Shown here: piece by piece, positions 1-64,000 of the stretch
How positions within the stretch are numbered: position 1 is the stretch's first letter
How the letters are laid out: every line of letters starts with the position of its first letter
Made by a program: the position numbers and the translations under genes
The notes under the pieces: model-generated
Told to the model about the DNA's origin: nothing
Seen by the model: the letters and a program-made list of their open reading frames with translations, nothing else
Databases searched by the model: none
Assembly: GCA_020854055.1 (NCBI GenBank)
Contig: JADZGD010000144.1
Coordinates: 1-64,000, forward strand
DNA from: Bryobacterales bacterium
Lineage (GTDB): Bacteria > Acidobacteriota > Terriglobia > Bryobacterales > Bryobacteraceae
Length of the DNA stretch: 64,000 nucleotides
Reading direction: 5' to 3'

Positions 1-331
1 CGCAATCCATACACGGCATGATCTCGACGTAAATCGTACAGCCTTCGGTGGCCGTTCCGGCCCGGGCGGCGTTGCAGATGGCATTGCGTTCGGCGTGTTC
101 CATCCACAGGTATTTGGTTGGGCGCACGAAACGCTCCGGGACGTCGTCCCGAATCCCGCGCGGAAACGAATTGTAGCCGGTGGAGCGAATTTCGTGGGCC
201 GGACCGATAATCACGCTGCCGATCTGCGTGTTCGGGTCCTTGCTACGGGCGGCAACTACTTTGCAGATCTCAAGATAGTATTGATCCCAACTCGGGATAT
301 CACGCATTTTGTCAAGGTACACCGGGTTCAC
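1..331 (-). CDS. dCMP/cytidine deaminase family protein, partial at the left edge
   Basis: The minus strand encodes the N-terminal ~110 residues of a zinc-dependent deoxycytidylate deaminase; the C-terminus lies beyond base 1. Visible motifs are the HAERNAIC zinc/catalytic box (HxE) and, just before the edge, PCMDC (PCxxC), which supplies the other two zinc ligands. The N-terminal stretch RDIPSWDQYYLEICKVVA matches the usual opening of ComEB/dCMP deaminases. The family converts dCMP to dUMP for thymidylate synthesis. The start is uncertain: GTG at 331 has a GGAGG about 12 bases upstream, while ATG at 307 lacks a ribosome site. A related riboflavin-type deaminase is less likely because of the HAERNAIC context. 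Confidence 0.85.
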   Translation of the reverse strand, partial: MNPVYLDKMRDIPSWDQYYLEICKVVAARSKDPNTQIGSVIIGPAHEIRSTGYNSFPRGIRDDVPERFVRPTKYLWMEHAERNAICNAARAGTATEGCTIYVEIMPCMDC

Positions 332-365
332 AAGGGCGCACAACCTCCGCCGCCGCGACGGGTGA

Positions 366-394
366 TTGCGCCAAGGCCCGATACCGGGTAGATT
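366..394 (+). promoter_or_regulatory. Sigma70-type promoter of tRNA-Ser
   Basis: TTGCGC (366-371) and TAGATT (389-394) are separated by 17 bases. The predicted start lies about 7 bases downstream, at or next to the first base of the tRNA at 401. Position and spacing make this a convincing promoter, although neither box is a perfect consensus. Confidence 0.55.
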
Positions 395-400
395 GAAAGC

Positions 401-490
401 GGAGGAATGGGTGAGTGGTTGAAACCGGCGGTCTTGAAAACCGTTTGCGGGGTGACTCGCACGGGGGTTCGAATCCCTCTTCCTCCGCCA
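401..490 (+). tRNA. tRNA-Ser (anticodon UGA)
   Basis: The acceptor stem GGAGGAA (401-407) pairs with TTCCTCC (480-486), followed by discriminator G and an encoded CCA (488-490). The anticodon stem-loop CGGTCTTGAAAACCG carries TGA, reading UCA and related serine codons. A long variable arm lies between the anticodon stem and the T arm, as expected for a class II serine tRNA. The T arm contains GGTTCGAATCC. The gene stands alone, with its own promoter just upstream. Confidence 0.95.
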
Positions 491-640
491 CGCCTTAGAT
501 TCGCGCGGTAAATGAGTACAGGCACGCGGCAAGGTTCCGGCCGCTGGCGGTGCTGGTTGAAGTTGAAGTTCTGCTGTTGCTCCGGACATTCCATGGAAAG
601 AGATTTCCGTCAATCAACCGCGGCGCGCCGCGTGGCGAAG

Positions 641-1704
641 TCAGAACGGCCGCAGGCGGATGTTGCGGAACCAGCATTCCGTCCCGTGATTCTGCAACAG
701 TAGCGGGCTGGCGAAATCCTGATCGACCTCGTACTCGACCACCTTTTCCCCATTCAACCAGTGGGTAATGTGGCCGCGATGAACCACCAGTCGCGAATGG
801 TTCCACTCTCCCAACGGCCTGGATGCCTCTTTTTCCGGCGCGAGTACGTCGTAAAGCGCGCCGGTCAGCCCGTCGGGTGGCAGCGTCTTGGCAACCGAGC
901 CGGTGTCATCGAGCAGTTGGTATTCGTTGCCGATGTCGTACCATCCCCCTTCGAGCGGGACTTCCAGCAGGATGCGGTACTTCACCCCGGAATTGCTGTC
1001 GCGAAACAGCTTCCAGTCAAATTCCAGCTCGAACTCGGTGAACAGAGCGCTGGTGACGATGCTGGCCGGCACCGGAGCGTCGTCGGGCATGGCCTTGAGC
1101 AGACCGTTCTCCACCTTCCAGTTCGGTGGAAAAGGGCCTCCGCCCGCGGCATGCCAGCCCTTGGAAGATCTTCCGTCGAACAGTTGGATCCAGCCATCCG
1201 GCCCGGCGGGCGGTCGTGGTACCGGCACGTCGTGGGTGGCGACAAAGGCGGGGTCCAGACCCCTGCCGGTGTCAAATTCCGGCCCGCCCGCCATGCGCAT
1301 CGCGGCAACCTTCCATTCACCGGCGCCGCGCCGCATCACTGCCAGGAATTGGCCCGGTTTGCCCAGCATGCGGTGGCTGCGGCGCCCGATGTGGGCGAAG
1401 CGCCCGTCGAGCAACATCGTATCTTCAGACACCTTGCGGAAGGTGTGCGGGACCATGGTCACATTGATCCTCGCGCCGCTCCACCGCTCCTTGCCGAAGT
1501 ACTGGCCCTGGACCGCGTGCGGCGGCCACAGCGACAAACCAGGCAGGCCGAGGCTGGCGCCCGGTTCGGTAGCCGCGGCGTAGCCGGCGGCGTCGGCCGC
1601 GGAAAGCGCGCGCGAGTAGCGAACCAGCGCCTCCATCAGCGGCCGGCGGTCCCCGGAGGCATGTGCAATCAAACCAAACGCCACTAAGGGCGCCAGCAAT
1701 CGAA

Positions 1705-1708
<4 letters not shown>
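641..1708 (-). CDS. Secreted DUF1080 (3-keto-disaccharide hydrolase-like) protein
   Basis: A 355-residue exported protein. The N-terminus MIRLLAPLVAFGLIAHASG looks like a signal peptide. Residues ~25-160 resemble a SnoaL/NTF2-like or DUF4440-type module (weak). The C-terminal ~190 residues are a DUF1080 concanavalin-like domain: GWIQLFDGRSSKGW opens it, FDWKLFRDSNSGVKYR follows, and it ends with LQNHGTECWFRNIRLRPF. DUF1080 proteins are frequent in Acidobacteria and Planctomycetes and are assigned to glycan or keto-sugar breakdown. The ATG overlaps the TGA of the upstream topoisomerase-helicase gene (ATGA), so translation is probably coupled although no functional link is apparent. Confidence 0.85.
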
Positions 1709-5751
<4,043 letters not shown>

Positions 5752-5806
5752 GCGTAAACCTTCAGTTTAGCGGCCAGTACGCATCCCGGTCTGGTAATAC
5801 TTGAAC

Positions 5807-6835
5807 ATGCGAGTTCTCTTCATCGGCGGCACCGGTGTGATTAGCACAGCCTGCACCCGCCTGGCGGCGGCGCGCGGCATCGACCTGACCATCCTCACGC
5901 GCGGCCATCGCGCCGCGGATCTTCCGGCGGGGGTGAAGACGCTGGTGGTGGACTTCGACAATTTCACCACCGCCGAACAGGTATTGGCCAGTCAGGGGGA
6001 CTTCGACGCGGTGGTGGACTGGATCGCCTACACCCAGGACCAGATTGAAGACGACCTCCGGCTGTTTCGCGGCCGCGTGCGCCAGTTCGTCTTCATTAGT
6101 TCCGCCAGCGCTTACCAGCGCCCGTCCACCTCTTACCTGGTGGATGAATCCACCCCGCTCGCAAACCCCTACTGGGATTACTCGCGCAATAAAATCGCGT
6201 GCGAAGAACGGCTGATGCGCGCCTGGCGCGAGGAGGGGTTCCCGTTCACCGTAGTCCGCCCGTCGCTCACTTACGGCGAAGCGCAAATTGCGCTGGCGGT
6301 GAATAGTTGGACGAAGTCCTACACCGTGGTGGACCGGATGAGGAGTGGCCGGAAGGTGATCGTTCCAGGTGACGGATCCTCGCTTTGGACCATCACCCAC
6401 AACACGGATTTCGCCAAGGGACTGGTGGGGCTGCTGGGCCACGAACAGGCCATCGGACATGCATTTCATATCACCAGCGACGAGGTGATGACCTGGAATC
6501 AGTACTACCGGATTACCGGCGAGGCAGCCGGGGTGGAGCCGAAACTGGTTCACATTCCTTCCGCGCTGATCGCCTCCTGCATTCCCGAGATGCAGGGTAG
6601 CCTGCTGGGCGACAAGTCGACCAGCGTGGTGTTCGACAACAGTAAGATCAAGCGTTTTGTCCCCGGCTTTGAGGCGACGACGCGCTTCGGCGAAGGTATT
6701 CGCCGCACCATCGCCTGGTTTGACGCCGACCCGGAACGCCGTCAGGTGGATGAGGAAGCCAATGCCACCTGGGACCGTTTGATCGACGCCTACGAGGCGG
6801 CCGCGGCGGAACTGATCCGGCGATTCCATGAGTAG
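5807..6835 (+). CDS. NAD-dependent epimerase/dehydratase family (extended SDR) protein
   Basis: A 342-residue Rossmann-fold protein. The N-terminal nucleotide-binding motif is FIGGTGVIS (GGxGxxx), and VVDWIAYTQDQ and VFISSASAYQ follow. The usual SDR tyrosine-lysine pair fits YSRNKIACEERL (Y-x-x-x-K). The C-terminal half is of the sugar-epimerase or mRNA-binding (CSP41-like) type. The substrate cannot be told; related proteins act on nucleotide sugars or are atypical SDRs. I chose ATG at 5807 rather than TTG at 5801 because MRVLFIGG begins the first beta strand. The gene is divergent from the topoisomerase-helicase gene with about 55 bases between them. Confidence 0.85.
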   Translation: MRVLFIGGTGVISTACTRLAAARGIDLTILTRGHRAADLPAGVKTLVVDFDNFTTAEQVLASQGDFDAVVDWIAYTQDQIEDDLRLFRGRVRQFVFISSASAYQRPSTSYLVDESTPLANPYWDYSRNKIACEERLMRAWREEGFPFTVVRPSLTYGEAQIALAVNSWTKSYTVVDRMRSGRKVIVPGDGSSLWTITHNTDFAKGLVGLLGHEQAIGHAFHITSDEVMTWNQYYRITGEAAGVEPKLVHIPSALIASCIPEMQGSLLGDKSTSVVFDNSKIKRFVPGFEATTRFGEGIRRTIAWFDADPERRQVDEEANATWDRLIDAYEAAAAELIRRFHE

Positions 6836-6855
6836 CCGGGAGCCCGCCAAGACGC

Positions 6856-6861
6856 TATAAT
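6856..6861 (+). promoter_or_regulatory. -10 box of dacB, close to the start codon
   Basis: A perfect TATAAT lies 9 bases before the dacB ATG at 6871. Transcription should start within about 0-3 bases of the ATG, leaving no room for a Shine-Dalgarno site, so the transcript is probably leaderless. The -35 region is weak. Confidence 0.55.
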
Positions 6862-6870
6862 CCCAGTCGA

Positions 6871-8358
6871 ATGCGAGTGTGGCTGCTGTTGGCCGGAGCC
6901 CTGGCGCTGAGCGCCTCTCCTCTATCGCGCCGGATCGAAGAGGTGTGGAAAAGCGATCCGGCGGCCGCCCGGGCAGTCTGGGGCATCTGTGCGCTGGATG
7001 CCGCGAGCGGCAAGCCGCTGGTTGAATTTAACGGGTCCCACTTTTTCATTCCCGCCTCGAATACCAAGCTGTTGACCACGGCCCTTGCGCTGGTTCGCCT
7101 GGGTCCGGACTTCCGCTTCCACACCCGGGTGACTTCGCGAGTTCCCATCGGCGCGGGCGGGGTGCTCGATTCCGACCTCCGTCTGGTGGGCGATGGCGAC
7201 CCGAATCTTTCCGGACGCGCGATCCCTTATCGCAAGGATTCTCCGCCGGGCGATCCGCTGGCGGCCATGGACCGTCTGGCAGCCGAACTCGAGCGCAAAG
7301 GGCTCCGGCAGGTTCGTGGCGGCATTATCGGCGACGACACGGCCTTCGTTTGGGAGCCCTATGCTCCCGGTTGGGCCGTAGAGGATATCGTTTCCGCGGA
7401 CGGTCCCGCGGTGAGCGCCATCTCTCTGAACGACAACGAAATTGCGCTTACCGTCGCTCCCGGAAGCGCGCCCGGCGAACCGGGCGCGATCACGGTTGAG
7501 CCGGCGCTGGATTATTTCACCATCGATAACCGCGTGGTTACGGGTCCGGCCGGAGGAGAGTGGCGGGTTCAGGCCGATCGGGAGCCCGGCTCCCGGGTAA
7601 TCCATGCGTGGGGAGAAATCGGCCCCCGGGATCCTCCGGTTTCGCTGCGTCTGGCCGTCGATGACCCCGCGCTGTTTGCGGCCGCGGCGCTACGCGATGC
7701 CCTGGAACGCAGAGGCATCCAAGTATTGGGCGGGTTGGCCACGCGCCACCGCTTCACGGACCGCATTCGAGACCTTGGCCATGGCCGGCCGCGGCAACCG
7801 CGGGCCGCGCAGGCAGTGGAGCTGGCATCTCTCGAATCGCCGCCGGTGATCGAGTACCTCCGAGTGATCGACAAGGTCAGCCAGAACCTGCACGCGGAAA
7901 TGATGCTCCGGACGGTGGCGCGCGCGCGGCGCGGTATTGGCAGCCGCCAGGCCGGAATCGAGGAACTGAAACAGTTTCTCAACGAGGCCGGTGTGCCGAC
8001 TGATGATATCTTCATCCGGGATGGTTCCGGCCTTTCACGGATGAACCTGGTGACGCCGGCGGCGGTGGCGCAGCTTCTGGTCTACATGAACCAGACGCCC
8101 TGGGCTGCCGCCTGGCGCAGCCTGCTGCCGGTGGGGGGCGAGGACGGAACGCTCCAATATCGTTTTCGTGGGCGTCCGCGGGGGGTATTGGTCCAGGCCA
8201 AGACCGGCAGCCTGGCCCACGTCTCAGCGCTTGCCGGCTACGTCCAGGCTCCCGGCGGGCGATTGGTGGCGTTCTCGATTCTGGTCAATAACTATCAGGC
8301 TCCGGATGTGGACATACGCCAGATGATTGATCGAATCAGTTTGACGCTTGTAGAATGA
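6871..8358 (+). CDS. dacB: D-alanyl-D-alanine carboxypeptidase/endopeptidase (PBP4, peptidase S13)
   Basis: A 495-residue penicillin-binding protein with an N-terminal signal peptide (MRVWLLLAGALALSAS). All three active-site motifs are present: SxxK as S63-N-T-K66 in PASNTKLLTT, SxN as S337-Q-N339 in DKVSQNLHAEMM, and KTG at 444-446 in QAKTGSLAH. The ~200-residue insertion between SxxK and SxN is typical of class C PBP4 enzymes. It trims or opens peptidoglycan cross-links in the periplasm. A TATAAT box sits immediately upstream, and the FmdB-like gene follows after 27 bases. Confidence 0.95.
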   Translation: MRVWLLLAGALALSASPLSRRIEEVWKSDPAAARAVWGICALDAASGKPLVEFNGSHFFIPASNTKLLTTALALVRLGPDFRFHTRVTSRVPIGAGGVLDSDLRLVGDGDPNLSGRAIPYRKDSPPGDPLAAMDRLAAELERKGLRQVRGGIIGDDTAFVWEPYAPGWAVEDIVSADGPAVSAISLNDNEIALTVAPGSAPGEPGAITVEPALDYFTIDNRVVTGPAGGEWRVQADREPGSRVIHAWGEIGPRDPPVSLRLAVDDPALFAAAALRDALERRGIQVLGGLATRHRFTDRIRDLGHGRPRQPRAAQAVELASLESPPVIEYLRVIDKVSQNLHAEMMLRTVARARRGIGSRQAGIEELKQFLNEAGVPTDDIFIRDGSGLSRMNLVTPAAVAQLLVYMNQTPWAAAWRSLLPVGGEDGTLQYRFRGRPRGVLVQAKTGSLAHVSALAGYVQAPGGRLVAFSILVNNYQAPDVDIRQMIDRISLTLVE

Positions 8359-8385
8359 GAATGACGTCCGGAGGGAGAAGGATCG

Positions 8386-8616
8386 ATGCCTATTTTCGAA
8401 TACCGTTGTGACGACTGTGGAAGCCAGTTCGAGAAACTCGTGCGGCACGCCGCCGAGACCGCCGAGCTCAGTTGTCCGTCCTGCGGCCAGAGCCATCTGT
8501 CGCAGCAACTATCCACCTTTTCAGCGCTTTCGGGTAGTGCTAAGTCGAGCGCTGAAAGTGCGCCCATGTGTCCCAGCGGTATGTGCGGCATGCCGGGCGG
8601 CTGCGGCCTGAACTGA
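8386..8616 (+). CDS. FmdB-family zinc ribbon protein
   Basis: A 76-residue protein that opens with MPIFEYRCDDCGSQFE, the hallmark of the FmdB/CxxC_CXXC_SSSS regulatory family. Zinc ligands are C8, C11, C30 and C33. After a Ser/Ala-rich stretch the tail contains three further cysteines (MCPSGMCGMPGGC), also common in this family. The family is named for a putative regulator of formamidase genes, but its general function is unknown. A strong ribosome site (GGAGGGAGAAGG) precedes the ATG. It probably shares the dacB transcript. Confidence 0.9.
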   Translation: MPIFEYRCDDCGSQFEKLVRHAAETAELSCPSCGQSHLSQQLSTFSALSGSAKSSAESAPMCPSGMCGMPGGCGLN

Positions 8617-8770
8617 CGCGCCGGTTTGATTTCCGTTGCCGGACCCGCCAATCCAGGAACGGTGATTTCGTAATCTCACAGCGCTTCAGGGCTTTCGCCC
8701 AGGGGCGGCTGATTGCCGCTATCCATCTTATGCAGCCGCGGGGTCGCCGGCGGGTCCGGAAACTGGACGC

Positions 8771-8799
8771 TTTGATTTAGGAAGTTAGGATCTTATACT
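8771..8799 (+). promoter_or_regulatory. Promoter of the PHP-like gene, probably leaderless
   Basis: TTTGAT (8771-8776) and TATACT (8794-8799) are 17 bases apart. The -10 box ends 9 bases before the ATG at 8809, the same spacing as at dacB. No Shine-Dalgarno site lies between them. Confidence 0.55.
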
Positions 8800-8808
8800 A
8801 TTTGTTGT

Positions 8809-9630
8809 ATGGTTTCCCGCCGCAACTTCCTCGCGGCGGCAACGATGGCCCCTGCCGGCATCCTTGCCGCAAGCTCTGATATCCCCCGTTACGATCTGCA
8901 CTGCCACCTGAACCCCCCGATGACCCTGGAGCGGGCGCTTCAGATCTCCAAAGATCGCAATGTGCATTTTGGCATCGTGGAACACGCCGGGCACAAGGAG
9001 TACTACTACCCCAACCTGATCAGCACCGGCGAGCAGATGGCCCGCTACATCGCCATGCTCGAAGGTAAGCCCGTTTGGAAGGGAATCCAGGCCGAGGGGC
9101 CGGATTGGATGAGTTGCTTTTCGAAACAGATGGTGGCCCGGCTGGACTATGTACTTTCGGACGCTCTCACTCTCACCGACCGCGGCAAACAGGAGCGTAT
9201 CTGGCTGCCCACCTTTGAAATCGGCGATACCGAAGACTTCATGGAGCGCTACACCGATTTCAATGTTCGCGTCATGAAGACCGAACCGCTGGACATCATG
9301 GCCAACCCGACCTTCCTGCCGGAACGTCTGGCCCCTCAGTACGACAGCTTGTGGACCGGGGATCGCCTGAAGAAGATTGTGCGCGCCGCCGCTGAGTACA
9401 ACGTGGCGCTGGAGATCAACTCCGCCTACCAGGTCCCGCGCCTGCCGATGTTGAAAATGGCGAAGCGGGCCGGCTGCCGCTTCTCTTTCGGCTCCAATAT
9501 TCACGGCACCGGGGTAGGCAACATAGACTACGGCCTGGAGATGGCCAAGGAACTCGGCTTAATGCGGAAGGACTTTTTCCAACCGGCCAAGCCGGGCCGC
9601 AAGCCGATCGAGATTCGTCAGTTTGCCTGA
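8809..9630 (+). CDS. Tat-exported PHP-like metal-dependent hydrolase
   Basis: A 273-residue protein beginning MVSRRNFLAAATMAPAGILAAS, a twin-arginine (SRRNFL) signal. The mature part starts with YDLHCHLNPP, a metal-binding HxH motif of PHP/TIM-barrel phosphoesterases and amidohydrolases. EHAGH, EINS and SFGSNIH later in the chain are placed like further metal ligands of PHP domains. The exact substrate is unknown. It precedes iorA by 14 bases on the same strand, so readthrough into the arylpyruvate cluster is possible. Confidence 0.7.
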   Translation: MVSRRNFLAAATMAPAGILAASSDIPRYDLHCHLNPPMTLERALQISKDRNVHFGIVEHAGHKEYYYPNLISTGEQMARYIAMLEGKPVWKGIQAEGPDWMSCFSKQMVARLDYVLSDALTLTDRGKQERIWLPTFEIGDTEDFMERYTDFNVRVMKTEPLDIMANPTFLPERLAPQYDSLWTGDRLKKIVRAAAEYNVALEINSAYQVPRLPMLKMAKRAGCRFSFGSNIHGTGVGNIDYGLEMAKELGLMRKDFFQPAKPGRKPIEIRQFA

Positions 9631-9644
9631 CCGGAGTAAGCGCC

Positions 9645-11261
9645 TTGAACCGAAGTCTGTTGAGCGGCGATGAAGCGGTTGCGCTCGGCGCGCTTCATGC
9701 CGGAATATCGATCGGCGCCGGATACCCCGGCACCCCCTCCACCGAGATCCTGGAGGCCTTCGCCGCCCTGGGCGGCCGGGCGCAATGGTCGCCCAACGAG
9801 AAGGTGGCACTCGAGGTGGCGATCGGAGCCGCGTATGCCGGCGCCAGGTCCATCGTGACCATGAAGCATGTCGGCCTGAACGTGGCTGCCGATCCGCTCT
9901 TCACTGTGGCCTACACCGGCGTAACGGGAGCACTGGTCGTCGTTTCGGCCGACGATCCGGGCATGGCTTCCAGCCAGAACGAGCAGGACAACCGGCGCTA
10001 CGCGGTTGCCGCCGGCATCCCGATGCTGGAACCTTCCGATTCCCAGGAAGCCTACGATTTCACCCGCAGGGCAGTGGAGCTGTCCGAACTCTGGCAAGTT
10101 CCCATCCTGCTACGGCTGACCACCCGGGTTTGCCATTCGATGACCATCGTGGAGGATTCGCCTCCCGCCTCCGCCCCGGCTGAACCTCGCTATGAGCGTG
10201 ACACCCGCCGCCGTGTGATGATCCCCTCCAACGCCCGTCCGGCGCACCGGCGCCTGAGAGAGAAGCTAGCGGCAGCCGCCTTGTGGAACGAATCGTCCGA
10301 TCTGAACCGGCGCGTGGGCGAGTCCACGGAACTGGGGATCATCACCTCGGGCATCAGTTTCGTCCATGCCCGCGAAGCGGCGCCCGGCGTAGCCATTCTC
10401 AAACTGGGGCTCACCTATCCGCTACCCGTTGAACGCATCCGCGCATTCGCTGCGAGTGTTGCCCGTGCGGTGGTGATCGAAGAGGGCGACCCCTACCTGG
10501 CCGAGTCGCTGCGTGCCCAGGGGATTACGGTGGAGGCGAAGCCGGAGGCCTTCCGCTTTGGAGAGTTGAACGTAGACCGGGTGCGGCGAATCCTGGCCGG
10601 GGACCACACTCCGGAACCGGCCCCGCCACCCGGCAAGCCGCCGCAACTGTGCCCCGGTTGCCCGCATCGCGTCGCATTTGGGGCGCTGCGCGACCTGGGC
10701 TGCATCGTGGCCGGCGACATCGGCTGCTACACGCTGGGCGTGCTGCCCCCGTTTGAGGCGCTCGACACTTGTGTTTGCATGGGCGCGAGCATCGGCGTCG
10801 GACTCGGCCTGCGGCACGCGCTGCCGCCCGCCGAGGCGCGCAAGGTAGTCAGCGTCATTGGCGACAGCACGTTCATTCACAGCGGCATTACCGGCCTGGT
10901 GGAAGCTGTTTACAACCGTCCCGCAACCGGTCATGTGGTGATCATTCTCGACAACGGCACCACTGCCATGACCGGCCTTCAAGAGCATCCGGGTACCGGG
11001 CGGTCCCTCCACCATTTGCCGGCCGGGCGCGTGGTGATTGAGGACATCGTCCATTCGTTAGGGATCGAAGACGTGCATGTGGTTGACCCCTGGTCGAGCC
11101 CGGACGCCTTTCGCAATCAGGTGGCGCATGCGCTTGAGGCCGGCGATGTATCGGTGATTATCGCCCGCCGTGATTGCCTTCTGGCCGCGGGCAGAATCAA
11201 GGCCTACGAGCGCGCCATCGCGCGCGATGGCGGCCTGGAGCAATGTGTTGAACGCGACTAG
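9645..11261 (+). CDS. iorA: Indolepyruvate:ferredoxin oxidoreductase alpha subunit, lacking the ferredoxin domain
   Basis: A 538-residue thiamine-pyrophosphate 2-oxoacid oxidoreductase. The N-terminal pyrimidine-binding domain shows GYPGTPSTEILE, EVAIGAAYAGAR and DDPGMASSQNEQDNR. The C-terminal TPP domain shows LCPGCPHR, GDIGCYTLG and GDSTFIHSGITG with DNGTTAMTG. The family oxidatively decarboxylates indolepyruvate, phenylpyruvate and hydroxyphenylpyruvate to aryl-acetyl-CoA, reducing ferredoxin. Usual IorA proteins exceed 600 residues and end in a two-[4Fe-4S] ferredoxin domain. This one ends about 30 residues after IIARRDCLL with no CxxCxxC motif. The start is TTG at 9645 with GGAG upstream. 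Confidence 0.92.
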   Translation: MNRSLLSGDEAVALGALHAGISIGAGYPGTPSTEILEAFAALGGRAQWSPNEKVALEVAIGAAYAGARSIVTMKHVGLNVAADPLFTVAYTGVTGALVVVSADDPGMASSQNEQDNRRYAVAAGIPMLEPSDSQEAYDFTRRAVELSELWQVPILLRLTTRVCHSMTIVEDSPPASAPAEPRYERDTRRRVMIPSNARPAHRRLREKLAAAALWNESSDLNRRVGESTELGIITSGISFVHAREAAPGVAILKLGLTYPLPVERIRAFAASVARAVVIEEGDPYLAESLRAQGITVEAKPEAFRFGELNVDRVRRILAGDHTPEPAPPPGKPPQLCPGCPHRVAFGALRDLGCIVAGDIGCYTLGVLPPFEALDTCVCMGASIGVGLGLRHALPPAEARKVVSVIGDSTFIHSGITGLVEAVYNRPATGHVVIILDNGTTAMTGLQEHPGTGRSLHHLPAGRVVIEDIVHSLGIEDVHVVDPWSSPDAFRNQVAHALEAGDVSVIIARRDCLLAAGRIKAYERAIARDGGLEQCVERD

Positions 11262-11739
11262 CGTGACCAATATCGTAATCGCCGGCCTCGGTGGCCAGGG
11301 CGTGCTGAAGGCCTCCGGCATTGTGGCGGATGCGGCCTTCCGCTGTGGAATGGACGTGAAAAAGGCCGAGGTGCACGGCATGAGCCAGCGCGGCGGATCG
11401 GTTGCGAGCGACATCCGCTTCGGCCGGATGGTGCTCAGTCCGATGGTGCCCCCCGGCGAAGCCCGGTTTCTGGTGGTCATCTCCCCCGATCAGGTGGAAA
11501 ACAACCGCTGGCAACTCGCCCCCGGCGGGGTGTTAATCACGCCGGACCAGATCGACGAGCGTAAGCTGAAGAACCGCAAGAGCATCAACGTGGCTTTGCT
11601 GGGCGTGTTGAGCACGCACCTGGAAATCCCGTTGGACGCCTGGCTGGCGGCCATCAACGCCAACCTGGCGGAGAGACTGCGCCCGGTCAACCTGGAAGCA
11701 TTTCAAGTTGGGCGCGATGCCGCCCGGAGTAGCCAATGA
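11245..11739 (+). CDS. iorB: Indolepyruvate:ferredoxin oxidoreductase beta subunit
   Basis: A ~164-residue gamma/beta-type subunit of 2-oxoacid:ferredoxin oxidoreductases. It opens with NIVIAGLGGQGVLKASGIVA and continues KKAEVHGMSQRGGSV, both diagnostic of IorB/PorG. It completes the heterodimer with IorA. GTG at 11245 is placed 5 bases after TGGAG and overlaps the end of iorA by 17 bases; GTG at 11263, just past the iorA stop, is the alternative. Its TGA overlaps the next ATG (ATGA). Typical IorB proteins are near 190 residues, so this is a compact member. Confidence 0.9.
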   Translation: MLNATSVTNIVIAGLGGQGVLKASGIVADAAFRCGMDVKKAEVHGMSQRGGSVASDIRFGRMVLSPMVPPGEARFLVVISPDQVENNRWQLAPGGVLITPDQIDERKLKNRKSINVALLGVLSTHLEIPLDAWLAAINANLAERLRPVNLEAFQVGRDAARSSQ

Positions 11740-13070
11740 TTGCGGCCACCGGCGGCTGCGCATCGCCGTTTCATGCGGCCTCGGCCCTGGATTTTATCCC
11801 TCCCGCCGAGATGCGGGCTCTGCAACTGGCGCGGCTGCAAGCCACCGTCCGCCGGACCCATCAGCGGGTAGCGGTTTTTCGCGAACGGCTTGCCGCCCTT
11901 GGCATTGCTCCTGAAGACATTCGCAGTCTGGACGACCTGAGCCAGTTGCCGTTCACAGTCAAGGCCGATCTCCGGGAGACCTATCCATTCGGGCTCTTCG
12001 CCAGTCCGATGGAGGAGATCGTGCGGCTGCACGCCTCGAGCGGTACCACCGGCAAGCCGATCGTGGTTGCCTATACGCGCGAAGATGTAGATGTGTGGTC
12101 GAATGTCATGCTGCGCGCCTTTGCCGGCTGCGGACTCGGCCGCGGGGACGTGATCCAGAACGCCTATGGCTACGGTCTGTTTACCGGCGGGTTAGGAGCG
12201 CATTATGGCGCCGAGACGCTGGGCGCGACGGTGATCCCCACCTCGGGCGGCAACTCAGCCCGGCAGATCATGGTGATGAAGGATTTTGGCGTCACCGCCA
12301 TCTGCTGTACACCCAGTTACTTCCTGCACCTGATCGAGCGAGCGGCGGAAATGGATGTCGATCTGCGTGAACTGCCGCTGCGTACGGGCGTTTTCGGAGC
12401 CGAGCCCTGGACCGTTGCCATGCGCCGGCGCATTGAAGCGCTGAGCGGCATCCGTGCCTACGACATTTATGGTCTATCGGAGATCATCGGTCCCGGCGTA
12501 GCCTGCGAGTGCCCGGCGCAGGACGGGCTGCATATTTTCGAAGATCATTTCTACCCCGAGGTGATCGACCCGAACTCCGGCCGCGTTCTGGCTGACCAGG
12601 AGGAGGGGGAGTTGGTGTTGACCACGCTGAGCAAGCGCGCCATGCCGATGATTCGCTACCGCACGCGCGACATCACGGCGCTGGCCAGCGGCCCCTGCGC
12701 CTGCGGCCGCACCCTGCGCCGCATGAAGCGAATCGGCCGCCGCAGCGACGATATGTTCATCATCCGCGGCGTGAACGTTTTCCCGTCACAAGTGGAGACG
12801 GCGTTGCTGGCGGTGGAGGGCACATTGCCGCATTACGTGATTGTTCTCTCGCGGCGTCACGGTCTGGATGAGATGGAAGTGCAGGTGGAAGTGACCCCTG
12901 AGGCATTCAGCGACAAAATCGGAGCGCTGGAGGAATTGACCGCCACCCTGGTACACGCCATCGACCGGGTAGTGGGCCTTCGGGTGCAAGTGCGGCTGAT
13001 GGAGCCACACTCATTGGCGCGCAGTGAAGGTAAGGCCAGGCGGGTGATCGACAACCGCAGCCTGGTCTAG
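11736..13070 (+). CDS. paaK: Phenylacetate-CoA ligase family AMP-forming enzyme
   Basis: A 444-residue adenylate-forming enzyme of the PaaK type. The nucleotide loop is ASSGTTGKPIV, followed by YGYGLFTGG, EPWT, YDIYGLSEIIGPGVA (motif YGxxE) and MIRYRTRDI. The C-terminal lid has GRRSDDMFIIRGVNVFPSQ, characteristic of phenylacetate-CoA ligases. The reaction is arylacetate + ATP + CoA to aryl-acetyl-CoA + AMP + PPi. Beside iorAB it could either activate arylacetates or handle the CoA ester made by IorAB. It overlaps iorB by 4 bases. Confidence 0.92.
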   Translation: MIAATGGCASPFHAASALDFIPPAEMRALQLARLQATVRRTHQRVAVFRERLAALGIAPEDIRSLDDLSQLPFTVKADLRETYPFGLFASPMEEIVRLHASSGTTGKPIVVAYTREDVDVWSNVMLRAFAGCGLGRGDVIQNAYGYGLFTGGLGAHYGAETLGATVIPTSGGNSARQIMVMKDFGVTAICCTPSYFLHLIERAAEMDVDLRELPLRTGVFGAEPWTVAMRRRIEALSGIRAYDIYGLSEIIGPGVACECPAQDGLHIFEDHFYPEVIDPNSGRVLADQEEGELVLTTLSKRAMPMIRYRTRDITALASGPCACGRTLRRMKRIGRRSDDMFIIRGVNVFPSQVETALLAVEGTLPHYVIVLSRRHGLDEMEVQVEVTPEAFSDKIGALEELTATLVHAIDRVVGLRVQVRLMEPHSLARSEGKARRVIDNRSLV

Positions 13071-13079
13071 GAGCTTGGG

Positions 13080-13511
13080 GTGAAAATCAGGCAGCTATCG
13101 CTGTTTTTGGAAAACAAACCCGGGCGGCTCACCGAACCGTGCCGCTTTCTGGCCGCCAATGGAATCAACATCCGCACGCTGACGCTGGCCGATACCCGGC
13201 AGTTCGGCATCCTGCGCATTGTCGCGCCGGAACCGGATCGCACGGCCGAATTGTTGGCCGCGGCAGGCTACCTGGTGAAAGTGACCGAGGTGGTGGCCCT
13301 TGAAGTGCCCGACCAACCCGGAGGATTGGCAGGAGTGCTTGAGGTCTTTGACCACTCCGGCATCAACATCGAATATATGTATGCGCTGGCGGCCGGGCAC
13401 AAGGGGAAGGCGGTCATCGTCTTCCGCTTCGACCAGCCCGACCTGGCAATTGAACGGTTGAACGCGGCCGGCGTCAATATCGTGGATTCGGCCGACGTCT
13501 ATCAGGGCTGA
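13080..13511 (+). CDS. Tandem ACT domain protein
   Basis: A 143-residue protein made of two ACT domains. The first is ~2-66 (LSLFLENKPGRLTEPCRFLA) and the second ~70-140 (ALEVPDQPGGLAGVLEVF followed by GINIEYMYAL). The motif xNKPGRL/xxDQPGGL at each domain start marks the ligand-binding turn. ACT domains bind amino acids, so this may sense an aromatic amino acid for the surrounding cluster. Stand-alone tandem-ACT genes next to PaaK and IorAB are a known arrangement. The start is GTG, with AGGAG before it. Confidence 0.88.
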   Translation: MKIRQLSLFLENKPGRLTEPCRFLAANGINIRTLTLADTRQFGILRIVAPEPDRTAELLAAAGYLVKVTEVVALEVPDQPGGLAGVLEVFDHSGINIEYMYALAAGHKGKAVIVFRFDQPDLAIERLNAAGVNIVDSADVYQG

Positions 13512-13514
13512 ACA

Positions 13515-14693
13515 ATGAGCGTCGCCAATACCATCAAGGAACAACTGGAGCGCGCTTCCTGGATTCGCCGGATGTTTGAAGAAGGCATCCGAATGAAGGC
13601 TGAGCGCGGTCCGGAAAATGTCTATGACTTCACGCTGGGCAACCCGGAGGTGGAACCGCCGCCTGCCGTGCTTGGGGCGTTGGACCGTGTAGTGGCCGAA
13701 CGGCGCCCGCACGGCTACATGCCCAATGCCGGTTTTCCAGCCGTGCGTGAGCGGGTGGCCTACAAACTCAGCGAAGCAACCGGGCTTCCGTACACCGCCG
13801 ATCACATTCTGATGACCGTCGGCTCGGCGGGGGCCATCAACACCTTCCTCAAAGCGATTCTCGATCCCGGCGATGAAGTCATCGTGCCGATGCCCTGCTT
13901 TTCGGAGTATCAGTTCTATGTGACCAACCACGCCGGAAAGATGGTGACGGTGGAGACCACCCGCGAGTTCGATCTCGATGTGGAAGGTATCGCCCATGCC
14001 ATCACGCCGCGAACGCGGGCCATAATTCTGAATTCACCCCACAATCCGACCGGGGTGATCTACCCGGCCTCGACGCTGGCGCGGCTGAGCAAACTGATCG
14101 AGAGTCTGGACCACCCTGTGACGGTGATCAGCGACGAACCCTACCGCACGCTGATCTACGACGGCGCCCGGATGCCCGAAACGGCGGCTCTCGTCAGCCG
14201 CTCGGTGGTGTGCAACTCCTGGTCGAAATCGGCGGCTCTGGCCGGTGAGCGCATCGGTTACCTGGCCATTTCGCCGCGCATTCCCGAGTGGAATGAACTG
14301 CGCAACGCGTGCACGTTCACCAACCGCATTCTGGGCTTCATCAACGCGCCGGCCATCTGGCAATGGGTGATCGCTGAAGCCTTTGACATCACCGTGGACG
14401 TCGGCGCCTATCAGGAAAAGCGCGACCTGCTCTGCGCCGGCCTGGCGGCCTCCGGTTACCAGGTGCGCAAACCGCAAGCCACGTTTTATGTCTTTGTGCC
14501 GACGCCAATCGAAGATGATATCCGGTTCATCGGTCTGCTGGCGCGGGAAGGCGTGCTGGCGGTTCCCGGCGCCGGTTTCGGCCGGCGAGGCTACATGCGG
14601 CTTTCGCTTACCGCGCCGAAGGACGTGGTCGTCCGTTCGATTCCGGCTTTTGCCCGGGTGATGGAAACCGTGCGCGCTCGCCGGGCGATGTGA
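13515..14693 (+). CDS. PLP-dependent aminotransferase, class I/II
   Basis: A 392-residue fold-type I aminotransferase. Recognisable parts are GYMPNAGFPAVRE, TVGSAGAINTFLKAIL (PLP phosphate), LNSPHNPTGVIY (NPTG), ISDEPYRTLIYD and SWSKSAALAGERIGYL, in which K238 should form the Schiff base; GRRGYMRLSL carries the carboxylate-binding arginine. Its place at the end of the iorAB-paaK-ACT cluster suggests it makes the aryl-pyruvates that IorAB consumes, but alanine or aspartate specificity cannot be excluded. Only 3 bases separate it from the ACT gene. Confidence 0.9.
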   Translation: MSVANTIKEQLERASWIRRMFEEGIRMKAERGPENVYDFTLGNPEVEPPPAVLGALDRVVAERRPHGYMPNAGFPAVRERVAYKLSEATGLPYTADHILMTVGSAGAINTFLKAILDPGDEVIVPMPCFSEYQFYVTNHAGKMVTVETTREFDLDVEGIAHAITPRTRAIILNSPHNPTGVIYPASTLARLSKLIESLDHPVTVISDEPYRTLIYDGARMPETAALVSRSVVCNSWSKSAALAGERIGYLAISPRIPEWNELRNACTFTNRILGFINAPAIWQWVIAEAFDITVDVGAYQEKRDLLCAGLAASGYQVRKPQATFYVFVPTPIEDDIRFIGLLAREGVLAVPGAGFGRRGYMRLSLTAPKDVVVRSIPAFARVMETVRARRAM

Positions 14694-15102
14694 AACTTGA
14701 ATCGATTCTTTCAGCAGGGAAGCGGCCTGTGCAGGAAACCGGACGCTCGGGGTGAGGTCCTTGGACGCTGAACAGCGCTGGAATGCGAATCCTGATTGCC
14801 GTGATCTGTTCTCGTAGAAGCGCCACGGGAACAGGGCTGGACATCAGGCTGTCCGGACCGCCATACGGCATCAGGCGAGGCAAAAAGACGCAATCCAGCG
14901 CTGCATCGGATGCATTAGGTGGATTATGTTGTCAGTCGGTGCACAATGCAATCGGTTGAAACAGATTTCTAAACGCTTCCGCCGGCGGCGGCAACCAGCC
15001 GCGAGCGCAAACATCGCGAAAAGCGGTGATAGCAGGCCTCCGGACATGAATATTCTCCCAGGACGAACCGTTTCGTCTGGCCCGGGAGGCCCCACAGCAT
15101 TA
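14694..15102 (+). other. Intergenic region before the regulator gene, with two palindromes
   Basis: No convincing gene is seen, although the regulator's frame stays open to ATG 14926. That extension is rich in Arg, Pro and Ser and matches no known domain. Two dyad sites are present: TGCATCGGATGCA (14902-14914) and GACGAACCGTTTCGTC (15062-15077). The octamer CATCAGGC also occurs twice near 14844 and 14869. The layout looks like regulatory DNA. Confidence 0.4.
15062..15077. promoter_or_regulatory. Candidate operator palindrome
   Basis: GACGAA-CCGT-TTCGTC has perfect 6-base arms around a 4-base spacer. It lies about 50 bases upstream of a TATACT box (15124-15129) that should serve the adjacent regulator gene. 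Autoregulation by the regulator is an inference. Confidence 0.4.
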
Positions 15103-15129
15103 TTGCGATATGAGCAACGCTGGTATACT
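15103..15129 (+). promoter_or_regulatory. Candidate promoter of the regulator gene
   Basis: TTGCGA (15103-15108) and TATACT (15124-15129) are 15 bases apart, slightly short. If it is used, transcription starts near 15136, and translation would have to begin after that point. Confidence 0.35.
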
Positions 15130-16269
15130 GGCAGCATTCAAACTGAGACCACATCCGGGAAGGAACGCACCGGCGGCCGGCGTTACACGCTCGAAACGGT
15201 GTCCCGCTCCTGTGGGTTGCTGCGCGCTTTCAGCAATGAGCAGGAGGCCCTCAGCCTGCAGGATCTGGTGGAGCGTACCGGATACGAAAAGACCGCTGCC
15301 TTCCGCTTGATTCGCACGCTCGAACAGGAAGGCTTCCTCCGGAGGATGTCAGGGAACCGCTATTGTTCCAATGTCCGCATGATCGCCTCGCGGCGCTACC
15401 GGCTGGGTTATGGGGCGCAATCGGGCAATTCTCCCTTTTCGGCGACCGTGACCGAGAGCCTTTGCCGGGCGGGTTCCCAACAGGGTATCGACGTGCTTCC
15501 GCTGGACAACCGTTATAGCGCCCGCACGGCGCTGCGCAATGCCGCGCAACTGGTGGCCGAAGGTGTCGATGTGGCTGTCGAGTTCCAAGTGCACCAGCGG
15601 GTGGCCGGGGCCATTGCGGCGCTGTTCCGGCAGGCGGACATTCCGTTAATTGCAGTGGAGATCCCTCATCCGGGGGCGGTCTATTACGGTGTCGATCACT
15701 ACCGCGCCGGTCTGGCCGCCGGTCAGGCATTAGGCAGTTGGGCGAAGGAAAATTGGGCGGGAGAGACCACTGAGTTGCTGTTGCTCGGTCTCGACATTGC
15801 CGGCGCGCTGCCGAAGTTGCGGCTGGTGGGTATCGAAGCGGCGGTTCGCGAGCGGTTGCCGGGCTTGGCCAGTGTGCGAACGCTGGATACTCGCGGTGAG
15901 TTCGTCCGTGCCTTTGAGGTCGTCCGCCGCTATCTGTCCGTCTCGCCCAAACGCCGTACCCTGGTGGCCGGCGTCAACGACCCTATCGTTCTGGGGGCGT
16001 TGCGGGCTTTTGAAGACGCGGGTCGCGCGCATCTGTGTGCTGCCGCCGGTCTGGGGGCTTATGCCGAGGCCCGGGCGGAGTTGCGCCGCTCTGCCTCCCG
16101 GCTGATCGGCAGCGTGGCGTTCTTTCCCGAACACTACGGCGAGGCGCTGATTCGCCTGGCTCTCGACCTGCTTCACAAACGCAGTGTGCCACCTGCCGTT
16201 TATGCTCCCCACCAGATGATCACGCGGCAGAACCTGAACCGCTTTTATCCCCATGATTCGCTTTGCTGA
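15103..16269 (+). CDS. IclR-type HTH / periplasmic-binding-domain transcriptional regulator
   Basis: Residues of the motif YTLETVSRSCGLLRAFS and LQDLVERTGYEKTAAFRLIR form an IclR-like winged helix-turn-helix. The rest (~280 residues) resembles a type I periplasmic sugar-binding fold (Peripla_BP_4/LacI sensor), with VDVAVEFQVHQRVAGAIAAL, GVDHYRAGLAAGQALG and GVNDPIVLGALRAFEDAG. It is therefore a one-component regulator with an unusual HTH-sensor pairing, likely responding to a sugar. The start is unresolved: ATG 14926 (AGGTGG 3 bases before), TTG 15103, or GTG 15199, which still keeps the HTH and agrees with the promoter-like TATACT at 15124. A palindrome upstream suggests self-control. Confidence 0.8.
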   Translation: MRYEQRWYTGSIQTETTSGKERTGGRRYTLETVSRSCGLLRAFSNEQEALSLQDLVERTGYEKTAAFRLIRTLEQEGFLRRMSGNRYCSNVRMIASRRYRLGYGAQSGNSPFSATVTESLCRAGSQQGIDVLPLDNRYSARTALRNAAQLVAEGVDVAVEFQVHQRVAGAIAALFRQADIPLIAVEIPHPGAVYYGVDHYRAGLAAGQALGSWAKENWAGETTELLLLGLDIAGALPKLRLVGIEAAVRERLPGLASVRTLDTRGEFVRAFEVVRRYLSVSPKRRTLVAGVNDPIVLGALRAFEDAGRAHLCAAAGLGAYAEARAELRRSASRLIGSVAFFPEHYGEALIRLALDLLHKRSVPPAVYAPHQMITRQNLNRFYPHDSLC

Positions 16270-16320
16270 CCCCGAACTATCCTGGGGAAACGGACGATAA
16301 TACTAGCAGGGACTATTGCA

Positions 16321-16701
16321 ATGAGCTTCGGTGAATGGTTGGAAGCAAATATCGAAGAAGGGCGCCGGCTGATCGAGTCCGGACTCGAAGGCGCGGGTTC
16401 GGCCCGCAGGAACGCTCTGAACCGGCAGCGGGACGCGCTGCCTGGCGGGGCCGGATCGTTGAAACTGGCCGCGGTGGGAGCCTGCGTGGGCGCGGTGGCC
16501 GGGTACTGCTCTGACGAGTCGCATGCCGCCAGGAACGCCGTTGTGGGCGGGTTGCTCGGCGCCGCCCTTGGTTTGAGCGGCGGCTTTGCCTGGGCGGGCC
16601 GTCATCTTGCGGGTGCGATGGTCCACGGTGCGATGGCGGGTATGAGCACCGTGCGCAATCAGTACTGGCTGGAGCATCATCCTATCGCTTACGGTGACTG
16701 A
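16321..16701 (+). CDS. Small glycine-zipper-like membrane protein of unknown function
   Basis: A 126-residue protein I do not recognise as a named family. The N-terminal ~50 residues are charged and probably helical (FGEWLEANIEEGRRLIESGL). Residues ~55-105 are alanine- and glycine-rich (AAVGACVGAVAGY, AVVGGLLGAALGLSGGFAWAG), typical of paired glycine-zipper helices in a membrane. The C-terminus is NQYWLEHHPIAYGD. GATAAT at 16296-16301 and AGGGA before the ATG give it a plausible promoter and ribosome site. It stands alone between the regulator and the convergent methyltransferase. Confidence 0.7.
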   Translation: MSFGEWLEANIEEGRRLIESGLEGAGSARRNALNRQRDALPGGAGSLKLAAVGACVGAVAGYCSDESHAARNAVVGGLLGAALGLSGGFAWAGRHLAGAMVHGAMAGMSTVRNQYWLEHHPIAYGD

Positions 16702-16739
16702 TCGGCCGCGGCGTCGAACTTCCGCCCGCGTCGCGGACG

Positions 16740-18194
16740 TTAATCGCGGCCTACCAGGCGGATCATGCTGATGTTGGCGGTAATCGGCCGCTGGTCGGGC
16801 GGCGCGGTGAACCACGGTGTAATGCGAATTTCCACGCGGTATTCGCCGTCCTCGATCAGATCCGACTGGATGACAAACAGACCCGGGCGATCGAACGTCC
16901 GGTTGGCCACGGTCTGTCCGTTGACCGCCAACTCCACCTTCACTGTCTTCTCCTGGGCAAACGATAGTTCGTGGAGGTGGCCGCGGATGCGCAGCCGTTG
17001 TGGCCCGGCTTCCACCCGATTGAGCCACACCGATGCGGCTGGTCCCATCCAGCGGAACTTCCCGCCGAACGCTCCCTCGAGTTCGTACCAGCCCTCCAGC
17101 AGATGCCGCTCATGCGACGGGGCCGAGAAATCCACTGTGTCCGGCCGTTCTCCGGGATAAAGCGCGCGCCTTTCGGCCGATGGCAGCACGTTGAAGACAC
17201 CTTCCTCGCGCAGAGCCTCGTAGCCGCAAGTCTCACAGCAAAGCGAATCGGCGGTGAGTTGCCGCAGCGCCGCCTCGCAGTCCGGACAGCGGAGGTAGGC
17301 CCCGAGGTCCGTCACCGGCGCAGACCCCGGCCGCGGTTCTCCCTCTTTGCGGCAAGCCGCCGCCAGGGAGCCCCCCAGCAGCTTCGACGGCAGCCATTCC
17401 GAGTTCAACCGGTCCAGCCTGCGTGCGATACGGTGAATGGCGTGCTCTCCCCACCCCCGGTCGGCTGTTGAGATCTCGTACTTTCTGCCGGAAAAATGGC
17501 GTGCCACCAGCCGGTCCCAATCATTCAACGTCATGCGGTGGTTCTGGCGGATGCCGAAACTGTCTTCCTGCCGCGCGCCGATTACATCCTTCACCAGGTA
17601 TCCCAGTAGACCCCATTCGAACAGCTTACGTTCCCACCACTTCATCTGTTTCCAGTAGGGGCAGCGGTAGAGGCGCAGTGACAGCAGCCTCCGGATCGGT
17701 TCCTCGACGAACAGGAAGGTGCCGCCCGGCGCCAGCACGCGCTTCACCTCGAGAAACACTTTGTCGATGTCCAGGAACTGGCTCAGCATCTGGCAGGCCA
17801 CCACCAGGCGGAGTGAGCCGGTTTGAAACGGTAGCCGCGCGGCATCGCCGGCAATCCGGACCGGCTCGCGTTCCAGTTTCCAGATCTGCTTCAGCGCGCG
17901 GCCATGGCGGAGGGCGTCGGCTGAGATATCGAGCGCGAATCCGCCGGCGCCGAACTCGTTCGTGAGCATGTAGCTGGTGTGTCCGGCATTGGCTCCAATC
18001 TCCAAAAACGGAGTCAAGGGACCGATGAATTCAGCGTGCTCGCGCAACATCCAGGCACGGTCGCGGTTCTCGCCGGCGTAGACCGGCACGGCATGTTCGG
18101 TGTCGCCCAGCGAGGCGAAGTTGTGAAACTCCACTTGCGCCCGCTTCATTGCGAGCGACTGCGGATCGTTACCCGGCTCACTACCTTTCGGCAA
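16740..18194 (-). CDS. Class I SAM methyltransferase with zinc ribbon and C-terminal beta domain
   Basis: A 484-residue protein in three parts. Residues ~50-270 are a Rossmann methyltransferase: FLEIGANAGHTSYM (motif I), FALDISADAL (motif II) and RVLAPGGTFLFVEEP. Residues ~298-335 form a Trm112-like zinc ribbon with CPDC and CETCGY pairs. The last ~120 residues are beta-rich (VKVELAVNGQTVANRTFDR), like a ligand-binding sandwich. The substrate is unknown; the ribbon and beta domain hint at a polymer or cell-surface substrate, which is inference. The start overlaps the end of the HAD gene by 14 bases, so the two form an operon. Confidence 0.82.
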   Translation of the reverse strand: MPKGSEPGNDPQSLAMKRAQVEFHNFASLGDTEHAVPVYAGENRDRAWMLREHAEFIGPLTPFLEIGANAGHTSYMLTNEFGAGGFALDISADALRHGRALKQIWKLEREPVRIAGDAARLPFQTGSLRLVVACQMLSQFLDIDKVFLEVKRVLAPGGTFLFVEEPIRRLLSLRLYRCPYWKQMKWWERKLFEWGLLGYLVKDVIGARQEDSFGIRQNHRMTLNDWDRLVARHFSGRKYEISTADRGWGEHAIHRIARRLDRLNSEWLPSKLLGGSLAAACRKEGEPRPGSAPVTDLGAYLRCPDCEAALRQLTADSLCCETCGYEALREEGVFNVLPSAERRALYPGERPDTVDFSAPSHERHLLEGWYELEGAFGGKFRWMGPAASVWLNRVEAGPQRLRIRGHLHELSFAQEKTVKVELAVNGQTVANRTFDRPGLFVIQSDLIEDGEYRVEIRITPWFTAPPDQRPITANISMIRLVGRD

Positions 18195-18903
18195 ACAGGT
18201 CCTCCAGCGTTAATGCGCGCAGATCGGGCAGCAGGATGTCGGGCGAGAAGCTTCGCAGTTGTTCCGCGGTGGAGATGCCGGTGGCCACGGCGATGGCGCG
18301 AATCCCGTTCTCCCGCGCCGCGCGGATGTCGTTTTCGTGATCGCCGATCAGCCAGATCCTTGCGTCCCAACTGATCCACCCCTCCCCGCGCGCGCGGCAG
18401 ATGGCCAACCGGGCCAATTCCCCGCGGGTAGGCCCATCCTCGGCGAAGGCGCCAAATTGAAAATAGTGATGCAGCCCGGCCTGGGCCAACTTTCTCCCGG
18501 CGATCCCGCTGAAGTTGCCCGTCACCAGCCCCAGCGGAATTTGGGCCCGCTTCAGTTTCCGTAGCAGGGCGCGGACGCCGGGCGCCACCTTGCGCTTCAA
18601 ATCCGGACACTGGTGGGCGTACAACTGTTGAGCGCGAGCCATGATTCCCGGCAGCATGGCCTCGACGCGGGCCGCGGAGATCCGGGCGTCCTTTAACATC
18701 CAGGCGAGAATATCCTGATCGAGCATTCCCTGTACGGGGATGTCGTCCGTGGTGGTTGCTACGCCGGCCACCAGCCGCACCGCATCCACCAGCGCCTGCC
18801 GGTGATGCGGTCCTGCCCGCCGGAGCAGGGTTCCATCGATGTCGAACAGAACCATCGTCCGCGATGGCCGGCGAGCCACCGAATCGTCTTGGTACACGGT
18901 CAC
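18181..18903 (-). CDS. HAD-superfamily phosphatase
   Basis: A 240-residue haloacid-dehalogenase hydrolase. Motif I is LFDIDGTLL with nucleophile D21 and D23. Motif II is VTGNFS, and motif IV is IGDHENDIRAARENG, followed by AIAVATG. The cap between motifs I and II is helical, as in phosphoglycolate or pyrophosphate phosphatase-like members. The substrate cannot be inferred. The start is GTG at 18903, with a TATAGT box 8 bases upstream. It is first in a two-gene operon with the methyltransferase. Confidence 0.88.
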   Translation of the reverse strand: MTVYQDDSVARRPSRTMVLFDIDGTLLRRAGPHHRQALVDAVRLVAGVATTTDDIPVQGMLDQDILAWMLKDARISAARVEAMLPGIMARAQQLYAHQCPDLKRKVAPGVRALLRKLKRAQIPLGLVTGNFSGIAGRKLAQAGLHHYFQFGAFAEDGPTRGELARLAICRARGEGWISWDARIWLIGDHENDIRAARENGIRAIAVATGISTAEQLRSFSPDILLPDLRALTLEDLFAER

Positions 18904-18911
18904 TTTTCTCT

Positions 18912-18917
18912 ACTATA
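18912..18917 (-). promoter_or_regulatory. -10 box of the HAD-methyltransferase operon
   Basis: TATAGT on the minus strand ends 8 bases before the GTG start at 18903. As with dacB and the PHP-like gene, this predicts a leaderless or nearly leaderless transcript. No good -35 box was seen. Confidence 0.45.
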
Positions 18918-18983
18918 CCGGGCATCGGGAGCCCACTCGCCTGCTCTCCGAATCGGCGTGATGCCCTACCATGGGGAGACACC

Positions 18984-20405
18984 ATGGCGATGACCGGGGC
19001 CCCTCTCAACCGCACGATCAGGTTGGCGATTTTGGTAGCCATCTATCTGGCGGTCGTTTTTCTCATCCCACGCCCCGAAGGGATCCGGGTGGAAAGCTGG
19101 AGGCTGCTCGGCATTTTCGCCGCTGCCATTGCCGGCCTCATCCTACAGCCGATTTCCGGAGGCGCGGTGGTGCTGGTGGCCGTCACCCTGGCTTCACTTT
19201 CCGGCGCGCTGACCATCAGCCAGGCGCTGGCCGGTTACGCCGACCCCACCGTCTGGCTGGTGATTGCCGCCTTCATCATCTCACGTGGTCTGATCAACAG
19301 CGGCCTGGCCCGCCGCATCGCGCTCATGTTCGTTCGCGCCTTTGGAAAGTCCAGCATCGGCATCTCTTACTCGCTGACGCTCTCCGATATGATGCTGGCC
19401 GCCATCATCCCATCGAACGGCGCGCGGTCCGGCGGAGTGATCCTCCCCATCGCCCGGTCCATCGCCCAACTCTACGGCTCCGAACCCGGCCCAACCGCCG
19501 GGTTGCTGGGCGCCTTCCTGCTCACTTCGGTCTACCAGGGTATCTGCGTCACCGCTGCGATGTTTTACACCGGGCAGGCCAGCAACCTGCTTGCCGCGCA
19601 GATTGCTACCCAGGCCGGCTACCCGGTCACCTGGACGGGTTGGTTCGTGGCCGGACTGGTTCCCGGACTGTGTTCGCTCGCCGTTGTCCCGTGGGTGGCC
19701 ATGAAGCTCCATCCGCCGACGATTCGGCACACCCCGGAGGCGGCTGCGTTTGCCGCCCGCGAACTTCGGCGGATGGGGCCGATGAGCCGTAAGGAAATCA
19801 TTCTCGCCATCGTCTTCGCCGGCGTCTGCCTTTCGTGGATCACCGCCGGCTTTCACAAGGTGGACATCACCGTCACGGCGCTGCTGGGTAGCTGCGCGCT
19901 GCTGCTCACCGGCGTGATCTCCTGGGACGACGTCAAGGCCGAACGCGCCGCCTGGGACATATTCATCTGGTACGGCGGTCTTCTGCGGCTGGGAAAAGCG
20001 TTAAACGATGCCGGCATCACGACCGCCTTCGCGCATGGAATCGGGTTCCTCTTCCCCGTATCCGGATGGGTGGCGCTGTTTGCCTTGACCCTGCTCATTT
20101 ACTTCTACATTCACTACGCTTTTGCCAGCATCACGGCCCATATCCTGGCCATGTACTCGCCGTTTCTGATGCTTCTGGTGGCGCGGCAGGCTCCCATGGG
20201 GCTGGTGGTCTACGCCTTCGCCTGCTTCTCCAATCTGGCAGCCGGGTTGACGCACTATGGCACCACGCCCGCGCCAATGTTTTTCGCGCATGAATATGTT
20301 TCCCTCAGCGCCTGGTGGAAGGTGGGATTCGTGACGTCGCTGGTCAACATCGCCATCTGGTCCAGCGCCGGCTTTCATTGGTGGAAGCTAATTGGAATCT
20401 GGTAA
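18984..20405 (+). CDS. DASS-family anion:sodium symporter (dicarboxylate/2-oxoglutarate type)
   Basis: A ~473-residue membrane transporter with about 12-14 hydrophobic segments. Family motifs are SGALTISQALAGYADPTVWLV, here TISQALAGYADPTVW, then NGARSGGVILPIA and the C-terminal NLAAGLTHYGTTPAPMFF, which holds the second anion/sodium site. The closest recognised type is the bacterial/plastid 2-oxoglutarate-malate translocator group. It imports or exchanges C4-C5 dicarboxylates across the inner membrane. ATG at 18984 has GGGGAG 8 bases upstream and begins at the first membrane segment. It is divergent from the HAD gene. Confidence 0.9.
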   Translation: MAMTGAPLNRTIRLAILVAIYLAVVFLIPRPEGIRVESWRLLGIFAAAIAGLILQPISGGAVVLVAVTLASLSGALTISQALAGYADPTVWLVIAAFIISRGLINSGLARRIALMFVRAFGKSSIGISYSLTLSDMMLAAIIPSNGARSGGVILPIARSIAQLYGSEPGPTAGLLGAFLLTSVYQGICVTAAMFYTGQASNLLAAQIATQAGYPVTWTGWFVAGLVPGLCSLAVVPWVAMKLHPPTIRHTPEAAAFAARELRRMGPMSRKEIILAIVFAGVCLSWITAGFHKVDITVTALLGSCALLLTGVISWDDVKAERAAWDIFIWYGGLLRLGKALNDAGITTAFAHGIGFLFPVSGWVALFALTLLIYFYIHYAFASITAHILAMYSPFLMLLVARQAPMGLVVYAFACFSNLAAGLTHYGTTPAPMFFAHEYVSLSAWWKVGFVTSLVNIAIWSSAGFHWWKLIGIW

Positions 20406-20414
20406 AAGGCCGCG

Positions 20415-22040
20415 TTAGCGGCTTTCGGCCGCGCGTTCCATGGCCATTTGCCGCTGCTCGCGCTGCCATTGCAGACGGCCCAGGTATTCCTGCCGTAATG
20501 TGGCGAGCGCTGCCCAATAGTAGCCGCCAACGAACAGCAACAGGAATGGAATGGCCAGGAAATTGTACGTGTCGATGGCGAACACCACCATAAACACGAA
20601 GTAGCTGCCCACCGCCAGTTCGATGAACGGCAGCCAGCCGCTGCGCCGCCGGTACCTGGCGTTGCCTAATTGCACCTTCTGTCCGCCGATGGCGTACTTG
20701 GGCGTTCGCACGAAGCCGCTCTCAATGCCGAACAGCGCTTCAAGCACCGCTTTGCTGTTGCTCACCGTCAGTGCCACGCCACAGGCAATCAGCGCCGGCA
20801 GCAGCAAAATCGACCGCTTCCACGTCTTCGGGTACAGTTCCCGATTGGCAATGACGTAAAACGCCGAGATGGACCAGAACGACGCTACGATCAATGGCAG
20901 ATCGAGGAACAGCATCTGCTTCCAGCCCATGTAGAAGCGCACGATCATCACGGGCAGCATCAGCGCGGACAGCACCAGCATCAGCGGGTAGGAGATGTTG
21001 GGCGTCAGGTGAGCGATCGCTTCCAATTTCAGCCGCCAGGGCAGGTCGGCCCTTAGAATCGACGGCAGCAGTTTGCGCGCAACCTGCGTCAAGCCCTTCG
21101 CCCACCGCGACTGCTGCACCTGGAAGCCGTGCATTTGCACTGGCAACTCCGAAGGGCAGTCTACTTGTGGAACGTAGACAAACTTCCAGCCCTTCAGTTG
21201 GGCTCGGTAGCTGAGGTCGGAATCCTCGGTCAGCGTGTCGTGTTGCCATCCGCCGGCGTTCTCGATCATTTCGCGCCGCAGGATGCCGCCTGTCCCATTG
21301 AAGTTGAAAAACAGGCCTCGTCCGAACCGCGCCCCGTGCTCCAGCACGAAGTGCCCATCGAGGAGCATCGCCTGCACTTCGGTCAGGATGTTGTACTCGC
21401 GGTTAAGATAGCTCCAGCGCGTCTGGACCATGCCCACTTTCGGGTCGGCGAAATGGTGAATGGTCCGCGTCAGGAAGTCGGCGGGGGGCACGAAATCGGC
21501 ATCGAAGATCGCGACAAACTCACCCGTGGCCGTCTTCAGCCCTTCCTGGAGCGCACCGGCCTTGAATCCATGGCGGTTGGCGCGGTGATGGTATTCGATC
21601 GGGTTGCCCAGCGCGCGATAGCGTTCCACCAGGGCTTCGGTGAACGAGTGGGTGTCGTCGGTGGAGTCGTCCAGAACCTGGATCTGCAAACGATCCTTGG
21701 GATACTCCATCCGGCAGATCTCTTCCACCAACCGCTCCACCACGTAGCGTTCGTTATAGAGTGGAAGCTGGATAGTCACTGCTGGCAATTCGGCGAACCG
21801 CTGCTCCGGCGCATGATTCAGCTTCTTGCGGTACTTCAGGTAAGTCCGGATCGTCTCGAAGCGGTGCAAGCCGTAGAAAGAAAGGATGATCAGAATCCCG
21901 AAGTAGGGAATCAGCAGCGACCAGTCAAACAACGCAAGCTGATGGATACCGTCGAACGAGTCGTCGAAAAGGCCGCGTTTGAGCTGATCAAGTGGAGAAA
22001 CTGCAATTAGAATGGCAAGGGCGTTGATGGCTGACACCAT
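20415..22040 (-). CDS. Cellulose-synthase-like glycosyltransferase family 2
   Basis: A 541-residue inner-membrane processive-type GT2. N-terminal hydrophobic segments (~30-60) precede the catalytic domain, which carries VTIQLPLYNE, VLDDSTDDT, IFDADFVPP (DxD), TEDSDLSYR and QQSRWAKGLTQ (QxxRW). Four or five membrane helices follow. The D, DxD, ED and QxxRW set is that of cellulose synthase, mannan synthase and related polymerases. No bcs partner genes are adjacent, so the product may be an exopolysaccharide or a glycolipid. It converges with the DASS gene with only 9 bases between them. Confidence 0.92.
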   Translation of the reverse strand: MVSAINALAILIAVSPLDQLKRGLFDDSFDGIHQLALFDWSLLIPYFGILIILSFYGLHRFETIRTYLKYRKKLNHAPEQRFAELPAVTIQLPLYNERYVVERLVEEICRMEYPKDRLQIQVLDDSTDDTHSFTEALVERYRALGNPIEYHHRANRHGFKAGALQEGLKTATGEFVAIFDADFVPPADFLTRTIHHFADPKVGMVQTRWSYLNREYNILTEVQAMLLDGHFVLEHGARFGRGLFFNFNGTGGILRREMIENAGGWQHDTLTEDSDLSYRAQLKGWKFVYVPQVDCPSELPVQMHGFQVQQSRWAKGLTQVARKLLPSILRADLPWRLKLEAIAHLTPNISYPLMLVLSALMLPVMIVRFYMGWKQMLFLDLPLIVASFWSISAFYVIANRELYPKTWKRSILLLPALIACGVALTVSNSKAVLEALFGIESGFVRTPKYAIGGQKVQLGNARYRRRSGWLPFIELAVGSYFVFMVVFAIDTYNFLAIPFLLLFVGGYYWAALATLRQEYLGRLQWQREQRQMAMERAAESR

Positions 22041-22129
22041 GGAAATTCTCTACTGGACCGCATGATGGGTCCGAAATTCCTTCGGCAATCTGCCGATACT
22101 ACTACCCGGCATTCGATCTGGCACTAGCA

Positions 22130-22921
22130 ATGCTAACCGAAAACCTGTTGCCACGCACAATATTTCTTCCCTGTCGCCGAAATCCAGTAACCCAGCGTTG
22201 CGCCTACTTCGCAACTCCTTTATTCTACATGATCTTCTGTCTGATGGGCGAAGCCGGCGCCACGGCTGCCGCGCCGCAACTGGTCTGGCAGGGCGATGTG
22301 GACCAGGTGGTGGTCCTCTCCATTCAGGCGAAGCGGCTGAAAGTGGAGGTCCGTTCCGGCGCGCCGATCCTTAACCCATCCTTCCATTTCGCGGCTCCGC
22401 TTCCCGACAGCCGGCAGCCGGTGAGGTTGGAGGTTATCGAGGGCCGTGGTCATGTCGAAATCCTTCAACGCCCCACGCTGGAAAACGACTATCGTCTTTC
22501 CATACGCATTGAAGATCCGCAGGACGGCATAGGCCACTATTCGCTGGCGATTTACTGGGATACCGGGCACGCCTCGTTCCATGGATTTGAAAGCCCCGGC
22601 CGTGGCCGGACGCCCGATCCCTCGCGGGACGCCGTCCGCCGCGGGCTGCGGTGGAGCGCCCGGGTTCACGGCACCGTGCTGGTGACCGTTGAAGGATCGC
22701 GCGCGGCCGTCGAGCCAGCCACCGGCGCCGATCATGTTCGCGCCCGGTTCGATCGCCCTCTCACGCCGCAACCGGACCGCGCCGTCTCGATTGAAAAGCG
22801 CCACGGACGCGGAGAGGTCCGCGTGCTGGCGTATCCAACCCGCGCTAACAATTACCGTTTGGTGTTCGAGGTTGCCGACCCCGGCGCCGGCGACTCCTAT
22901 GTAGTGGACGTCCTCTGGTAG
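22130..22921 (+). CDS. Exported protein with an internally duplicated domain, function unknown
   Basis: A 263-residue protein with a hydrophobic export signal near residues 30-50. The mature part contains two similar ~90-residue units. Unit 1 (~52-144) begins VWQGDVDQVVVLSIQAKRL and ends GIGHYSLAIYWD. Unit 2 (~175-263) begins RWSARVHGTVLVTVEGSRA and ends GDSYVVDVLW. Each has in its second half GRGxVxxLxxPTxxNxYRLxxxxxDP, so the duplication is clear. I recognise no named family; the beta-strand pattern suggests an Ig-like or carbohydrate-binding fold. The true start could be downstream, at 22229. Confidence 0.75.
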   Translation: MLTENLLPRTIFLPCRRNPVTQRCAYFATPLFYMIFCLMGEAGATAAAPQLVWQGDVDQVVVLSIQAKRLKVEVRSGAPILNPSFHFAAPLPDSRQPVRLEVIEGRGHVEILQRPTLENDYRLSIRIEDPQDGIGHYSLAIYWDTGHASFHGFESPGRGRTPDPSRDAVRRGLRWSARVHGTVLVTVEGSRAAVEPATGADHVRARFDRPLTPQPDRAVSIEKRHGRGEVRVLAYPTRANNYRLVFEVADPGAGDSYVVDVLW

Positions 22922-22933
22922 CTGGCGGCCGGT

Positions 22934-24055
22934 TCACCGCACAACATGCTCCAGCGCCTCGACGAAGAAGTACTCACCCCACATCACCGACTCGCTCACG
23001 CCCAGGTTCTTGTGCAGGTGATAGACCCCGCCCTTGAGAATGCCTTCCCAATCCGGGTCGTTCCGCGCCACGTGGTTCTCGCACAGGGACCGCAGAATGT
23101 GCATCGCCGTCGACCAGTAAAAATGGCCCTTAATCGGATCGCTCAACAGGCGCGACAATCGCAGCATTCCGGAAGCGGCAATCGCGGCTGCCGAGGTATC
23201 CACCAACTTCCGGCTTTCGGGCGGCGCATTGTAATCCCATGGTGGAACGCCGTCAGCGGGAGTGTTGGCGATGTAGTAGTCGGCACAGGACTCGGCTGTC
23301 ACCAGGAATCGCGGATCGCGGCTGTATTCGTAAGAGATACTGAAACCGTAAAGCGCCCAGGCCAGCCCCCGCGACCAGCAGGAATCACCGCGGTACCCCT
23401 GGTGCGTTGTCTGCCGCAGGAACTCTCCGCTCGCCAGGTCGAACAGCCCCTCGTGGGCGGTGGAGCCATCGCCGCGCACCAGGTACTTACGGGTGGTCAG
23501 GCAATGGCGCAGCGCAATCTCCCGCAATCCTCTGTCGCCGGTCTCCCGGGCGGCATAAAAGACCATTCCGACATTCATCATGATGTCGATGAACAGTGAG
23601 TTCTCTCCCACGAACGAGCGCAGGTACCCGCCCGGCTCACGGAATCGCAGCGCCATGGTCTGTCCGGCTTCGATCAATATCTGGTTCAGCTCGGGGCTGC
23701 GGGTCTTCAGATACCAGCGGTAGCAGGCCGACAGGAAGAGGAATCCGAGGTCGTGAACCTCGCGATCGAACCGGCGCGGCTCCAGTGGTTTGGTGTACTC
23801 GATGGCTTTGTTTAGCCAGAAGCTCGCCTCTTCGCTGCCGGGCGCGGCACGCCGTTCAAAAATCCAGAGCAGGCCGGGAAGGAATCCGTCGCACCAGTGT
23901 GTCCAGGCAGGACCTTCGTGGCTCCACCGCCCTTGCTCGGTGTACATCGGGTAGAGGCCGGGGTGAGTTTCGATCAGCCGTCTTGTTTGCGCCGCGGCGA
24001 ACAGTAGCGTCTCTTCAAACAGTCTCCGGTCGGTGTGCGGCTCAAATCGAATCAA
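22934..24055 (-). CDS. Glycoside hydrolase family 88 (unsaturated glucuronyl hydrolase-like)
   Basis: A 373-residue (alpha/alpha)6-barrel enzyme. Motifs include WTHWCDGFLPGLLWIF, VHDLGFLFLSACY (with the catalytic aspartate), SLFIDIMMNVGMVFYA (second aspartate), GYRGDSCWSRGLAWALYG and DTSAAAIAASGMLRL. GH88 enzymes remove unsaturated uronic acids produced by polysaccharide lyases. There is no signal peptide, so it should act in the cytoplasm on imported oligosaccharides. The start is TTG at 24055 with a strong AGGAGG 5 bases upstream. It lies downstream of the transglutaminase-like gene on the same strand. Confidence 0.9.
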   Translation of the reverse strand: MIRFEPHTDRRLFEETLLFAAAQTRRLIETHPGLYPMYTEQGRWSHEGPAWTHWCDGFLPGLLWIFERRAAPGSEEASFWLNKAIEYTKPLEPRRFDREVHDLGFLFLSACYRWYLKTRSPELNQILIEAGQTMALRFREPGGYLRSFVGENSLFIDIMMNVGMVFYAARETGDRGLREIALRHCLTTRKYLVRGDGSTAHEGLFDLASGEFLRQTTHQGYRGDSCWSRGLAWALYGFSISYEYSRDPRFLVTAESCADYYIANTPADGVPPWDYNAPPESRKLVDTSAAAIAASGMLRLSRLLSDPIKGHFYWSTAMHILRSLCENHVARNDPDWEGILKGGVYHLHKNLGVSESVMWGEYFFVEALEHVVR

Positions 24056-24151
24056 GGTTCCTCCTGGTCTTGGCAGTCGCTCGTCAGCCCGCGCTGCTAA
24101 GTCTTAAGGATAGAAAATTGAGGGTCTGCCGTGCAGCACCCGTTTACCCGT

Positions 24152-26245
24152 TTACTCGCGGGGGCACTCCATTGTCAATGAGACGTTCTCGATTGGCCCG
24201 GATCCCGTCTCCACGGTGTAGCTGCGCCCGGCGGCGCCGAACACCTCGCTGTGCTGCTTGACCACCCCATTCTGTTTCCATTCATGCCGCACAATCAATT
24301 TCCCGGACGGCGGCTTAGGCGCCGTCAGTGCCGCGAAGCGGATCGAGTCCAGGCCCATGTTCCGGACCTGGTAACGAAGGTAGACGTGCCGTGACCCGGC
24401 CGGCAGGGAACGAACAGTCCGATCTACTTCGGGCCACCGCAACAGCCGGCCGATCTGCTCTGTTCCGCGCCAGTTCACCTCCTCCGAATAACTCCACAAG
24501 CCTTGGTAGGGGCCCTCGGGCGAGGTAGCGAAGGCAAGCGACGCCACTCTGGGGCCATCGGCCGAGTACGCGGTTTTCCGTACCTCGGCGGTGTATTTGT
24601 CGGGGGCCAGGTGATCGCGGATATCCAGAAATTGTCCGCCCGCCTGAATGCCGGTCAACGGAGTTTCATCCGGGACCTTGACGTCGAATACCACTTCTCC
24701 AGTCTCCCCGCTGTCCGGCACCAGGAACCCCTGCCCGGCCTCGGCAAGGTAGCGAATGTTGCGGGCATGGAGAGCCACGGCATCAAAGTCGCGGGCGTTC
24801 ACCGCGGTTTCCCGCCGTAGCTCGTCCGGATTGGTCGAATACATCAGTTGATTCGCTCCGGCTTCAAGCGCCGGTAGCGTGCGCGGGTTGTACTGGAAGC
24901 GCGAGACGATGCGCAGGCCGTTGACGCTCGGCGGCGTCAGGCCGCTGTTGTCGGTGAGCGTAATACGAAGCAGATAGCCGTATGTTCCGCTCACCGCCGT
25001 CCGAGTACCGGAAACCGATCGGTCCAGCACCGCTGCCGCCAGGCGCGCCTCGCCGTGGTGCGGTCCGCGAACGCGGCCTGCTTCTACCCAATGGCGGCCG
25101 TTGTCGGTGGAGGTTTCGAGCAGAATCGAATCGTCGCCGCTGCCGGCAAAGGCGTTCATGGCGAACTCCGCGTTAATCAGCACCCAGGGGCAGCTTACTT
25201 CGAACACCGCTGCTGCCGGCCGTTCCCGATCTTCTGCCTGGAGCCTGCCGCCGCCTTCGCGGCCGATCTGCAAGTTCTGGTTGAAACCTTCCGCAAATAC
25301 CGGGTAGAAGGACTCCAAATTCCCTAAAGCCGGAGCATATTCCATCCGTCCGGTTCCCCACATCCGGTTGTCACGCTGGCTGCGCGGGCCGTCCCTGGTG
25401 AATATGCGATAGCGCGCCACTTCCCGCGGCCGCTCCTTCCACCGGTCGCCGTCGGACTTAAAGGGCAGGTAGAAAAGTTCCTTCGCTTCCGGCTGGTAAT
25501 ACCGTACGATCTTTTCTCCGGGACGCAGCACGAACGACGGGACATGGAAATCGGTAAACCGGCTGTCGGGGAAGAGCCAGTTGTCTTCGACAGTTGAAAA
25601 AAGCTCCGCCAAACCCCCGATCGCACGATCGTGCAGGTCGGCCGGATACCACGGGTTGTCAACTACTCCCGGCTTGGTTTCGGTGGGCGACTTCAATTTC
25701 CGCAGCATAATCCCTGGATCTTTCTCCAATTGCCGTACCGAGGCCACCGGCGCGCCGCGAAACCCGTTGTCGGTCACAGGTGTGTAGCCCAGCATGTCGG
25801 AATCGTAGTAGTGGTAGGCGCCGTCGTAGAACACTTCGGTGACGGTGTGGCCGGTGAGAAACCAGACTCTGGCCGGCAGGCCGGCCGCTTCAAACACTCC
25901 CTGAAGGAGCGGGGCAATCTGGTAGCACAGGCCAAACCCATATGAATTCAACAGTTTGCCGGCGTCCAGCACCTCCCCGCCGGGCTCTTCATAGGCCCAC
26001 CAGGCGATGTGATACCAGAATCCTGGTGGCACATACCGGCCATCAGTCAGAAAGAAACGCCAGATCGCTTCGGCTTTCTCGCGTGGCGTTTGGGCATTGG
26101 CCCGCGCACAAATCGAAGCCGCCAATGTTGGCAGGCTGCTGCTGTCGATCCCGCCCGGACGCGTGATCCGGGGAAAGTTAATCTGCCCCGGAAGCATTCC
26201 GGCGGTAACTGCAACTAACACTAAAATCGAAAGATATCGTCTCAT
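24152..26245 (-). CDS. Exported transglutaminase-like protein, large
   Basis: A ~697-residue protein with signal peptide MRRYLSILVLVAVTAGMLPGQ. Residues ~40-180 resemble a transglutaminase/protease core. Cysteine is in GFGLCYQIAPLLQ, histidine in LTGHTVTEVF and aspartate in YHYYDSDMLGY, giving a plausible Cys-His-Asp triad. The remaining ~500 residues are beta-rich with no named domain recognised. Function is unknown; such proteins in Acidobacteria often sit beside glycan-degrading genes, as here with GH88. ATG 26245 was chosen because it begins the signal peptide; GTG 26275 is an alternative. Confidence 0.75.
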   Translation of the reverse strand: MRRYLSILVLVAVTAGMLPGQINFPRITRPGGIDSSSLPTLAASICARANAQTPREKAEAIWRFFLTDGRYVPPGFWYHIAWWAYEEPGGEVLDAGKLLNSYGFGLCYQIAPLLQGVFEAAGLPARVWFLTGHTVTEVFYDGAYHYYDSDMLGYTPVTDNGFRGAPVASVRQLEKDPGIMLRKLKSPTETKPGVVDNPWYPADLHDRAIGGLAELFSTVEDNWLFPDSRFTDFHVPSFVLRPGEKIVRYYQPEAKELFYLPFKSDGDRWKERPREVARYRIFTRDGPRSQRDNRMWGTGRMEYAPALGNLESFYPVFAEGFNQNLQIGREGGGRLQAEDRERPAAAVFEVSCPWVLINAEFAMNAFAGSGDDSILLETSTDNGRHWVEAGRVRGPHHGEARLAAAVLDRSVSGTRTAVSGTYGYLLRITLTDNSGLTPPSVNGLRIVSRFQYNPRTLPALEAGANQLMYSTNPDELRRETAVNARDFDAVALHARNIRYLAEAGQGFLVPDSGETGEVVFDVKVPDETPLTGIQAGGQFLDIRDHLAPDKYTAEVRKTAYSADGPRVASLAFATSPEGPYQGLWSYSEEVNWRGTEQIGRLLRWPEVDRTVRSLPAGSRHVYLRYQVRNMGLDSIRFAALTAPKPPSGKLIVRHEWKQNGVVKQHSEVFGAAGRSYTVETGSGPIENVSLTMECPRE

Positions 26246-26384
26246 TGGAGTCGGTTTCGTAGAGCGTCTCACCACCTGCCATCATGGCCGATATGGCCGG
26301 TGACTAAGAATCCTGTTGCTTCCTTTGTGAAATCAGTCAAAATGAGAAGTTACTTGTGAGTTGCAATAAAGTCAAGGAGGCAAC

Positions 26385-27755
26385 TTGCCTGAGGCTGCAA
26401 CCTCCCGTCCAGGACAATCCGGCAGATTACGGCGCGTCCTCACCCGGCGTGACCTCATCCTCTATGGTCTCGTAATTCTGACGCCGACGGCGCCGTATCC
26501 CGTCTTCGGGATTATCCAGCAGGAATCGCGCGGGCATGCGACCCTCACCTACCTGGTGGCCATGGTGGCGATGTTGTTCACCGCCATGAGTTATGGCAAG
26601 ATGGCCGCGGCCTTCCCGTCAGCCGGATCAACCTATACATACGCGCAGCGGTCGCTGAACGAATACGTCGGCTTCCTGGCCGGCTGGGGGATGATTCTCG
26701 ATTATTTTCTCATTCCGCTGCTCAGTGTGATCTATGCCTCGCTTACCGCGCAACGCCTGCTGCCCTCCGTGCCCTATGTGGTTTGGGTGATCCTCTTCAC
26801 CACCGGCATGACGGCGGTAAATATCCGTGGCATCAAGGTTACGGCGCGCGCCAGCAGTATTCTGATGGCGGTAATGACGGTGATCGCCATACTGTTTATC
26901 GGCGTGGCAGCCCGCTGGGTGGCAGCACACGCGGGGCTGGGCGGTTTGTTCCAATTGCAGGGAATCTACCGCCCGGAAACCTTCGCCCTGCGGCCGCTGA
27001 TGCTGGGCGCGGCCATCGCCACGCTTTCCTACATCGGGTTCGACGCCATTTCCACGCTGGCGGAAGATACCGTCGATCCGGAGCACACCATCGGTTCGGC
27101 CACGGTGATCTGTTGCATTCTGCAAACCGTCATCTGCGTGGTAACGGTCTACCTGGCAACCTTGGTGTGGCCCGATTACCGTACGCTGCCCAATGCCGAG
27201 ACGGCGATTCTGGACGTTGGCGGACGCATCGGCGGCGCGTGGCTGCTGGGGCTGATCTCGCTGGTTCTGCTGGTAGCGGGCGTGGCCAGCGCGCTCACCG
27301 GGCAGGCGGGAGCCTCCCGGCTGCTGCTCGGCATGGGCCGCGATGGCGTTCTTTCGAAGAAGTTGTTCGCTTATGTTCATCCCAAGTACGCCACTCCTAC
27401 CCGCAGCATTTATCTGATGGGTGCCTTCGCCATGCTCGGCGGCATCTTCATGCACTTCCAGATGGCGGTGGAGTTGTTGAATTTCGGCGCGTTCGTCGGC
27501 TTCATCCTGGTGAACCTCAGCGTAATCCGTCACTATTTTCTCCGTCTTGGGCGCCGGTCGGGCATGGACGTGGTCCGGCATCTGATTGCTCCGCTGCTCG
27601 GAGCCATTGTCTGCGCCTATGTGTGGATGAGTCTCAGCAACAATGCCAAGCTGGTCGGATTTCTCTGGCTCGCGATTGGCCTTTTCTATCTCGGAATCCT
27701 CACCCGGGGATTCAAAATCCATCCCAAGCCGTTTACCTTTGAGCAGGAAGCATGA
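26385..27755 (+). CDS. APC-superfamily amino acid/polyamine permease
   Basis: A 456-residue integral membrane protein with about 12 hydrophobic helices. N-terminal sequence LVILTPTAPYPVFGII and SYGKMAAAFPSAGSTYTYAQ (the conserved second-helix region) place it in the APC family, close to the PuuP/YhdG-type permeases. IGFDAISTLAEDTVDPEHT is the helix-6 region. It is an inner-membrane importer, but the substrate cannot be assigned. The start is TTG at 26385, with a perfect AAGGAGG 5 bases upstream. It overlaps the M20 peptidase gene by 4 bases, so the pair may take up and cleave an amino-acid conjugate. Confidence 0.9.
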   Translation: MPEAATSRPGQSGRLRRVLTRRDLILYGLVILTPTAPYPVFGIIQQESRGHATLTYLVAMVAMLFTAMSYGKMAAAFPSAGSTYTYAQRSLNEYVGFLAGWGMILDYFLIPLLSVIYASLTAQRLLPSVPYVVWVILFTTGMTAVNIRGIKVTARASSILMAVMTVIAILFIGVAARWVAAHAGLGGLFQLQGIYRPETFALRPLMLGAAIATLSYIGFDAISTLAEDTVDPEHTIGSATVICCILQTVICVVTVYLATLVWPDYRTLPNAETAILDVGGRIGGAWLLGLISLVLLVAGVASALTGQAGASRLLLGMGRDGVLSKKLFAYVHPKYATPTRSIYLMGAFAMLGGIFMHFQMAVELLNFGAFVGFILVNLSVIRHYFLRLGRRSGMDVVRHLIAPLLGAIVCAYVWMSLSNNAKLVGFLWLAIGLFYLGILTRGFKIHPKPFTFEQEA

Positions 27756-29056
27756 CCAAACTCGAAGCAAAGTTGAATTCCTTTGTCGAGCGGCACTCCT
27801 CACGCCTTGTCGAGTTGGTGCGGGAACTGGTCCGCCGGCCCTCGGAGAACAGAGCGCCGCACGGCTCTGAACAACTCTGCCAGCAGTATGTCGCGGGCGT
27901 TCTCGCCGCAGCGGGCCTCACACCCGATGTGTACGAACTCTCCCAGGTTGAAGGGCTTGAAAAACATCCACTCTACTTCCCCGGGCGCGCCTATGCCGGG
28001 CGCCCCAATGTGGCCGCCCGCCGCGTCGGCCGGGGAGGCGGACGGTCGCTGATTCTGTCCGGCCACATCGATACGGTTCCGGCCGGCACCCAGCCTTGGA
28101 TGCGAGATCCTTTTGGCGGCGTCATCGAAGGAGACCGGCTCTACGGGCGTGGGTCCAACGACATGAAGTGCGGCGATGCCACGAATCTGTTTGTAGCCGA
28201 GGCGCTTAGCGAACTGGGCATTGAGCTTCAAGGCGATCTCATCGTTGAGTCGGTTATCGACGAAGAGTTCGGCGGAGTTAACGGCACGCTCGCCGGGCGC
28301 GTGCGGGGTTACCTTGCCGACGCGGCGATCATCTCCGAGCCATCGTTTCTCCGCGTCTGCCCCGCGCAGCGCGGAGGCCGCACCGTACACATTACCTTGC
28401 GTTCAACCGGCCGGGGAATTCTTGATGAAGATGGGCATGCCGGTGGCGTGGAAGCATCACTGGCCCATCTGCTCGCCTGGGTGCCGGAGTTCGCCCGCCG
28501 CCGGCGCGCCGCCGCGCCCGCACACCCCAGTTATGCCGCCTCCACCGATCCGGTTCCGGTGTCCGTGCTGAAGATCTCCACCGGTCCGTGGGGAACCGGA
28601 GAGCCGATGATCGCTCCGTGGGAGTGCCGCGTTGAGATATTCTGGCAATCCATGCCAGGCGAGACGCCGGCCGATCTCGATCGCCAGTTCGAACAATGGT
28701 TCGACGATATGCGCGCCGCCCGTCCGGAACTGTTTCGTACCGATCCGCTGCTGGCGTTCCCCATCCGCGCCCTGCCGGGCTCGGCGATCGATCACTCCAC
28801 GCCACTGGTCCAAACTCTGGCTGAAACGGCCACGCGGGTGCTGGGAAAGCCTCCTGTCATCGCCGGAATTGAAGGGCCGTGCGACATGTACGTTTTTCAG
28901 CAGTATTTTGGTATTCCTGCCGTGTTGTGGGGAGCGCGGGGCGGCAATACCCATGCCGCCGACGAATATCTGGAGATTCCCTCGGTTATCGATGCGGCGC
29001 GGGTGCTGCTGACTTTTGTCTGCGATTGGTGCGGGGTAGCGTCCATCCGAGCTTAA
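27752..29056 (+). CDS. M20-family metallopeptidase (ArgE/DapE-like)
   Basis: A 434-residue zinc-dependent hydrolase of the ArgE/DapE/ACY1/CPG2 family. Metal and catalytic motifs are LSGHIDTVPAG (H and catalytic D), GRGSNDMKCG (bridging D) and VIDEEFGG (EE), with GGNTHAADEYLEIPS supplying the C-terminal histidine. The family hydrolyses N-acyl amino acids or small peptides in the cytoplasm. It is translationally coupled to the upstream permease (ATGA), so the likely substrate is what that permease imports. Deacetylation in arginine or lysine biosynthesis is an alternative but has no neighbours to support it. Confidence 0.92.
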   Translation: MTKLEAKLNSFVERHSSRLVELVRELVRRPSENRAPHGSEQLCQQYVAGVLAAAGLTPDVYELSQVEGLEKHPLYFPGRAYAGRPNVAARRVGRGGGRSLILSGHIDTVPAGTQPWMRDPFGGVIEGDRLYGRGSNDMKCGDATNLFVAEALSELGIELQGDLIVESVIDEEFGGVNGTLAGRVRGYLADAAIISEPSFLRVCPAQRGGRTVHITLRSTGRGILDEDGHAGGVEASLAHLLAWVPEFARRRRAAAPAHPSYAASTDPVPVSVLKISTGPWGTGEPMIAPWECRVEIFWQSMPGETPADLDRQFEQWFDDMRAARPELFRTDPLLAFPIRALPGSAIDHSTPLVQTLAETATRVLGKPPVIAGIEGPCDMYVFQQYFGIPAVLWGARGGNTHAADEYLEIPSVIDAARVLLTFVCDWCGVASIRA

Positions 29057-29161
29057 GCCGCCATCACGCAGATCCGCCGCCGGCGGCTCCGGCGCGCAGC
29101 GAACCGCGTGCAATCGCGGGAAAAGCGTATTCTTGAACAGGAGACTTCGGAATCAAGCCAC

Positions 29162-29572
29162 ATGGAACGACATTTGCACTCGGCCGCCAAACTCATGCTC
29201 GTGCTGGCGGCGGTGAATGTGGTTCTCGGCGCGGCGGCTTGTTATTTTCTGCACACCACCCGGGTTGTAGATTTTTCACGCAATTCGAACGAATTTTTTC
29301 GGTCCACGCCGCTATACGGCATCCTTGCGCTGGCGACGCTGATTTACGGACTGGTCCTGGCCGGTCCACTGTTGGTAGCCGGCCTGGCCTTGATCCGCTT
29401 GACGCCGTGGGCGCAGGGGGCCGCCACGCTGGTAGCCACATTCGCCCTGCTGCTGTTTCCCCTTGGAACGCTGGTAGGCGGATATGCCCTGTGGGTTCTG
29501 ATGGCCGACGAAACCTCGCTGTTGTTCGACTACCGCGCGAAATCCGATCGCAATATCCTCAGGAGCCGCTGA
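29162..29572 (+). CDS. Small three-helix membrane protein, function unknown
   Basis: A 136-residue protein with three clear hydrophobic segments: LMLVLAAVNVVLGAAACYFL, ILALATLIYGLVLAGPLLVAG and AATLVATFALLLFPLGTLVG. No named family is recognised. A GTG at 29108 would add 18 polar residues; ATG 29162 begins just before the first helix. The 3' end overlaps the convergent PilZ-like gene by 43 bases. Confidence 0.6.
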   Translation: MERHLHSAAKLMLVLAAVNVVLGAAACYFLHTTRVVDFSRNSNEFFRSTPLYGILALATLIYGLVLAGPLLVAGLALIRLTPWAQGAATLVATFALLLFPLGTLVGGYALWVLMADETSLLFDYRAKSDRNILRSR

Positions 29573-29982
29573 AGATCATCGGCGCATAACTCGGGCATCG
29601 GTTCGCGCTCTTTCGCCCCGGCGGCCGCTTCTCCGGGCGCAGCCAGCGATTGAGGGTCGAACAGGTGCGCGGGATGGTAGCGCGATTGCTCCCACTCGCA
29701 GCCGGGTTGGAACTGCACGCCCATCAGGTAGCTGCCCGCAAAGGCCGTCAAATAGCGAATGCTTCCCAGGAAGTGGCCGCGGCCGGTGTCGATTCGGACC
29801 TCCGATTCCGGAGCGATCGCCATTTCCATCGCCAGGCAGGCCCCACGATGCGAAACGTCTTCCAGGTTGGCAACCGACTCGTGCCGGCCTCCGTGCTCGT
29901 CCAACCAGTGGACAGTAACCAGATCCGCACAAAGCAGGCGCGGCTCCTTCCGGCGATCTACATTAACCGGCTTCGTCGTCAT
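29530..29982 (-). CDS. PilZ-like domain protein
   Basis: A ~150-residue protein. RRKEPRLLCADLVTVHW resembles the arginine-bearing start of a PilZ domain, LEDVSHRGACLAME fits the D/NxSxxG motif, and a beta barrel continues to LMGVQFQPGCEW. PilZ domains bind cyclic di-GMP, though some lack one of the binding motifs; here the first arginine motif looks partly intact (RRKEPR). The C-terminal ~50 residues are a helical tail. ATG 29982 has GGTGGAG 6 bases upstream and is preferred over 30009. It overlaps the neighbouring membrane-protein gene tail to tail. Confidence 0.65.
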   Translation of the reverse strand: MTTKPVNVDRRKEPRLLCADLVTVHWLDEHGGRHESVANLEDVSHRGACLAMEMAIAPESEVRIDTGRGHFLGSIRYLTAFAGSYLMGVQFQPGCEWEQSRYHPAHLFDPQSLAAPGEAAAGAKEREPMPELCADDLQRLLRILRSDFAR

Positions 29983-30127
29983 GTCGTGCTCCACCGCGAA
30001 TGCGGGCATCCGCTGGCCCTTCCTCTAAGTATTCCTTATCGGCACACTAAGGCAAGAACTTTATAGGAATACGACGAAATTTTTTGTGGTCACCCGATAC
30101 CCACTGCGGCGGGGGAGCGCCCGGTGG

Positions 30128-31216
30128 TCAATTTGCCGCCGGCCGGGGCTCGTAGATGCAGAACGGTTCTTCGGCCAGGTAGTCTCCAGTGACACCAAAA
30201 GCCCTGGCCCGGCACCCCATGCACACCTGTTTGAACTGGCAGATTCCGCACTTGCCACCCAGGTTGCCGGTGTCGCGAAGCGTCCGAAAGACCTCGGCTG
30301 TTTCCCAGATTGTCCGGAACGAAGCCGTTCGCAGGCTACCCGCCGGAACAGGGAGGTAGCCGCAGGGGAAGACCTCGCCCTGGTGCGAGATAAAGCACAC
30401 GGCCTGACCCGCCAGGCAACCCCGCGTGACCGCATTCATTCCCTGGGTGGGAAGTTCCTCGAGCACCTGGCCCGCCCGCCGCGCTTCGGCCCGGCGCTGC
30501 CGCACGATCCGGTAATACTGCGGCGCGCAAGTCGCCTTTAACTCCATCCCGGATTCGAGCGAGCAGTCATAGAACCAATTCAAGATGCGCTCGGCTTCCA
30601 CTCCTTCCACAGTCTGCGTTTCAGAGATGGTGAGTCCACAGCCCACCGGGACGAGCAGGAAGAGGTGAAAGGCGTTCACTTTCAGCGACTCGGCCAGCTT
30701 CATGATCTCGGGAAGCTGATGTGCGTTGTGCAGTGAAACCGTCGTATTGATCTGGGTGGAGATATCCAGCTCCTGCAGACACCGCAGGCCATGGATCGCC
30801 GCGTCGAACGCGCCCGCATGGCCGCGGAAATTGTCGTGGGTATTGGCGTCGGCTCCATCCAGGCTGATCGATACACGCTCAATGCCGGCATCGGCAATCC
30901 GGTGAGCCATCGCTTCGTCGATCAGCGTTCCATTCGTCGCCAGGGCGACCCGCATACCCTTGCCCTTGGCATAGCGCGCGATATCGAACACGTCCCGCCG
31001 CCACAGCGGTTCCCCGCCGCTCAGTACCAGGATCAGCGGGGCATACTCCGCAAGCTGATCCACAACCCCGGCACATTCCCGGTAGGAGAGATCGTTCGGC
31101 GACATCAACTCGGTGGCGCTCGCCCGGCAGTGTATGCATCTCAGGTTACAGCCGGTGGTCAGTTCCCAGAAAACCAGCCTCGGGGTGGATTTGGAGCGTC
31201 CGTGGTGTCCGTGCAC
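30128..31216 (-). CDS. Radical SAM/SPASM protein, AhbD/NirJ-like
   Basis: A 362-residue radical SAM enzyme. The [4Fe-4S]-AdoMet motif is C23-xxx-C27-xx-C30 in TTGCNLRCIHCRAS, followed by LVLSGGEPLWRRD (GGE). The C-terminal SPASM region has cysteines in GCLAGQAV, VFPCGYLP, GGKCGICQFKQVCMGCRARA and EPFCIYEP. The GGKCGIC...CxGCRARA ending is typical of AhbD and NirJ, which alter heme precursors in the siroheme-dependent heme or heme d1 pathways. No other heme genes are adjacent, so the exact reaction is uncertain and a peptide-modifying SPASM enzyme is possible. The start is GTG at 31216. Confidence 0.85.
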   Translation of the reverse strand: MHGHHGRSKSTPRLVFWELTTGCNLRCIHCRASATELMSPNDLSYRECAGVVDQLAEYAPLILVLSGGEPLWRRDVFDIARYAKGKGMRVALATNGTLIDEAMAHRIADAGIERVSISLDGADANTHDNFRGHAGAFDAAIHGLRCLQELDISTQINTTVSLHNAHQLPEIMKLAESLKVNAFHLFLLVPVGCGLTISETQTVEGVEAERILNWFYDCSLESGMELKATCAPQYYRIVRQRRAEARRAGQVLEELPTQGMNAVTRGCLAGQAVCFISHQGEVFPCGYLPVPAGSLRTASFRTIWETAEVFRTLRDTGNLGGKCGICQFKQVCMGCRARAFGVTGDYLAEEPFCIYEPRPAAN

Positions 31217-31594
31217 GCCTTTCGACGAGCAATTTCAGGGCCACCGACCGCGTTGCCCTATTCGGGCTCAATTGACTGAAAATGCGGCAATTCCCCCAAT
31301 TGGCTTGCTTTCTGCTTGCCTCTGGTATTGGGCCAGAGTGATTTCACCCTGGGTGACTCCGCCACCACCCCAGCGGAGCTTTATGGCTGCTCCTGGGGAG
31401 GTTTCGGGTGCTTCGGCTTCCTGCGTTTCGTTTTGGGCTCGATCGGCCTGGAGGCCGGCGTCACCCCAAGCGCCGCGCGCGACATTCGCCGGAGGCGTTT
31501 CTTACGCTCTTCGTCTTTAGGTACCGCCATGCCCGCAACCCGAGTCTTATTTTACGCCCCGCTCGCGCGAAGCCGCTCGAATCCATGTAAAATA
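31217..31594 (+). other. Gene-poor stretch with a possible decayed reading frame
   Basis: No supported gene. ATG 31281 opens MRQFPQLACFLLASG but stops after 19 codons at TGA. A different frame immediately continues as LGQSDFTLGDSATTPAELYG, which resembles the start of secreted anchor-type proteins. A frameshifted remnant or chance are both possible. A Pro/Arg-rich open stretch runs on to 31594. Confidence 0.3.
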
Positions 31595-31903
31595 ATGGAT
31601 GCAGTGGCCCGGCGCCTCGGTCAGATCCTCGCGATCCTCATTCTCGCCGCTTGCTTCGTCGGATTGACGTCCGAATCCCGCAGCGCCAGTCTTCACGCGG
31701 ATTCCGCTCACCGGCAACTGGCGTCCAGCACGAAACTCGTTGAGTGCCGCGTAGTGGATACCGTTCCCTCGATTCAGGTGATTCGCCAGCCCGAATTGCA
31801 ACTTCCGGTTCTCATTGAAGCGTTGCCGAGATTGGAAGTCCATCCTCCGGCCATCTTTTTCTCAGCCCCAGTTCATCACTTTCGACCGCCACCCATCCGT
31901 TAG
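31595..31903 (+). CDS. Small exported protein, function unknown
   Basis: A 102-residue protein starting MDAVARRLGQILAILILAAC, a good export signal, then a short mature part rich in Pro, Val and Ile with two His near the end (PVHHFRPPPIR). No family recognised. The ATG is immediately preceded by TAAAATA and lacks a ribosome-binding site, so either the start or the gene itself is uncertain. It lies 109 bases before the efflux adaptor gene on the same strand. Confidence 0.45.
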   Translation: MDAVARRLGQILAILILAACFVGLTSESRSASLHADSAHRQLASSTKLVECRVVDTVPSIQVIRQPELQLPVLIEALPRLEVHPPAIFFSAPVHHFRPPPIR

Positions 31904-32012
31904 CCCTCGAGGTGGAGTGTCGATTTTTTAAGTGAGTCGTCGTATCCGTACTATTTGTAGAATGCCCCGGCAAAGCCATTCTTTCTGCCGGATCAGAGGC
32001 CTGGGAGGGCTC

Positions 32013-33236
32013 ATGAATCGTCTTTTCGCAGTACTGGGTATTGCCGTTGTTTGCATCACGCTCCCGTCTTGCTCCAAGTCTTCCTCCACAACGGTAGAGG
32101 CAGCGACGGAGAGCGTTGTCGCGCCTGTTATCGTGGCTCGCGTGGAACGTCACAACCTGTCGCGGCAACTCACGGTCGCGGCAGCCTTCCGTCCCTATCA
32201 GGAGATTGAAGTACACGCCAAGGTAGCGGGTTATGTCAAGAATATTCGGGTCGATGTAGGTGACCGTGTTCGTTCCGGCGAACTGCTGGCCACCCTGGAA
32301 ATCCCCGAAATGGCCGGCGAGTTGGCGCAGGCTGCCGCCACCAGCAAACGCGCCCGCGCGGAAGTGGTTCGGGCCAGCGGCGAGTTGCAGCGGGCCAAAT
32401 CGGCCCATGAGGTCGCCCACCTCATTTATCAGCGTCTGGCCGCTGTCATGAAGTCGCGGCCGAACCTCATTGCTCAGCAGGAAATCGATGATGCCCAGGC
32501 GAAGGACCGCGTCGCCGAAGCGCAGGTGGACACCGCGCGCGCCGCACTGTCCGCCGCCCAGGAGGCGGTTCAGGTTTCCGATGCCGCCCAGAGCCGTGTC
32601 AAGGCGATGTCGGACTACTCCCGCATCACCGCGCCCTTTGCCGGCGTCATTACACAGCGCTATGCCGACACCGGAGCCATGATACAGGCGGGAACCGCCT
32701 CCCAGACCCAGGCTATGCCTCTGGTGCGCCTCTCCGAAGACAATCTGCTCCGGCTCACGCTGCCAGTGCCCGAATCGGTGGTGGCGCGGATCCACGTCGG
32801 CGATCCGGTGGACGTGCACGTGCTGGCCCTGAACCGGAACTTTACCGGCCGCATCTCCCGTTTCGCCTCCCGGCTTCAGGACTCTACCCGCACCATGGAA
32901 ACCGAAGTGGATGTCCCCAATCCGCAGCGGGTGCTGATCTGCGGTATGTATGCGGAAGCGACTCTCATTCTGGACCGGGTGGAGGGACGGCTGGCGGTTC
33001 CCGTACAGGCCTTGTCCCGCCAGGATAACGGCGCCCGGGTGTTTGTTGTCGATTCGAATAACCGTGTCCGGCCGCGGCGCATACAGTTGGGCATGGAGAC
33101 CCCGGACCAGGTGGAAGTCCTCTCCGGTTTGAAAGAGGACGAACTCGTCGTCGTCTCCGGAGCCAAGAGCCTGGAGGCGGGTCAGGCCGTCGCGCCGAAG
33201 TTGGCGCAGGTGGCATCGGTGAAGGAAGGGTTCTAG
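32013..33236 (+). CDS. RND efflux periplasmic adaptor, lipoprotein
   Basis: A 407-residue membrane-fusion protein. The signal peptide ends in a lipobox, VCITLPSC, so it is anchored by a lipid. Next come the lipoyl half-motifs (VHAKVAGYVKNIRVDVGDRV and SRITAPFAGVITQRYADTGA), an alpha-hairpin rich in Ala/Gln/Arg between them, and a beta-barrel and membrane-proximal part (LAVPVQALSRQDNGARVFVV). ATG 32013 was chosen because GGGAGGG lies 5 bases upstream and the signal peptide starts there. Its stop abuts the ATG of the pump. Together with the pump and channel it forms a tripartite efflux system. Confidence 0.94.
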   Translation: MNRLFAVLGIAVVCITLPSCSKSSSTTVEAATESVVAPVIVARVERHNLSRQLTVAAAFRPYQEIEVHAKVAGYVKNIRVDVGDRVRSGELLATLEIPEMAGELAQAAATSKRARAEVVRASGELQRAKSAHEVAHLIYQRLAAVMKSRPNLIAQQEIDDAQAKDRVAEAQVDTARAALSAAQEAVQVSDAAQSRVKAMSDYSRITAPFAGVITQRYADTGAMIQAGTASQTQAMPLVRLSEDNLLRLTLPVPESVVARIHVGDPVDVHVLALNRNFTGRISRFASRLQDSTRTMETEVDVPNPQRVLICGMYAEATLILDRVEGRLAVPVQALSRQDNGARVFVVDSNNRVRPRRIQLGMETPDQVEVLSGLKEDELVVVSGAKSLEAGQAVAPKLAQVASVKEGF

Positions 33237-36200
33237 ATGTCGCGGTTCTCCATCCGGAACCCATACCTGATCGTCGTTATTTGTCTGGTGGTCACCGTCG
33301 TAGGCGTCAGTAGCGTGGTACGGCTGCCCGTCGACATGTTCCCCGCCATCAATATCCCGACGGTCGTGGTGGCAACCTTCTACTCCGGCATGCCTCCGCA
33401 GCAGATTGAGGCCGATATCACCAGCCGCTTTGAACGTTTCTTCACTCTCGCCAGCAACATCGATCACATTGAATCCCGCTCGCTTCCCGGTGTCAGCATT
33501 ATTCGCGTGTTCTTTCAGCCCGGCACCAATGCCGATTCGGCGGTCGCCACCATCTCTAACCTGGCGATGGCGCAGTTGCGCCGTCTGCCGCCGGGCACCT
33601 TGCCACCGGTGGTGCTGAAGTTCGATGCCTCCAGCCTGCCGGTATGCCTGGTAACCGTGAAGGGCGCCGGTATGAACGAAGCGGCGCTGCGCGACCAGGC
33701 CCAGTTCAATATACGCAACCAGATCGCCAACGTTCCCGGCGCCTCAGTACCGCCACCCTTTGGCGGGCGTTACCGGCAGATCATGGTCTACGTGGATCCC
33801 GGCAAGCTGGAGGCCTACCAACTCAGTCCGATGGACGTCGTCCGCGCGGTTAACGACTCCAACCTGATTCTGCCCGCCGGCGACGTTCGTATCGGCCCCT
33901 ACGATTACAACATCTACACCAACTCCCAACTCAGTACGATGGCCGACATCAACAGCCTGCCCATCAAGGCCGCCGGCAGTTCCTATGTCCGTGTCGCCGA
34001 CGTTGGCGCGGCGCGCGATGCCCACGGGATTCAGTACAACATCGTCCGCATCGACGGCCAGCCCTCGGTCTATCTGCCGGTACTCAAGCAGGGCGGCGAC
34101 ACCAATACCATCGCCGTGGTCGAGGGCATCCGGTCGGCGATCACCAAGCTTCTCGATACTCCTAAGCAACTGGTGACCAGCGTCGTTTTTGACCAGGCCA
34201 AATTCGTCCGCCAGGCGATCGAAACCCTGATTCACGAGGGTGCGCTCGGCCTGTTGCTTACCTCGCTGATGATTCTGATCTTCCTCGGCAGCATGCGGGC
34301 AACCGTCGCGGTCTTCCTTTCCATTCCGCTCTCGGCGCTCGCTACCTTCATCTGCCTGCAACTGGGAGGAAGTTCCATTAATACGATGATCCTCGGCGGG
34401 TTGGCGCTGGCCTTCTCCCGTCTGATCGACAACTCGGTGGTCGTGCTGGAGAATATCTACCGCCACCTGGAGATGGGCGACGTGCCGGAAGTAGCCGCCG
34501 AAGTGGGAGGCAGGGAGGTGGCGCTGCCGGTACTCTCGGCCACGCTCACGACGGTGGTGGTCTTCTTTCCGGTGACATTCCTTTACGGAGTGAGCAAGTT
34601 TCTGTTTTCCGCCCTGGCGCTGGCGGTAGTGCTATCGCTGTTTGCTTCGTACTTCGTCGCCATGAGCGTGGTACCCCTGTTTTGCGCCCGGTTCCTCAAG
34701 ACGCATGAGCATATCGGCCAGCCCAAGTCCTTTGGAGATCGCTTCAACAACTGGTTCAATGCGGGCTTTGAAAAGATGCTCCGCGGCTACGATGTGTCGC
34801 TCGCCAGGGGCCTCCGCTCTCCACGGCTGGTGATCGGTTCGCTGCTGGCGGTGTTCGTGGCCAGCCTGGCCATCTATCCCTCGCTCGGCATGGCCTTTTT
34901 CCCGCGTACCGACGCCGGCCAGTTCGTGATCAACCTGAAGGCGCCCGCCGGCACCCGTCTCGAGTTGACCAACGGCCTGGTGGCCGGGGTAGAGAATCAG
35001 ATCCGCCGGGTAGTATCCAAACGCGACCTGGATATGATCGTTTCCAACGTTGGCTCCACGCCCGGCCTTTCGGCCGTCTACAACAGCAACTCGGCGCAAC
35101 ACACCGCCTTCGTCCAGGTGAGTTTGAAGGACGGGCATAAAGTGCCAAGCCAGGAGTACATGCGCCGCGTGCGCCTCCGGCTGGCGCGGGAGATGCCGGA
35201 GATCTCCACCTACTTTCAGTCGGGCAGCCTGGTGGACGCAGTGCTCAACCTTGGCCTGGCGGCCCCCATCGACGTACAGGTCAGCGGTTCGGACCTCAAT
35301 GCCGCTTATCGCACCGCCTCGCGTTTGCGAACCGAAATCGCCCGCATCGCCGGGGTAAGCGATGCCTTCATCCCTCAGGATCTGGATAATCCGGCGCTAC
35401 AGATCAATGTGGATCGCACGCGCGCCAACGCCATCGGACTCAGCCAGAAGGAAGTGGTGAGTAACGTGATCACGGCGCTTACCTCGAATGGAATGATCGC
35501 TCCCAGCTACTGGATCGATCCGAAAACGGGTAACGACTATCTTCTTACGGTCCAGTACCCGGAGAACATCGTCAAGACCATCTCGGATCTTCGGTCGATC
35601 CCGCTTCGCGCTTCCGGCCAAAAGGATTCCACCACGCTCGATACCATTACCGATGTCCACCACATCGTGTCGCCCACCGAAGTGGATCACTACCAGTTGC
35701 GCCGCATCATCGACATCTACGTCGGCCTGGCCGGTGAGGACTTGGGACATGTCGCCAATGCGATCGACCGGATCGTTTCCCAAAGCCGGATTCCGAACGG
35801 AGTACTGGTGGACATGCGAGGAATGGTCCAGGGCATGCGCACGTCATTTAAGAGTTTCGCCATTGGCCTGCTGATGGCACTGGTGCTGCTCTACCTGATT
35901 CTAGTGGCGCAGTTCGGCTCTTTCATCGATCCGTTCCTCATTATGCTGGCGGTGCCGCTGGGCCTTACCGGCGTGATTGTCACGCTTTATCTCACCGGCA
36001 CCACCCTCAACGTACAGTCGCTCATGGGAATGCTGATGATGGTGGGGATCGTGGTTTCCAACAGTATTCTGATCGTCGAGTTCGCGCACCGCCTGGAGGA
36101 ACAGGGCCGTGGCGTTCGCGAGGCGGTCGCCCTCAGTTGCCGCATTCGTCTTCGCCCCATTCTGATGACTTCACTTGCCACACTCATCGGGTTGATGCCC

Positions 36201-36350
36201 ATGGCGCTCAAGATGGGCGCCGGCAGCGAGGCCTACGCTCCACTGGCGCGCGCCATTCTGGGTGGTCTCGCCGTTTCCCTGGTCACCACGGTGTACCTGG
36301 TTCCGGCGGCTTACATCCTGGTGTACGGCCGCAAGGAGGCGCGGGCATGA
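33237..36350 (+). CDS. RND efflux pump, inner-membrane permease
   Basis: A 1037-residue resistance-nodulation-division transporter with the duplicated 6-helix plus periplasmic loop layout. Helix 4 reads LAFSRLIDNSVVVLENI, so D398 is kept but the neighbouring acidic residue of the classical DD pair is Asn. The helix-10 motif is GIVVSNSILIVEF, where AcrB has a lysine. Such variants occur in many pumps annotated as acriflavin resistance, so the change is not unique, but the proton relay differs from AcrB. It moves drugs or other amphiphiles out through the channel encoded next. It starts directly after the adaptor stop codon. Confidence 0.95.
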   Translation: MSRFSIRNPYLIVVICLVVTVVGVSSVVRLPVDMFPAINIPTVVVATFYSGMPPQQIEADITSRFERFFTLASNIDHIESRSLPGVSIIRVFFQPGTNADSAVATISNLAMAQLRRLPPGTLPPVVLKFDASSLPVCLVTVKGAGMNEAALRDQAQFNIRNQIANVPGASVPPPFGGRYRQIMVYVDPGKLEAYQLSPMDVVRAVNDSNLILPAGDVRIGPYDYNIYTNSQLSTMADINSLPIKAAGSSYVRVADVGAARDAHGIQYNIVRIDGQPSVYLPVLKQGGDTNTIAVVEGIRSAITKLLDTPKQLVTSVVFDQAKFVRQAIETLIHEGALGLLLTSLMILIFLGSMRATVAVFLSIPLSALATFICLQLGGSSINTMILGGLALAFSRLIDNSVVVLENIYRHLEMGDVPEVAAEVGGREVALPVLSATLTTVVVFFPVTFLYGVSKFLFSALALAVVLSLFASYFVAMSVVPLFCARFLKTHEHIGQPKSFGDRFNNWFNAGFEKMLRGYDVSLARGLRSPRLVIGSLLAVFVASLAIYPSLGMAFFPRTDAGQFVINLKAPAGTRLELTNGLVAGVENQIRRVVSKRDLDMIVSNVGSTPGLSAVYNSNSAQHTAFVQVSLKDGHKVPSQEYMRRVRLRLAREMPEISTYFQSGSLVDAVLNLGLAAPIDVQVSGSDLNAAYRTASRLRTEIARIAGVSDAFIPQDLDNPALQINVDRTRANAIGLSQKEVVSNVITALTSNGMIAPSYWIDPKTGNDYLLTVQYPENIVKTISDLRSIPLRASGQKDSTTLDTITDVHHIVSPTEVDHYQLRRIIDIYVGLAGEDLGHVANAIDRIVSQSRIPNGVLVDMRGMVQGMRTSFKSFAIGLLMALVLLYLILVAQFGSFIDPFLIMLAVPLGLTGVIVTLYLTGTTLNVQSLMGMLMMVGIVVSNSILIVEFAHRLEEQGRGVREAVALSCRIRLRPILMTSLATLIGLMPMALKMGAGSEAYAPLARAILGGLAVSLVTTVYLVPAAYILVYGRKEARA

Positions 36351-37618
36351 GGCTTGCTGTCCTTCTTTTGGCCGTCCCGGCACTTTACGCCGCTGATCCT
36401 CCATTGCTCACGCTCGAACAGGCCGGGGCTGCCGCCGTGAAGAATCACCCTCGTGTCAGCGCGGCCCTGTTGAGCTCCCTGGCCGCCAACCAGGTGGTGC
36501 TCGAAACCCGCTCCGCATGGTTTCCCACCGTTGCCGGCAGTGTCACCGGCGCCGGCGCGCTCGATGGCAGCCGCCTTGCCGCCGGCGGCCTGAACAACCC
36601 CGTAATTTATAACCGTCTGGCGGCGGGAGTTACCGTCGGCCAACTGGTTACCGATTTCGGCCGCACCGCAAACCTGGTGGCCGCTTCCCGCCTGCGGGCC
36701 CAGTCGGCGCAGCAAACCGTGGAAGCCACCCGGGAGCAGGTTCTGCTCCAACTCCATCAGGCATACTTTTCCGCGCTCACCAACCAGGCGCTGCTGCGTG
36801 TAGCCCGGCAGACCGTGCAGGCACGGCAGTTAGTGGCCGACCAGGTGGGGGAACTGGCGCGTAGCAAGCTGAAATCCGGGCTCGATGTGAGCTTCGCCCA
36901 GGTGAATCTTTCCGAGGCCAAGCTTCTGCTGGCCACCGCCGAAAACCAGGCCAGCGCGGCCTTCGCCGATCTGTCGGCCGCCATGGGCCTCGACCACACC
37001 GCGCACTTCACCCTGGTCAATCCGCCGATGCCCGGTGTCCTGCCGCCGGATTCCAAGCCTCTGGTGCAACTGGCCTTCGCCCAGCGCCCCGACCTGGCCG
37101 TGCTGCGCTTGCGGCATGAGGCCGACCTCAAGTTCGCCCGGGCCGAAGCGGACCTGTCGCGCCCCACCATCAGCGCGCTTGCCGCCGCCGGCGGATTGCC
37201 TGCCCGCGATGAGGACAATCTCCGCGGCCGTTATCTCGCCGCTGGAGTCAATGTGAACATTCCGGTATTTAACGGTCACCTGTTCACTGCCCGCCGCCAG
37301 GAGGCCGAATATGCCGCGCAATCCAGCCAGGCGAGCCTCCGCGAGCTTCAAAATACGGTCACTCGCGACGTTGAAGTGGCGCTGCTCAACGCCGTTACGG
37401 CCAATCAGCGTGTCAGTTTGACCGGCGAACTGCTGGCCCAGGCGCGGCAGGCGCTGGATCTTGCCCAATCCCGCTACGACCTTGGTCTTGGCTCGATCGT
37501 CGAACTCAGCCAGGCCCAATTGAACGTTACCAGCGCGGAAATTCGCAGCGCCGGAGCCCGCTATGACTATCAGCTCCAACGTTCGGTTCTCGATTACCAG
37601 ACCGGGAGCCTGCGCTAA
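36347..37618 (+). CDS. Outer-membrane efflux channel, TolC/NodT family
   Basis: A 423-residue outer-membrane factor. The signal peptide MRLAVLLLAVPALYA is followed by PLLTLEQAGAAAVKNHPRV, the usual start of the OEP domain, and two OEP repeats: ~20-215 with QQTVEATREQVLLQLHQAYF, and ~220-420 ending ARQALDLAQSRYDLGLGSIVE and QLNVTSAEIRSAGARYDYQ. It has no lipobox cysteine. ATG 36347 overlaps the stop of the pump gene (ATGA) with AAGGAGG 7 bases upstream. It completes the efflux operon and converges on hpnE with 9 bases between. Confidence 0.93.
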   Translation: MRLAVLLLAVPALYAADPPLLTLEQAGAAAVKNHPRVSAALLSSLAANQVVLETRSAWFPTVAGSVTGAGALDGSRLAAGGLNNPVIYNRLAAGVTVGQLVTDFGRTANLVAASRLRAQSAQQTVEATREQVLLQLHQAYFSALTNQALLRVARQTVQARQLVADQVGELARSKLKSGLDVSFAQVNLSEAKLLLATAENQASAAFADLSAAMGLDHTAHFTLVNPPMPGVLPPDSKPLVQLAFAQRPDLAVLRLRHEADLKFARAEADLSRPTISALAAAGGLPARDEDNLRGRYLAAGVNVNIPVFNGHLFTARRQEAEYAAQSSQASLRELQNTVTRDVEVALLNAVTANQRVSLTGELLAQARQALDLAQSRYDLGLGSIVELSQAQLNVTSAEIRSAGARYDYQLQRSVLDYQTGSLR

Positions 37619-37627
37619 CCAGGCGCG

Positions 37628-38944
37628 TTACGCCGGGCCGGGCCGCAGGAACTTTCGCTCGCGGCCCGCGGCGCGCGTTACCGCCTCCGCCGCCAGATAG
37701 CCGCTGCGCACCGCGCCCTCCATGGTCGCCGGCCATCCCGAACGCGTCCAGTCCCCGGCCAAAAACAATTTGGGAAATTTTGTTTTGGATACCGGCCGTA
37801 ACGCTTCCAGGCCCGGCCGGGCCGAGAATGTCGCCTGGACTTCCTTTACCACGTGCGCCTTCGTAATGTTCGCGTCCCGCGCCGCCGGCAGAAACCCGGC
37901 CAGTTCCCGCCGCGCCAGTTCGATGACCTCGCCCCGGCTCATCGGCGTCAGCCTTCGCGACGCGCTTACCACTAGCTGCAGGTAGCGCCCGCGATCCTTG
38001 TTGAAGAACCAGTGGATGGCGCCATCGAGTAGCGTGGCGTGCGGCAATTCGGTCACCGCGCGGTCGAACCACAGGTGAATACCGGTAATGGGAGAATGTT
38101 CGAACATGCCCGGATCCACTCCGAGACCGGGCGCCACGCCCGCCAGCCGTTCGAACGGCAGCGCCGAGATGACAAAATCCGCCCGGACGCGCTCGCCGCC
38201 GGCCTCCACCTCGCCCGCCTCGCCATCGATCGCGGTCACCGTCCGCCGCGTCTCCAGGCGCACGTTGGGGAGCCTTCGCCAGCCGTCACCACCGTACAAC
38301 TCCCCCAGCGGCACCGCCGGCACTCCCATCCGGCAGGAGTCCGAGCCGGCGAGGAAGCCCAGCCGGAAGACCTGAAACCCGTGCGCCGCCGCCATGCGGT
38401 CCAACTCTTCGTTGATGGCGCTCACCAGCACCGGCCGCCAGAAGCGCTCAATCGCCGTCGCGGTCTGCCGCTGCCCGGCCAGCCAGTCGAGCATGGTGAT
38501 CGAGTCCAGGTCGCTTCGCTTTCCCCACTGTCGCCGGATCGCCGCCAGCGCCCGGACGATGGCGGCCTTATCGGCCGCCTTCAGAAATCGCAACCGGGCA
38601 AAGGACCCGGCGAAGTGTAACGGGGCTGGCAGCAAGCCGGCTCGGAGCGTGGAAATGCGCCCGCCCGGCTCGATGAAGAAGTACGTCTTGTGGAAGCGGA
38701 TTTTTTCCGCCACGCCCAGGCGGGAATAGAAGTCCAACAGGTTGGTGCAACAGCCGAGCAGGATGTGCTGGCAGTTGTCGATGGTGGCCGTCTCACCGCC
38801 GGACCCGGTTACAGGGTACGACGTGGCCCGCCCTCCGGCAAACGGACGGGATTCAAGAATGGTTACCGTGTAGCCCGCTTCACCGAGAGCGGCGGCCGCC
38901 GCCAGGCCGGCCAGCCCGCCGCCCGCAATGATGACATTACCCAT
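37628..38944 (-). CDS. hpnE: Hydroxysqualene dehydroxylase (squalene-associated FAD-dependent desaturase)
   Basis: A 438-residue FAD amine-oxidase/phytoene-desaturase-fold enzyme. The dinucleotide motif is VIIAGGGLAGLAAAAALGE, then FAGGRATSYP, and the family signature DNCQHILLGCCTNLLDF. The C-terminal FAD motif is LFLAGDWTRSGWPATMEGAVRSG. HpnE reduces hydroxysqualene to squalene in the HpnCDE route to hopanoids. HpnC, HpnD and a squalene-hopene cyclase are not in this window. It overlaps the preceding small gene and sits downstream of trpE(G). Confidence 0.92.
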   Translation of the reverse strand: MGNVIIAGGGLAGLAAAAALGEAGYTVTILESRPFAGGRATSYPVTGSGGETATIDNCQHILLGCCTNLLDFYSRLGVAEKIRFHKTYFFIEPGGRISTLRAGLLPAPLHFAGSFARLRFLKAADKAAIVRALAAIRRQWGKRSDLDSITMLDWLAGQRQTATAIERFWRPVLVSAINEELDRMAAAHGFQVFRLGFLAGSDSCRMGVPAVPLGELYGGDGWRRLPNVRLETRRTVTAIDGEAGEVEAGGERVRADFVISALPFERLAGVAPGLGVDPGMFEHSPITGIHLWFDRAVTELPHATLLDGAIHWFFNKDRGRYLQLVVSASRRLTPMSRGEVIELARRELAGFLPAARDANITKAHVVKEVQATFSARPGLEALRPVSKTKFPKLFLAGDWTRSGWPATMEGAVRSGYLAAEAVTRAAGRERKFLRPGPA

Positions 38945-39053
38945 TCAGCGGTACAGGCATCCGGGAACGCCGTCCGCCATCGTCGCCGCCATTCCACAGC
39001 TCCAGCGCCAGCCAGATGACAAAGACGACAAAAACGATGTCCGACGGGTCCAT
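38937..39053 (-). CDS. 38-residue single-helix membrane peptide
   Basis: Minus-strand reading from ATG 39053 gives 38 residues. It begins MDPSDIVFVVFVIWLALELW, one membrane helix, then a short Gly/Asp/Arg-rich tail ending MPVPLNG. GGAAG lies 6 bases upstream of the ATG, a proper ribosome site. The stop TAA overlaps the first codons of hpnE by 8 bases, and the start is 42 bases past the trpE(G) stop, so it fits between them as an operon member. No family recognised. Confidence 0.5.
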   Translation of the reverse strand: MDPSDIVFVVFVIWLALELWNGGDDGGRRSRMPVPLNG

Positions 39054-39095
39054 AGTTGCTTCCAGTATCCGGTCTCGAGCCGGCATCGGCAAGTT

Positions 39096-41258
39096 CTATC
39101 CGTTCTGGTACGCGGCCTTGGCATCAGTATATGCCCCGATCACATTTCCAATCAACCGGAGCCCGCAGTTCTCTTTCAGCGAGAGGATGGACTCGGGATG
39201 GAACTGGACGGCCTCGATCGGAAGTTCCCGGTGCCGGATGCCCATGATCACGCCCTCTTCGCTTTCCGCCGTCACTTCCAGGCAGGCGGGAAAGGTTTCG
39301 CGGCGGGCAAACAGCGAGTGGTAACGCCCCACCTGGAACGGGTTCGGCAGCCCGCGGAAGGCGCCCACATTCTGGTGCCGGACCATGGAAGGTTTGCCGT
39401 GCATCGGGTAGTCCAACACTCCCAACTCTCCTCCAAACGCTTCCACCGTTCCTTGTAAGCCCAGGCAAACCCCGAATACCGGAATCCGGTGCCGGGCGGC
39501 GAACCGGACCACATCCGGCACTCCGAAATCCGCCGGCCGCCCCGGCCCGGGCGAAATCAGCAGCAGATCCGGCTTCACATCCAGAATCAACGGCAACGGA
39601 AAACCGGCACGATAGGTTACCACCTCGGCGCCCGTCTGGCGGGCGTAGTTGGCCAGCGTGTGTATGAAGCAATCGGCGTTATCCACCAGCAGCAGTTTCA
39701 CGCCATTGCTTTTCGGGCGCGCCGTCACGGCCGGCGCCTTGCGCGGAATCTGGCCGGAAATGGCCCGGAAAAAGCCGGTGGCCTTCATCCGCGTCTCGCG
39801 CTCCTCGCTGGCGGGGTCCGAATCGTAGAGCAGCGTGGCGCCCACCGGATACCTGGCCAGCCCATCCTTCAGATGCACGGTGCGGATCAGGATGCCGGTG
39901 TTCATGCCGCCGTTCAGCATCAGCATCCCGATCGCGCCGCCGTACCAGCCCCGCGGACCCTTCTCCAGGTCCTCGATCGCCTGCGCCGCCGCCTTCTTCG
40001 GCGCGCCGATCATCGTCACCGACCACATGTGCGTCAGAAACGCGTCCAGCGAATCCATGCCCTCGTCAAGGATGCCCTCCACGTGATCCACCGTGTGAAA
40101 CACCCCGGCATAGCTCTCGATCAGACGCCGTCCAATCACCTGCACCGATCCCGGCACGCACACCCTGGACTTGTCGTTGCGGTCCACGTCCGTACACATC
40201 GTCAACTCGGACTCTTCCTTGGGCGAATTCAGCAGGTCGCGGATGTTTTCGGCGTCGCGCAGCGGGTCGCCGGTGCGCCGTGCCGTTCCCGAGATCGGAC
40301 ACGTCTGGATATGCCGTCCCTCCACTTTGACAAACATCTCCGGGGAGGCGCCCACCAGTTGCTCATTGCCGAACTGCAGGTAAAATTCGTAAGGGCTGGG
40401 GCTGGCCTGCTGGATCTTCTCGAACAATTCGGAAGGCTTGCCGCTGTAGGGCGCCGAGAAGGTCTGCCGCAGCACCACCTCGTAATACTCGCCCTGCCGC
40501 ATCCCTTCGCGAACCCGCTCCACGTTCGCCATGTACTCTTCAGGCAGATGATCGGACTCGATATCGGCCGGTGGCAACACCGGCGCGGCGGGTATCGTTT
40601 CGCCGTCCCGCGCCAGCGCCAGCGTCGAGAGTCCTTCCCACTCGAAGTCATATTGGAACCGCTCGATCACTTCCTTCTTGCGGTCCATGAAGCAGATGTC
40701 GTCGCACAGAAACAGGTGCAGGTCCTTGACGTCACCCCGTGGCTTTTTCAGTTGAATGGGGTCGAAGCGGAACAGCAGATCGAAGCCGAAAGCACCCACC
40801 AGCGCCAGGCGGTCGTCACCGTTGGCTTGAAACTCTCCGATCAGCGATCTCAAAATCGAAAAGGCCGATGGCTGCTTGCTGCGTTCCTCTTCGGCAAACA
40901 GCGCCGGAAGTGGCTTCAGCACGCCGGCCAGCGTGGCGCCCTCCACCGGTCCGAAAGATTCCCAGTGTTCATGAGCGGCGAGAACCGGGTAGAGAATCCG
41001 GTTGATAATCTCGCCGCGGGTGTTGAGCGGGCGAAACTCCACCCTGCGGCCATGGGCCACAATCTCCAGCGGCGGGCACACCGAGGCGATGTCCCAGCGC
41101 GAATACCGTCCCGGATACTCATATCCGGATGACAGATAAATGCCTCGATGGGTGTCCAACTCCCGCAGCAGCCGCACAAGTCCCCTTCGAAACGGCAGCT
41201 TGGAGGCGTTGCGGATGACACTGATCCCGCTGCGGGTCGTGTACTGAAGTTGTCGCAT
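39096..41258 (-). CDS. trpE(G): Anthranilate synthase, fused TrpE and TrpG
   Basis: A 720-residue fusion. Residues 1-~510 are the chorismate-binding component I, including EYYEVVLRQTFSAPYSG, CPISGTARRTGD, LTMCTDVDRNDKSRVC and HMWSVTMIGAPKKAA. Residues ~525-715 are a class I glutamine amidotransferase: LLISPGPGRPADFG, GVCLGLQGTVEAFGG (catalytic Cys) and AVQFHPESILSL (His-Glu). Chorismate plus glutamine gives anthranilate, the first step to tryptophan. The fused form is known from rhizobia and some other bacteria. No Trp-rich leader peptide was found in the 140 bases upstream. No other trp gene is adjacent. Confidence 0.95.
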   Translation of the reverse strand: MRQLQYTTRSGISVIRNASKLPFRRGLVRLLRELDTHRGIYLSSGYEYPGRYSRWDIASVCPPLEIVAHGRRVEFRPLNTRGEIINRILYPVLAAHEHWESFGPVEGATLAGVLKPLPALFAEEERSKQPSAFSILRSLIGEFQANGDDRLALVGAFGFDLLFRFDPIQLKKPRGDVKDLHLFLCDDICFMDRKKEVIERFQYDFEWEGLSTLALARDGETIPAAPVLPPADIESDHLPEEYMANVERVREGMRQGEYYEVVLRQTFSAPYSGKPSELFEKIQQASPSPYEFYLQFGNEQLVGASPEMFVKVEGRHIQTCPISGTARRTGDPLRDAENIRDLLNSPKEESELTMCTDVDRNDKSRVCVPGSVQVIGRRLIESYAGVFHTVDHVEGILDEGMDSLDAFLTHMWSVTMIGAPKKAAAQAIEDLEKGPRGWYGGAIGMLMLNGGMNTGILIRTVHLKDGLARYPVGATLLYDSDPASEERETRMKATGFFRAISGQIPRKAPAVTARPKSNGVKLLLVDNADCFIHTLANYARQTGAEVVTYRAGFPLPLILDVKPDLLLISPGPGRPADFGVPDVVRFAARHRIPVFGVCLGLQGTVEAFGGELGVLDYPMHGKPSMVRHQNVGAFRGLPNPFQVGRYHSLFARRETFPACLEVTAESEEGVIMGIRHRELPIEAVQFHPESILSLKENCGLRLIGNVIGAYTDAKAAYQNG

Positions 41259-41918
41259 GAAACTGCCTAAACCACGGTGGATAAACTATGAGGATAACAT
41301 GGCGGCTGAAACATCACCTCAACGTGGTGTATCCGGTCGACAGCCCCGAAGGCTACCTCCAACGAAGAAAATAAGCCGAATTCAATGTTGACTGTTTAGT
41401 TTCTCTGAACGCCTATTGTAGTGCATGGGCACCCGAAACGTTTCCAGGTGAGTCTGTTTCGCCCGGTAACACCGCAAAAAATGCCGTTCAACGGATGTTT
41501 AACGCCATTGCCTGAAGCGGCCTTGTTCATTTGAGACTCAGGATGCTGAAATCCGGGACGATGAGGTTCGTCGTGCGGCTATGTGGACGCTCGGGAGCGG
41601 TGGATTCCGCCGTCAGCAGGTATTAACAGTTTCAACGGATGGGATTAACTTATTTTTGCTTGACTTGCGCGTCGAACGAATGGTATCAATGATCTGACCG
41701 CTGTTAGGGTTAGAGCGGCATTCATTGCGCGTGAATCCCGCGAGCACAGATTTAAAGAAGTAAACAATAGAGCTTGCAGCAGACCGGAAGGACCGAGCGT
41801 ACCGCCGGGTGTTAAACCTGGGCCGGGCGAGGTTCTTAAGACCATCTGCGAAGAAGATAGGCTCAGGTTGAGCAGTCACTTTCATCAATTCGATTTCGAA
41901 ATGCACAAGGAGAAGGAA
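41259..41918 (+). other. 660-base intergenic region with a long probable 5' leader
   Basis: No gene supported on either strand. On the minus side lies the trpE(G) promoter area. On the plus side a promoter-like pair at 41660-41690 would give a leader of about 220 bases before ATG 41919. Hairpins seen in it include CCGCT...AGCGG near 41699-41719 and CCGGGT...ACCTGG near 41803-41822. I matched no known riboswitch class. Confidence 0.4.
41660..41690 (+). promoter_or_regulatory. Candidate promoter of the secreted-protein gene at 41919
   Basis: TTGACT (41660-41665) is followed after 18 bases by TATCAAT (41684-41690). The -35 box is near consensus and an AT-rich run (ATTAACTTATTTTTGC) precedes it. 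Confidence 0.45.
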
Positions 41919-43586
41919 ATGGCAGATTTTCGCAAATGGATTCTGTTGCTGGCTGTCGTGGCGCTCTTCGCGTCGCTCGCCAGTGCGCAGAGTGGTAGTT
42001 CAATCAATTGTCAGACCAGCGGCGGCGTGCCACTGATTGTCCGCGCCGAAGGCACCGCGGAACTCGTCGGCGACGTCGTGCTGACATGTACCGGTGGCGT
42101 CGGTGTTCCGGTGTTCCCGATCAACTTTCAGATCTTCCTGAACACGGACATCACCAGCCGGCTGTTGGGCGGCAGTTCGACCGAAGCCCTGTTGCTGGTG
42201 GATGAGCCCCCGGCTTCGACCGTGGTACCCTCGGGACTCGGCCAGAACGCCTGGCACGGTCTCATCGGCGCTGGCGGGCAGAACCTCCAGTGGAACGGTG
42301 TTCCCTTTACGCCGCCGGGAACGGGCCCTGCACGCATCCTCCGGTTCACCAACATCCGCGCGAATGCGACCAAGATTCCGTCGGCCGGGATCCCCAACCC
42401 GATCACGGCTTACATCTCGGTTTCTTCGCCCACGGCCATCACTCTGACCAGCAACCAGGTCAACGTTGCCGTGCCGCAGCCGAGCTACAGGTTTGACATC
42501 GTCGGCAGCCCGATGTCGCTGCAGTGCCAGTCGGAAAGTGGTGCGTCAGCCAAGTATGCTGTGCGGTTTTCCGAACTGTTTGCATCCGCATTCAGGCCGC
42601 AGATCGCTGTTGGTCAGGACGGCAGCGCGGCTCCGCCGAGCACCACCTACAACAGTGAGAGCGGTTATGTGAACACCGCTGTCATGACCGACAATACGGG
42701 TAAGGCGACGCAGGGTACCCGGTTCCTGGTGTGGATCACCACTCCGCAGGCGGGCGTGACGTTCGCTGTCGACAATAGCCAGACCGCTGCGTCTACGACC
42801 GGCGTCAAGGCGTCAATTGTTGCGGGCGCGGACATCAACGGCGCTGGCGGATCGCCGGCCATCCTAGACGCCCCCGGCACCACCACACTCAGCCTTGCCA
42901 GTAACGGCAACATGTACGCGACTTGGGAGACGCTACTTTCGGACACCTCAACTCCGGAACAGGTCCTGTTCGGCGTATACGTTAAGTACACTCCGAATCT
43001 GCCGAACTCTCCGGCGCTCGGTGCCTCCGGTGTTCAGGGTAACCTCGCTCCGGCCTATGCTCTGCCTACCGGCAGCAGCGCCAGCTCCACGCTCCCGGTT
43101 CCGCGCTTCGCGCTGAATCCCACCGGCGGCCTTGCTTATGTCATCAATCCTTGCGTGACGGACCTGCTGTTCCCGTTCGTCGCCAGCACCGCGGACTATG
43201 ATACGGGCATCGTCGTGGCCAATACCACCCAGGATCCGTTCAGCACCCAGAATCAGAGTGGTGGATGCACCCTGTGGTATTACGGTTCCGGGGCTCCGCC
43301 GGCTCAGATCTCGACCTCTGTTCCGGCCGGTTCACTGCTCGCCTTCTCGCTCCAGAATGGTGGATCGAATGGCATCGCCGGCGTCGGTTTCTTCACCGGC
43401 TACATGATCATCCAGTGCCGCTTCCAGTACGCGCACGGCTTCGCCAACCTGAGCGATCCGGGCCTGAACAAGTGGTCCAGCGGATACCTGGCGTTGATCC
43501 TCGACCAGGGTAGCGCCATCACCCGTACGGGCAATGTGGTGAACGGATTCCCGGGCATGGTAACCCGTGAGACGTTAGTTCACTAG
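41919..43586 (+). CDS. Large secreted protein of acidobacterial type, function unknown
   Basis: A 555-residue protein with signal peptide MADFRKWILLLAVVALFASLASAQ. The mature chain is beta-rich, low in charge, with a few paired cysteines (INCQTSGG, LTCTGG, SLQCQSES, NPCVTD, GGCTLWYYG, IIQCRFQ). The C-terminal ~150 residues (LLFPFVASTADYDTGIVVAN and YAHGFANLSDPG) are of a kind I associate with abundant secreted proteins in Solibacter relatives. ATG 41919 has AAGGAGAAGGA just before it. A strong terminator follows, and the long leader plus terminator suggest a well-expressed single gene. The role may be extracellular structure or adhesion (inference). Confidence 0.75.
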   Translation: MADFRKWILLLAVVALFASLASAQSGSSINCQTSGGVPLIVRAEGTAELVGDVVLTCTGGVGVPVFPINFQIFLNTDITSRLLGGSSTEALLLVDEPPASTVVPSGLGQNAWHGLIGAGGQNLQWNGVPFTPPGTGPARILRFTNIRANATKIPSAGIPNPITAYISVSSPTAITLTSNQVNVAVPQPSYRFDIVGSPMSLQCQSESGASAKYAVRFSELFASAFRPQIAVGQDGSAAPPSTTYNSESGYVNTAVMTDNTGKATQGTRFLVWITTPQAGVTFAVDNSQTAASTTGVKASIVAGADINGAGGSPAILDAPGTTTLSLASNGNMYATWETLLSDTSTPEQVLFGVYVKYTPNLPNSPALGASGVQGNLAPAYALPTGSSASSTLPVPRFALNPTGGLAYVINPCVTDLLFPFVASTADYDTGIVVANTTQDPFSTQNQSGGCTLWYYGSGAPPAQISTSVPAGSLLAFSLQNGGSNGIAGVGFFTGYMIIQCRFQYAHGFANLSDPGLNKWSSGYLALILDQGSAITRTGNVVNGFPGMVTRETLVH

Positions 43587-43606
43587 CCTCTGTAGCGTTG
43601 TGAAAG

Positions 43607-43638
43607 AGAGGGGAGCTTCGGCTCCCCTCTTTTTTTTT
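43607..43638 (+). terminator. Rho-independent terminator with UUCG loop
   Basis: AGAGGGGAGC (43607-43616) pairs perfectly with GCTCCCCTCT (43621-43630) around TTCG, followed by eight T. It ends the transcript of the secreted-protein gene. Confidence 0.95.
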
Positions 43639-43749
43639 GAGCCGGAATGAATCATAGTGGTACACTATGGGTGCCTGCCCGCGTCCACACGAGAGGTTCT
43701 CCCACGTCTCTACGACTTACTAGTTTTGTACGTTTTCGATGAGGTGAAA

Positions 43750-46700
43750 ATGCTGAAAGCTGCCGGACGTTTCGCGGTGCTCCTTGCGGCCCCGCTTCTC
43801 ACAACAGTATGGGCGCAAAATGTTTTTGTTTTTCCCTATACTCCTTCGACTCCGACCATCGCCGTGTACAGTGGCGATCCGCTGAGTGCTTCGCCGGTAA
43901 GCACCTGGACTGTCGGTCCTTATCTGAATTTTGTTGCCAGCAACACGGCCGGAACCAAGTACTACTTCGGCACCGGAAAGTACGCGTCCCAGTCGCGCGT
44001 CTACGTTGTCGATGGATCGAGCGGTTCCACCCTGAAGCAACTGAACTTCAGCGGGACGATAACCTACATGAAGATGGCTCCCGATGGCGTCCGGCTGGTC
44101 ATCTGGTCCGGCGGGTTGCACGTGATCGATACGAATGCCGATGTCGAGATCACTCCGCCGATTCCCAATTTCGGTACGCCAGTCGCTGGCGGGATCGCCT
44201 TTACTCCGGACGGAACAAAACTTCTGGCGCTGGTTTCACCCGGCAGCGGCGCGGGCCGGTTATACTCCGTCAACCTGGCCACCAATTCGCTGACGGGGGT
44301 GTCGGCCGACATTCCAGCGGCTGTAACGGCCCTCACCGTGGCGCCTTCCGGGCTTGCCTACGTCAGCGCCGCCGGCGGCGTTTATGAAATTAACCCGGAG
44401 ACGATGGTAACTCTCAATATCTACACCATTGCTCTCGGTACGCTGGGGCCGGTAGCCTTCACCCCCGACGGTAAACTGGGGCTCACCTCCGATCTCAGCG
44501 GCCAAAACAACATCTCGCTTTATGTTCTCGACCTGGTGGGCAAGTCGGTGAAAGCGACTGCGAACGGCGCGCAATCTTTCGATTCCATTATTCCGGTGAG
44601 TAACTCGCGCGCAATCGGCTTCAGTAATGGGTTCCAGAGTGTCTTTGACATCCCGCTGGACACGCCCAAGAGCATGGTGGTTCCTGCCTGGGGCGGAATC
44701 AACTTCAACGGCATCGTGCGCGGTGTTATCGCTTCCGGTGATGTGCCGCCCAAGTACGTCTATGTTCTCACGCTCGGTACTTTGTACCGCGTGGATGTGA
44801 AAGCCAGCGCTCTCGCCGGCCAGGCTGGCGTAACCATCCCGCAGGCTTATCATATGGAATTGGCCGGGGCCGTTTCTACCAACCCGGTGGCGTCTCTGTT
44901 GGGGTACAACGATGCGCAATCACTGATTGTGGGCGGTACGCCGATGAATCTGGTCGCGCGGGCGCTCGATTTGTCAGGCCGGCCTGTAAGCGGCGCTACG
45001 GTTACGTTCACCGTCGGGAGTCCTTTAGTAGCCGTCGGATCGCCTGGGGTGGTGACTAATGCCGACGGGTTTGCGCAGACTTCGGTAACGGTACCGGCAA
45101 CTGCCGGGACCTATACGGTCACCGGCCAGAGCGGCGCTGCTTCCCGAACCTACACCATCAACGTTGGCATTGTCATCGGCGGTGGTGGCGACAACGGCGG
45201 GGGAGAAACTCCCGTGAGCGGAGGTCTCTCGATCATCTCCGGCCAGGGCCAGGTACTGCGGCAGTTCGACACCACATTTGTCGGGGGATATGAGCCGCTG
45301 GCGGTCCAACTACTTGATTCGGGCGGTACTCCGATTTCCGGCGCCGATCTGTCGTGGACCGTGCAAAGCGCCTCGGGTAATGTGGGCGCTGTCTCTGTCA
45401 CTTCCACCGTCACCGATGGGAATGGCCGCTCCGAAAATAACTTCTCGGCGGGGATCGTGAACGTTCCGGGCAGCATTGCGCCCGTCACGGTTACGGTCAG
45501 TGATGGCAATGGCCACACGGTGGTCTTCAACCTTGTCGTTGTCGGGAATCCACCGGGTAACAACCTGCCCCCAGGTATCAATGCCGACGTCATCAACCCC
45601 GTCGCTCATCTCCTGGTCGGCGATGCCGGCACCACACAGCAAGGAGGGCTCAAACTGCGCATTTATACCAGTTGGGGCGCTCCATTGGAAAACGTTGCCC
45701 TAAAGATCGTCCCATCCGGCGATCCGGCGCAGGTTCCCACGGCTACCTGCGCGGGAGGCTTTGCACTTTCCGATATCAACGGTTACGCCACCTGCGACGT
45801 CGTCTATGGCCGCATAGTGGGAAACGCTCCGATTCTCGTCAAGTTCGGTGGAGGCTTTACTTACAACGACTTCAACCTTGTTGTCAACGTCGGACCGCCG
45901 TCGAAGATTGTTGCCATCACCCCGGCTTCCTTAAGCGGTAACCCGGGTCAGAAGCTGGGCAACAACGCGCTGGGAATCCAGGTCACCGATGCCGGCGGCA
46001 ACAAGATCCAGGGTGTTCCACTTCAGTGGACCGTGGTCACTGCGGGGACCGTCACTCTTACCAACGCCTTTACGCAGACGAATGCCGACGGCCAGGGATT
46101 CGCCACCCCAACGCTCGGCTCCATTCCCGGACCGGCACAGGTAAAGGTGACCGCCGGCAGTGGGGACAACGCCATCAGCTTCACCTTCACCCTCACCGTG
46201 AACGTCCAACTGGGCGGGCTCCAGTATGTGAGCGGGAATGATCAAAAGGCCCTGCTCGGAACCAACTTCCTCAATCCGCTGGTTGTTCAGGTGACGGATA
46301 CCTCCGGCAAGCCGGTTCAGAGCGTTACCGTCAACTGGGCCATCACCAGCGGCGTAGGATCGCTGAATACCCCCGGCCCCACCACCACAGATGCCAATGG
46401 GAATGCGCTGGTTAATGTCACGGCGGGTTCGACCGCCGGGCCGATCGTCATTACGGCAGCTACCGGCACCTTGCAGGCCGTCAGCTTCACCCTGACAGCC
46501 ATTCCGCCGGGACCGGTCTTTTCTGCCGGCGACGTGGTTAATTATGCCAGCAACCAGCCCGGTGTAACGCCGGGTGGGATTGCCAGAATTACCGGCACCA
46601 ACCTGGCAGCCGGCCTCAACGGCTCGGTGGTCGCCAATAACGGCATGCCGGGACCCTGGCCGTACACGCTGAATGGCGTGACGGTCAGGTTCGGCGCTTA

Positions 46701-47253
46701 CCAGGCGCCGGTTTACGCCGTCTCCAACGTGAATGGCGTGCAGTCGGTGGTCGTCCAGGTGCCGTTTGAACTGGCGGTGGGCGAAACCACGGTTACGGTC
46801 ACTGCCGGTGGTGGAGACAGCAGCGTACCGGGCGTGCAGGTGAAGTCCATACAGCCCGGCCTGTTTGAAAACGTCGACCAGTCCGGCAACCATCTCGCCG
46901 TGCTGGCCAGGCCGGATGGTACCCTGGTTACCGTCAATAATCCGGCGCTGCGCGGGGAGATCCTGCGAATGTACGTCACCGGTCTCGGCCAGACTTCGCC
47001 CGCTACTGCAACCAACGCTGTCGGAATCCCCGGACAGACGGTTGTCGCCAACCTGATCGGTGGAGTTGCCGCCGCCGGCGCGCTGGTCACGGATACCGAA
47101 TACGCCACCGGCACCATCGGCGTCTACATTGTTTCGTTCCAGCTTCCGGCCGAGACCAAGCCCGGTCTTAACGTGCCCGTCTCGATCGCCGCTCAGAAGC
47201 CCGACGGCAGCTACGCGTTTTCTAACACCCCGGTCATTGCCGCGGTTCAGTAG
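43750..47253 (+). CDS. Secreted beta-propeller / Ig-like repeat protein with Solibacter C-terminal domain
   Basis: A 1167-residue exported protein with signal peptide ending VWAQ. Residues ~20-390 look like a YVTN-type beta-propeller (blades such as TYMKMAPDGVRLVIWSGG, GIAFTPDGTKLLALVSPG and PVAFTPDGKLGLTSDLSG). Residues ~400-930 hold about five bacterial Ig-like (Big-1-type) repeats with the recurring T(N/D)ADG or TDANG turn, each near 100 residues. The last ~230 residues begin SAGDVVNYASNQPGVTPGGI and include RITGTNLA, QVPFELAVGETTVTV, and YVTGLGQTSPAT, the TIGR03437-type domain expanded in Solibacter. It is probably a cell-surface or extracellular adhesin-like protein. GAGGTG precedes ATG 43750. 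Confidence 0.88.
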   Translation: MLKAAGRFAVLLAAPLLTTVWAQNVFVFPYTPSTPTIAVYSGDPLSASPVSTWTVGPYLNFVASNTAGTKYYFGTGKYASQSRVYVVDGSSGSTLKQLNFSGTITYMKMAPDGVRLVIWSGGLHVIDTNADVEITPPIPNFGTPVAGGIAFTPDGTKLLALVSPGSGAGRLYSVNLATNSLTGVSADIPAAVTALTVAPSGLAYVSAAGGVYEINPETMVTLNIYTIALGTLGPVAFTPDGKLGLTSDLSGQNNISLYVLDLVGKSVKATANGAQSFDSIIPVSNSRAIGFSNGFQSVFDIPLDTPKSMVVPAWGGINFNGIVRGVIASGDVPPKYVYVLTLGTLYRVDVKASALAGQAGVTIPQAYHMELAGAVSTNPVASLLGYNDAQSLIVGGTPMNLVARALDLSGRPVSGATVTFTVGSPLVAVGSPGVVTNADGFAQTSVTVPATAGTYTVTGQSGAASRTYTINVGIVIGGGGDNGGGETPVSGGLSIISGQGQVLRQFDTTFVGGYEPLAVQLLDSGGTPISGADLSWTVQSASGNVGAVSVTSTVTDGNGRSENNFSAGIVNVPGSIAPVTVTVSDGNGHTVVFNLVVVGNPPGNNLPPGINADVINPVAHLLVGDAGTTQQGGLKLRIYTSWGAPLENVALKIVPSGDPAQVPTATCAGGFALSDINGYATCDVVYGRIVGNAPILVKFGGGFTYNDFNLVVNVGPPSKIVAITPASLSGNPGQKLGNNALGIQVTDAGGNKIQGVPLQWTVVTAGTVTLTNAFTQTNADGQGFATPTLGSIPGPAQVKVTAGSGDNAISFTFTLTVNVQLGGLQYVSGNDQKALLGTNFLNPLVVQVTDTSGKPVQSVTVNWAITSGVGSLNTPGPTTTDANGNALVNVTAGSTAGPIVITAATGTLQAVSFTLTAIPPGPVFSAGDVVNYASNQPGVTPGGIARITGTNLAAGLNGSVVANNGMPGPWPYTLNGVTVRFGAYQAPVYAVSNVNGVQSVVVQVPFELAVGETTVTVTAGGGDSSVPGVQVKSIQPGLFENVDQSGNHLAVLARPDGTLVTVNNPALRGEILRMYVTGLGQTSPATATNAVGIPGQTVVANLIGGVAAAGALVTDTEYATGTIGVYIVSFQLPAETKPGLNVPVSIAAQKPDGSYAFSNTPVIAAVQ

Positions 47254-47262
47254 CTGATCTTC

Positions 47263-47299
47263 CAGGGTGCGGGAGCTCCGGCTCCCGCACCCTGATTTT
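47263..47299 (+). terminator. Hairpin terminator after the Ig-like repeat gene
   Basis: CAGGGTGCGGGAGC (47263-47276) pairs perfectly over 14 bases with GCTCCCGCACCCTG (47281-47294) around TCCG, followed by ATTTT. The T run is short but the stem is very stable. Confidence 0.8.
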
Positions 47300-47336
47300 G
47301 CGAAAACGAACCCAATTTCGGCGTTCAATCATCTGC

Positions 47337-47342
47337 TACAAT
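47337..47342 (+). promoter_or_regulatory. -10 box of tgt
   Basis: TACAAT ends 11 bases before the GTG start of tgt at 47354. The leader would be only about 4-5 bases, with no room for a ribosome site. The -35 region is weak. Confidence 0.4.
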
Positions 47343-47353
47343 AGTCGTAAAGC

Positions 47354-48493
47354 GTGGCTCCCGTCCGGTTTGAAATTCAGGCAGTCTGTTCCTCTACCGG
47401 AGCACGCGCCGGCCTGCTGCATACCACTCACGGTATTGTCGAAACCCCCGTATTTATGCCCGTGGGTACCCAAGGCACGGTCAAGGGCTTGACGCCGGAC
47501 CACCTGACTGATCACCTGGATGCCCGCATCATCCTCGGTAACACCTATCACCTCTACCTCCGCCCCGGCCACGAACTGATCCGCCAGATGGGTGGCCTGC
47601 ACCGGTTCATCTCCTGGCCGCGGGCGATCCTTACCGATTCGGGCGGATTCCAGGTCTTCAGTCTGGACACTCTGCGCACCGTGACCGATGATGGCGTCAT
47701 TTTCCGGTCGCATCTGAACGGCGATCAGCACGTCTTTACACCTCAATCCACCGTGGATGTGCAACTTGCCCTGGGAAGCGATGTGGCCATGGTGTTGGAC
47801 GAATGTCTGGCCTACCCGGCGACCAGGGAACAGGCTCGCCTCTCGATGGAGCGTACCATCGGCTGGGCCGGTAGCGGCTGGAAGCATTACCTCGAGCGCA
47901 GCCGCCAGGAGCCGGTTACAACCGCGCTGTTTCCAATTGTTCAGGGTTCCATGTACGCCGATCTCCGCCGCGAGTGTGCCGCCAGGCTGGCGGAACTGGA
48001 TGCCGGCGGCTACGCCATCGGGGGCCTCTCGGTTGGCGAACCCCGGGAGTTGAGCCAGGAAATGACCGAGGTGACCGCCCCCCTGCTCCCTGCCGATCGC
48101 CCGCGCTACGCCATGGGCGTGGGGATGCCGGAGGAGCTACCCGAATACGTGAGCCGCGGCGTGGACATGATGGACTGCGTGCTGCCTTCGCGCAACGCCC
48201 GCAACGGCTATCTGTTCACCTCTGCCGGACGTATCATTATTAAACACGCCCGCTACCGGGACGACGCACGGCCAGCGGATGAAAACTGTGGTTGTTACAC
48301 CTGCCGGAACTTCTCCCGGGCCTATCTCCGCCACCTCTTTCAGGCAGGTGAAATCCTGTATTCGACGCTGGCTACCCTGCACAATATCAGGTACTACCTT
48401 GACATCATGCGCCGAATCAGACAAGCTATACTGCTTGGGACCTTCCCGGAATTTTTGAGGGCAGCGCGCTCCCTGCCGGAACGAGAGGAGTAG
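47354..48493 (+). CDS. tgt: tRNA-guanine transglycosylase
   Basis: A 379-residue enzyme that exchanges guanine-34 for preQ1 in tRNAs with GUN anticodons. Motifs are FMPVGTQGTVKGLTPDHL, LTDSGGFQVFSL (active-site aspartate), IVQGSMYADLR, YAIGGLSVGE, YAMGVGMPEE and MDCVLPSRNARNG (nucleophilic Asp). The C-terminal zinc site is in NCGCYTCRNFSRAYLRHL. Length and architecture are standard. The start is GTG at 47354, shortly after a TACAAT box. It heads the conserved tgt-yajC-secD-secF order. Confidence 0.97.
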   Translation: MAPVRFEIQAVCSSTGARAGLLHTTHGIVETPVFMPVGTQGTVKGLTPDHLTDHLDARIILGNTYHLYLRPGHELIRQMGGLHRFISWPRAILTDSGGFQVFSLDTLRTVTDDGVIFRSHLNGDQHVFTPQSTVDVQLALGSDVAMVLDECLAYPATREQARLSMERTIGWAGSGWKHYLERSRQEPVTTALFPIVQGSMYADLRRECAARLAELDAGGYAIGGLSVGEPRELSQEMTEVTAPLLPADRPRYAMGVGMPEELPEYVSRGVDMMDCVLPSRNARNGYLFTSAGRIIIKHARYRDDARPADENCGCYTCRNFSRAYLRHLFQAGEILYSTLATLHNIRYYLDIMRRIRQAILLGTFPEFLRAARSLPEREE

Positions 48494-48621
48494 CAGTTTT
48501 CCTTGGTTCCTAACCCAACCCTGAGTACGGTTCGACAGCAGACAGCATGCGCCGAGCGGATGGATTGTCCGTCTGGTCATGCCGTGCCGACTCGGCGGTT
48601 AAGCGCCTGCCGGAGGCTGAT

Positions 48622-48939
48622 TTGTTGCTGAACTTTCTGTTCTTACAGGCCACTCAGGGCAATCCCCTGGTCGGGTTTCTTCCGATCATCCTGATCTTCG
48701 CGATCTTTTACTTTCTCCTGTTCCTGCCCATGCAGCGCCAGAAGAAGCACCAGCGCAAGATGCTCGCCGAACTGCAGAACGGCCAGACGATTGTCACCAA
48801 CGGAGGCATCGTCGGCACCATCGTGGCGCTGAATCAGGATGATACCCTTGTGATACGGGTGAAACCGGACAGCATTAAGCTCCAGGTGGCGCGGAGTTCC
48901 GTGGCCGGCCTGTTCAGTGGTGACGAAGCCAAAAAGTAA
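48622..48939 (+). CDS. yajC: Preprotein translocase accessory subunit YajC
   Basis: A ~105-residue protein with one membrane helix, LVGFLPIILIFAIFYFLLFL, followed by the family signature PMQRQKKHQRKMLAEL and LQNGQTIVTNGGIVGTIVAL. It associates with SecDF in the inner membrane. TTG at 48622 or 48625 is supported by GGAGG 5-8 bases upstream; the ATG at 48547 would add an unlikely Arg-rich extension. It is 20 bases from secD. Confidence 0.93.
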   Translation: MLLNFLFLQATQGNPLVGFLPIILIFAIFYFLLFLPMQRQKKHQRKMLAELQNGQTIVTNGGIVGTIVALNQDDTLVIRVKPDSIKLQVARSSVAGLFSGDEAKK

Positions 48940-48959
48940 CTTTCCGCCGGTCGACCAAA

Positions 48960-50585
48960 ATGAATACGAATCTTAAATGGAAATGGATCTTCATCTTCGC
49001 GGTGCTGCTGATATGCGTCTACGGCATTATCGGCATTCCGAAGTCGAAAGATGAGTTGATCGCCAACTGGAAGAAGAACATCCACCTCGGACTGGATCTG
49101 CGGGGCGGATCCCAGCTTGTTTTGCAGATCCAGGTACAGGATGCCTTCAAGGCCGAAGCCGATTCGGCCATCGACCGGATGAAAGACGACCTGCGCAAGG
49201 CCGGCATCGACTATGCCAGCATCGACCGCAACGATCCCCAGACCATCGCCGACGCCGGAACCATCCAGATCAACCTCAAGGGCGTGCCCGCCGATAAGGC
49301 CGGAACTTTCCGCAACCTGGTGACCGACAGGTTCAGTACCTGGGTGCTCACCACGGTGAACTCCTCCGATTACCGGTTGAACCTGCGCCCGACTGAAGAC
49401 CTCGCTCTTCGCAAAGACACGGTTGAGCGGGCCATGCAGACCATCGAGAACCGGATCAACGGGCTCGGGCTGACCGAATCGACCGTCCAGCAGCGCGGCC
49501 GCAGCGACGCCGATGCCGAGATTCTCATCCAGATGCCCGGCGTTGATGACCCGGCTCACGTGAAGGCCATCCTGCAGACGGCTGCCATGCTCGAAATCGT
49601 CGAGGTGAAGGACGGCCCGTTCGATTCTCCCGAAGCGGCCCGCGCCAAGCACGGTGGGGTTCTGCCGCTGAATACGCAATTGCGCAAGATGCCCGCGCGT
49701 CCCGACCGCGGTGAAAGCCATGAGAGCTGGTACCTGGTAAGCCGCACGCCGGTGGTTACCGGCCGCGATGTGCGCAATGCCCGTGCCGGACGGGACGAGA
49801 TGCAGAAGTGGGAAACCGACTTCACCCTCAGTCAGGACGGCGCCAAGCGCTTCGCCCGCTTCACCGAGGCCAACATCGGCAACAGGTTGGCGGTGGTACT
49901 CGATAACCAGATTCGCAGCGTCGCCACCATCCAGAGCCGCATCGAAGACAGCGGCCGGATTACCGGCCAGGCCAACGAGCAGGAATCTTCCGACCTGGCG
50001 CTGGTACTAAGGGCCGGTTCATTACCGGCCGGAATCGTGTATCTTGAAGAACGCACGGTCGGTCCGTCGCTGGGCGCGGATTCGATTCGTGATGGTATTA
50101 TCGCGGGTATCGTCGGGGTGCTGGTGGTGATCATCGCCATGCTGGTTTACTATCGCCGGAGCGGAGTGAACGCGACGGTGGCACTGGTGCTGAATGCCCT
50201 TCTGCTGATCGCGGCGCTCAGCTACCTGAACGCGGTGCTGACGCTGCCCGGCATCGCCGGCGTGATTCTGACGATCGGCATGGCGGTAGACAGTAACGTG
50301 CTGATTTTTGAGAGGATCCGGGAAGAGTTGCGGAATGGAAAGGGAGTCTTTGCGGCGCTCGATACCGGGTTCAGCAAAGCTCTGGTGACCATCATCGACA
50401 CCCACATCACAACGGTTGTCTCTTGCGCGTTCCTGTTCCTGTTTGGCACGGGGCCGGTGAAGGGATTTGCCGTCACGTTGGTGATCGGCCTGGTTGCCAA
50501 TCTGTTCACGGCGGTGTATGTCTCGCGGGCGATTTTCGATTGGGAACTGTCGGGGAAGCGCCAGGTCACCAGCCTGAGCATCTGA
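48960..50585 (+). CDS. secD: Protein translocase subunit SecD
   Basis: A 541-residue RND-superfamily subunit. The N-terminal helix (WIFIFAVLLICVYGIIG) leads to LGLDLRGGSQLVLQIQ, the D1 motif. The P1 periplasmic head spans ~100-340 with ENRINGLGLTESTVQQRG. Helices 2-6 contain VGPSLGADSIRDGI, TIGMAVDSNVLIFERIREE and IIDTHITTVVSCAFLFLFG. It uses the proton gradient to pull exported proteins through SecYEG. It lies 93 bases before secF. Confidence 0.96.
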   Translation: MNTNLKWKWIFIFAVLLICVYGIIGIPKSKDELIANWKKNIHLGLDLRGGSQLVLQIQVQDAFKAEADSAIDRMKDDLRKAGIDYASIDRNDPQTIADAGTIQINLKGVPADKAGTFRNLVTDRFSTWVLTTVNSSDYRLNLRPTEDLALRKDTVERAMQTIENRINGLGLTESTVQQRGRSDADAEILIQMPGVDDPAHVKAILQTAAMLEIVEVKDGPFDSPEAARAKHGGVLPLNTQLRKMPARPDRGESHESWYLVSRTPVVTGRDVRNARAGRDEMQKWETDFTLSQDGAKRFARFTEANIGNRLAVVLDNQIRSVATIQSRIEDSGRITGQANEQESSDLALVLRAGSLPAGIVYLEERTVGPSLGADSIRDGIIAGIVGVLVVIIAMLVYYRRSGVNATVALVLNALLLIAALSYLNAVLTLPGIAGVILTIGMAVDSNVLIFERIREELRNGKGVFAALDTGFSKALVTIIDTHITTVVSCAFLFLFGTGPVKGFAVTLVIGLVANLFTAVYVSRAIFDWELSGKRQVTSLSI

Positions 50586-50678
50586 GGACGTTTGAAAATA
50601 GCGTAACTCGCAACGAAATGGGAACAAATGGAAAGATCCGGTGTCTAAAACAAACGAGCACCGGTAGCGACAGGCTGC

Positions 50679-51899
50679 ATGGAATTATTTCATAACACAA
50701 ATTTCGACTTTCTCGGGAAGAAGTGGATCTTCATCAGCATCTCGCTGGCGCTCATGACAATCAGCGTGATCAGCCTGGTGGTTCATGGTGGTCCCGAATA
50801 CGGTATCGACTTCCGGGGCGGTACTCTCATGTATGTTCGGTTCGCCCAGCGCCCGCCGATCGAGAAGATTCGCTCCGTGCTTGGCAAGAAGATCTCGGGT
50901 GAGATCACCGTCCAGGAGATCACCGGCGCGAACCAGGTGATGATCGGCACCGACATCAAGAGCGAAAAGGCGCTGAACCAGGAACGGGACACGATGCAGC
51001 AGACCCTGGGAGCGGCTTTTGGGAATCCGGCCAGCGGCAAACTGGATTTTAATAACGCTTCCGGATCGGCACTGGCCGACCGTCTGCGCGATCCGCTGAG
51101 CGCCGCCGGCGTGCCCATGTCGGAGCCCCAGTTACAGGCCCTGGTGAAGGCTCTGCTCGATTACCGCGACACGCCGCCGAACTCCGGCCTGGTCGCCTCG
51201 ATCGGCAAGCTTGGCGCGGTCCCTGGGGTCACCCCGGCCATACTCAATGTTTTGCAGCAGCAGTTGTACCCGGCTTCTTACGCCATCAAGAGCGTGGAGA
51301 TTGTGGGCCCCAAGGTGGGCGCCGAGCTTCAGCACCAGGCCCTGCTGGCGATTCTTTACGCCCTCGGGGGTATGCTGATCTACATCGCTTTCCGTTTTGA
51401 GTGGATCTACGGTGTTGCCGCCGTTCTCGCCGTGTTCCACGATACGGTAGTCACCATCGGGTTGTTCTCCATCTTTCATAAAGAGATCACGCTGACGGTG
51501 GTGGCGGCTTTGCTGACGCTGGTTGGCTATTCCATGAATGACACCATTGTGGTGTTCGACCGTATTCGCGAAAACCTGAAGATTCTCCGCCGGGAACGAT
51601 TCGAGGCGCTGGTGAATCTCAGCGTCAACCAGACCCTGAGCCGGACGGTTCTTACTTCGGGCTTGACGTTTTTGACCGCCTTCTCGCTGTTGCTGTTTGG
51701 CGGTCCGGTGTTGCACGGATTTTCGTTTGCGCTGGTTGTCGGTATCGTGATTGGCACTTACTCGTCAATTTTCGTTGCCAGCCCGATTCTGATCCTCTGG
51801 CAGAATTACGTTGAAAACCGGAAGCGTGTATCCCCGGCGGCGAGTCCCGCGGCATCCAGGACGTCCGCTCGAAAGGGTTCGCCGAAGCCGGTCAAGTGA
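50679..51899 (+). CDS. secF: Protein translocase subunit SecF, with enlarged periplasmic domain
   Basis: A 406-residue subunit. Opening is MELFHNTNFDFLGKKWIFIS, then YGIDFRGGTLMYVRFA; later motifs are VGPKVGAELQHQALLAILYA, GYSMNDTIVVFDRIRENL and TLSRTVLTSGLTFLT. Typical SecF is near 300-320 residues; here ~80 extra residues (about 100-200) sit in the first periplasmic loop, between SEKALNQERDT and SYAIKSVEIVGP. The C-terminus is a Ser/Ala-rich basic tail. It completes SecDF and lies just upstream of the Ton module. Confidence 0.95.
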   Translation: MELFHNTNFDFLGKKWIFISISLALMTISVISLVVHGGPEYGIDFRGGTLMYVRFAQRPPIEKIRSVLGKKISGEITVQEITGANQVMIGTDIKSEKALNQERDTMQQTLGAAFGNPASGKLDFNNASGSALADRLRDPLSAAGVPMSEPQLQALVKALLDYRDTPPNSGLVASIGKLGAVPGVTPAILNVLQQQLYPASYAIKSVEIVGPKVGAELQHQALLAILYALGGMLIYIAFRFEWIYGVAAVLAVFHDTVVTIGLFSIFHKEITLTVVAALLTLVGYSMNDTIVVFDRIRENLKILRRERFEALVNLSVNQTLSRTVLTSGLTFLTAFSLLLFGGPVLHGFSFALVVGIVIGTYSSIFVASPILILWQNYVENRKRVSPAASPAASRTSARKGSPKPVK

Positions 51900-51970
51900 C
51901 CGGAAAGCATTGACCGAGCGGGAGGCCGCCTGGCCGCGACGCCTTCCTGCCCGTGGAAAGGATAACGAGG

Positions 51971-52735
51971 ATGTTTGAACAAACATTTATCGAAAGCACC
52001 GGGAAAACCAAAAAGGCCTGGTCTGTCATGACGTCGCTTATCATCCAAGTGGGGTTGATCGGAATCGCGGTGTTGATTCCGCTGATCTTCACCGACGTTC
52101 TCCCGAGAACACAATTGACCAGCATGCTGGTGGCGCCTCCTCCTCCGCCGCCTCCCCCACCGCCTCCGGCCGCGGCGCCGGTGAAAGTTGTCAAAGTCAT
52201 CCCGCGGCAGTTTGATGCCGGCAAACTGATGGCGCCCAAGGTCATTCCTAAGGAAATTGCCATGATCAAGGAAGATGAATTGCCGCCGCCGATGTCTGGC
52301 GCCGTCGGTGTGGTGGGTGGCGTTCCCGGTGGTGTACCCGGAGGGACCCCGGGCGGCGTCATAGGGGGTATCATCGGTAGCGTTCCGTCGGTAGCTCCGC
52401 CTCCCCCGCCTCCCAAGAAGGAAGAACCGAAGCCGGTTACCCCGCAGCGAATTCGTGTCGGCGGCAACGTACAGGCGGCCATGTTAATCCGGCAGCCGAA
52501 GCCGGCTTACCCGCCGCTGGCCAAGCAGGCCCGCGTGCAGGGTGTGGTGCGGTTCCAGGCCATCATCGGCAAGGACGGCACAATTCAGAATTTGCAGCTT
52601 ATGAGCGGCCATCCGTTGCTGGTCCAGGCCGCGCAGGAAGCCGTGAAGCAGTGGATATACAAGCCGACGCTGCTGAACGGAGAACCAGTGGAAGTAGTCA
52701 CCATCATTGATGTCAACTTCTCGCTGAGTTCGTAG
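51971..52735 (+). CDS. tonB: Energy transducer TonB-family protein
   Basis: A 254-residue TonB. A single N-terminal helix (SLIIQVGLIGIAVLIPLIF) is followed by an 11-proline run, a spacer with a second Gly/Pro-rich part (GGVPGGVPGGTPGG) and another PPPPPP. The C-terminal TonB domain starts near RQPKPAYPPLAKQARVQGVV and contains QEAVKQWIYKPTLLNGEPV. It transmits proton-motive energy to outer-membrane receptors. GAAAGGA precedes ATG 51971. It is first of the tonB-exbB-exbD-exbD set. Confidence 0.93.
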   Translation: MFEQTFIESTGKTKKAWSVMTSLIIQVGLIGIAVLIPLIFTDVLPRTQLTSMLVAPPPPPPPPPPPAAAPVKVVKVIPRQFDAGKLMAPKVIPKEIAMIKEDELPPPMSGAVGVVGGVPGGVPGGTPGGVIGGIIGSVPSVAPPPPPPKKEEPKPVTPQRIRVGGNVQAAMLIRQPKPAYPPLAKQARVQGVVRFQAIIGKDGTIQNLQLMSGHPLLVQAAQEAVKQWIYKPTLLNGEPVEVVTIIDVNFSLSS

Positions 52736-52748
52736 GGTGAAAGTTCAA

Positions 52749-52772
52749 CCGCCCTTCGGAATAACCGGGCGG
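52749..52772 (+). other. Intergenic hairpin between tonB and exbB
   Basis: CCGCCC (52749-52754) pairs with GGGCGG (52767-52772). There is no T run, so a processing or stability element is more likely than a terminator. Confidence 0.35.
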
Positions 52773-52852
52773 ACGGTTGTACGCCGCGCCTCGAAGTGGG
52801 CGCGGGGGCAACGATTCAATAGTGTAAATTCAACTCGCAGGAGAAAGTTAAG

Positions 52853-53581
52853 ATGCTTTTGCAGATTCAAACCATGGCGTTCCTCTTGTTGCAGGAACAG
52901 TCAATCGCTTTTGACCCGCTTACCATGTGGCACAACATGGGCTGGATGGCGCGGGCAGTCGTTATTGCGTTGTTCGTCATGTCGGCCTGGTCGATCGGTG
53001 TCATGATCGACCGGTTGATTGCCTACAGCGCTGCCCGCAAGCAGTCGCGGATGTTTGCCCCGGCCGTGGCTGGCGCGCTGCGCGAAGGCAAACTCGATGA
53101 AGCGATCAAGATCGCCGACCGCTACAAGAAAAGCCACCTGGCCAAGGTTGTGGTTGCCGGCCTGCAGGAATTCCGCGCCCACCAACTGAGCACCGAGATC
53201 CCCGGTGAAGAGATCGAAGCTTCCAAGCGTGCCCTGGAGCGCGCCGAAGCCATCGTCCACGCCGAACTGAAGCGCGGCGTTTCCAGCCTGGCGACCATCG
53301 GTTCCACGGCGCCGTTCGTCGGCCTGTTCGGAACCGTCGTCGGCATCATCAACGCGTTCAAAGGGATCGCCACCGAGAAGGCGACCGGTCTGGGCGCGGT
53401 AGCGGGCGGAATTTCCGAAGCGCTGGTCACCACCGCCGTCGGTCTGTTTGTGGCTATTCCGGCCGTCTGGATGTACAACTTCTTCACCACCAAGATCGAG
53501 GCGTTCGACGTTGAAATGGGTAACTCGAGTTCCGAGCTGATCGACTACTTCCTGAAGCGCACACAGCGCGCGGCAAAGTAG
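52853..53581 (+). CDS. exbB: MotA/TolQ/ExbB proton channel protein
   Basis: A 242-residue three-helix protein. Helix 1 is ARAVVIALFVMSAWSIGVM. Helices 2-3 carry LATIGSTAPFVGLFGTVVGIINAF and GISEALVTTAVGLFVAIPAVW, the diagnostic ExbB/TolQ signature lining the proton path. It pairs with the ExbD proteins to energise TonB. AGGAGAAAG precedes the ATG. TolQ cannot be excluded by sequence alone, but the neighbouring tonB favours ExbB. Confidence 0.94.
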   Translation: MLLQIQTMAFLLLQEQSIAFDPLTMWHNMGWMARAVVIALFVMSAWSIGVMIDRLIAYSAARKQSRMFAPAVAGALREGKLDEAIKIADRYKKSHLAKVVVAGLQEFRAHQLSTEIPGEEIEASKRALERAEAIVHAELKRGVSSLATIGSTAPFVGLFGTVVGIINAFKGIATEKATGLGAVAGGISEALVTTAVGLFVAIPAVWMYNFFTTKIEAFDVEMGNSSSELIDYFLKRTQRAAK

Positions 53582-53647
53582 TCCCGTCAGCCTGAACCGA
53601 TTTGCAGTGAAAGTCGGGTCTTCCGCGAGTTGAATCGAAGGATGCCG

Positions 53648-53667
53648 GGCCGGTAGCAATTCCGGCC
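53648..53667 (+). other. Intergenic hairpin between exbB and exbD
   Basis: GGCCGG (53648-53653) pairs with CCGGCC (53662-53667) over an 8-base loop. No T run follows. Confidence 0.3.
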
Positions 53668-53715
53668 GGTCCGGTGTCCGGTCTTTTCCGGCAAGGACCC
53701 TCAGGGAGAAGCAGA

Positions 53716-54174
53716 ATGAAAAAGAATAGCGCGCCACCGCCAGTAGTTGACATTAACGTAACGCCGATGGTGGATGTGATGCTCGTGCTTCTGATCATCT
53801 TTATGGTGATCACGCCGATGCTTTCCAAAGGCATCAGCGTCGATCTCGCCAAGACCAGGAATCCCATCGCGATGACGGCTGCCGATAAAGAAGACGCCGT
53901 ACTGGTGGCCGTGTCACGCGACGGACGAGTGTTTCTCGGCAGTACCCCCACCACCGCGGACGCCCTACCGCCGAAGGTGAAGGATCTGCTTACAAACCGT
54001 TTGGATAAGACCGTCTACCTGAAGAGCGACGCTCGCGCGCGCTATGAAAAGGTAGTGGACGTCATCGATAACCTCCGCTCGGCCGGTGTCGACCAGCTCG
54101 GCATGCTGACCGAGGAGGTCAAAGAGAAAACCGCAGCCCCAGCCCCGGCTGCTGCGCCGCCGCCGGCGCAGTAG
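53716..54174 (+). CDS. exbD: ExbD/TolR biopolymer transport protein (first copy)
   Basis: A 152-residue protein. N-terminal PPPVVDINVTPMVDVMLVLLI is the ExbD signature, with the essential aspartate in the helix (MVDVMLVLLIIFMVITP). The periplasmic domain follows and ends in an Ala/Pro-rich tail. ATG 53716 follows GGGAGAAGCAGA. It differs from the second copy in having a longer, Lys-rich periplasmic part, so the two may form mixed dimers or serve different TonB proteins. Confidence 0.93.
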   Translation: MKKNSAPPPVVDINVTPMVDVMLVLLIIFMVITPMLSKGISVDLAKTRNPIAMTAADKEDAVLVAVSRDGRVFLGSTPTTADALPPKVKDLLTNRLDKTVYLKSDARARYEKVVDVIDNLRSAGVDQLGMLTEEVKEKTAAPAPAAAPPPAQ

Positions 54175-54217
54175 TCTGGATGATACGGCAGGATGGAAGG
54201 ACTAAAGGAGCAAGATT

Positions 54218-54646
54218 ATGGCAATGACAGTCGGTGGAGGCGGCGGTGGTGCGAAGGCTGACATCAACGTCACCCCGTTGATTGACGTGTTGCTGGTGCT
54301 GTTGATCATCTTTATGGTGATCACCCCGCTCACGCCCAAAGGTCTCGAGGCTCAGGTGCCCCAGCCCGCGCCTCCGAACCAGCAGCAAAGTGCGGCTGAT
54401 CAGCGAACGGTCGTCGTCACGATCAATAAAGACAAGTCGATGATGATCAATACCGAGCCGTGTGACGAAGCCCGGTTGGGGGCGCGCCTGGAGGAAATCT
54501 TTAAGACCCGCGCCGAACGCCTGATCTTCGTCAAGGGAGACCCCGATCTGGAATTCCAGACCGTTGCCCGGGTGATCGACATTGCCAAGGGCGCGGGAAT
54601 TGACAAGGTCGGACTGATGACGAAGGGAGTCGAGTCCGGACAATAG
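54218..54646 (+). CDS. exbD: ExbD/TolR biopolymer transport protein (second copy)
   Basis: A 142-residue paralogue of the preceding gene, with a Gly-rich N-terminus (MAMTVGGGGGGAK), ADINVTPLIDVLLVLLIIFM and a periplasmic domain ending DKVGLMTKGVESGQ. The membrane aspartate is retained (LIDVLL). Two adjacent exbD genes after one exbB are common in Acidobacteria, Bacteroidetes and myxobacteria. AGGAG lies 8 bases before the ATG. Confidence 0.93.
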   Translation: MAMTVGGGGGGAKADINVTPLIDVLLVLLIIFMVITPLTPKGLEAQVPQPAPPNQQQSAADQRTVVVTINKDKSMMINTEPCDEARLGARLEEIFKTRAERLIFVKGDPDLEFQTVARVIDIAKGAGIDKVGLMTKGVESGQ

Positions 54647-54686
54647 GACATGTGTCCTCTCGAGTGAACCGGCCGAGGAATTTGGT

Positions 54687-55502
54687 ATGAACCGCAAAGT
54701 CCTGACGATAATCGCAATTTTTGCCACGCTCGTGATGCTCTTCAGCCTTACGGGATGCGACAAGTTGAAGGCACGCGATCACCTGAACAAAGGGGTTCAG
54801 GCATTCAAAAATGCCAAGTACCAGGATGCGATCGAGCAGTTCAAGGAAGCTGTAAAGCTCGATCCGACACTGACTACATCCCGCCTGTACTTGGCGACCG
54901 CTTATATGAGCCAGTACATTCCTGGCGCCGATTCGCCTGATAACAACCAGATGGCGACGGCGGCATTCGACCAGTTCCACAAGGTTCTCGATCAGGATCC
55001 GAAGAACGAGGTCGCTATCGCTTCAATCGCCATGCTGCTGTTCCAGCAGAAGAAGATGGACGAGGCCGAGGAGTGGAACAAGAAGCTCATTAGCGTCAAT
55101 CCGCAAAATAAGGAAGCGCAGTACACGCTGGGCGTCATCGCCTGGACGAAGGCCTTCCAGCCCCGGATGGAAGTCCGTGCCAAGCTGGGAATGAAGCCCG
55201 AGGATCCCGGCCCGATCAAGGACAAGAAAGCCCTGGCCGAACTGCGTGCCCGCAATCTTCCTATCGTCGAAGAAGGAATCCAGCACCTGCAAAAGGCTCT
55301 TGAGATCGACAAGGACTATGACGACGCGATGGCGTACATGAACCTGCTGCTTCGCGAACGGGCTGATCTCGCCGAGACGAAGGAGCAGTATCAGGCTGAC
55401 ACCGATGCCGCCGATAACTGGGTCCAGAAGACGCTGGAAGTGAAAAAGGCGAAGGCCGCCAAGGCGCCGGGCGCCACCGGCGTCCATGCCGAATCCGAAT
55501 AG
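54687..55502 (+). CDS. TPR-repeat lipoprotein
   Basis: A 271-residue protein with a lipobox LFSLTGC, so it is membrane-anchored. TPR units follow: ~30-65 (ARDHLNKGVQAFKNAKYQDA), ~85-120 (FDQFHKVLDQDPKNEV), ~120-155 (MDEAEEWNKKLISVNPQN) and ~195-235 (GIQHLQKALEIDKDYDD). The last part is Lys/Ala-rich. It is the final gene of the Ton cluster and may scaffold it at the periplasmic side, which is inference. Confidence 0.85.
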   Translation: MNRKVLTIIAIFATLVMLFSLTGCDKLKARDHLNKGVQAFKNAKYQDAIEQFKEAVKLDPTLTTSRLYLATAYMSQYIPGADSPDNNQMATAAFDQFHKVLDQDPKNEVAIASIAMLLFQQKKMDEAEEWNKKLISVNPQNKEAQYTLGVIAWTKAFQPRMEVRAKLGMKPEDPGPIKDKKALAELRARNLPIVEEGIQHLQKALEIDKDYDDAMAYMNLLLRERADLAETKEQYQADTDAADNWVQKTLEVKKAKAAKAPGATGVHAESE

Positions 55503-55515
55503 CCGTTTCCTTGAC

Positions 55516-55540
55516 GGGGAAGGGCCGCCGGCTCTTCCCC
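55516..55540 (+). terminator. Terminator-like hairpin after the Ton cluster
   Basis: GGGGAAGGGCC pairs with GGCTCTTCCCC (one G-T pair) around GCC. No T run follows, so it may be a weak or factor-assisted terminator. Confidence 0.4.
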
Positions 55541-55600
55541 ACCATGATCTGTTCTCACCACCTACCCGCCGGGTCTTCTGAGTTCTGCGAGACTGTCGGA

Positions 55601-55606
55601 TATAAT
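55601..55606 (+). promoter_or_regulatory. -10 box of the rel gene
   Basis: A perfect TATAAT ends 17 bases before GTG 55624, giving a leader of roughly 10 bases. The -35 region is not convincing. Confidence 0.45.
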
Positions 55607-55623
55607 GGAATCAAGCGGCGGGC

Positions 55624-57894
55624 GTGTCCGTAATCTCTTTCATGGCTTCCGATCCATCTCCGGTTCTGCCGTCCAGCGGTGAACCTGCCGGTCTGAAGCT
55701 GGTTAATCGTCCGGACGATCAAGAGACAATCGAGCATGCGTATCGAAGTCTCGAGGCGAAGCTCGTTCGCGACCGGCCGAAGGAGGATCCGGCCGCCCTT
55801 CGCAAGGCCTTTGAGTACGCCGCCGCGCACCACGCCTCCCAGCGCCGGTCCTCAGGCGGCCCCTACATCCTCCATCCCATCGAAGTAACCGCAATTCTGC
55901 TCGACCAGCAGATGGACATGGTCTGCCTCCAGACCGGACTGCTCCACGACGTCATCGAGGATACCGGAGCCACGGTCGAGGAACTCCGGCGAATCTTTGG
56001 CGAGGAGGTGGCGCGCTGCGTCGATGGCGTCAGCAAACTGAGCAAGATCAACATCTACTCTCGCGAGGAACGCCAGGCCGAAAGCGTCCGCAAGATGCTG
56101 TTGGCCATGGTCAACGACATCCGCGTGATCCTGGTGAAGTTGGCCGACCGGCTTCACAACATGCGGACCCTGTCCTATCTGCCAAGGGAAAAGCAGGAGC
56201 GGATCGCCCAGGAGACGCTGGACATTTACGCGCCAATCGCGCACCGGTTGGGGATGGGCAAGGTCCGGCTGGAACTGGAGGATCTCGCCTTTCGCTACCT
56301 GGAGCCGGAGCAGTACGCCGAACTCACCACCCAGATAGAGACCAAGCGGCTAGCCAATCAGGACACCCTTCAGCGCTTGAAGGACACCGTGGAAAAGAAG
56401 CTTTTCCGTGAGGGCGTGCCGGCTCGCGTGGAGGCCCGCGTCAAGCATCCTTACTCCATCTGGCAGAAATTGCGCCGGCAGAAAATCGGCGTTGAACAGG
56501 TCTACGACCTGATGGCGATTCGCATCATCACCGATTCGGTCAGAAATTGCTACGCGGCGCTTGGTGTGATCCACAACGAGTGGCACCCGATCCCCGGGCG
56601 GATCAAGGACTTCATCGCCATTCCGCGGCCTAATCTCTACCAATCTCTGCACACGTCGGTAATCGGCCCGGAAGGGGTTACCTTCGAAGTGCAGATCCGA
56701 ACCGAGGAGATGCACCGCATCGCCGAGGAGGGCATTGCCGCCCACTGGAAGTACAAGGAAGGGAAGAAGGCCCAGGCCGACGACGATCAGCGGATCGCCT
56801 GGCTGCGCCAGTTGGTTGAGTGGCAGCGGGAACTGCGCGACCCGTCCGAGTTCATATCTACGCTGAAGGTCGATCTGTATCCCGAAGAGGTATACACCTT
56901 CACGCCCCGCGGCAAGGTCCTGGCGCTCCCGCGCGATGCCACGCCGATTGACTTCGCTTACGCCATCCATAGCGACGTTGGACATACCTGTGTCGGCGCC
57001 AAGGTGAATGGCCGGATCGTCCCGCTGAAATACAACCTGCACAACGGCGATGTGGTGGAAATCCTTCGCCAGCCCGGCCACCTGCCGAGTAAGGACTGGC
57101 TGGCGTTTGTCAAGACCTCTCGGGCCCGCAACAAGATCAAGCATGTCATCAACGCCACCGAGCGGGTTAAGGCCATCGAGATCGGCCAGAAGTACCTGGA
57201 AAAAGAGGCTCGCCGTCTAGGCGTGGCGCTGGGCAAAGTAAACAAAGGCGACCTGGAGTCCGTGTCGTCCGAGTACGGCTACAGCAAGATCGAGGATCTA
57301 TACGCCGCGCTGGGATTCGGAAAGTACTCTGCCCGGCAGGTGCTTCAGAAGGTGGCGCCGAATCAGGTTCCTCAACCGCAGCCGGAAGCTCCCAAGCCAA
57401 CTCCCGCCGCGCCGGGCGCCTCCATCGCCGCGGGTGATCACGATCTGGTCATCAAGGTGCGCGGCATCGATGACCTGATGGTCTACCGGGCCAAGTGCTG
57501 CAATCCCATCAAGGGAGAGGCCATCGTGGGCTACGTTACCCGCGGAAAGGGTGTTGCCGTCCATTCCACCAACTGCCCTAATGTGCAGAATCTGATGTAC
57601 GAGGTGGAACGTAAGATCGACGTCGAGTGGGCACGCAGCACCGCCGACTGTTTCACCGTGCGGATGCAGGTCCGCACCGACGACCGGCCCGGAATGTTGA
57701 ACCAGCTCACCTCCGTGCTGTTCAACGAGAGCAGTAATATCCGCACGCTGGAGGCTCGCCGGGACGAGAGCCACGGAGGCGACGCGGCAATCGTTGACAT
57801 GACCATCGAAGTGCGTGACAAAAAACAACTCGAGCGCCTGCTCTCCGCTCTCCGGCGGATTTCGGGCGTCCGGGACGCGAAGCGAGTGTTGTAA
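55624..57894 (+). CDS. rel: Bifunctional (p)ppGpp synthetase/hydrolase, RelA/SpoT family
   Basis: A 756-residue long RSH protein. Hydrolase domain: HPIEVTAILLDQQMD and GLLHDVIEDTGAT (HD at 108-109, ED). Synthetase domain: YDLMAIRIITDSVRNCYAAL, IKDFIAIPRPNLYQSLHTSV and FEVQIRTEEMHRIAEEGIAA. TGS domain: VYTFTPRGKVLALPRDATP. The zinc/CC region has KCCNPIKGEAIVGYVTRG, and the ACT domain begins RTDDRPGMLNQLTSVL. The intact HD motif indicates hydrolase activity as well. It governs the stringent response. GTG 55624 or ATG 55642 is the start. Confidence 0.95.
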   Translation: MSVISFMASDPSPVLPSSGEPAGLKLVNRPDDQETIEHAYRSLEAKLVRDRPKEDPAALRKAFEYAAAHHASQRRSSGGPYILHPIEVTAILLDQQMDMVCLQTGLLHDVIEDTGATVEELRRIFGEEVARCVDGVSKLSKINIYSREERQAESVRKMLLAMVNDIRVILVKLADRLHNMRTLSYLPREKQERIAQETLDIYAPIAHRLGMGKVRLELEDLAFRYLEPEQYAELTTQIETKRLANQDTLQRLKDTVEKKLFREGVPARVEARVKHPYSIWQKLRRQKIGVEQVYDLMAIRIITDSVRNCYAALGVIHNEWHPIPGRIKDFIAIPRPNLYQSLHTSVIGPEGVTFEVQIRTEEMHRIAEEGIAAHWKYKEGKKAQADDDQRIAWLRQLVEWQRELRDPSEFISTLKVDLYPEEVYTFTPRGKVLALPRDATPIDFAYAIHSDVGHTCVGAKVNGRIVPLKYNLHNGDVVEILRQPGHLPSKDWLAFVKTSRARNKIKHVINATERVKAIEIGQKYLEKEARRLGVALGKVNKGDLESVSSEYGYSKIEDLYAALGFGKYSARQVLQKVAPNQVPQPQPEAPKPTPAAPGASIAAGDHDLVIKVRGIDDLMVYRAKCCNPIKGEAIVGYVTRGKGVAVHSTNCPNVQNLMYEVERKIDVEWARSTADCFTVRMQVRTDDRPGMLNQLTSVLFNESSNIRTLEARRDESHGGDAAIVDMTIEVRDKKQLERLLSALRRISGVRDAKRVL

Positions 57895-58262
57895 TGACTT
57901 TGGCCAGTGACCCTGAACACATCGCGATCTCTAAATCGAGAGGGATCGATATCGACTGGAAGGATGGCCATCAGAGCCACTACGCCCTGGCCTATCTTCG
58001 GGATGAATGCCCCTGCGCCGGATGTACCGGGGCCCATGGCACCGTGCCGGAGAAGACGAACTACTCCGGAACCGGCGATGGTCCGTTCCCGATGTTCAAA
58101 GCGCCGCTCAGGATGAACGAGGTGGAACCGGTGGGACACTACGCCATCCGAATCCATTGGAGCGACGGGCACAAGGCGGGGATCTACTCGTGGGAGCACC
58201 TGCGGAAAATCTGCCCTTGCGAGCAGTGCGATCCGAAAAACGAAAAGGCCGGCTGTCTATAG
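57894..58262 (+). CDS. DUF971 (gamma-butyrobetaine hydroxylase N-terminal-like) protein
   Basis: A 122-residue protein with two CxxC-type pairs: RDECPCAGCTGAHG and ICPCEQCDPKNEK, and IDIDWKDGHQSHYALAYLRD and RIHWSDGHKAGIYSWEHLR, an internal repeat of the [I/V]xWxDGHxxxY motif. The family is a zinc- or iron-sulfur-binding module, also found fused to MRP/ApbC proteins. Its role is unclear, possibly iron-sulfur assembly. Its ATG overlaps the rel stop (TAATG). The stop codon lies within the loop of a palindromic terminator. Confidence 0.9.
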   Translation: MTLASDPEHIAISKSRGIDIDWKDGHQSHYALAYLRDECPCAGCTGAHGTVPEKTNYSGTGDGPFPMFKAPLRMNEVEPVGHYAIRIHWSDGHKAGIYSWEHLRKICPCEQCDPKNEKAGCL

Positions 58263-58275
58263 ACAGCCGGCCTTT
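58244..58275. terminator. Palindromic terminator overlapping the DUF971 stop codon, probably bidirectional
   Basis: AAAGGCCGGCTGTC (58244-58257), loop TATA, then GACAGCCGGCCTTT (58262-58275): a 14-base perfect stem. On the minus strand it is followed by TTTTCGTTTTT, so it is a strong terminator for the TonB-like gene; on the plus strand the tail is only TTT. Confidence 0.8.
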
Positions 58276-58296
58276 GAGCGTCTTGCGGGTAGGGTC

Positions 58297-59289
58297 TTAC
58301 AACAGCCGGAAATTCACTTCAATCGTCGCCGCCACGGGAACCGGGTGCCCGTCCTTCTGTCCGGGTTTGAAACGCCACTTCTGGACGGCTTCCATCGCTT
58401 TTTCGTCCAATCCGAGTCCCAGGGGTTTCATCACCCGCATATCGCGCGGCATGCCGTTGGTGTCCACCACAACGTAGAGAATCACCACACCCTGGTATTT
58501 CGCTTTGCGTGCTTCTTCGGAATATTCGGGCTCCACTTTGACCAACAGAGTGGGCGCGGAAACACCCCCGCCAATACGGTAGACGCCGCCGCCGATTCCG
58601 CCGCCCGAACCAGGTCCAAAGCCGGGGCCAGTACCCGATCCGACGCCTCCACCGCGGCCCGATCCGATTCCGCCACCGCTGCCAGGGCCGCTCGAAGGAG
58701 GTCCGATCTTAGCCAGCGGATCGCCCCATACGTTCATGTTCACGTTGGGCAGTTTCACGTCTGGAGGGCCAATCAGTGTCGGCTCCACCAGCAGTTTGGC
58801 GTCCGGGTGCGTTTCGACCGAGGGAGGGGTGAATTGCCGTGGCGCGAACTTCGGCGCCTGCCCTTTGCTCGCCGGCAAAGGCGACCGGTTGCCGCCACCG
58901 CCCCCGCCGCCCATGGTCTGCTTTTGCGGCTTCATTTCGGGCAACGGAGCTAAATCCACCGGGGCGATCAACTGGACGGTCTTCTTCACACCTTCCTGAA
59001 CTGTTTTGTTCGTTCCGATGACCAGCAGTAACGCGATGACGCCCGAGTGAATCAGGATGGAAGACATGGTCGCCTTCGTCTCCTGACCGCCCGAAAATCC
59101 CCAAATATCCTTGACCGGAACCGGTTTGGAGGTCACCTCCAAGGGTGGCAGCTTGGGAGGGTGAATCGCATCCCGGATGTTTTGTACAAACGAGTGGTAC
59201 CAGGGCTTCTCAACCTGAGTGACCAATAGGTGGTCAAGGTGGGAATCGGCGTCCGAAGTGTCCCGGCGGTTGGGAAGGTTCGGGGTCAT
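58297..59289 (-). CDS. TonB-family protein, second, glycine-rich
   Basis: A 330-residue protein. About 75 polar residues precede one membrane helix (SSILIHSGVIALLLVIGT). The periplasmic linker is Gly/Ser-rich (for example GSGGGIGSGRGGGVGSGTG) rather than Pro-rich. The C-terminal TonB domain is VKVEPEYSEEARKAKYQGVV through AVQKWRFKPGQKDGHPVPV. The layout resembles TonB or an AgmX/GltJ-type energy transducer. It has no exbB or exbD beside it, so it may share those at 52853-54646. It ends at the shared palindromic terminator. Confidence 0.88.
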   Translation of the reverse strand: MTPNLPNRRDTSDADSHLDHLLVTQVEKPWYHSFVQNIRDAIHPPKLPPLEVTSKPVPVKDIWGFSGGQETKATMSSILIHSGVIALLLVIGTNKTVQEGVKKTVQLIAPVDLAPLPEMKPQKQTMGGGGGGGNRSPLPASKGQAPKFAPRQFTPPSVETHPDAKLLVEPTLIGPPDVKLPNVNMNVWGDPLAKIGPPSSGPGSGGGIGSGRGGGVGSGTGPGFGPGSGGGIGGGVYRIGGGVSAPTLLVKVEPEYSEEARKAKYQGVVILYVVVDTNGMPRDMRVMKPLGLGLDEKAMEAVQKWRFKPGQKDGHPVPVAATIEVNFRLL

Positions 59290-59527
59290 AGTGTCTTAAC
59301 TGAAGCAGTCTTTCCAGGTTCAGCCGAGCCGCTTGCCCATGAGCGGACCCGGCACCTCTCCACATCAACTAGACGCGTATCCATAGGCAGCCGTTGCGGA
59401 AACCTACGCAGACGCATCTACCAAAAATTGTAGCATACTCAGTCAGAACGAGATCTCTCTATGTAAAATCATAGAAAAACTTCATGTCCTGAGAATCACC
59501 GGCTGAACGAGCCGATGTTACAAAAGA
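59290..59527 (-). other. Intergenic region between the second TonB and the YqiA-type gene
   Basis: No gene seen. TGCTACAAT on the minus strand (TACAAT at 59433-59428) is a candidate -10 for the TonB-like gene, with a ~130-base leader and no clear -35. A short palindrome CTATGTAAAATCATAG lies near 59459-59475. Confidence 0.3.
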
Positions 59528-60157
59528 CTAGCAGAGTGCAAGAAATCCTTCAATTGCGCCAGCCAAACGATTCAAATCTTTCTTCAATTCATGGTCGTCG
59601 TCAAGCTCAACGAGTTCCATCGCCGGACAGCGGCGCGAGGCTTCGACCGAGTACTGAACCGGAACGATCTCGTCTCTGGTTCCATGGATGATCAGGCAGG
59701 GCTGCGGGACGCAGGGAAAGTCCGGATAGTTCAGCGCATCCCGGTAGAGGCCGTATCCCACCCGGGCTGGCTTCCCCTCACCGTAGTGAAACACCTCAAG
59801 AAATCCACTCCGCCGCCACTGCTCCATGGCTGCCGGCCCCACGCGCTCAGCCCATCGCGCGGCGAACCGGAAGGCAGGGGCGAGCAGGACAACTTTTTCC
59901 ACCTCCGGATGCTCAGCGGCATAGAGCGCCGCCAGGTACCCTCCCATGGAAGAGCCAATCAGTACGGCGGACTGGCCGGCCACGGTACGATCCACCACGC
60001 CGAGTTGCCCGGAGATGGTCAACTGCTCCAGCCCCGAAAGTGAAAGATCAGGAATCGAAAGCGAGATTCCATGCTGCTGCCACCGCTCGGCCAGATATCT
60101 CGCTTTTGAAGAGTTGGGGCTCGACGCAAAGCCATGCAGATAGATGAATTGAGTCAT
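59528..60157 (-). CDS. YqiA/YcfP-like alpha/beta-hydrolase (esterase)
   Basis: A 209-residue small hydrolase. It opens [20 protein letters not shown], typical of the YqiA family. The nucleophile is S70 in [12 protein letters not shown], the aspartate is in [11 protein letters not shown] and the histidine in [10 protein letters not shown]. It is a cytoplasmic carboxylesterase of unknown natural substrate. It is divergent from acpP. Confidence 0.88.
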
Positions 60158-60234
60158 GATACAGTGAATGAGTCCAGGATACTGAAGTCTGGTTCTGTGC
60201 GCCTCGGGACGCCAGGGGAATCTTGGGTGAATAG

Positions 60235-60264
60235 TTGCGGCGCATTACCAATCGTCGCTAGAAT
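60235..60264 (+). promoter_or_regulatory. Promoter of acpP
   Basis: TTGCGG (60235-60240) and TAGAAT (60259-60264) are 18 bases apart. The transcript would have a ~25-base leader containing GGAGG before ATG 60296. Confidence 0.55.
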
Positions 60265-60295
60265 CAATGAGTTTGAACCAGCATTTGGAGGATTC

Positions 60296-60535
60296 ATGTC
60301 TGTTGAGCAGAAGGTGAAGCAGATTATCGTCGAGCAGCTTGGTGTCGACGAGGCGCAGGTGGACCCGAACGCGTCTTTCGTCGACGATCTCGGAGCGGAT
60401 TCCCTGGATATCGTTGAACTTGTGATGGCGTTTGAAGAAGCATTCGACCTGGACATTCCTGATGAAGATGCGGAGAAGATTCGCACCGTCAAGGACGCCG
60501 TCGATTACATCGATGGCAAGATGGCGAAAAAGTAG
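60296..60535 (+). CDS. acpP: Acyl carrier protein
   Basis: A 79-residue acidic protein with the phosphopantetheine attachment motif [10 protein letters not shown] (S36) and typical helix II-III sequence [20 protein letters not shown]. It carries growing fatty-acyl chains. GGAGG lies 6 bases before ATG 60296. A hairpin and then fabF follow, as in many fatty-acid operons. Confidence 0.97.
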
Positions 60536-60586
60536 TTTTTCGGGGAGCGCGAGCGATTCTGAGCTTTCCTTCTCGTTGTGTTCTGC

Positions 60587-60604
60587 GGCAGGCCGAGGCC
60601 TGCC
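60587..60604 (+). other. Hairpin between acpP and fabF
   Basis: GGCAGGCC and GGCCTGCC form a perfect 8-base stem with GA between. No T run. It may stabilise acpP mRNA or partly stop transcription before fabF, matching the need for more ACP than FabF. Confidence 0.45.
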
Positions 60605-60628
60605 ATCCCTCAAGTACGGAGCATTTCT

Positions 60629-61870
60629 TTGGCGCGTAGAGTTGTAGTTACCGGTGTCGGTCTGCTGTCCTCTGTTGGTATCGGTACCGAACAGACCTGG
60701 AGCGCTCTGTGCAAAGGCGAGAGCGGCATCTCCACCATCACGGCGTTTGACGCTTCGGAGTTCAACTGCCAGATAGCGGGTCAGGTGAAGGGTTTCGACC
60801 CGGCCGTCTTCATCGAGCGGAAGGAAGTGAAGAAGATGGCTCGGTTTATTCAGTTCGCCATCGCCGCCACCGACTTTGCCATGAAGGGCGCGCAACTCAG
60901 CTTGACCCCGGATGATGCGGAAATGGCCGGTGTCTACATCGGAAGCGGCATTGGCGGGTTCGAAGTGATTGAACGGGAGCACAAGATCCTGCTGGAGAAG
61001 GGTCCATCCCGGATGTCCCCCTTCTTCATTCCCGCAACCATCATCAATCTCGCCTCCGGATATGTCTCCATCCGAACCGGCGCGAAGGGACCGAACTCGG
61101 CGACCGCGACCGCCTGCACCACCAGCGCTCATGCGGTGGGCGACTCCTTCCGGCTGATCGAAAGGGGAGACGCCGACGTGATGATTTGCGGTGGAGCCGA
61201 GGCCTGCGTCACGCCCATGGGCATCGGCGGTTTTGCCGCCATGCGCGCGCTTTCGCAGCGCAACAGCGAGCCTGCCCGCGCTTCCAGACCCTGGGACCGG
61301 GAGCGGGACGGATTCGTAGTCGGCGAGGGTGCCGGAATCATCATTCTCGAAGAATACGAGCGGGCCGTGAGACGGGGCGCGCCGATCCTGGCTGAAGTAG
61401 TCGGCTACGGGATGAGCGCCGATGCTTTTCACATCACCGCGCCCTCCGAAGATGGCGACGGCGCCTTTCGCGTAATGCGCAACGCCATGAAGGACGCCGG
61501 CATCACGCCGGGGCAGGTCGATTACATCAATGCCCACGGGACCTCGACCATCGTCGGCGACCGCATCGAGACCACGGCCATTAAACGGGCATTCGGCGCT
61601 CAGGCGTATAAGATTGCCGTTAGTTCCACCAAGTCCATGACCGGCCATCTGCTGGGCGGCGCCGGCGGCCTGGAGGCGGGTATCACCGTCCTGGCCATTC
61701 GCGACCAGATCGCTCCGCCAACCATCAATTACGAGAACCCGGATCCGGACTGCGACCTGGACTATGTGCCTAACGCGGCGCGTCCGATGAAAATCGAATA
61801 TGCTCTATCGAATTCATTCGGTTTCGGTGGCACCAACGGCTGTCTGATTTTCAAACGCTATCACGGTTGA
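60629..61870 (+). CDS. fabF: 3-oxoacyl-[acyl-carrier-protein] synthase II
   Basis: A 413-residue thiolase-fold condensing enzyme. MARRVVVTGVGLLSSVGIG opens it, the nucleophile is C163 in TATACTTSAHA, and the histidines are H303 in INAHGTST and H340 in KSMTGHLLGG. GFGGTNGCLIF ends it. It extends acyl-ACP by two carbons. The start is TTG at 60629, with GGAG 7 bases upstream; the frame extends further but without family similarity. Confidence 0.97.
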   Translation: MARRVVVTGVGLLSSVGIGTEQTWSALCKGESGISTITAFDASEFNCQIAGQVKGFDPAVFIERKEVKKMARFIQFAIAATDFAMKGAQLSLTPDDAEMAGVYIGSGIGGFEVIEREHKILLEKGPSRMSPFFIPATIINLASGYVSIRTGAKGPNSATATACTTSAHAVGDSFRLIERGDADVMICGGAEACVTPMGIGGFAAMRALSQRNSEPARASRPWDRERDGFVVGEGAGIIILEEYERAVRRGAPILAEVVGYGMSADAFHITAPSEDGDGAFRVMRNAMKDAGITPGQVDYINAHGTSTIVGDRIETTAIKRAFGAQAYKIAVSSTKSMTGHLLGGAGGLEAGITVLAIRDQIAPPTINYENPDPDCDLDYVPNAARPMKIEYALSNSFGFGGTNGCLIFKRYHG

Positions 61871-61892
61871 TGCCGGAAAGTCATAAGCTCTT

Positions 61893-62663
61893 ATGAAAAT
61901 AGTGGTGGCTGTCAAGCAGGTTCCCGCCCGCGATTCGCAACTTCGTCTGGCCGCGGACGGACGTTGGATCGATGATTCAGAGCTTTCCTTCGAAATCAAC
62001 GAACCAGACGCCTATGCGCTCGAGGAGGCTCTGCAGCTCAAGGAGAAAAAAGGCGGTGAGGTGATTGTCCTGTGCGCCGGTCCGGCGCGCGCCGCTACCT
62101 CCATCCGCGAAGCGCTCGCCAAGGGGGCGGACCGGGCCATCCACATCGAGGAAGACAAGCTGGAGTCGGTCGATACGTTGGGGGTTGCGCGGCTCTTGGC
62201 CAAGGCGATCGAGGCGGAGAAGCCGGACCTGGTGCTTACCGGCCTGCAGTCTGACGATCTCGGCTATGGCCAGACCGGTGTCGTTTTGGGCGAGTTGCTG
62301 GGTCTGCCTCATGCCACCATCGTGATGCAGGTCGAGTTGGACGAAGCCGAAGTGCGGGTCAAACGCGAGCTCGAAGGCGGCTGGTTCCAGTACGTTACCA
62401 TGCCACTGCCGGCTGTGTTGACCATCCAATCCGGCATCAACAAGCTTCGCTATGCCACCCTGATGGGCATCAAGAAAGCGAAGAGCAAGCCGGTTCAAAA
62501 CCTCTCCATCGCCCAGTTGGGCGGATTGCCGGTTCCGGTGGCCGAGCGGACCCGGGTCTATCTGCCGGAACGCAGCAAACAGACCGAACTGATTCCGGGC
62601 GAACCGCGGGAGGCAGCGGCAAAGCTGGTTGAAAAACTTCGATTCGAGGCGCGGGTAATATGA
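61893..62663 (+). CDS. etfB: Electron transfer flavoprotein beta subunit
   Basis: A 256-residue subunit. MKIVVAVKQVPARDSQLRL opens it, with SFEINEPDAYALEEALQLKE, VLTGLQSDDLGYGQTGVV (the AMP-site region) and PAVLTIQSGINKLRYATLM, the family signature. With EtfA it carries electrons from acyl-CoA and other dehydrogenases to the quinone pool. It overlaps etfA by 4 bases. Confidence 0.96.
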   Translation: MKIVVAVKQVPARDSQLRLAADGRWIDDSELSFEINEPDAYALEEALQLKEKKGGEVIVLCAGPARAATSIREALAKGADRAIHIEEDKLESVDTLGVARLLAKAIEAEKPDLVLTGLQSDDLGYGQTGVVLGELLGLPHATIVMQVELDEAEVRVKRELEGGWFQYVTMPLPAVLTIQSGINKLRYATLMGIKKAKSKPVQNLSIAQLGGLPVPVAERTRVYLPERSKQTELIPGEPREAAAKLVEKLRFEARVI

Positions 62664-63625
62664 GCATTCTGGTCGTTCTGGAAGGCAGCGGCTCCCGGTG
62701 GCACCCGCTCTCGTGGGAGGCGCTGTCGGCCGGGCAGCGATTGGCCGTCGAATCGGGCCTGCCGCTAGCCGCCGCGGTGATCGGCGAAGCCGGCGACGCC
62801 GCTTCGAAACAGTTGGACCACGTCTGGACTGCGACCCACCCCTTGCTTGCCGGGTATACGGCTGATGGCTACGCGGCCGCGGTGGAGCAGGTCATTCAAC
62901 ACGTCAAGCCCACGTTGGTTTTGTTCCCGCACACCTACCAGGTGCGGGATTTCGCGCCCAAAGTGGCCACCCGTTTCGGTCAGGTGCTGGCCAGCGACGT
63001 AATCCGGCTGCGCCTGGAAGATGGCCGGCCAGTGGCCGTGCGGCAACTGTTCCAGGGCAAGCTGACCTCGGAGGTCCGTTTCTCCGGTTCCGGGCCGGTT
63101 TTCGTCTCGATTCAAGCAGGCGCCTATCGCGCGGACCAATCGCAGCCGGGAAGCGCGGCCGTCGAGGCGGTTCCGATCACTCTGGACCCCGCCGCGATTC
63201 GCAGCCGCGCTGAGGAGCCATTTCGCGAAGCCGCGGGAACGGTGGACCTCACGGCGGCCGACATTATCGTCTCTGTGGGGCGCGGTATCCGGGAGAAGGA
63301 CAACATTGCGCTGGTTGAAGAACTGGCCCAAGCTCTCGGCGGCGAACTAGCGGCATCACGCCCCATTTGTGACAACGGCTGGCTTCCGATGGACCGGCAG
63401 GTAGGTAGTTCCGGCCAAACTGTCTCTCCCAAACTCTATGTCGCCGTCGGCATCTCTGGAGCCATTCAACACCTGGTCGGCATGAAAGGCTCCAAGACCA
63501 TCGTCGCCATCAACAAGGATTCTGAGGCGCCTATCTTCGAGGTGGCCGACTACGGGATTGTGGGTGACCTGTTCGAGGTGGTGCCGGCGCTGGTTGCCGA
63601 GATCCGCAAAGCGAAGGGATCATAG
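62660..63625 (+). CDS. etfA: Electron transfer flavoprotein alpha subunit
   Basis: A 321-residue subunit. The N-terminal domain contains [18 protein letters not shown]. The C-terminal FAD domain has [50 protein letters not shown] and [20 protein letters not shown]. It binds the FAD of the complex. It is translationally coupled to etfB and ends 12 bases from the convergent Cas6-like gene. Confidence 0.96.
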
Positions 63626-63637
63626 AATCAAAACGAT

Positions 63638-64000
63638 TCATTCCACCGTCAGACAGCCGTTTCCCCAAACTGTGTGACGGCCCACTCCGGTCCAATGGGC
63701 GGCGCGGAGATACGGTACGAACTCCGCCAGCTCGCCCTGATATTCGGCCTCTCCGATGAACCCGCCCAGTGGGTGATTCTGTCCGGTCCGGCTTGAACGG
63801 CGCCGTGTATCGAGCCACTGCAGATCGCAGCGGGTCAGGCGCACCCGGGCTGCGCGTTCGGCCATACCCCGAAAATCGATTGGTAGCGGACCCGCTCCGT
63901 AAAGCGACCGGAGCGTGCTTACGCGGTCGCGGGCCCGTGAAAAGAGAACACCAAAATCCGGCTGCCGGACTGCGGCGCCATCGGCTTTGAGTTCGGTCGG
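63638..64000 (-). CDS. Cas6-like CRISPR pre-crRNA endoribonuclease, partial at the right edge
   Basis: The minus-strand frame from the window edge gives the C-terminal ~120 residues of a RAMP protein. It reads DRVSTLRSLYGAGPLPIDF, then DLQWLDTRRRSSRTGQNHPLGG, then GFIGEAEYQGELAEFVPYL, and ends with HWTGVGRHTVWGNGCLTVE. The order R-x-S-x-R-Q-like, GGxxGxxxYxGxLxxFxPYL and xxGxxTxxGxG matches the C-terminus of Cas6 of the PF10040 type. Such enzymes cut CRISPR precursor RNA at the repeats. The N-terminus, and any array or other cas genes, would lie beyond 64000. A CRISPR-unrelated Cas6 homologue is possible. Confidence 0.75.
   Translation of the reverse strand, partial: PTELKADGAAVRQPDFGVLFSRARDRVSTLRSLYGAGPLPIDFRGMAERAARVRLTRCDLQWLDTRRRSSRTGQNHPLGGFIGEAEYQGELAEFVPYLRAAHWTGVGRHTVWGNGCLTVE

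Follow-up and report, generated by a model that had tools for sequence, protein, structure and literature searches.

A stand-alone Cas6-fold protein and a family-wide, HD-less Csm operon in Bryobacteraceae: a candidate partnership in trans

At the edge of the window, the 64,000-nucleotide stretch of DNA analyzed here, lies a truncated reading frame whose translation resembles the end of a Cas6 protein, and from it the initial annotation had predicted a CRISPR-Cas locus just past position 64000. This raises the questions of whether the product is a true Cas6 and, if so, which machinery it would serve. The window corresponds to positions 1–64000 of a contig of 72,846 bases, on which the gene is complete (63638–64570, minus strand) and encodes a protein of 310 amino acids with an ATG start and no internal stop codon. 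The features of the gene that fall within the window are the following.

63638–64000, minus strand: C-terminal 120 codons of cas6; the frame is open at the window edge and the full gene reaches contig position 64570
63773–63775, minus strand: codon of His266, the sole widely conserved histidine in this Cas6 group (31 of 34 aligned rows)
63707–63766, minus strand: motif GGFIGEAEYQGELAEFVPYL, Cas6 residues 269–288, seen in the translation
63656–63691, minus strand: glycine-rich loop TGVGRHTVWGNG, Cas6 residues 294–305, with the stop codon five codons later

The pattern on which the Cas6 call had been based (GGxxGxxxYxGxLxxFxPYL, then a glycine-rich ending) is indeed present in the minus-strand translation, and the 120-residue fragment matches the Pfam profile PF10040 (CRISPR_Cas6) with 50.4 bits, far above chance and above the cut-off of 25. 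The completed protein scores 57.2 bits against the same profile (cut-off 25) and 251.6 bits against the PADLOC Cas6 model, which spans residues 1–310; the NCBIfam models gave no match to it at E ≤ 1. Across 31 aligned Cas6 sequences, Gly270, Gly273, and Gly279 of the motif are invariant, with Tyr277, Leu281, Pro286, and Leu288 nearly so, as well as Gly297, Gly303, and Gly305 of the glycine-rich loop, all three invariant. A phmmer search of the sequences of solved structures recovered no Cas6, whereas a search by fold recovered Cas6 enzymes. The AlphaFold2 model, built from the 31-sequence alignment, has a mean pLDDT of 91; its top Foldseek match is the Cas6 TTHB231 (E = 1.8e-12), the best solved matches are Cas6 enzymes, and VIA-align 2 superposes it on Streptococcus thermophilus Cas6 with a Z score of 19.1 and an rmsd of 3.3 over 227 aligned residues. 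Profiles, model, Foldseek, and VIA-align 2 therefore agree with the identity first proposed from the fragment.

In classical Cas6 enzymes, the catalytic histidine lies in the N-terminal domain. No N-terminal histidine reaches 85% conservation in our 34 aligned rows; the protein studied here has a histidine at residue 40, which is missing in the relatives shown. His266, the candidate for a catalytic or RNA-contacting role that sequence conservation makes possible, is absent from three rows (L110, L111, and L136), all of them the Cas6 proteins of Cas1-linked loci. The protein thus shares its fold, PF10040 C-terminal domain, and glycine-rich loop with the Cas6 endoribonucleases of Thermus thermophilus (TTHB231/TTHA0078), S. 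thermophilus, and Sulfolobus, but unlike them it has no cas partner that we found nearby and belongs to a group without a conserved N-terminal histidine. An atypical active site is on record for a crenarchaeal Cas6 (PMC3652601).

The surroundings of the gene do not bear out the predicted locus, in that the last 8.8 kb of the contig, past the window, hold neither an array nor another recognized cas gene. PADLOC gave no defense-gene match for five proteins beyond Cas6 or for etfA and etfB, and no cas match for ten proteins encoded in the window from 43.6 to 60.2 kb; among the 18 proteins scanned, Cas6 included, the sole cas match is Cas6 itself, and the candidate-system model PDC-S33 matched RelA with 46 bits. 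No CRISPR array was found within the 64-kb window; weak "direct repeats" of 20–33 nt in locus L003 turned out to be two-copy families. The initial annotation consequently holds for the profile match to Cas6 and fails for the repeats and further cas genes expected within 20 kb, which are absent from 20 kb on the window side and from the 8.8 kb on the other. Past Cas6, the scanned frames encode a small protein with a weak zinc-ribbon match, a HEAT-repeat protein, a glycerophosphodiester phosphodiesterase, a xylose-isomerase-like protein, and an 875-residue protein that matches no Pfam profile; the window side has etfA and etfB, together with genes that we took for fabF, acyl carrier protein, relA, and tonB/tolR types.

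We surveyed 31 Cas6 loci, taken from 31 genomes and amounting to 492 kb (one genome comes from another family), and found 30 of them without an array, the exception being a 37% identical relative within the CRISPR locus of genome G006. Searches with Csm and neighbor queries placed a Csm gene near Cas6 in none of the 31 loci, and no neighboring gene is common to more than five. On the strength of its modeled structure, the gene product truly has the Cas6 fold, and it stands alone; RNA cutting is its predicted activity.

A candidate partner is encoded elsewhere in the same genome. The assembly (4.96 Mb, 98.4% complete) contains one match to PF10040, no match to Cas1 (PF01867) anywhere, and one match to the RAMP profile PF03787 at E ≤ 0.001, on contig 3. 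That contig carries a complete cas10-csm2-csm3-csm4-csm5 operon (G000:C3, L094:6537–11855, minus strand), in which Csm3 (204.8 bits, TIGR02582), Csm4 (123.9 bits, TIGR01903), Csm5 (57.9 bits, TIGR01899), and Csm2 (44.9 bits, TIGR01870) all score over their cut-offs. Cas10 reaches 138.3 bits against the full-length profile TIGR02578, below the required 170, and 62.5 bits against the palm2 profile, over the cut-off of 27. At 494 residues it is close to the family median of 485, and residues 1–490 of its model (pLDDT 83) align to residues 247–753 of Enterococcus italicus Csm1 (Z = 32.4, rmsd 3.0, 442 aligned). Because the first residue of the model aligns to Csm1 residue 247 onward, we conclude that the HD nuclease domain, which is usual but not universal in type III-A Cas10 proteins, is absent, and DNA cleavage by this Cas10 through such a domain is accordingly not expected. 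The protein retains its GGDD motif, which leaves synthesis of cyclic oligoadenylate possible in this genome. Asp43 of Csm3 aligns with the conserved aspartate of solved Csm3 proteins, which we take to be the residue that cleaves target RNA; two of the five solved sequences shown have alanine there. In gene order, profile matches to all five proteins, Csm1 fold, and Csm3 aspartate, the locus corresponds to type III-A.

No array was found in 20 kb around this operon. A repeat at 4827–5089 of L094, taken up as a possible array, lies within a reading frame and repeats a unit of 18 residues in tandem; the frame (4817–5257, on the same contig 3), located about 1.3 kb past csm5, contains tandem repeats of 54 bases whose translation gives IGPTLPPNPWDEGPPKLT units, and in a crude scan it mimics an array.

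Csm3 proved to be widespread in the family. Scanning public genome contigs with the Csm3 of this genome yielded 164 relatives, 80 of which, 71–79% identical, we kept. Their record titles are mostly Bryobacterales, Bryobacteraceae, Solibacter or Solibacteraceae, Terriglobia, and plain Acidobacteria; two are odd, being MAG contigs with a Csm operon (L156 and L175) titled "Bordetella parapertussis" and "Acidimicrobiia bacterium" and probably mislabelled. The operon is also present in the family strain KBS 96 (record KB906767.1, titled Acidobacteriaceae and, judging by that title, not a MAG), which has Cas1 as well. With seven loci from the sampled genomes added, the set comprises 87 rows of core Csm loci, 83 of them distinct (four are repeats), in which csm2 and csm3 occur 87 times each, csm4 85, cas10 82, and csm5 75 times, several short rows ending at contig ends. 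A true array was found around none of the 87 rows (83 distinct; 1.32 Mb, at most 10 kb a side and often less); repeats in L154 (at 7605) and L167 (at 14628) are, on reading, plain tandem repeats.

Counted by genome, and with core Csm3 defined as 64% identity or more, 83 of 91 family genomes have core Csm3, 78 have Cas6 (including one 39% identical, CRISPR-linked copy and one fragment, while the 13 misses include three genomes with only a 27–33% relative), and 50 have Cas1. Core Csm3 occurs in 69 of the 76 family genera sampled and in 62 of the 65 family genomes with a completeness of 90% or more and a contamination of 5% or less (a single weak match being left out of both figures). A draw of 297 genomes from the phylum, 248 of which gave no match, returned Csm3 at 74–100% identity in three genomes of this family and a best long match of 47% elsewhere. 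Family members without core Csm3 are rare, examples being G087, G006, and G102; G087 (4 contigs, 98% complete) also lacks Cas6 and Cas1. Genome G030, 98% complete, has core Csm3 and neither Cas6 nor Cas1, either through a gap or as a Csm complex that does without this Cas6.

Within the 91 genomes, Cas6 co-occurs with Csm3: it is present in 74 and absent from 9 of the genomes with core Csm3, against 4 and 4 of those without (Fisher p = 0.013). The tie is not a strict one, as the same counts show. Cas6 shows no association with Cas1, which is present or absent in 43 and 35 genomes with Cas6 against 7 and 6 without (p = 1.0); for Csm3 and Cas1 the counts are 48 and 35 against 2 and 6 (p = 0.13), so these two are not clearly independent. 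Thirty-five Csm-bearing genomes have no Cas1, and 32 of these have Cas6. The co-occurrence bears on the idea that the stand-alone Cas6 is an independent RNase processing cellular RNA, unconnected to the Csm complex. Its physical separation from Csm genes, the lack of a recurring neighbor, and the genomes that hold one gene but not the other are what one would expect of such an enzyme; its association with Csm3 and a Cas6 fold complete with the glycine-rich loop are not, and we consider this explanation very unlikely.

CRISPR effectors generally turn over fast in evolution, and the Csm genes of this family seem to behave otherwise. With distances taken from best local matches in the 23 genomes having both proteins, the mean pairwise distance is 0.25 for Csm3 vs 0.32 for RelA, and the two distance matrices correlate at 0.65, a value reached by none of 999 permutations. 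Csm2 has a mean distance of 0.16 and correlates with RelA at 0.26 (10 of 999 permutations). Cas6 evolves faster (mean distance 0.50, 24 genomes), and its correlation with RelA, 0.40 (2 of 999), is weaker than that of Csm3.

With some preference over even chances, we hold that Cas6 most likely acts in trans for a conserved, family-wide, HD-less Csm module for RNA-guided RNA targeting, inherited almost as a core trait. Cas6 would cut a precursor guide RNA transcribed elsewhere in the genome, and the Csm complex specified by the separate cas10-csm2-csm3-csm4-csm5 operon would take up the resulting RNA; the loaded complex would then bind matching RNA, which the invariant Csm3 aspartate would cleave. 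Because Cas6 and Csm persist in many genomes that have neither Cas1 nor a detected array, adaptive immunity is probably not what the module does at present, or not all that it does.

The main rival to this proposal is that Csm and Cas6 form an ordinary immune module using crRNAs from arrays elsewhere, the array of this genome having been overlooked because it is short, has another type of repeat, or falls in an assembly gap. Most type III systems apparently use a Cas6 from other loci, in trans, according to one passage of a published account (PMC12669027), and many members of the family do have arrays and Cas1. Repeats were read in 1.10 Mb, about 22% of the genome, without an array coming to light, a share that leaves room for this explanation. 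A handle-bearing array, on the other hand, was found nowhere in the whole assembly, either by a two-copy pattern (a type III-like repeat end occurring twice at the spacing of an array, not every match being inspected) or by a looser three-copy pattern, tests that may miss short arrays or other repeat types and of which the first missed 6 of 18 Cas1-bearing genomes and the second covered only 23 family genomes. At least three matches to the handle pattern occur in 12 of 18 Cas1-bearing vs 0 of 19 Cas1-less family genomes, and at least two in 12 of 18 vs 1 of 19, the one being G003, with two places whose listed sequence does not look like a repeat. The Cas1-less genomes that nevertheless keep core Csm3, nearly all with Cas6, and the better conservation of Csm3 than of RelA likewise speak against an ordinary module, which we regard as possible but doubtful. 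A repeat in L279 (at 1680) was taken for a tandem repeat, since the two 22-mers found there overlap within a single short segment.

The Cas6 lineage itself has ties to another type of system. In genome G029, locus L236 (G029:C356, 129–8857) is a type I-A-like series of cas4-cas1-cas5-cas7-cas8-cas3-cas6 that ends in a relative of the window's Cas6; no array was found on its 11.8-kb contig. It is one of the 30 loci without an array counted above. It differs from the genome under study in having Cas1, Cas3, and Cas8, where we detected no Cas1. Cas1 lies within 10 kb of Cas6 in 4 of the 91 genomes, namely G029 and three more in which the distance is 6–7 kb. In the Cas6 tree, a group of 34 rows is split, with a support of 100/100, from a clade of three Cas6 proteins that belong to type III-like loci linked to Cas1, and the copy of G029 and the Cas1-linked one of G072 are placed among the stand-alone proteins. 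Most inner branches lack resolution, the bootstrap had not converged, and one row (L136) comes from G044, a genome of another family. From the type I-A-like locus and the three other copies near Cas1, it follows that this lineage also functions in type I systems or originated from them, and the stand-alone copies may descend from type I-type loci.

Such a descent could mean that the window's Cas6 is a relic or a shared part of a type I (I-A-like) system, cas6-cas3-cas8-cas7-cas5-cas1-cas4, the rest of which was lost from this genome. The gene order in G029 and the position of the G029 and G072 copies in the tree are in keeping with this possibility. A relic should decay, however, and Cas6 persists in nearly all of the Cas1-less Csm genomes without tracking Cas1; moreover, G029, G072, G077, and G081 each own a further Cas6 copy besides the Cas1-linked one. 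We therefore think a type I relic improbable and return to Csm as the partner.

If Cas6 does supply the Csm complex, conservation suggests which of its activities matters. Asp43 of Csm3 is kept in 87 of 87 rows (83 distinct), and among 73 Cas10 rows, 69 of them distinct, both cyclase aspartates are present in 61 and at least one is gone in 8. By sequence comparison, the RNA-binding and RNA-cutting backbone seems to be under tighter selection than the signaling site, and RNA-guided RNA cleavage is the best supported prediction for the most conserved activity of the complex. The module differs from usual type III-A in several respects: its Cas10 lacks the HD domain, its Cas6 is encoded elsewhere, no array was found near the 83 distinct loci, Cas1 is absent from 35 of 83 Csm-bearing genomes, 8 of 69 distinct Cas10 sequences have a degenerate cyclase motif, and the module is near-core in one family. 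A bolder version of our proposal, which we put forward tentatively, is that the family has turned a type III-A effector into a resident RNA-cleaving machine, in which fixed chromosomal guides trimmed by a detached Cas6 would serve gene control or lasting surveillance in place of adaptive immunity.

A Csm complex that is conserved better than RelA and persists where neither Cas1 nor an array is detected would be an uncommon example of a multi-subunit CRISPR effector that has become a fixed, near-core trait, and it raises the question of which RNA the complex carries and which it cuts. Subtypes III-B, III-C, III-E, III-F, and III-G are likewise mostly effector modules at loci without arrays, as a passage of the same account has it (PMC12669027); unlike these array-poor subtypes, the set described here is Csm by profile, near-universal in its family, and inherited in the manner of a marker gene. 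The relevant passages of a study of CRISPR counts in Acidobacteriota (PMC11778308) do not treat these Csm genes, and no report on Bryobacteraceae Csm genes was found in the open-licence PMC literature, searched mostly at the level of titles and abstracts.

Searches by blastn and k-mers beside the Cas6 and Csm genes found no guide RNA. Pairwise blastn of 10 Cas6 loci showed nothing outside Cas6 common to more than a few pairs, and the flanks of Cas6 are little enriched in k-mers, the best 12-mers upstream occurring in 4 of 30 vs 2 in shuffles and those downstream in 2 vs 2. Nor did k-mer enrichment of the flanks reveal a regulatory sequence shared between the Cas6 and Csm genes, which sit on different contigs. 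The Csm side gave more. Downstream of csm5 the k-mer signal is weak (5 of 72 vs 3 in shuffles), and in blastn of seven Csm loci the matches of the locus studied here include a short extension upstream of cas10 in L098. A promoter-like TGTGNTARAGT element sits roughly 40 bases ahead of cas10 (for example, around 11890–11900 of L094); it occurs with at most one mismatch in 47 of 73 rows, some of them repeated, vs a mean of 0.25 in shuffles. Beyond the csm genes themselves, the commonest neighbor of the operon encodes an ExeA-type ATPase, present in 31 of 87 rows.
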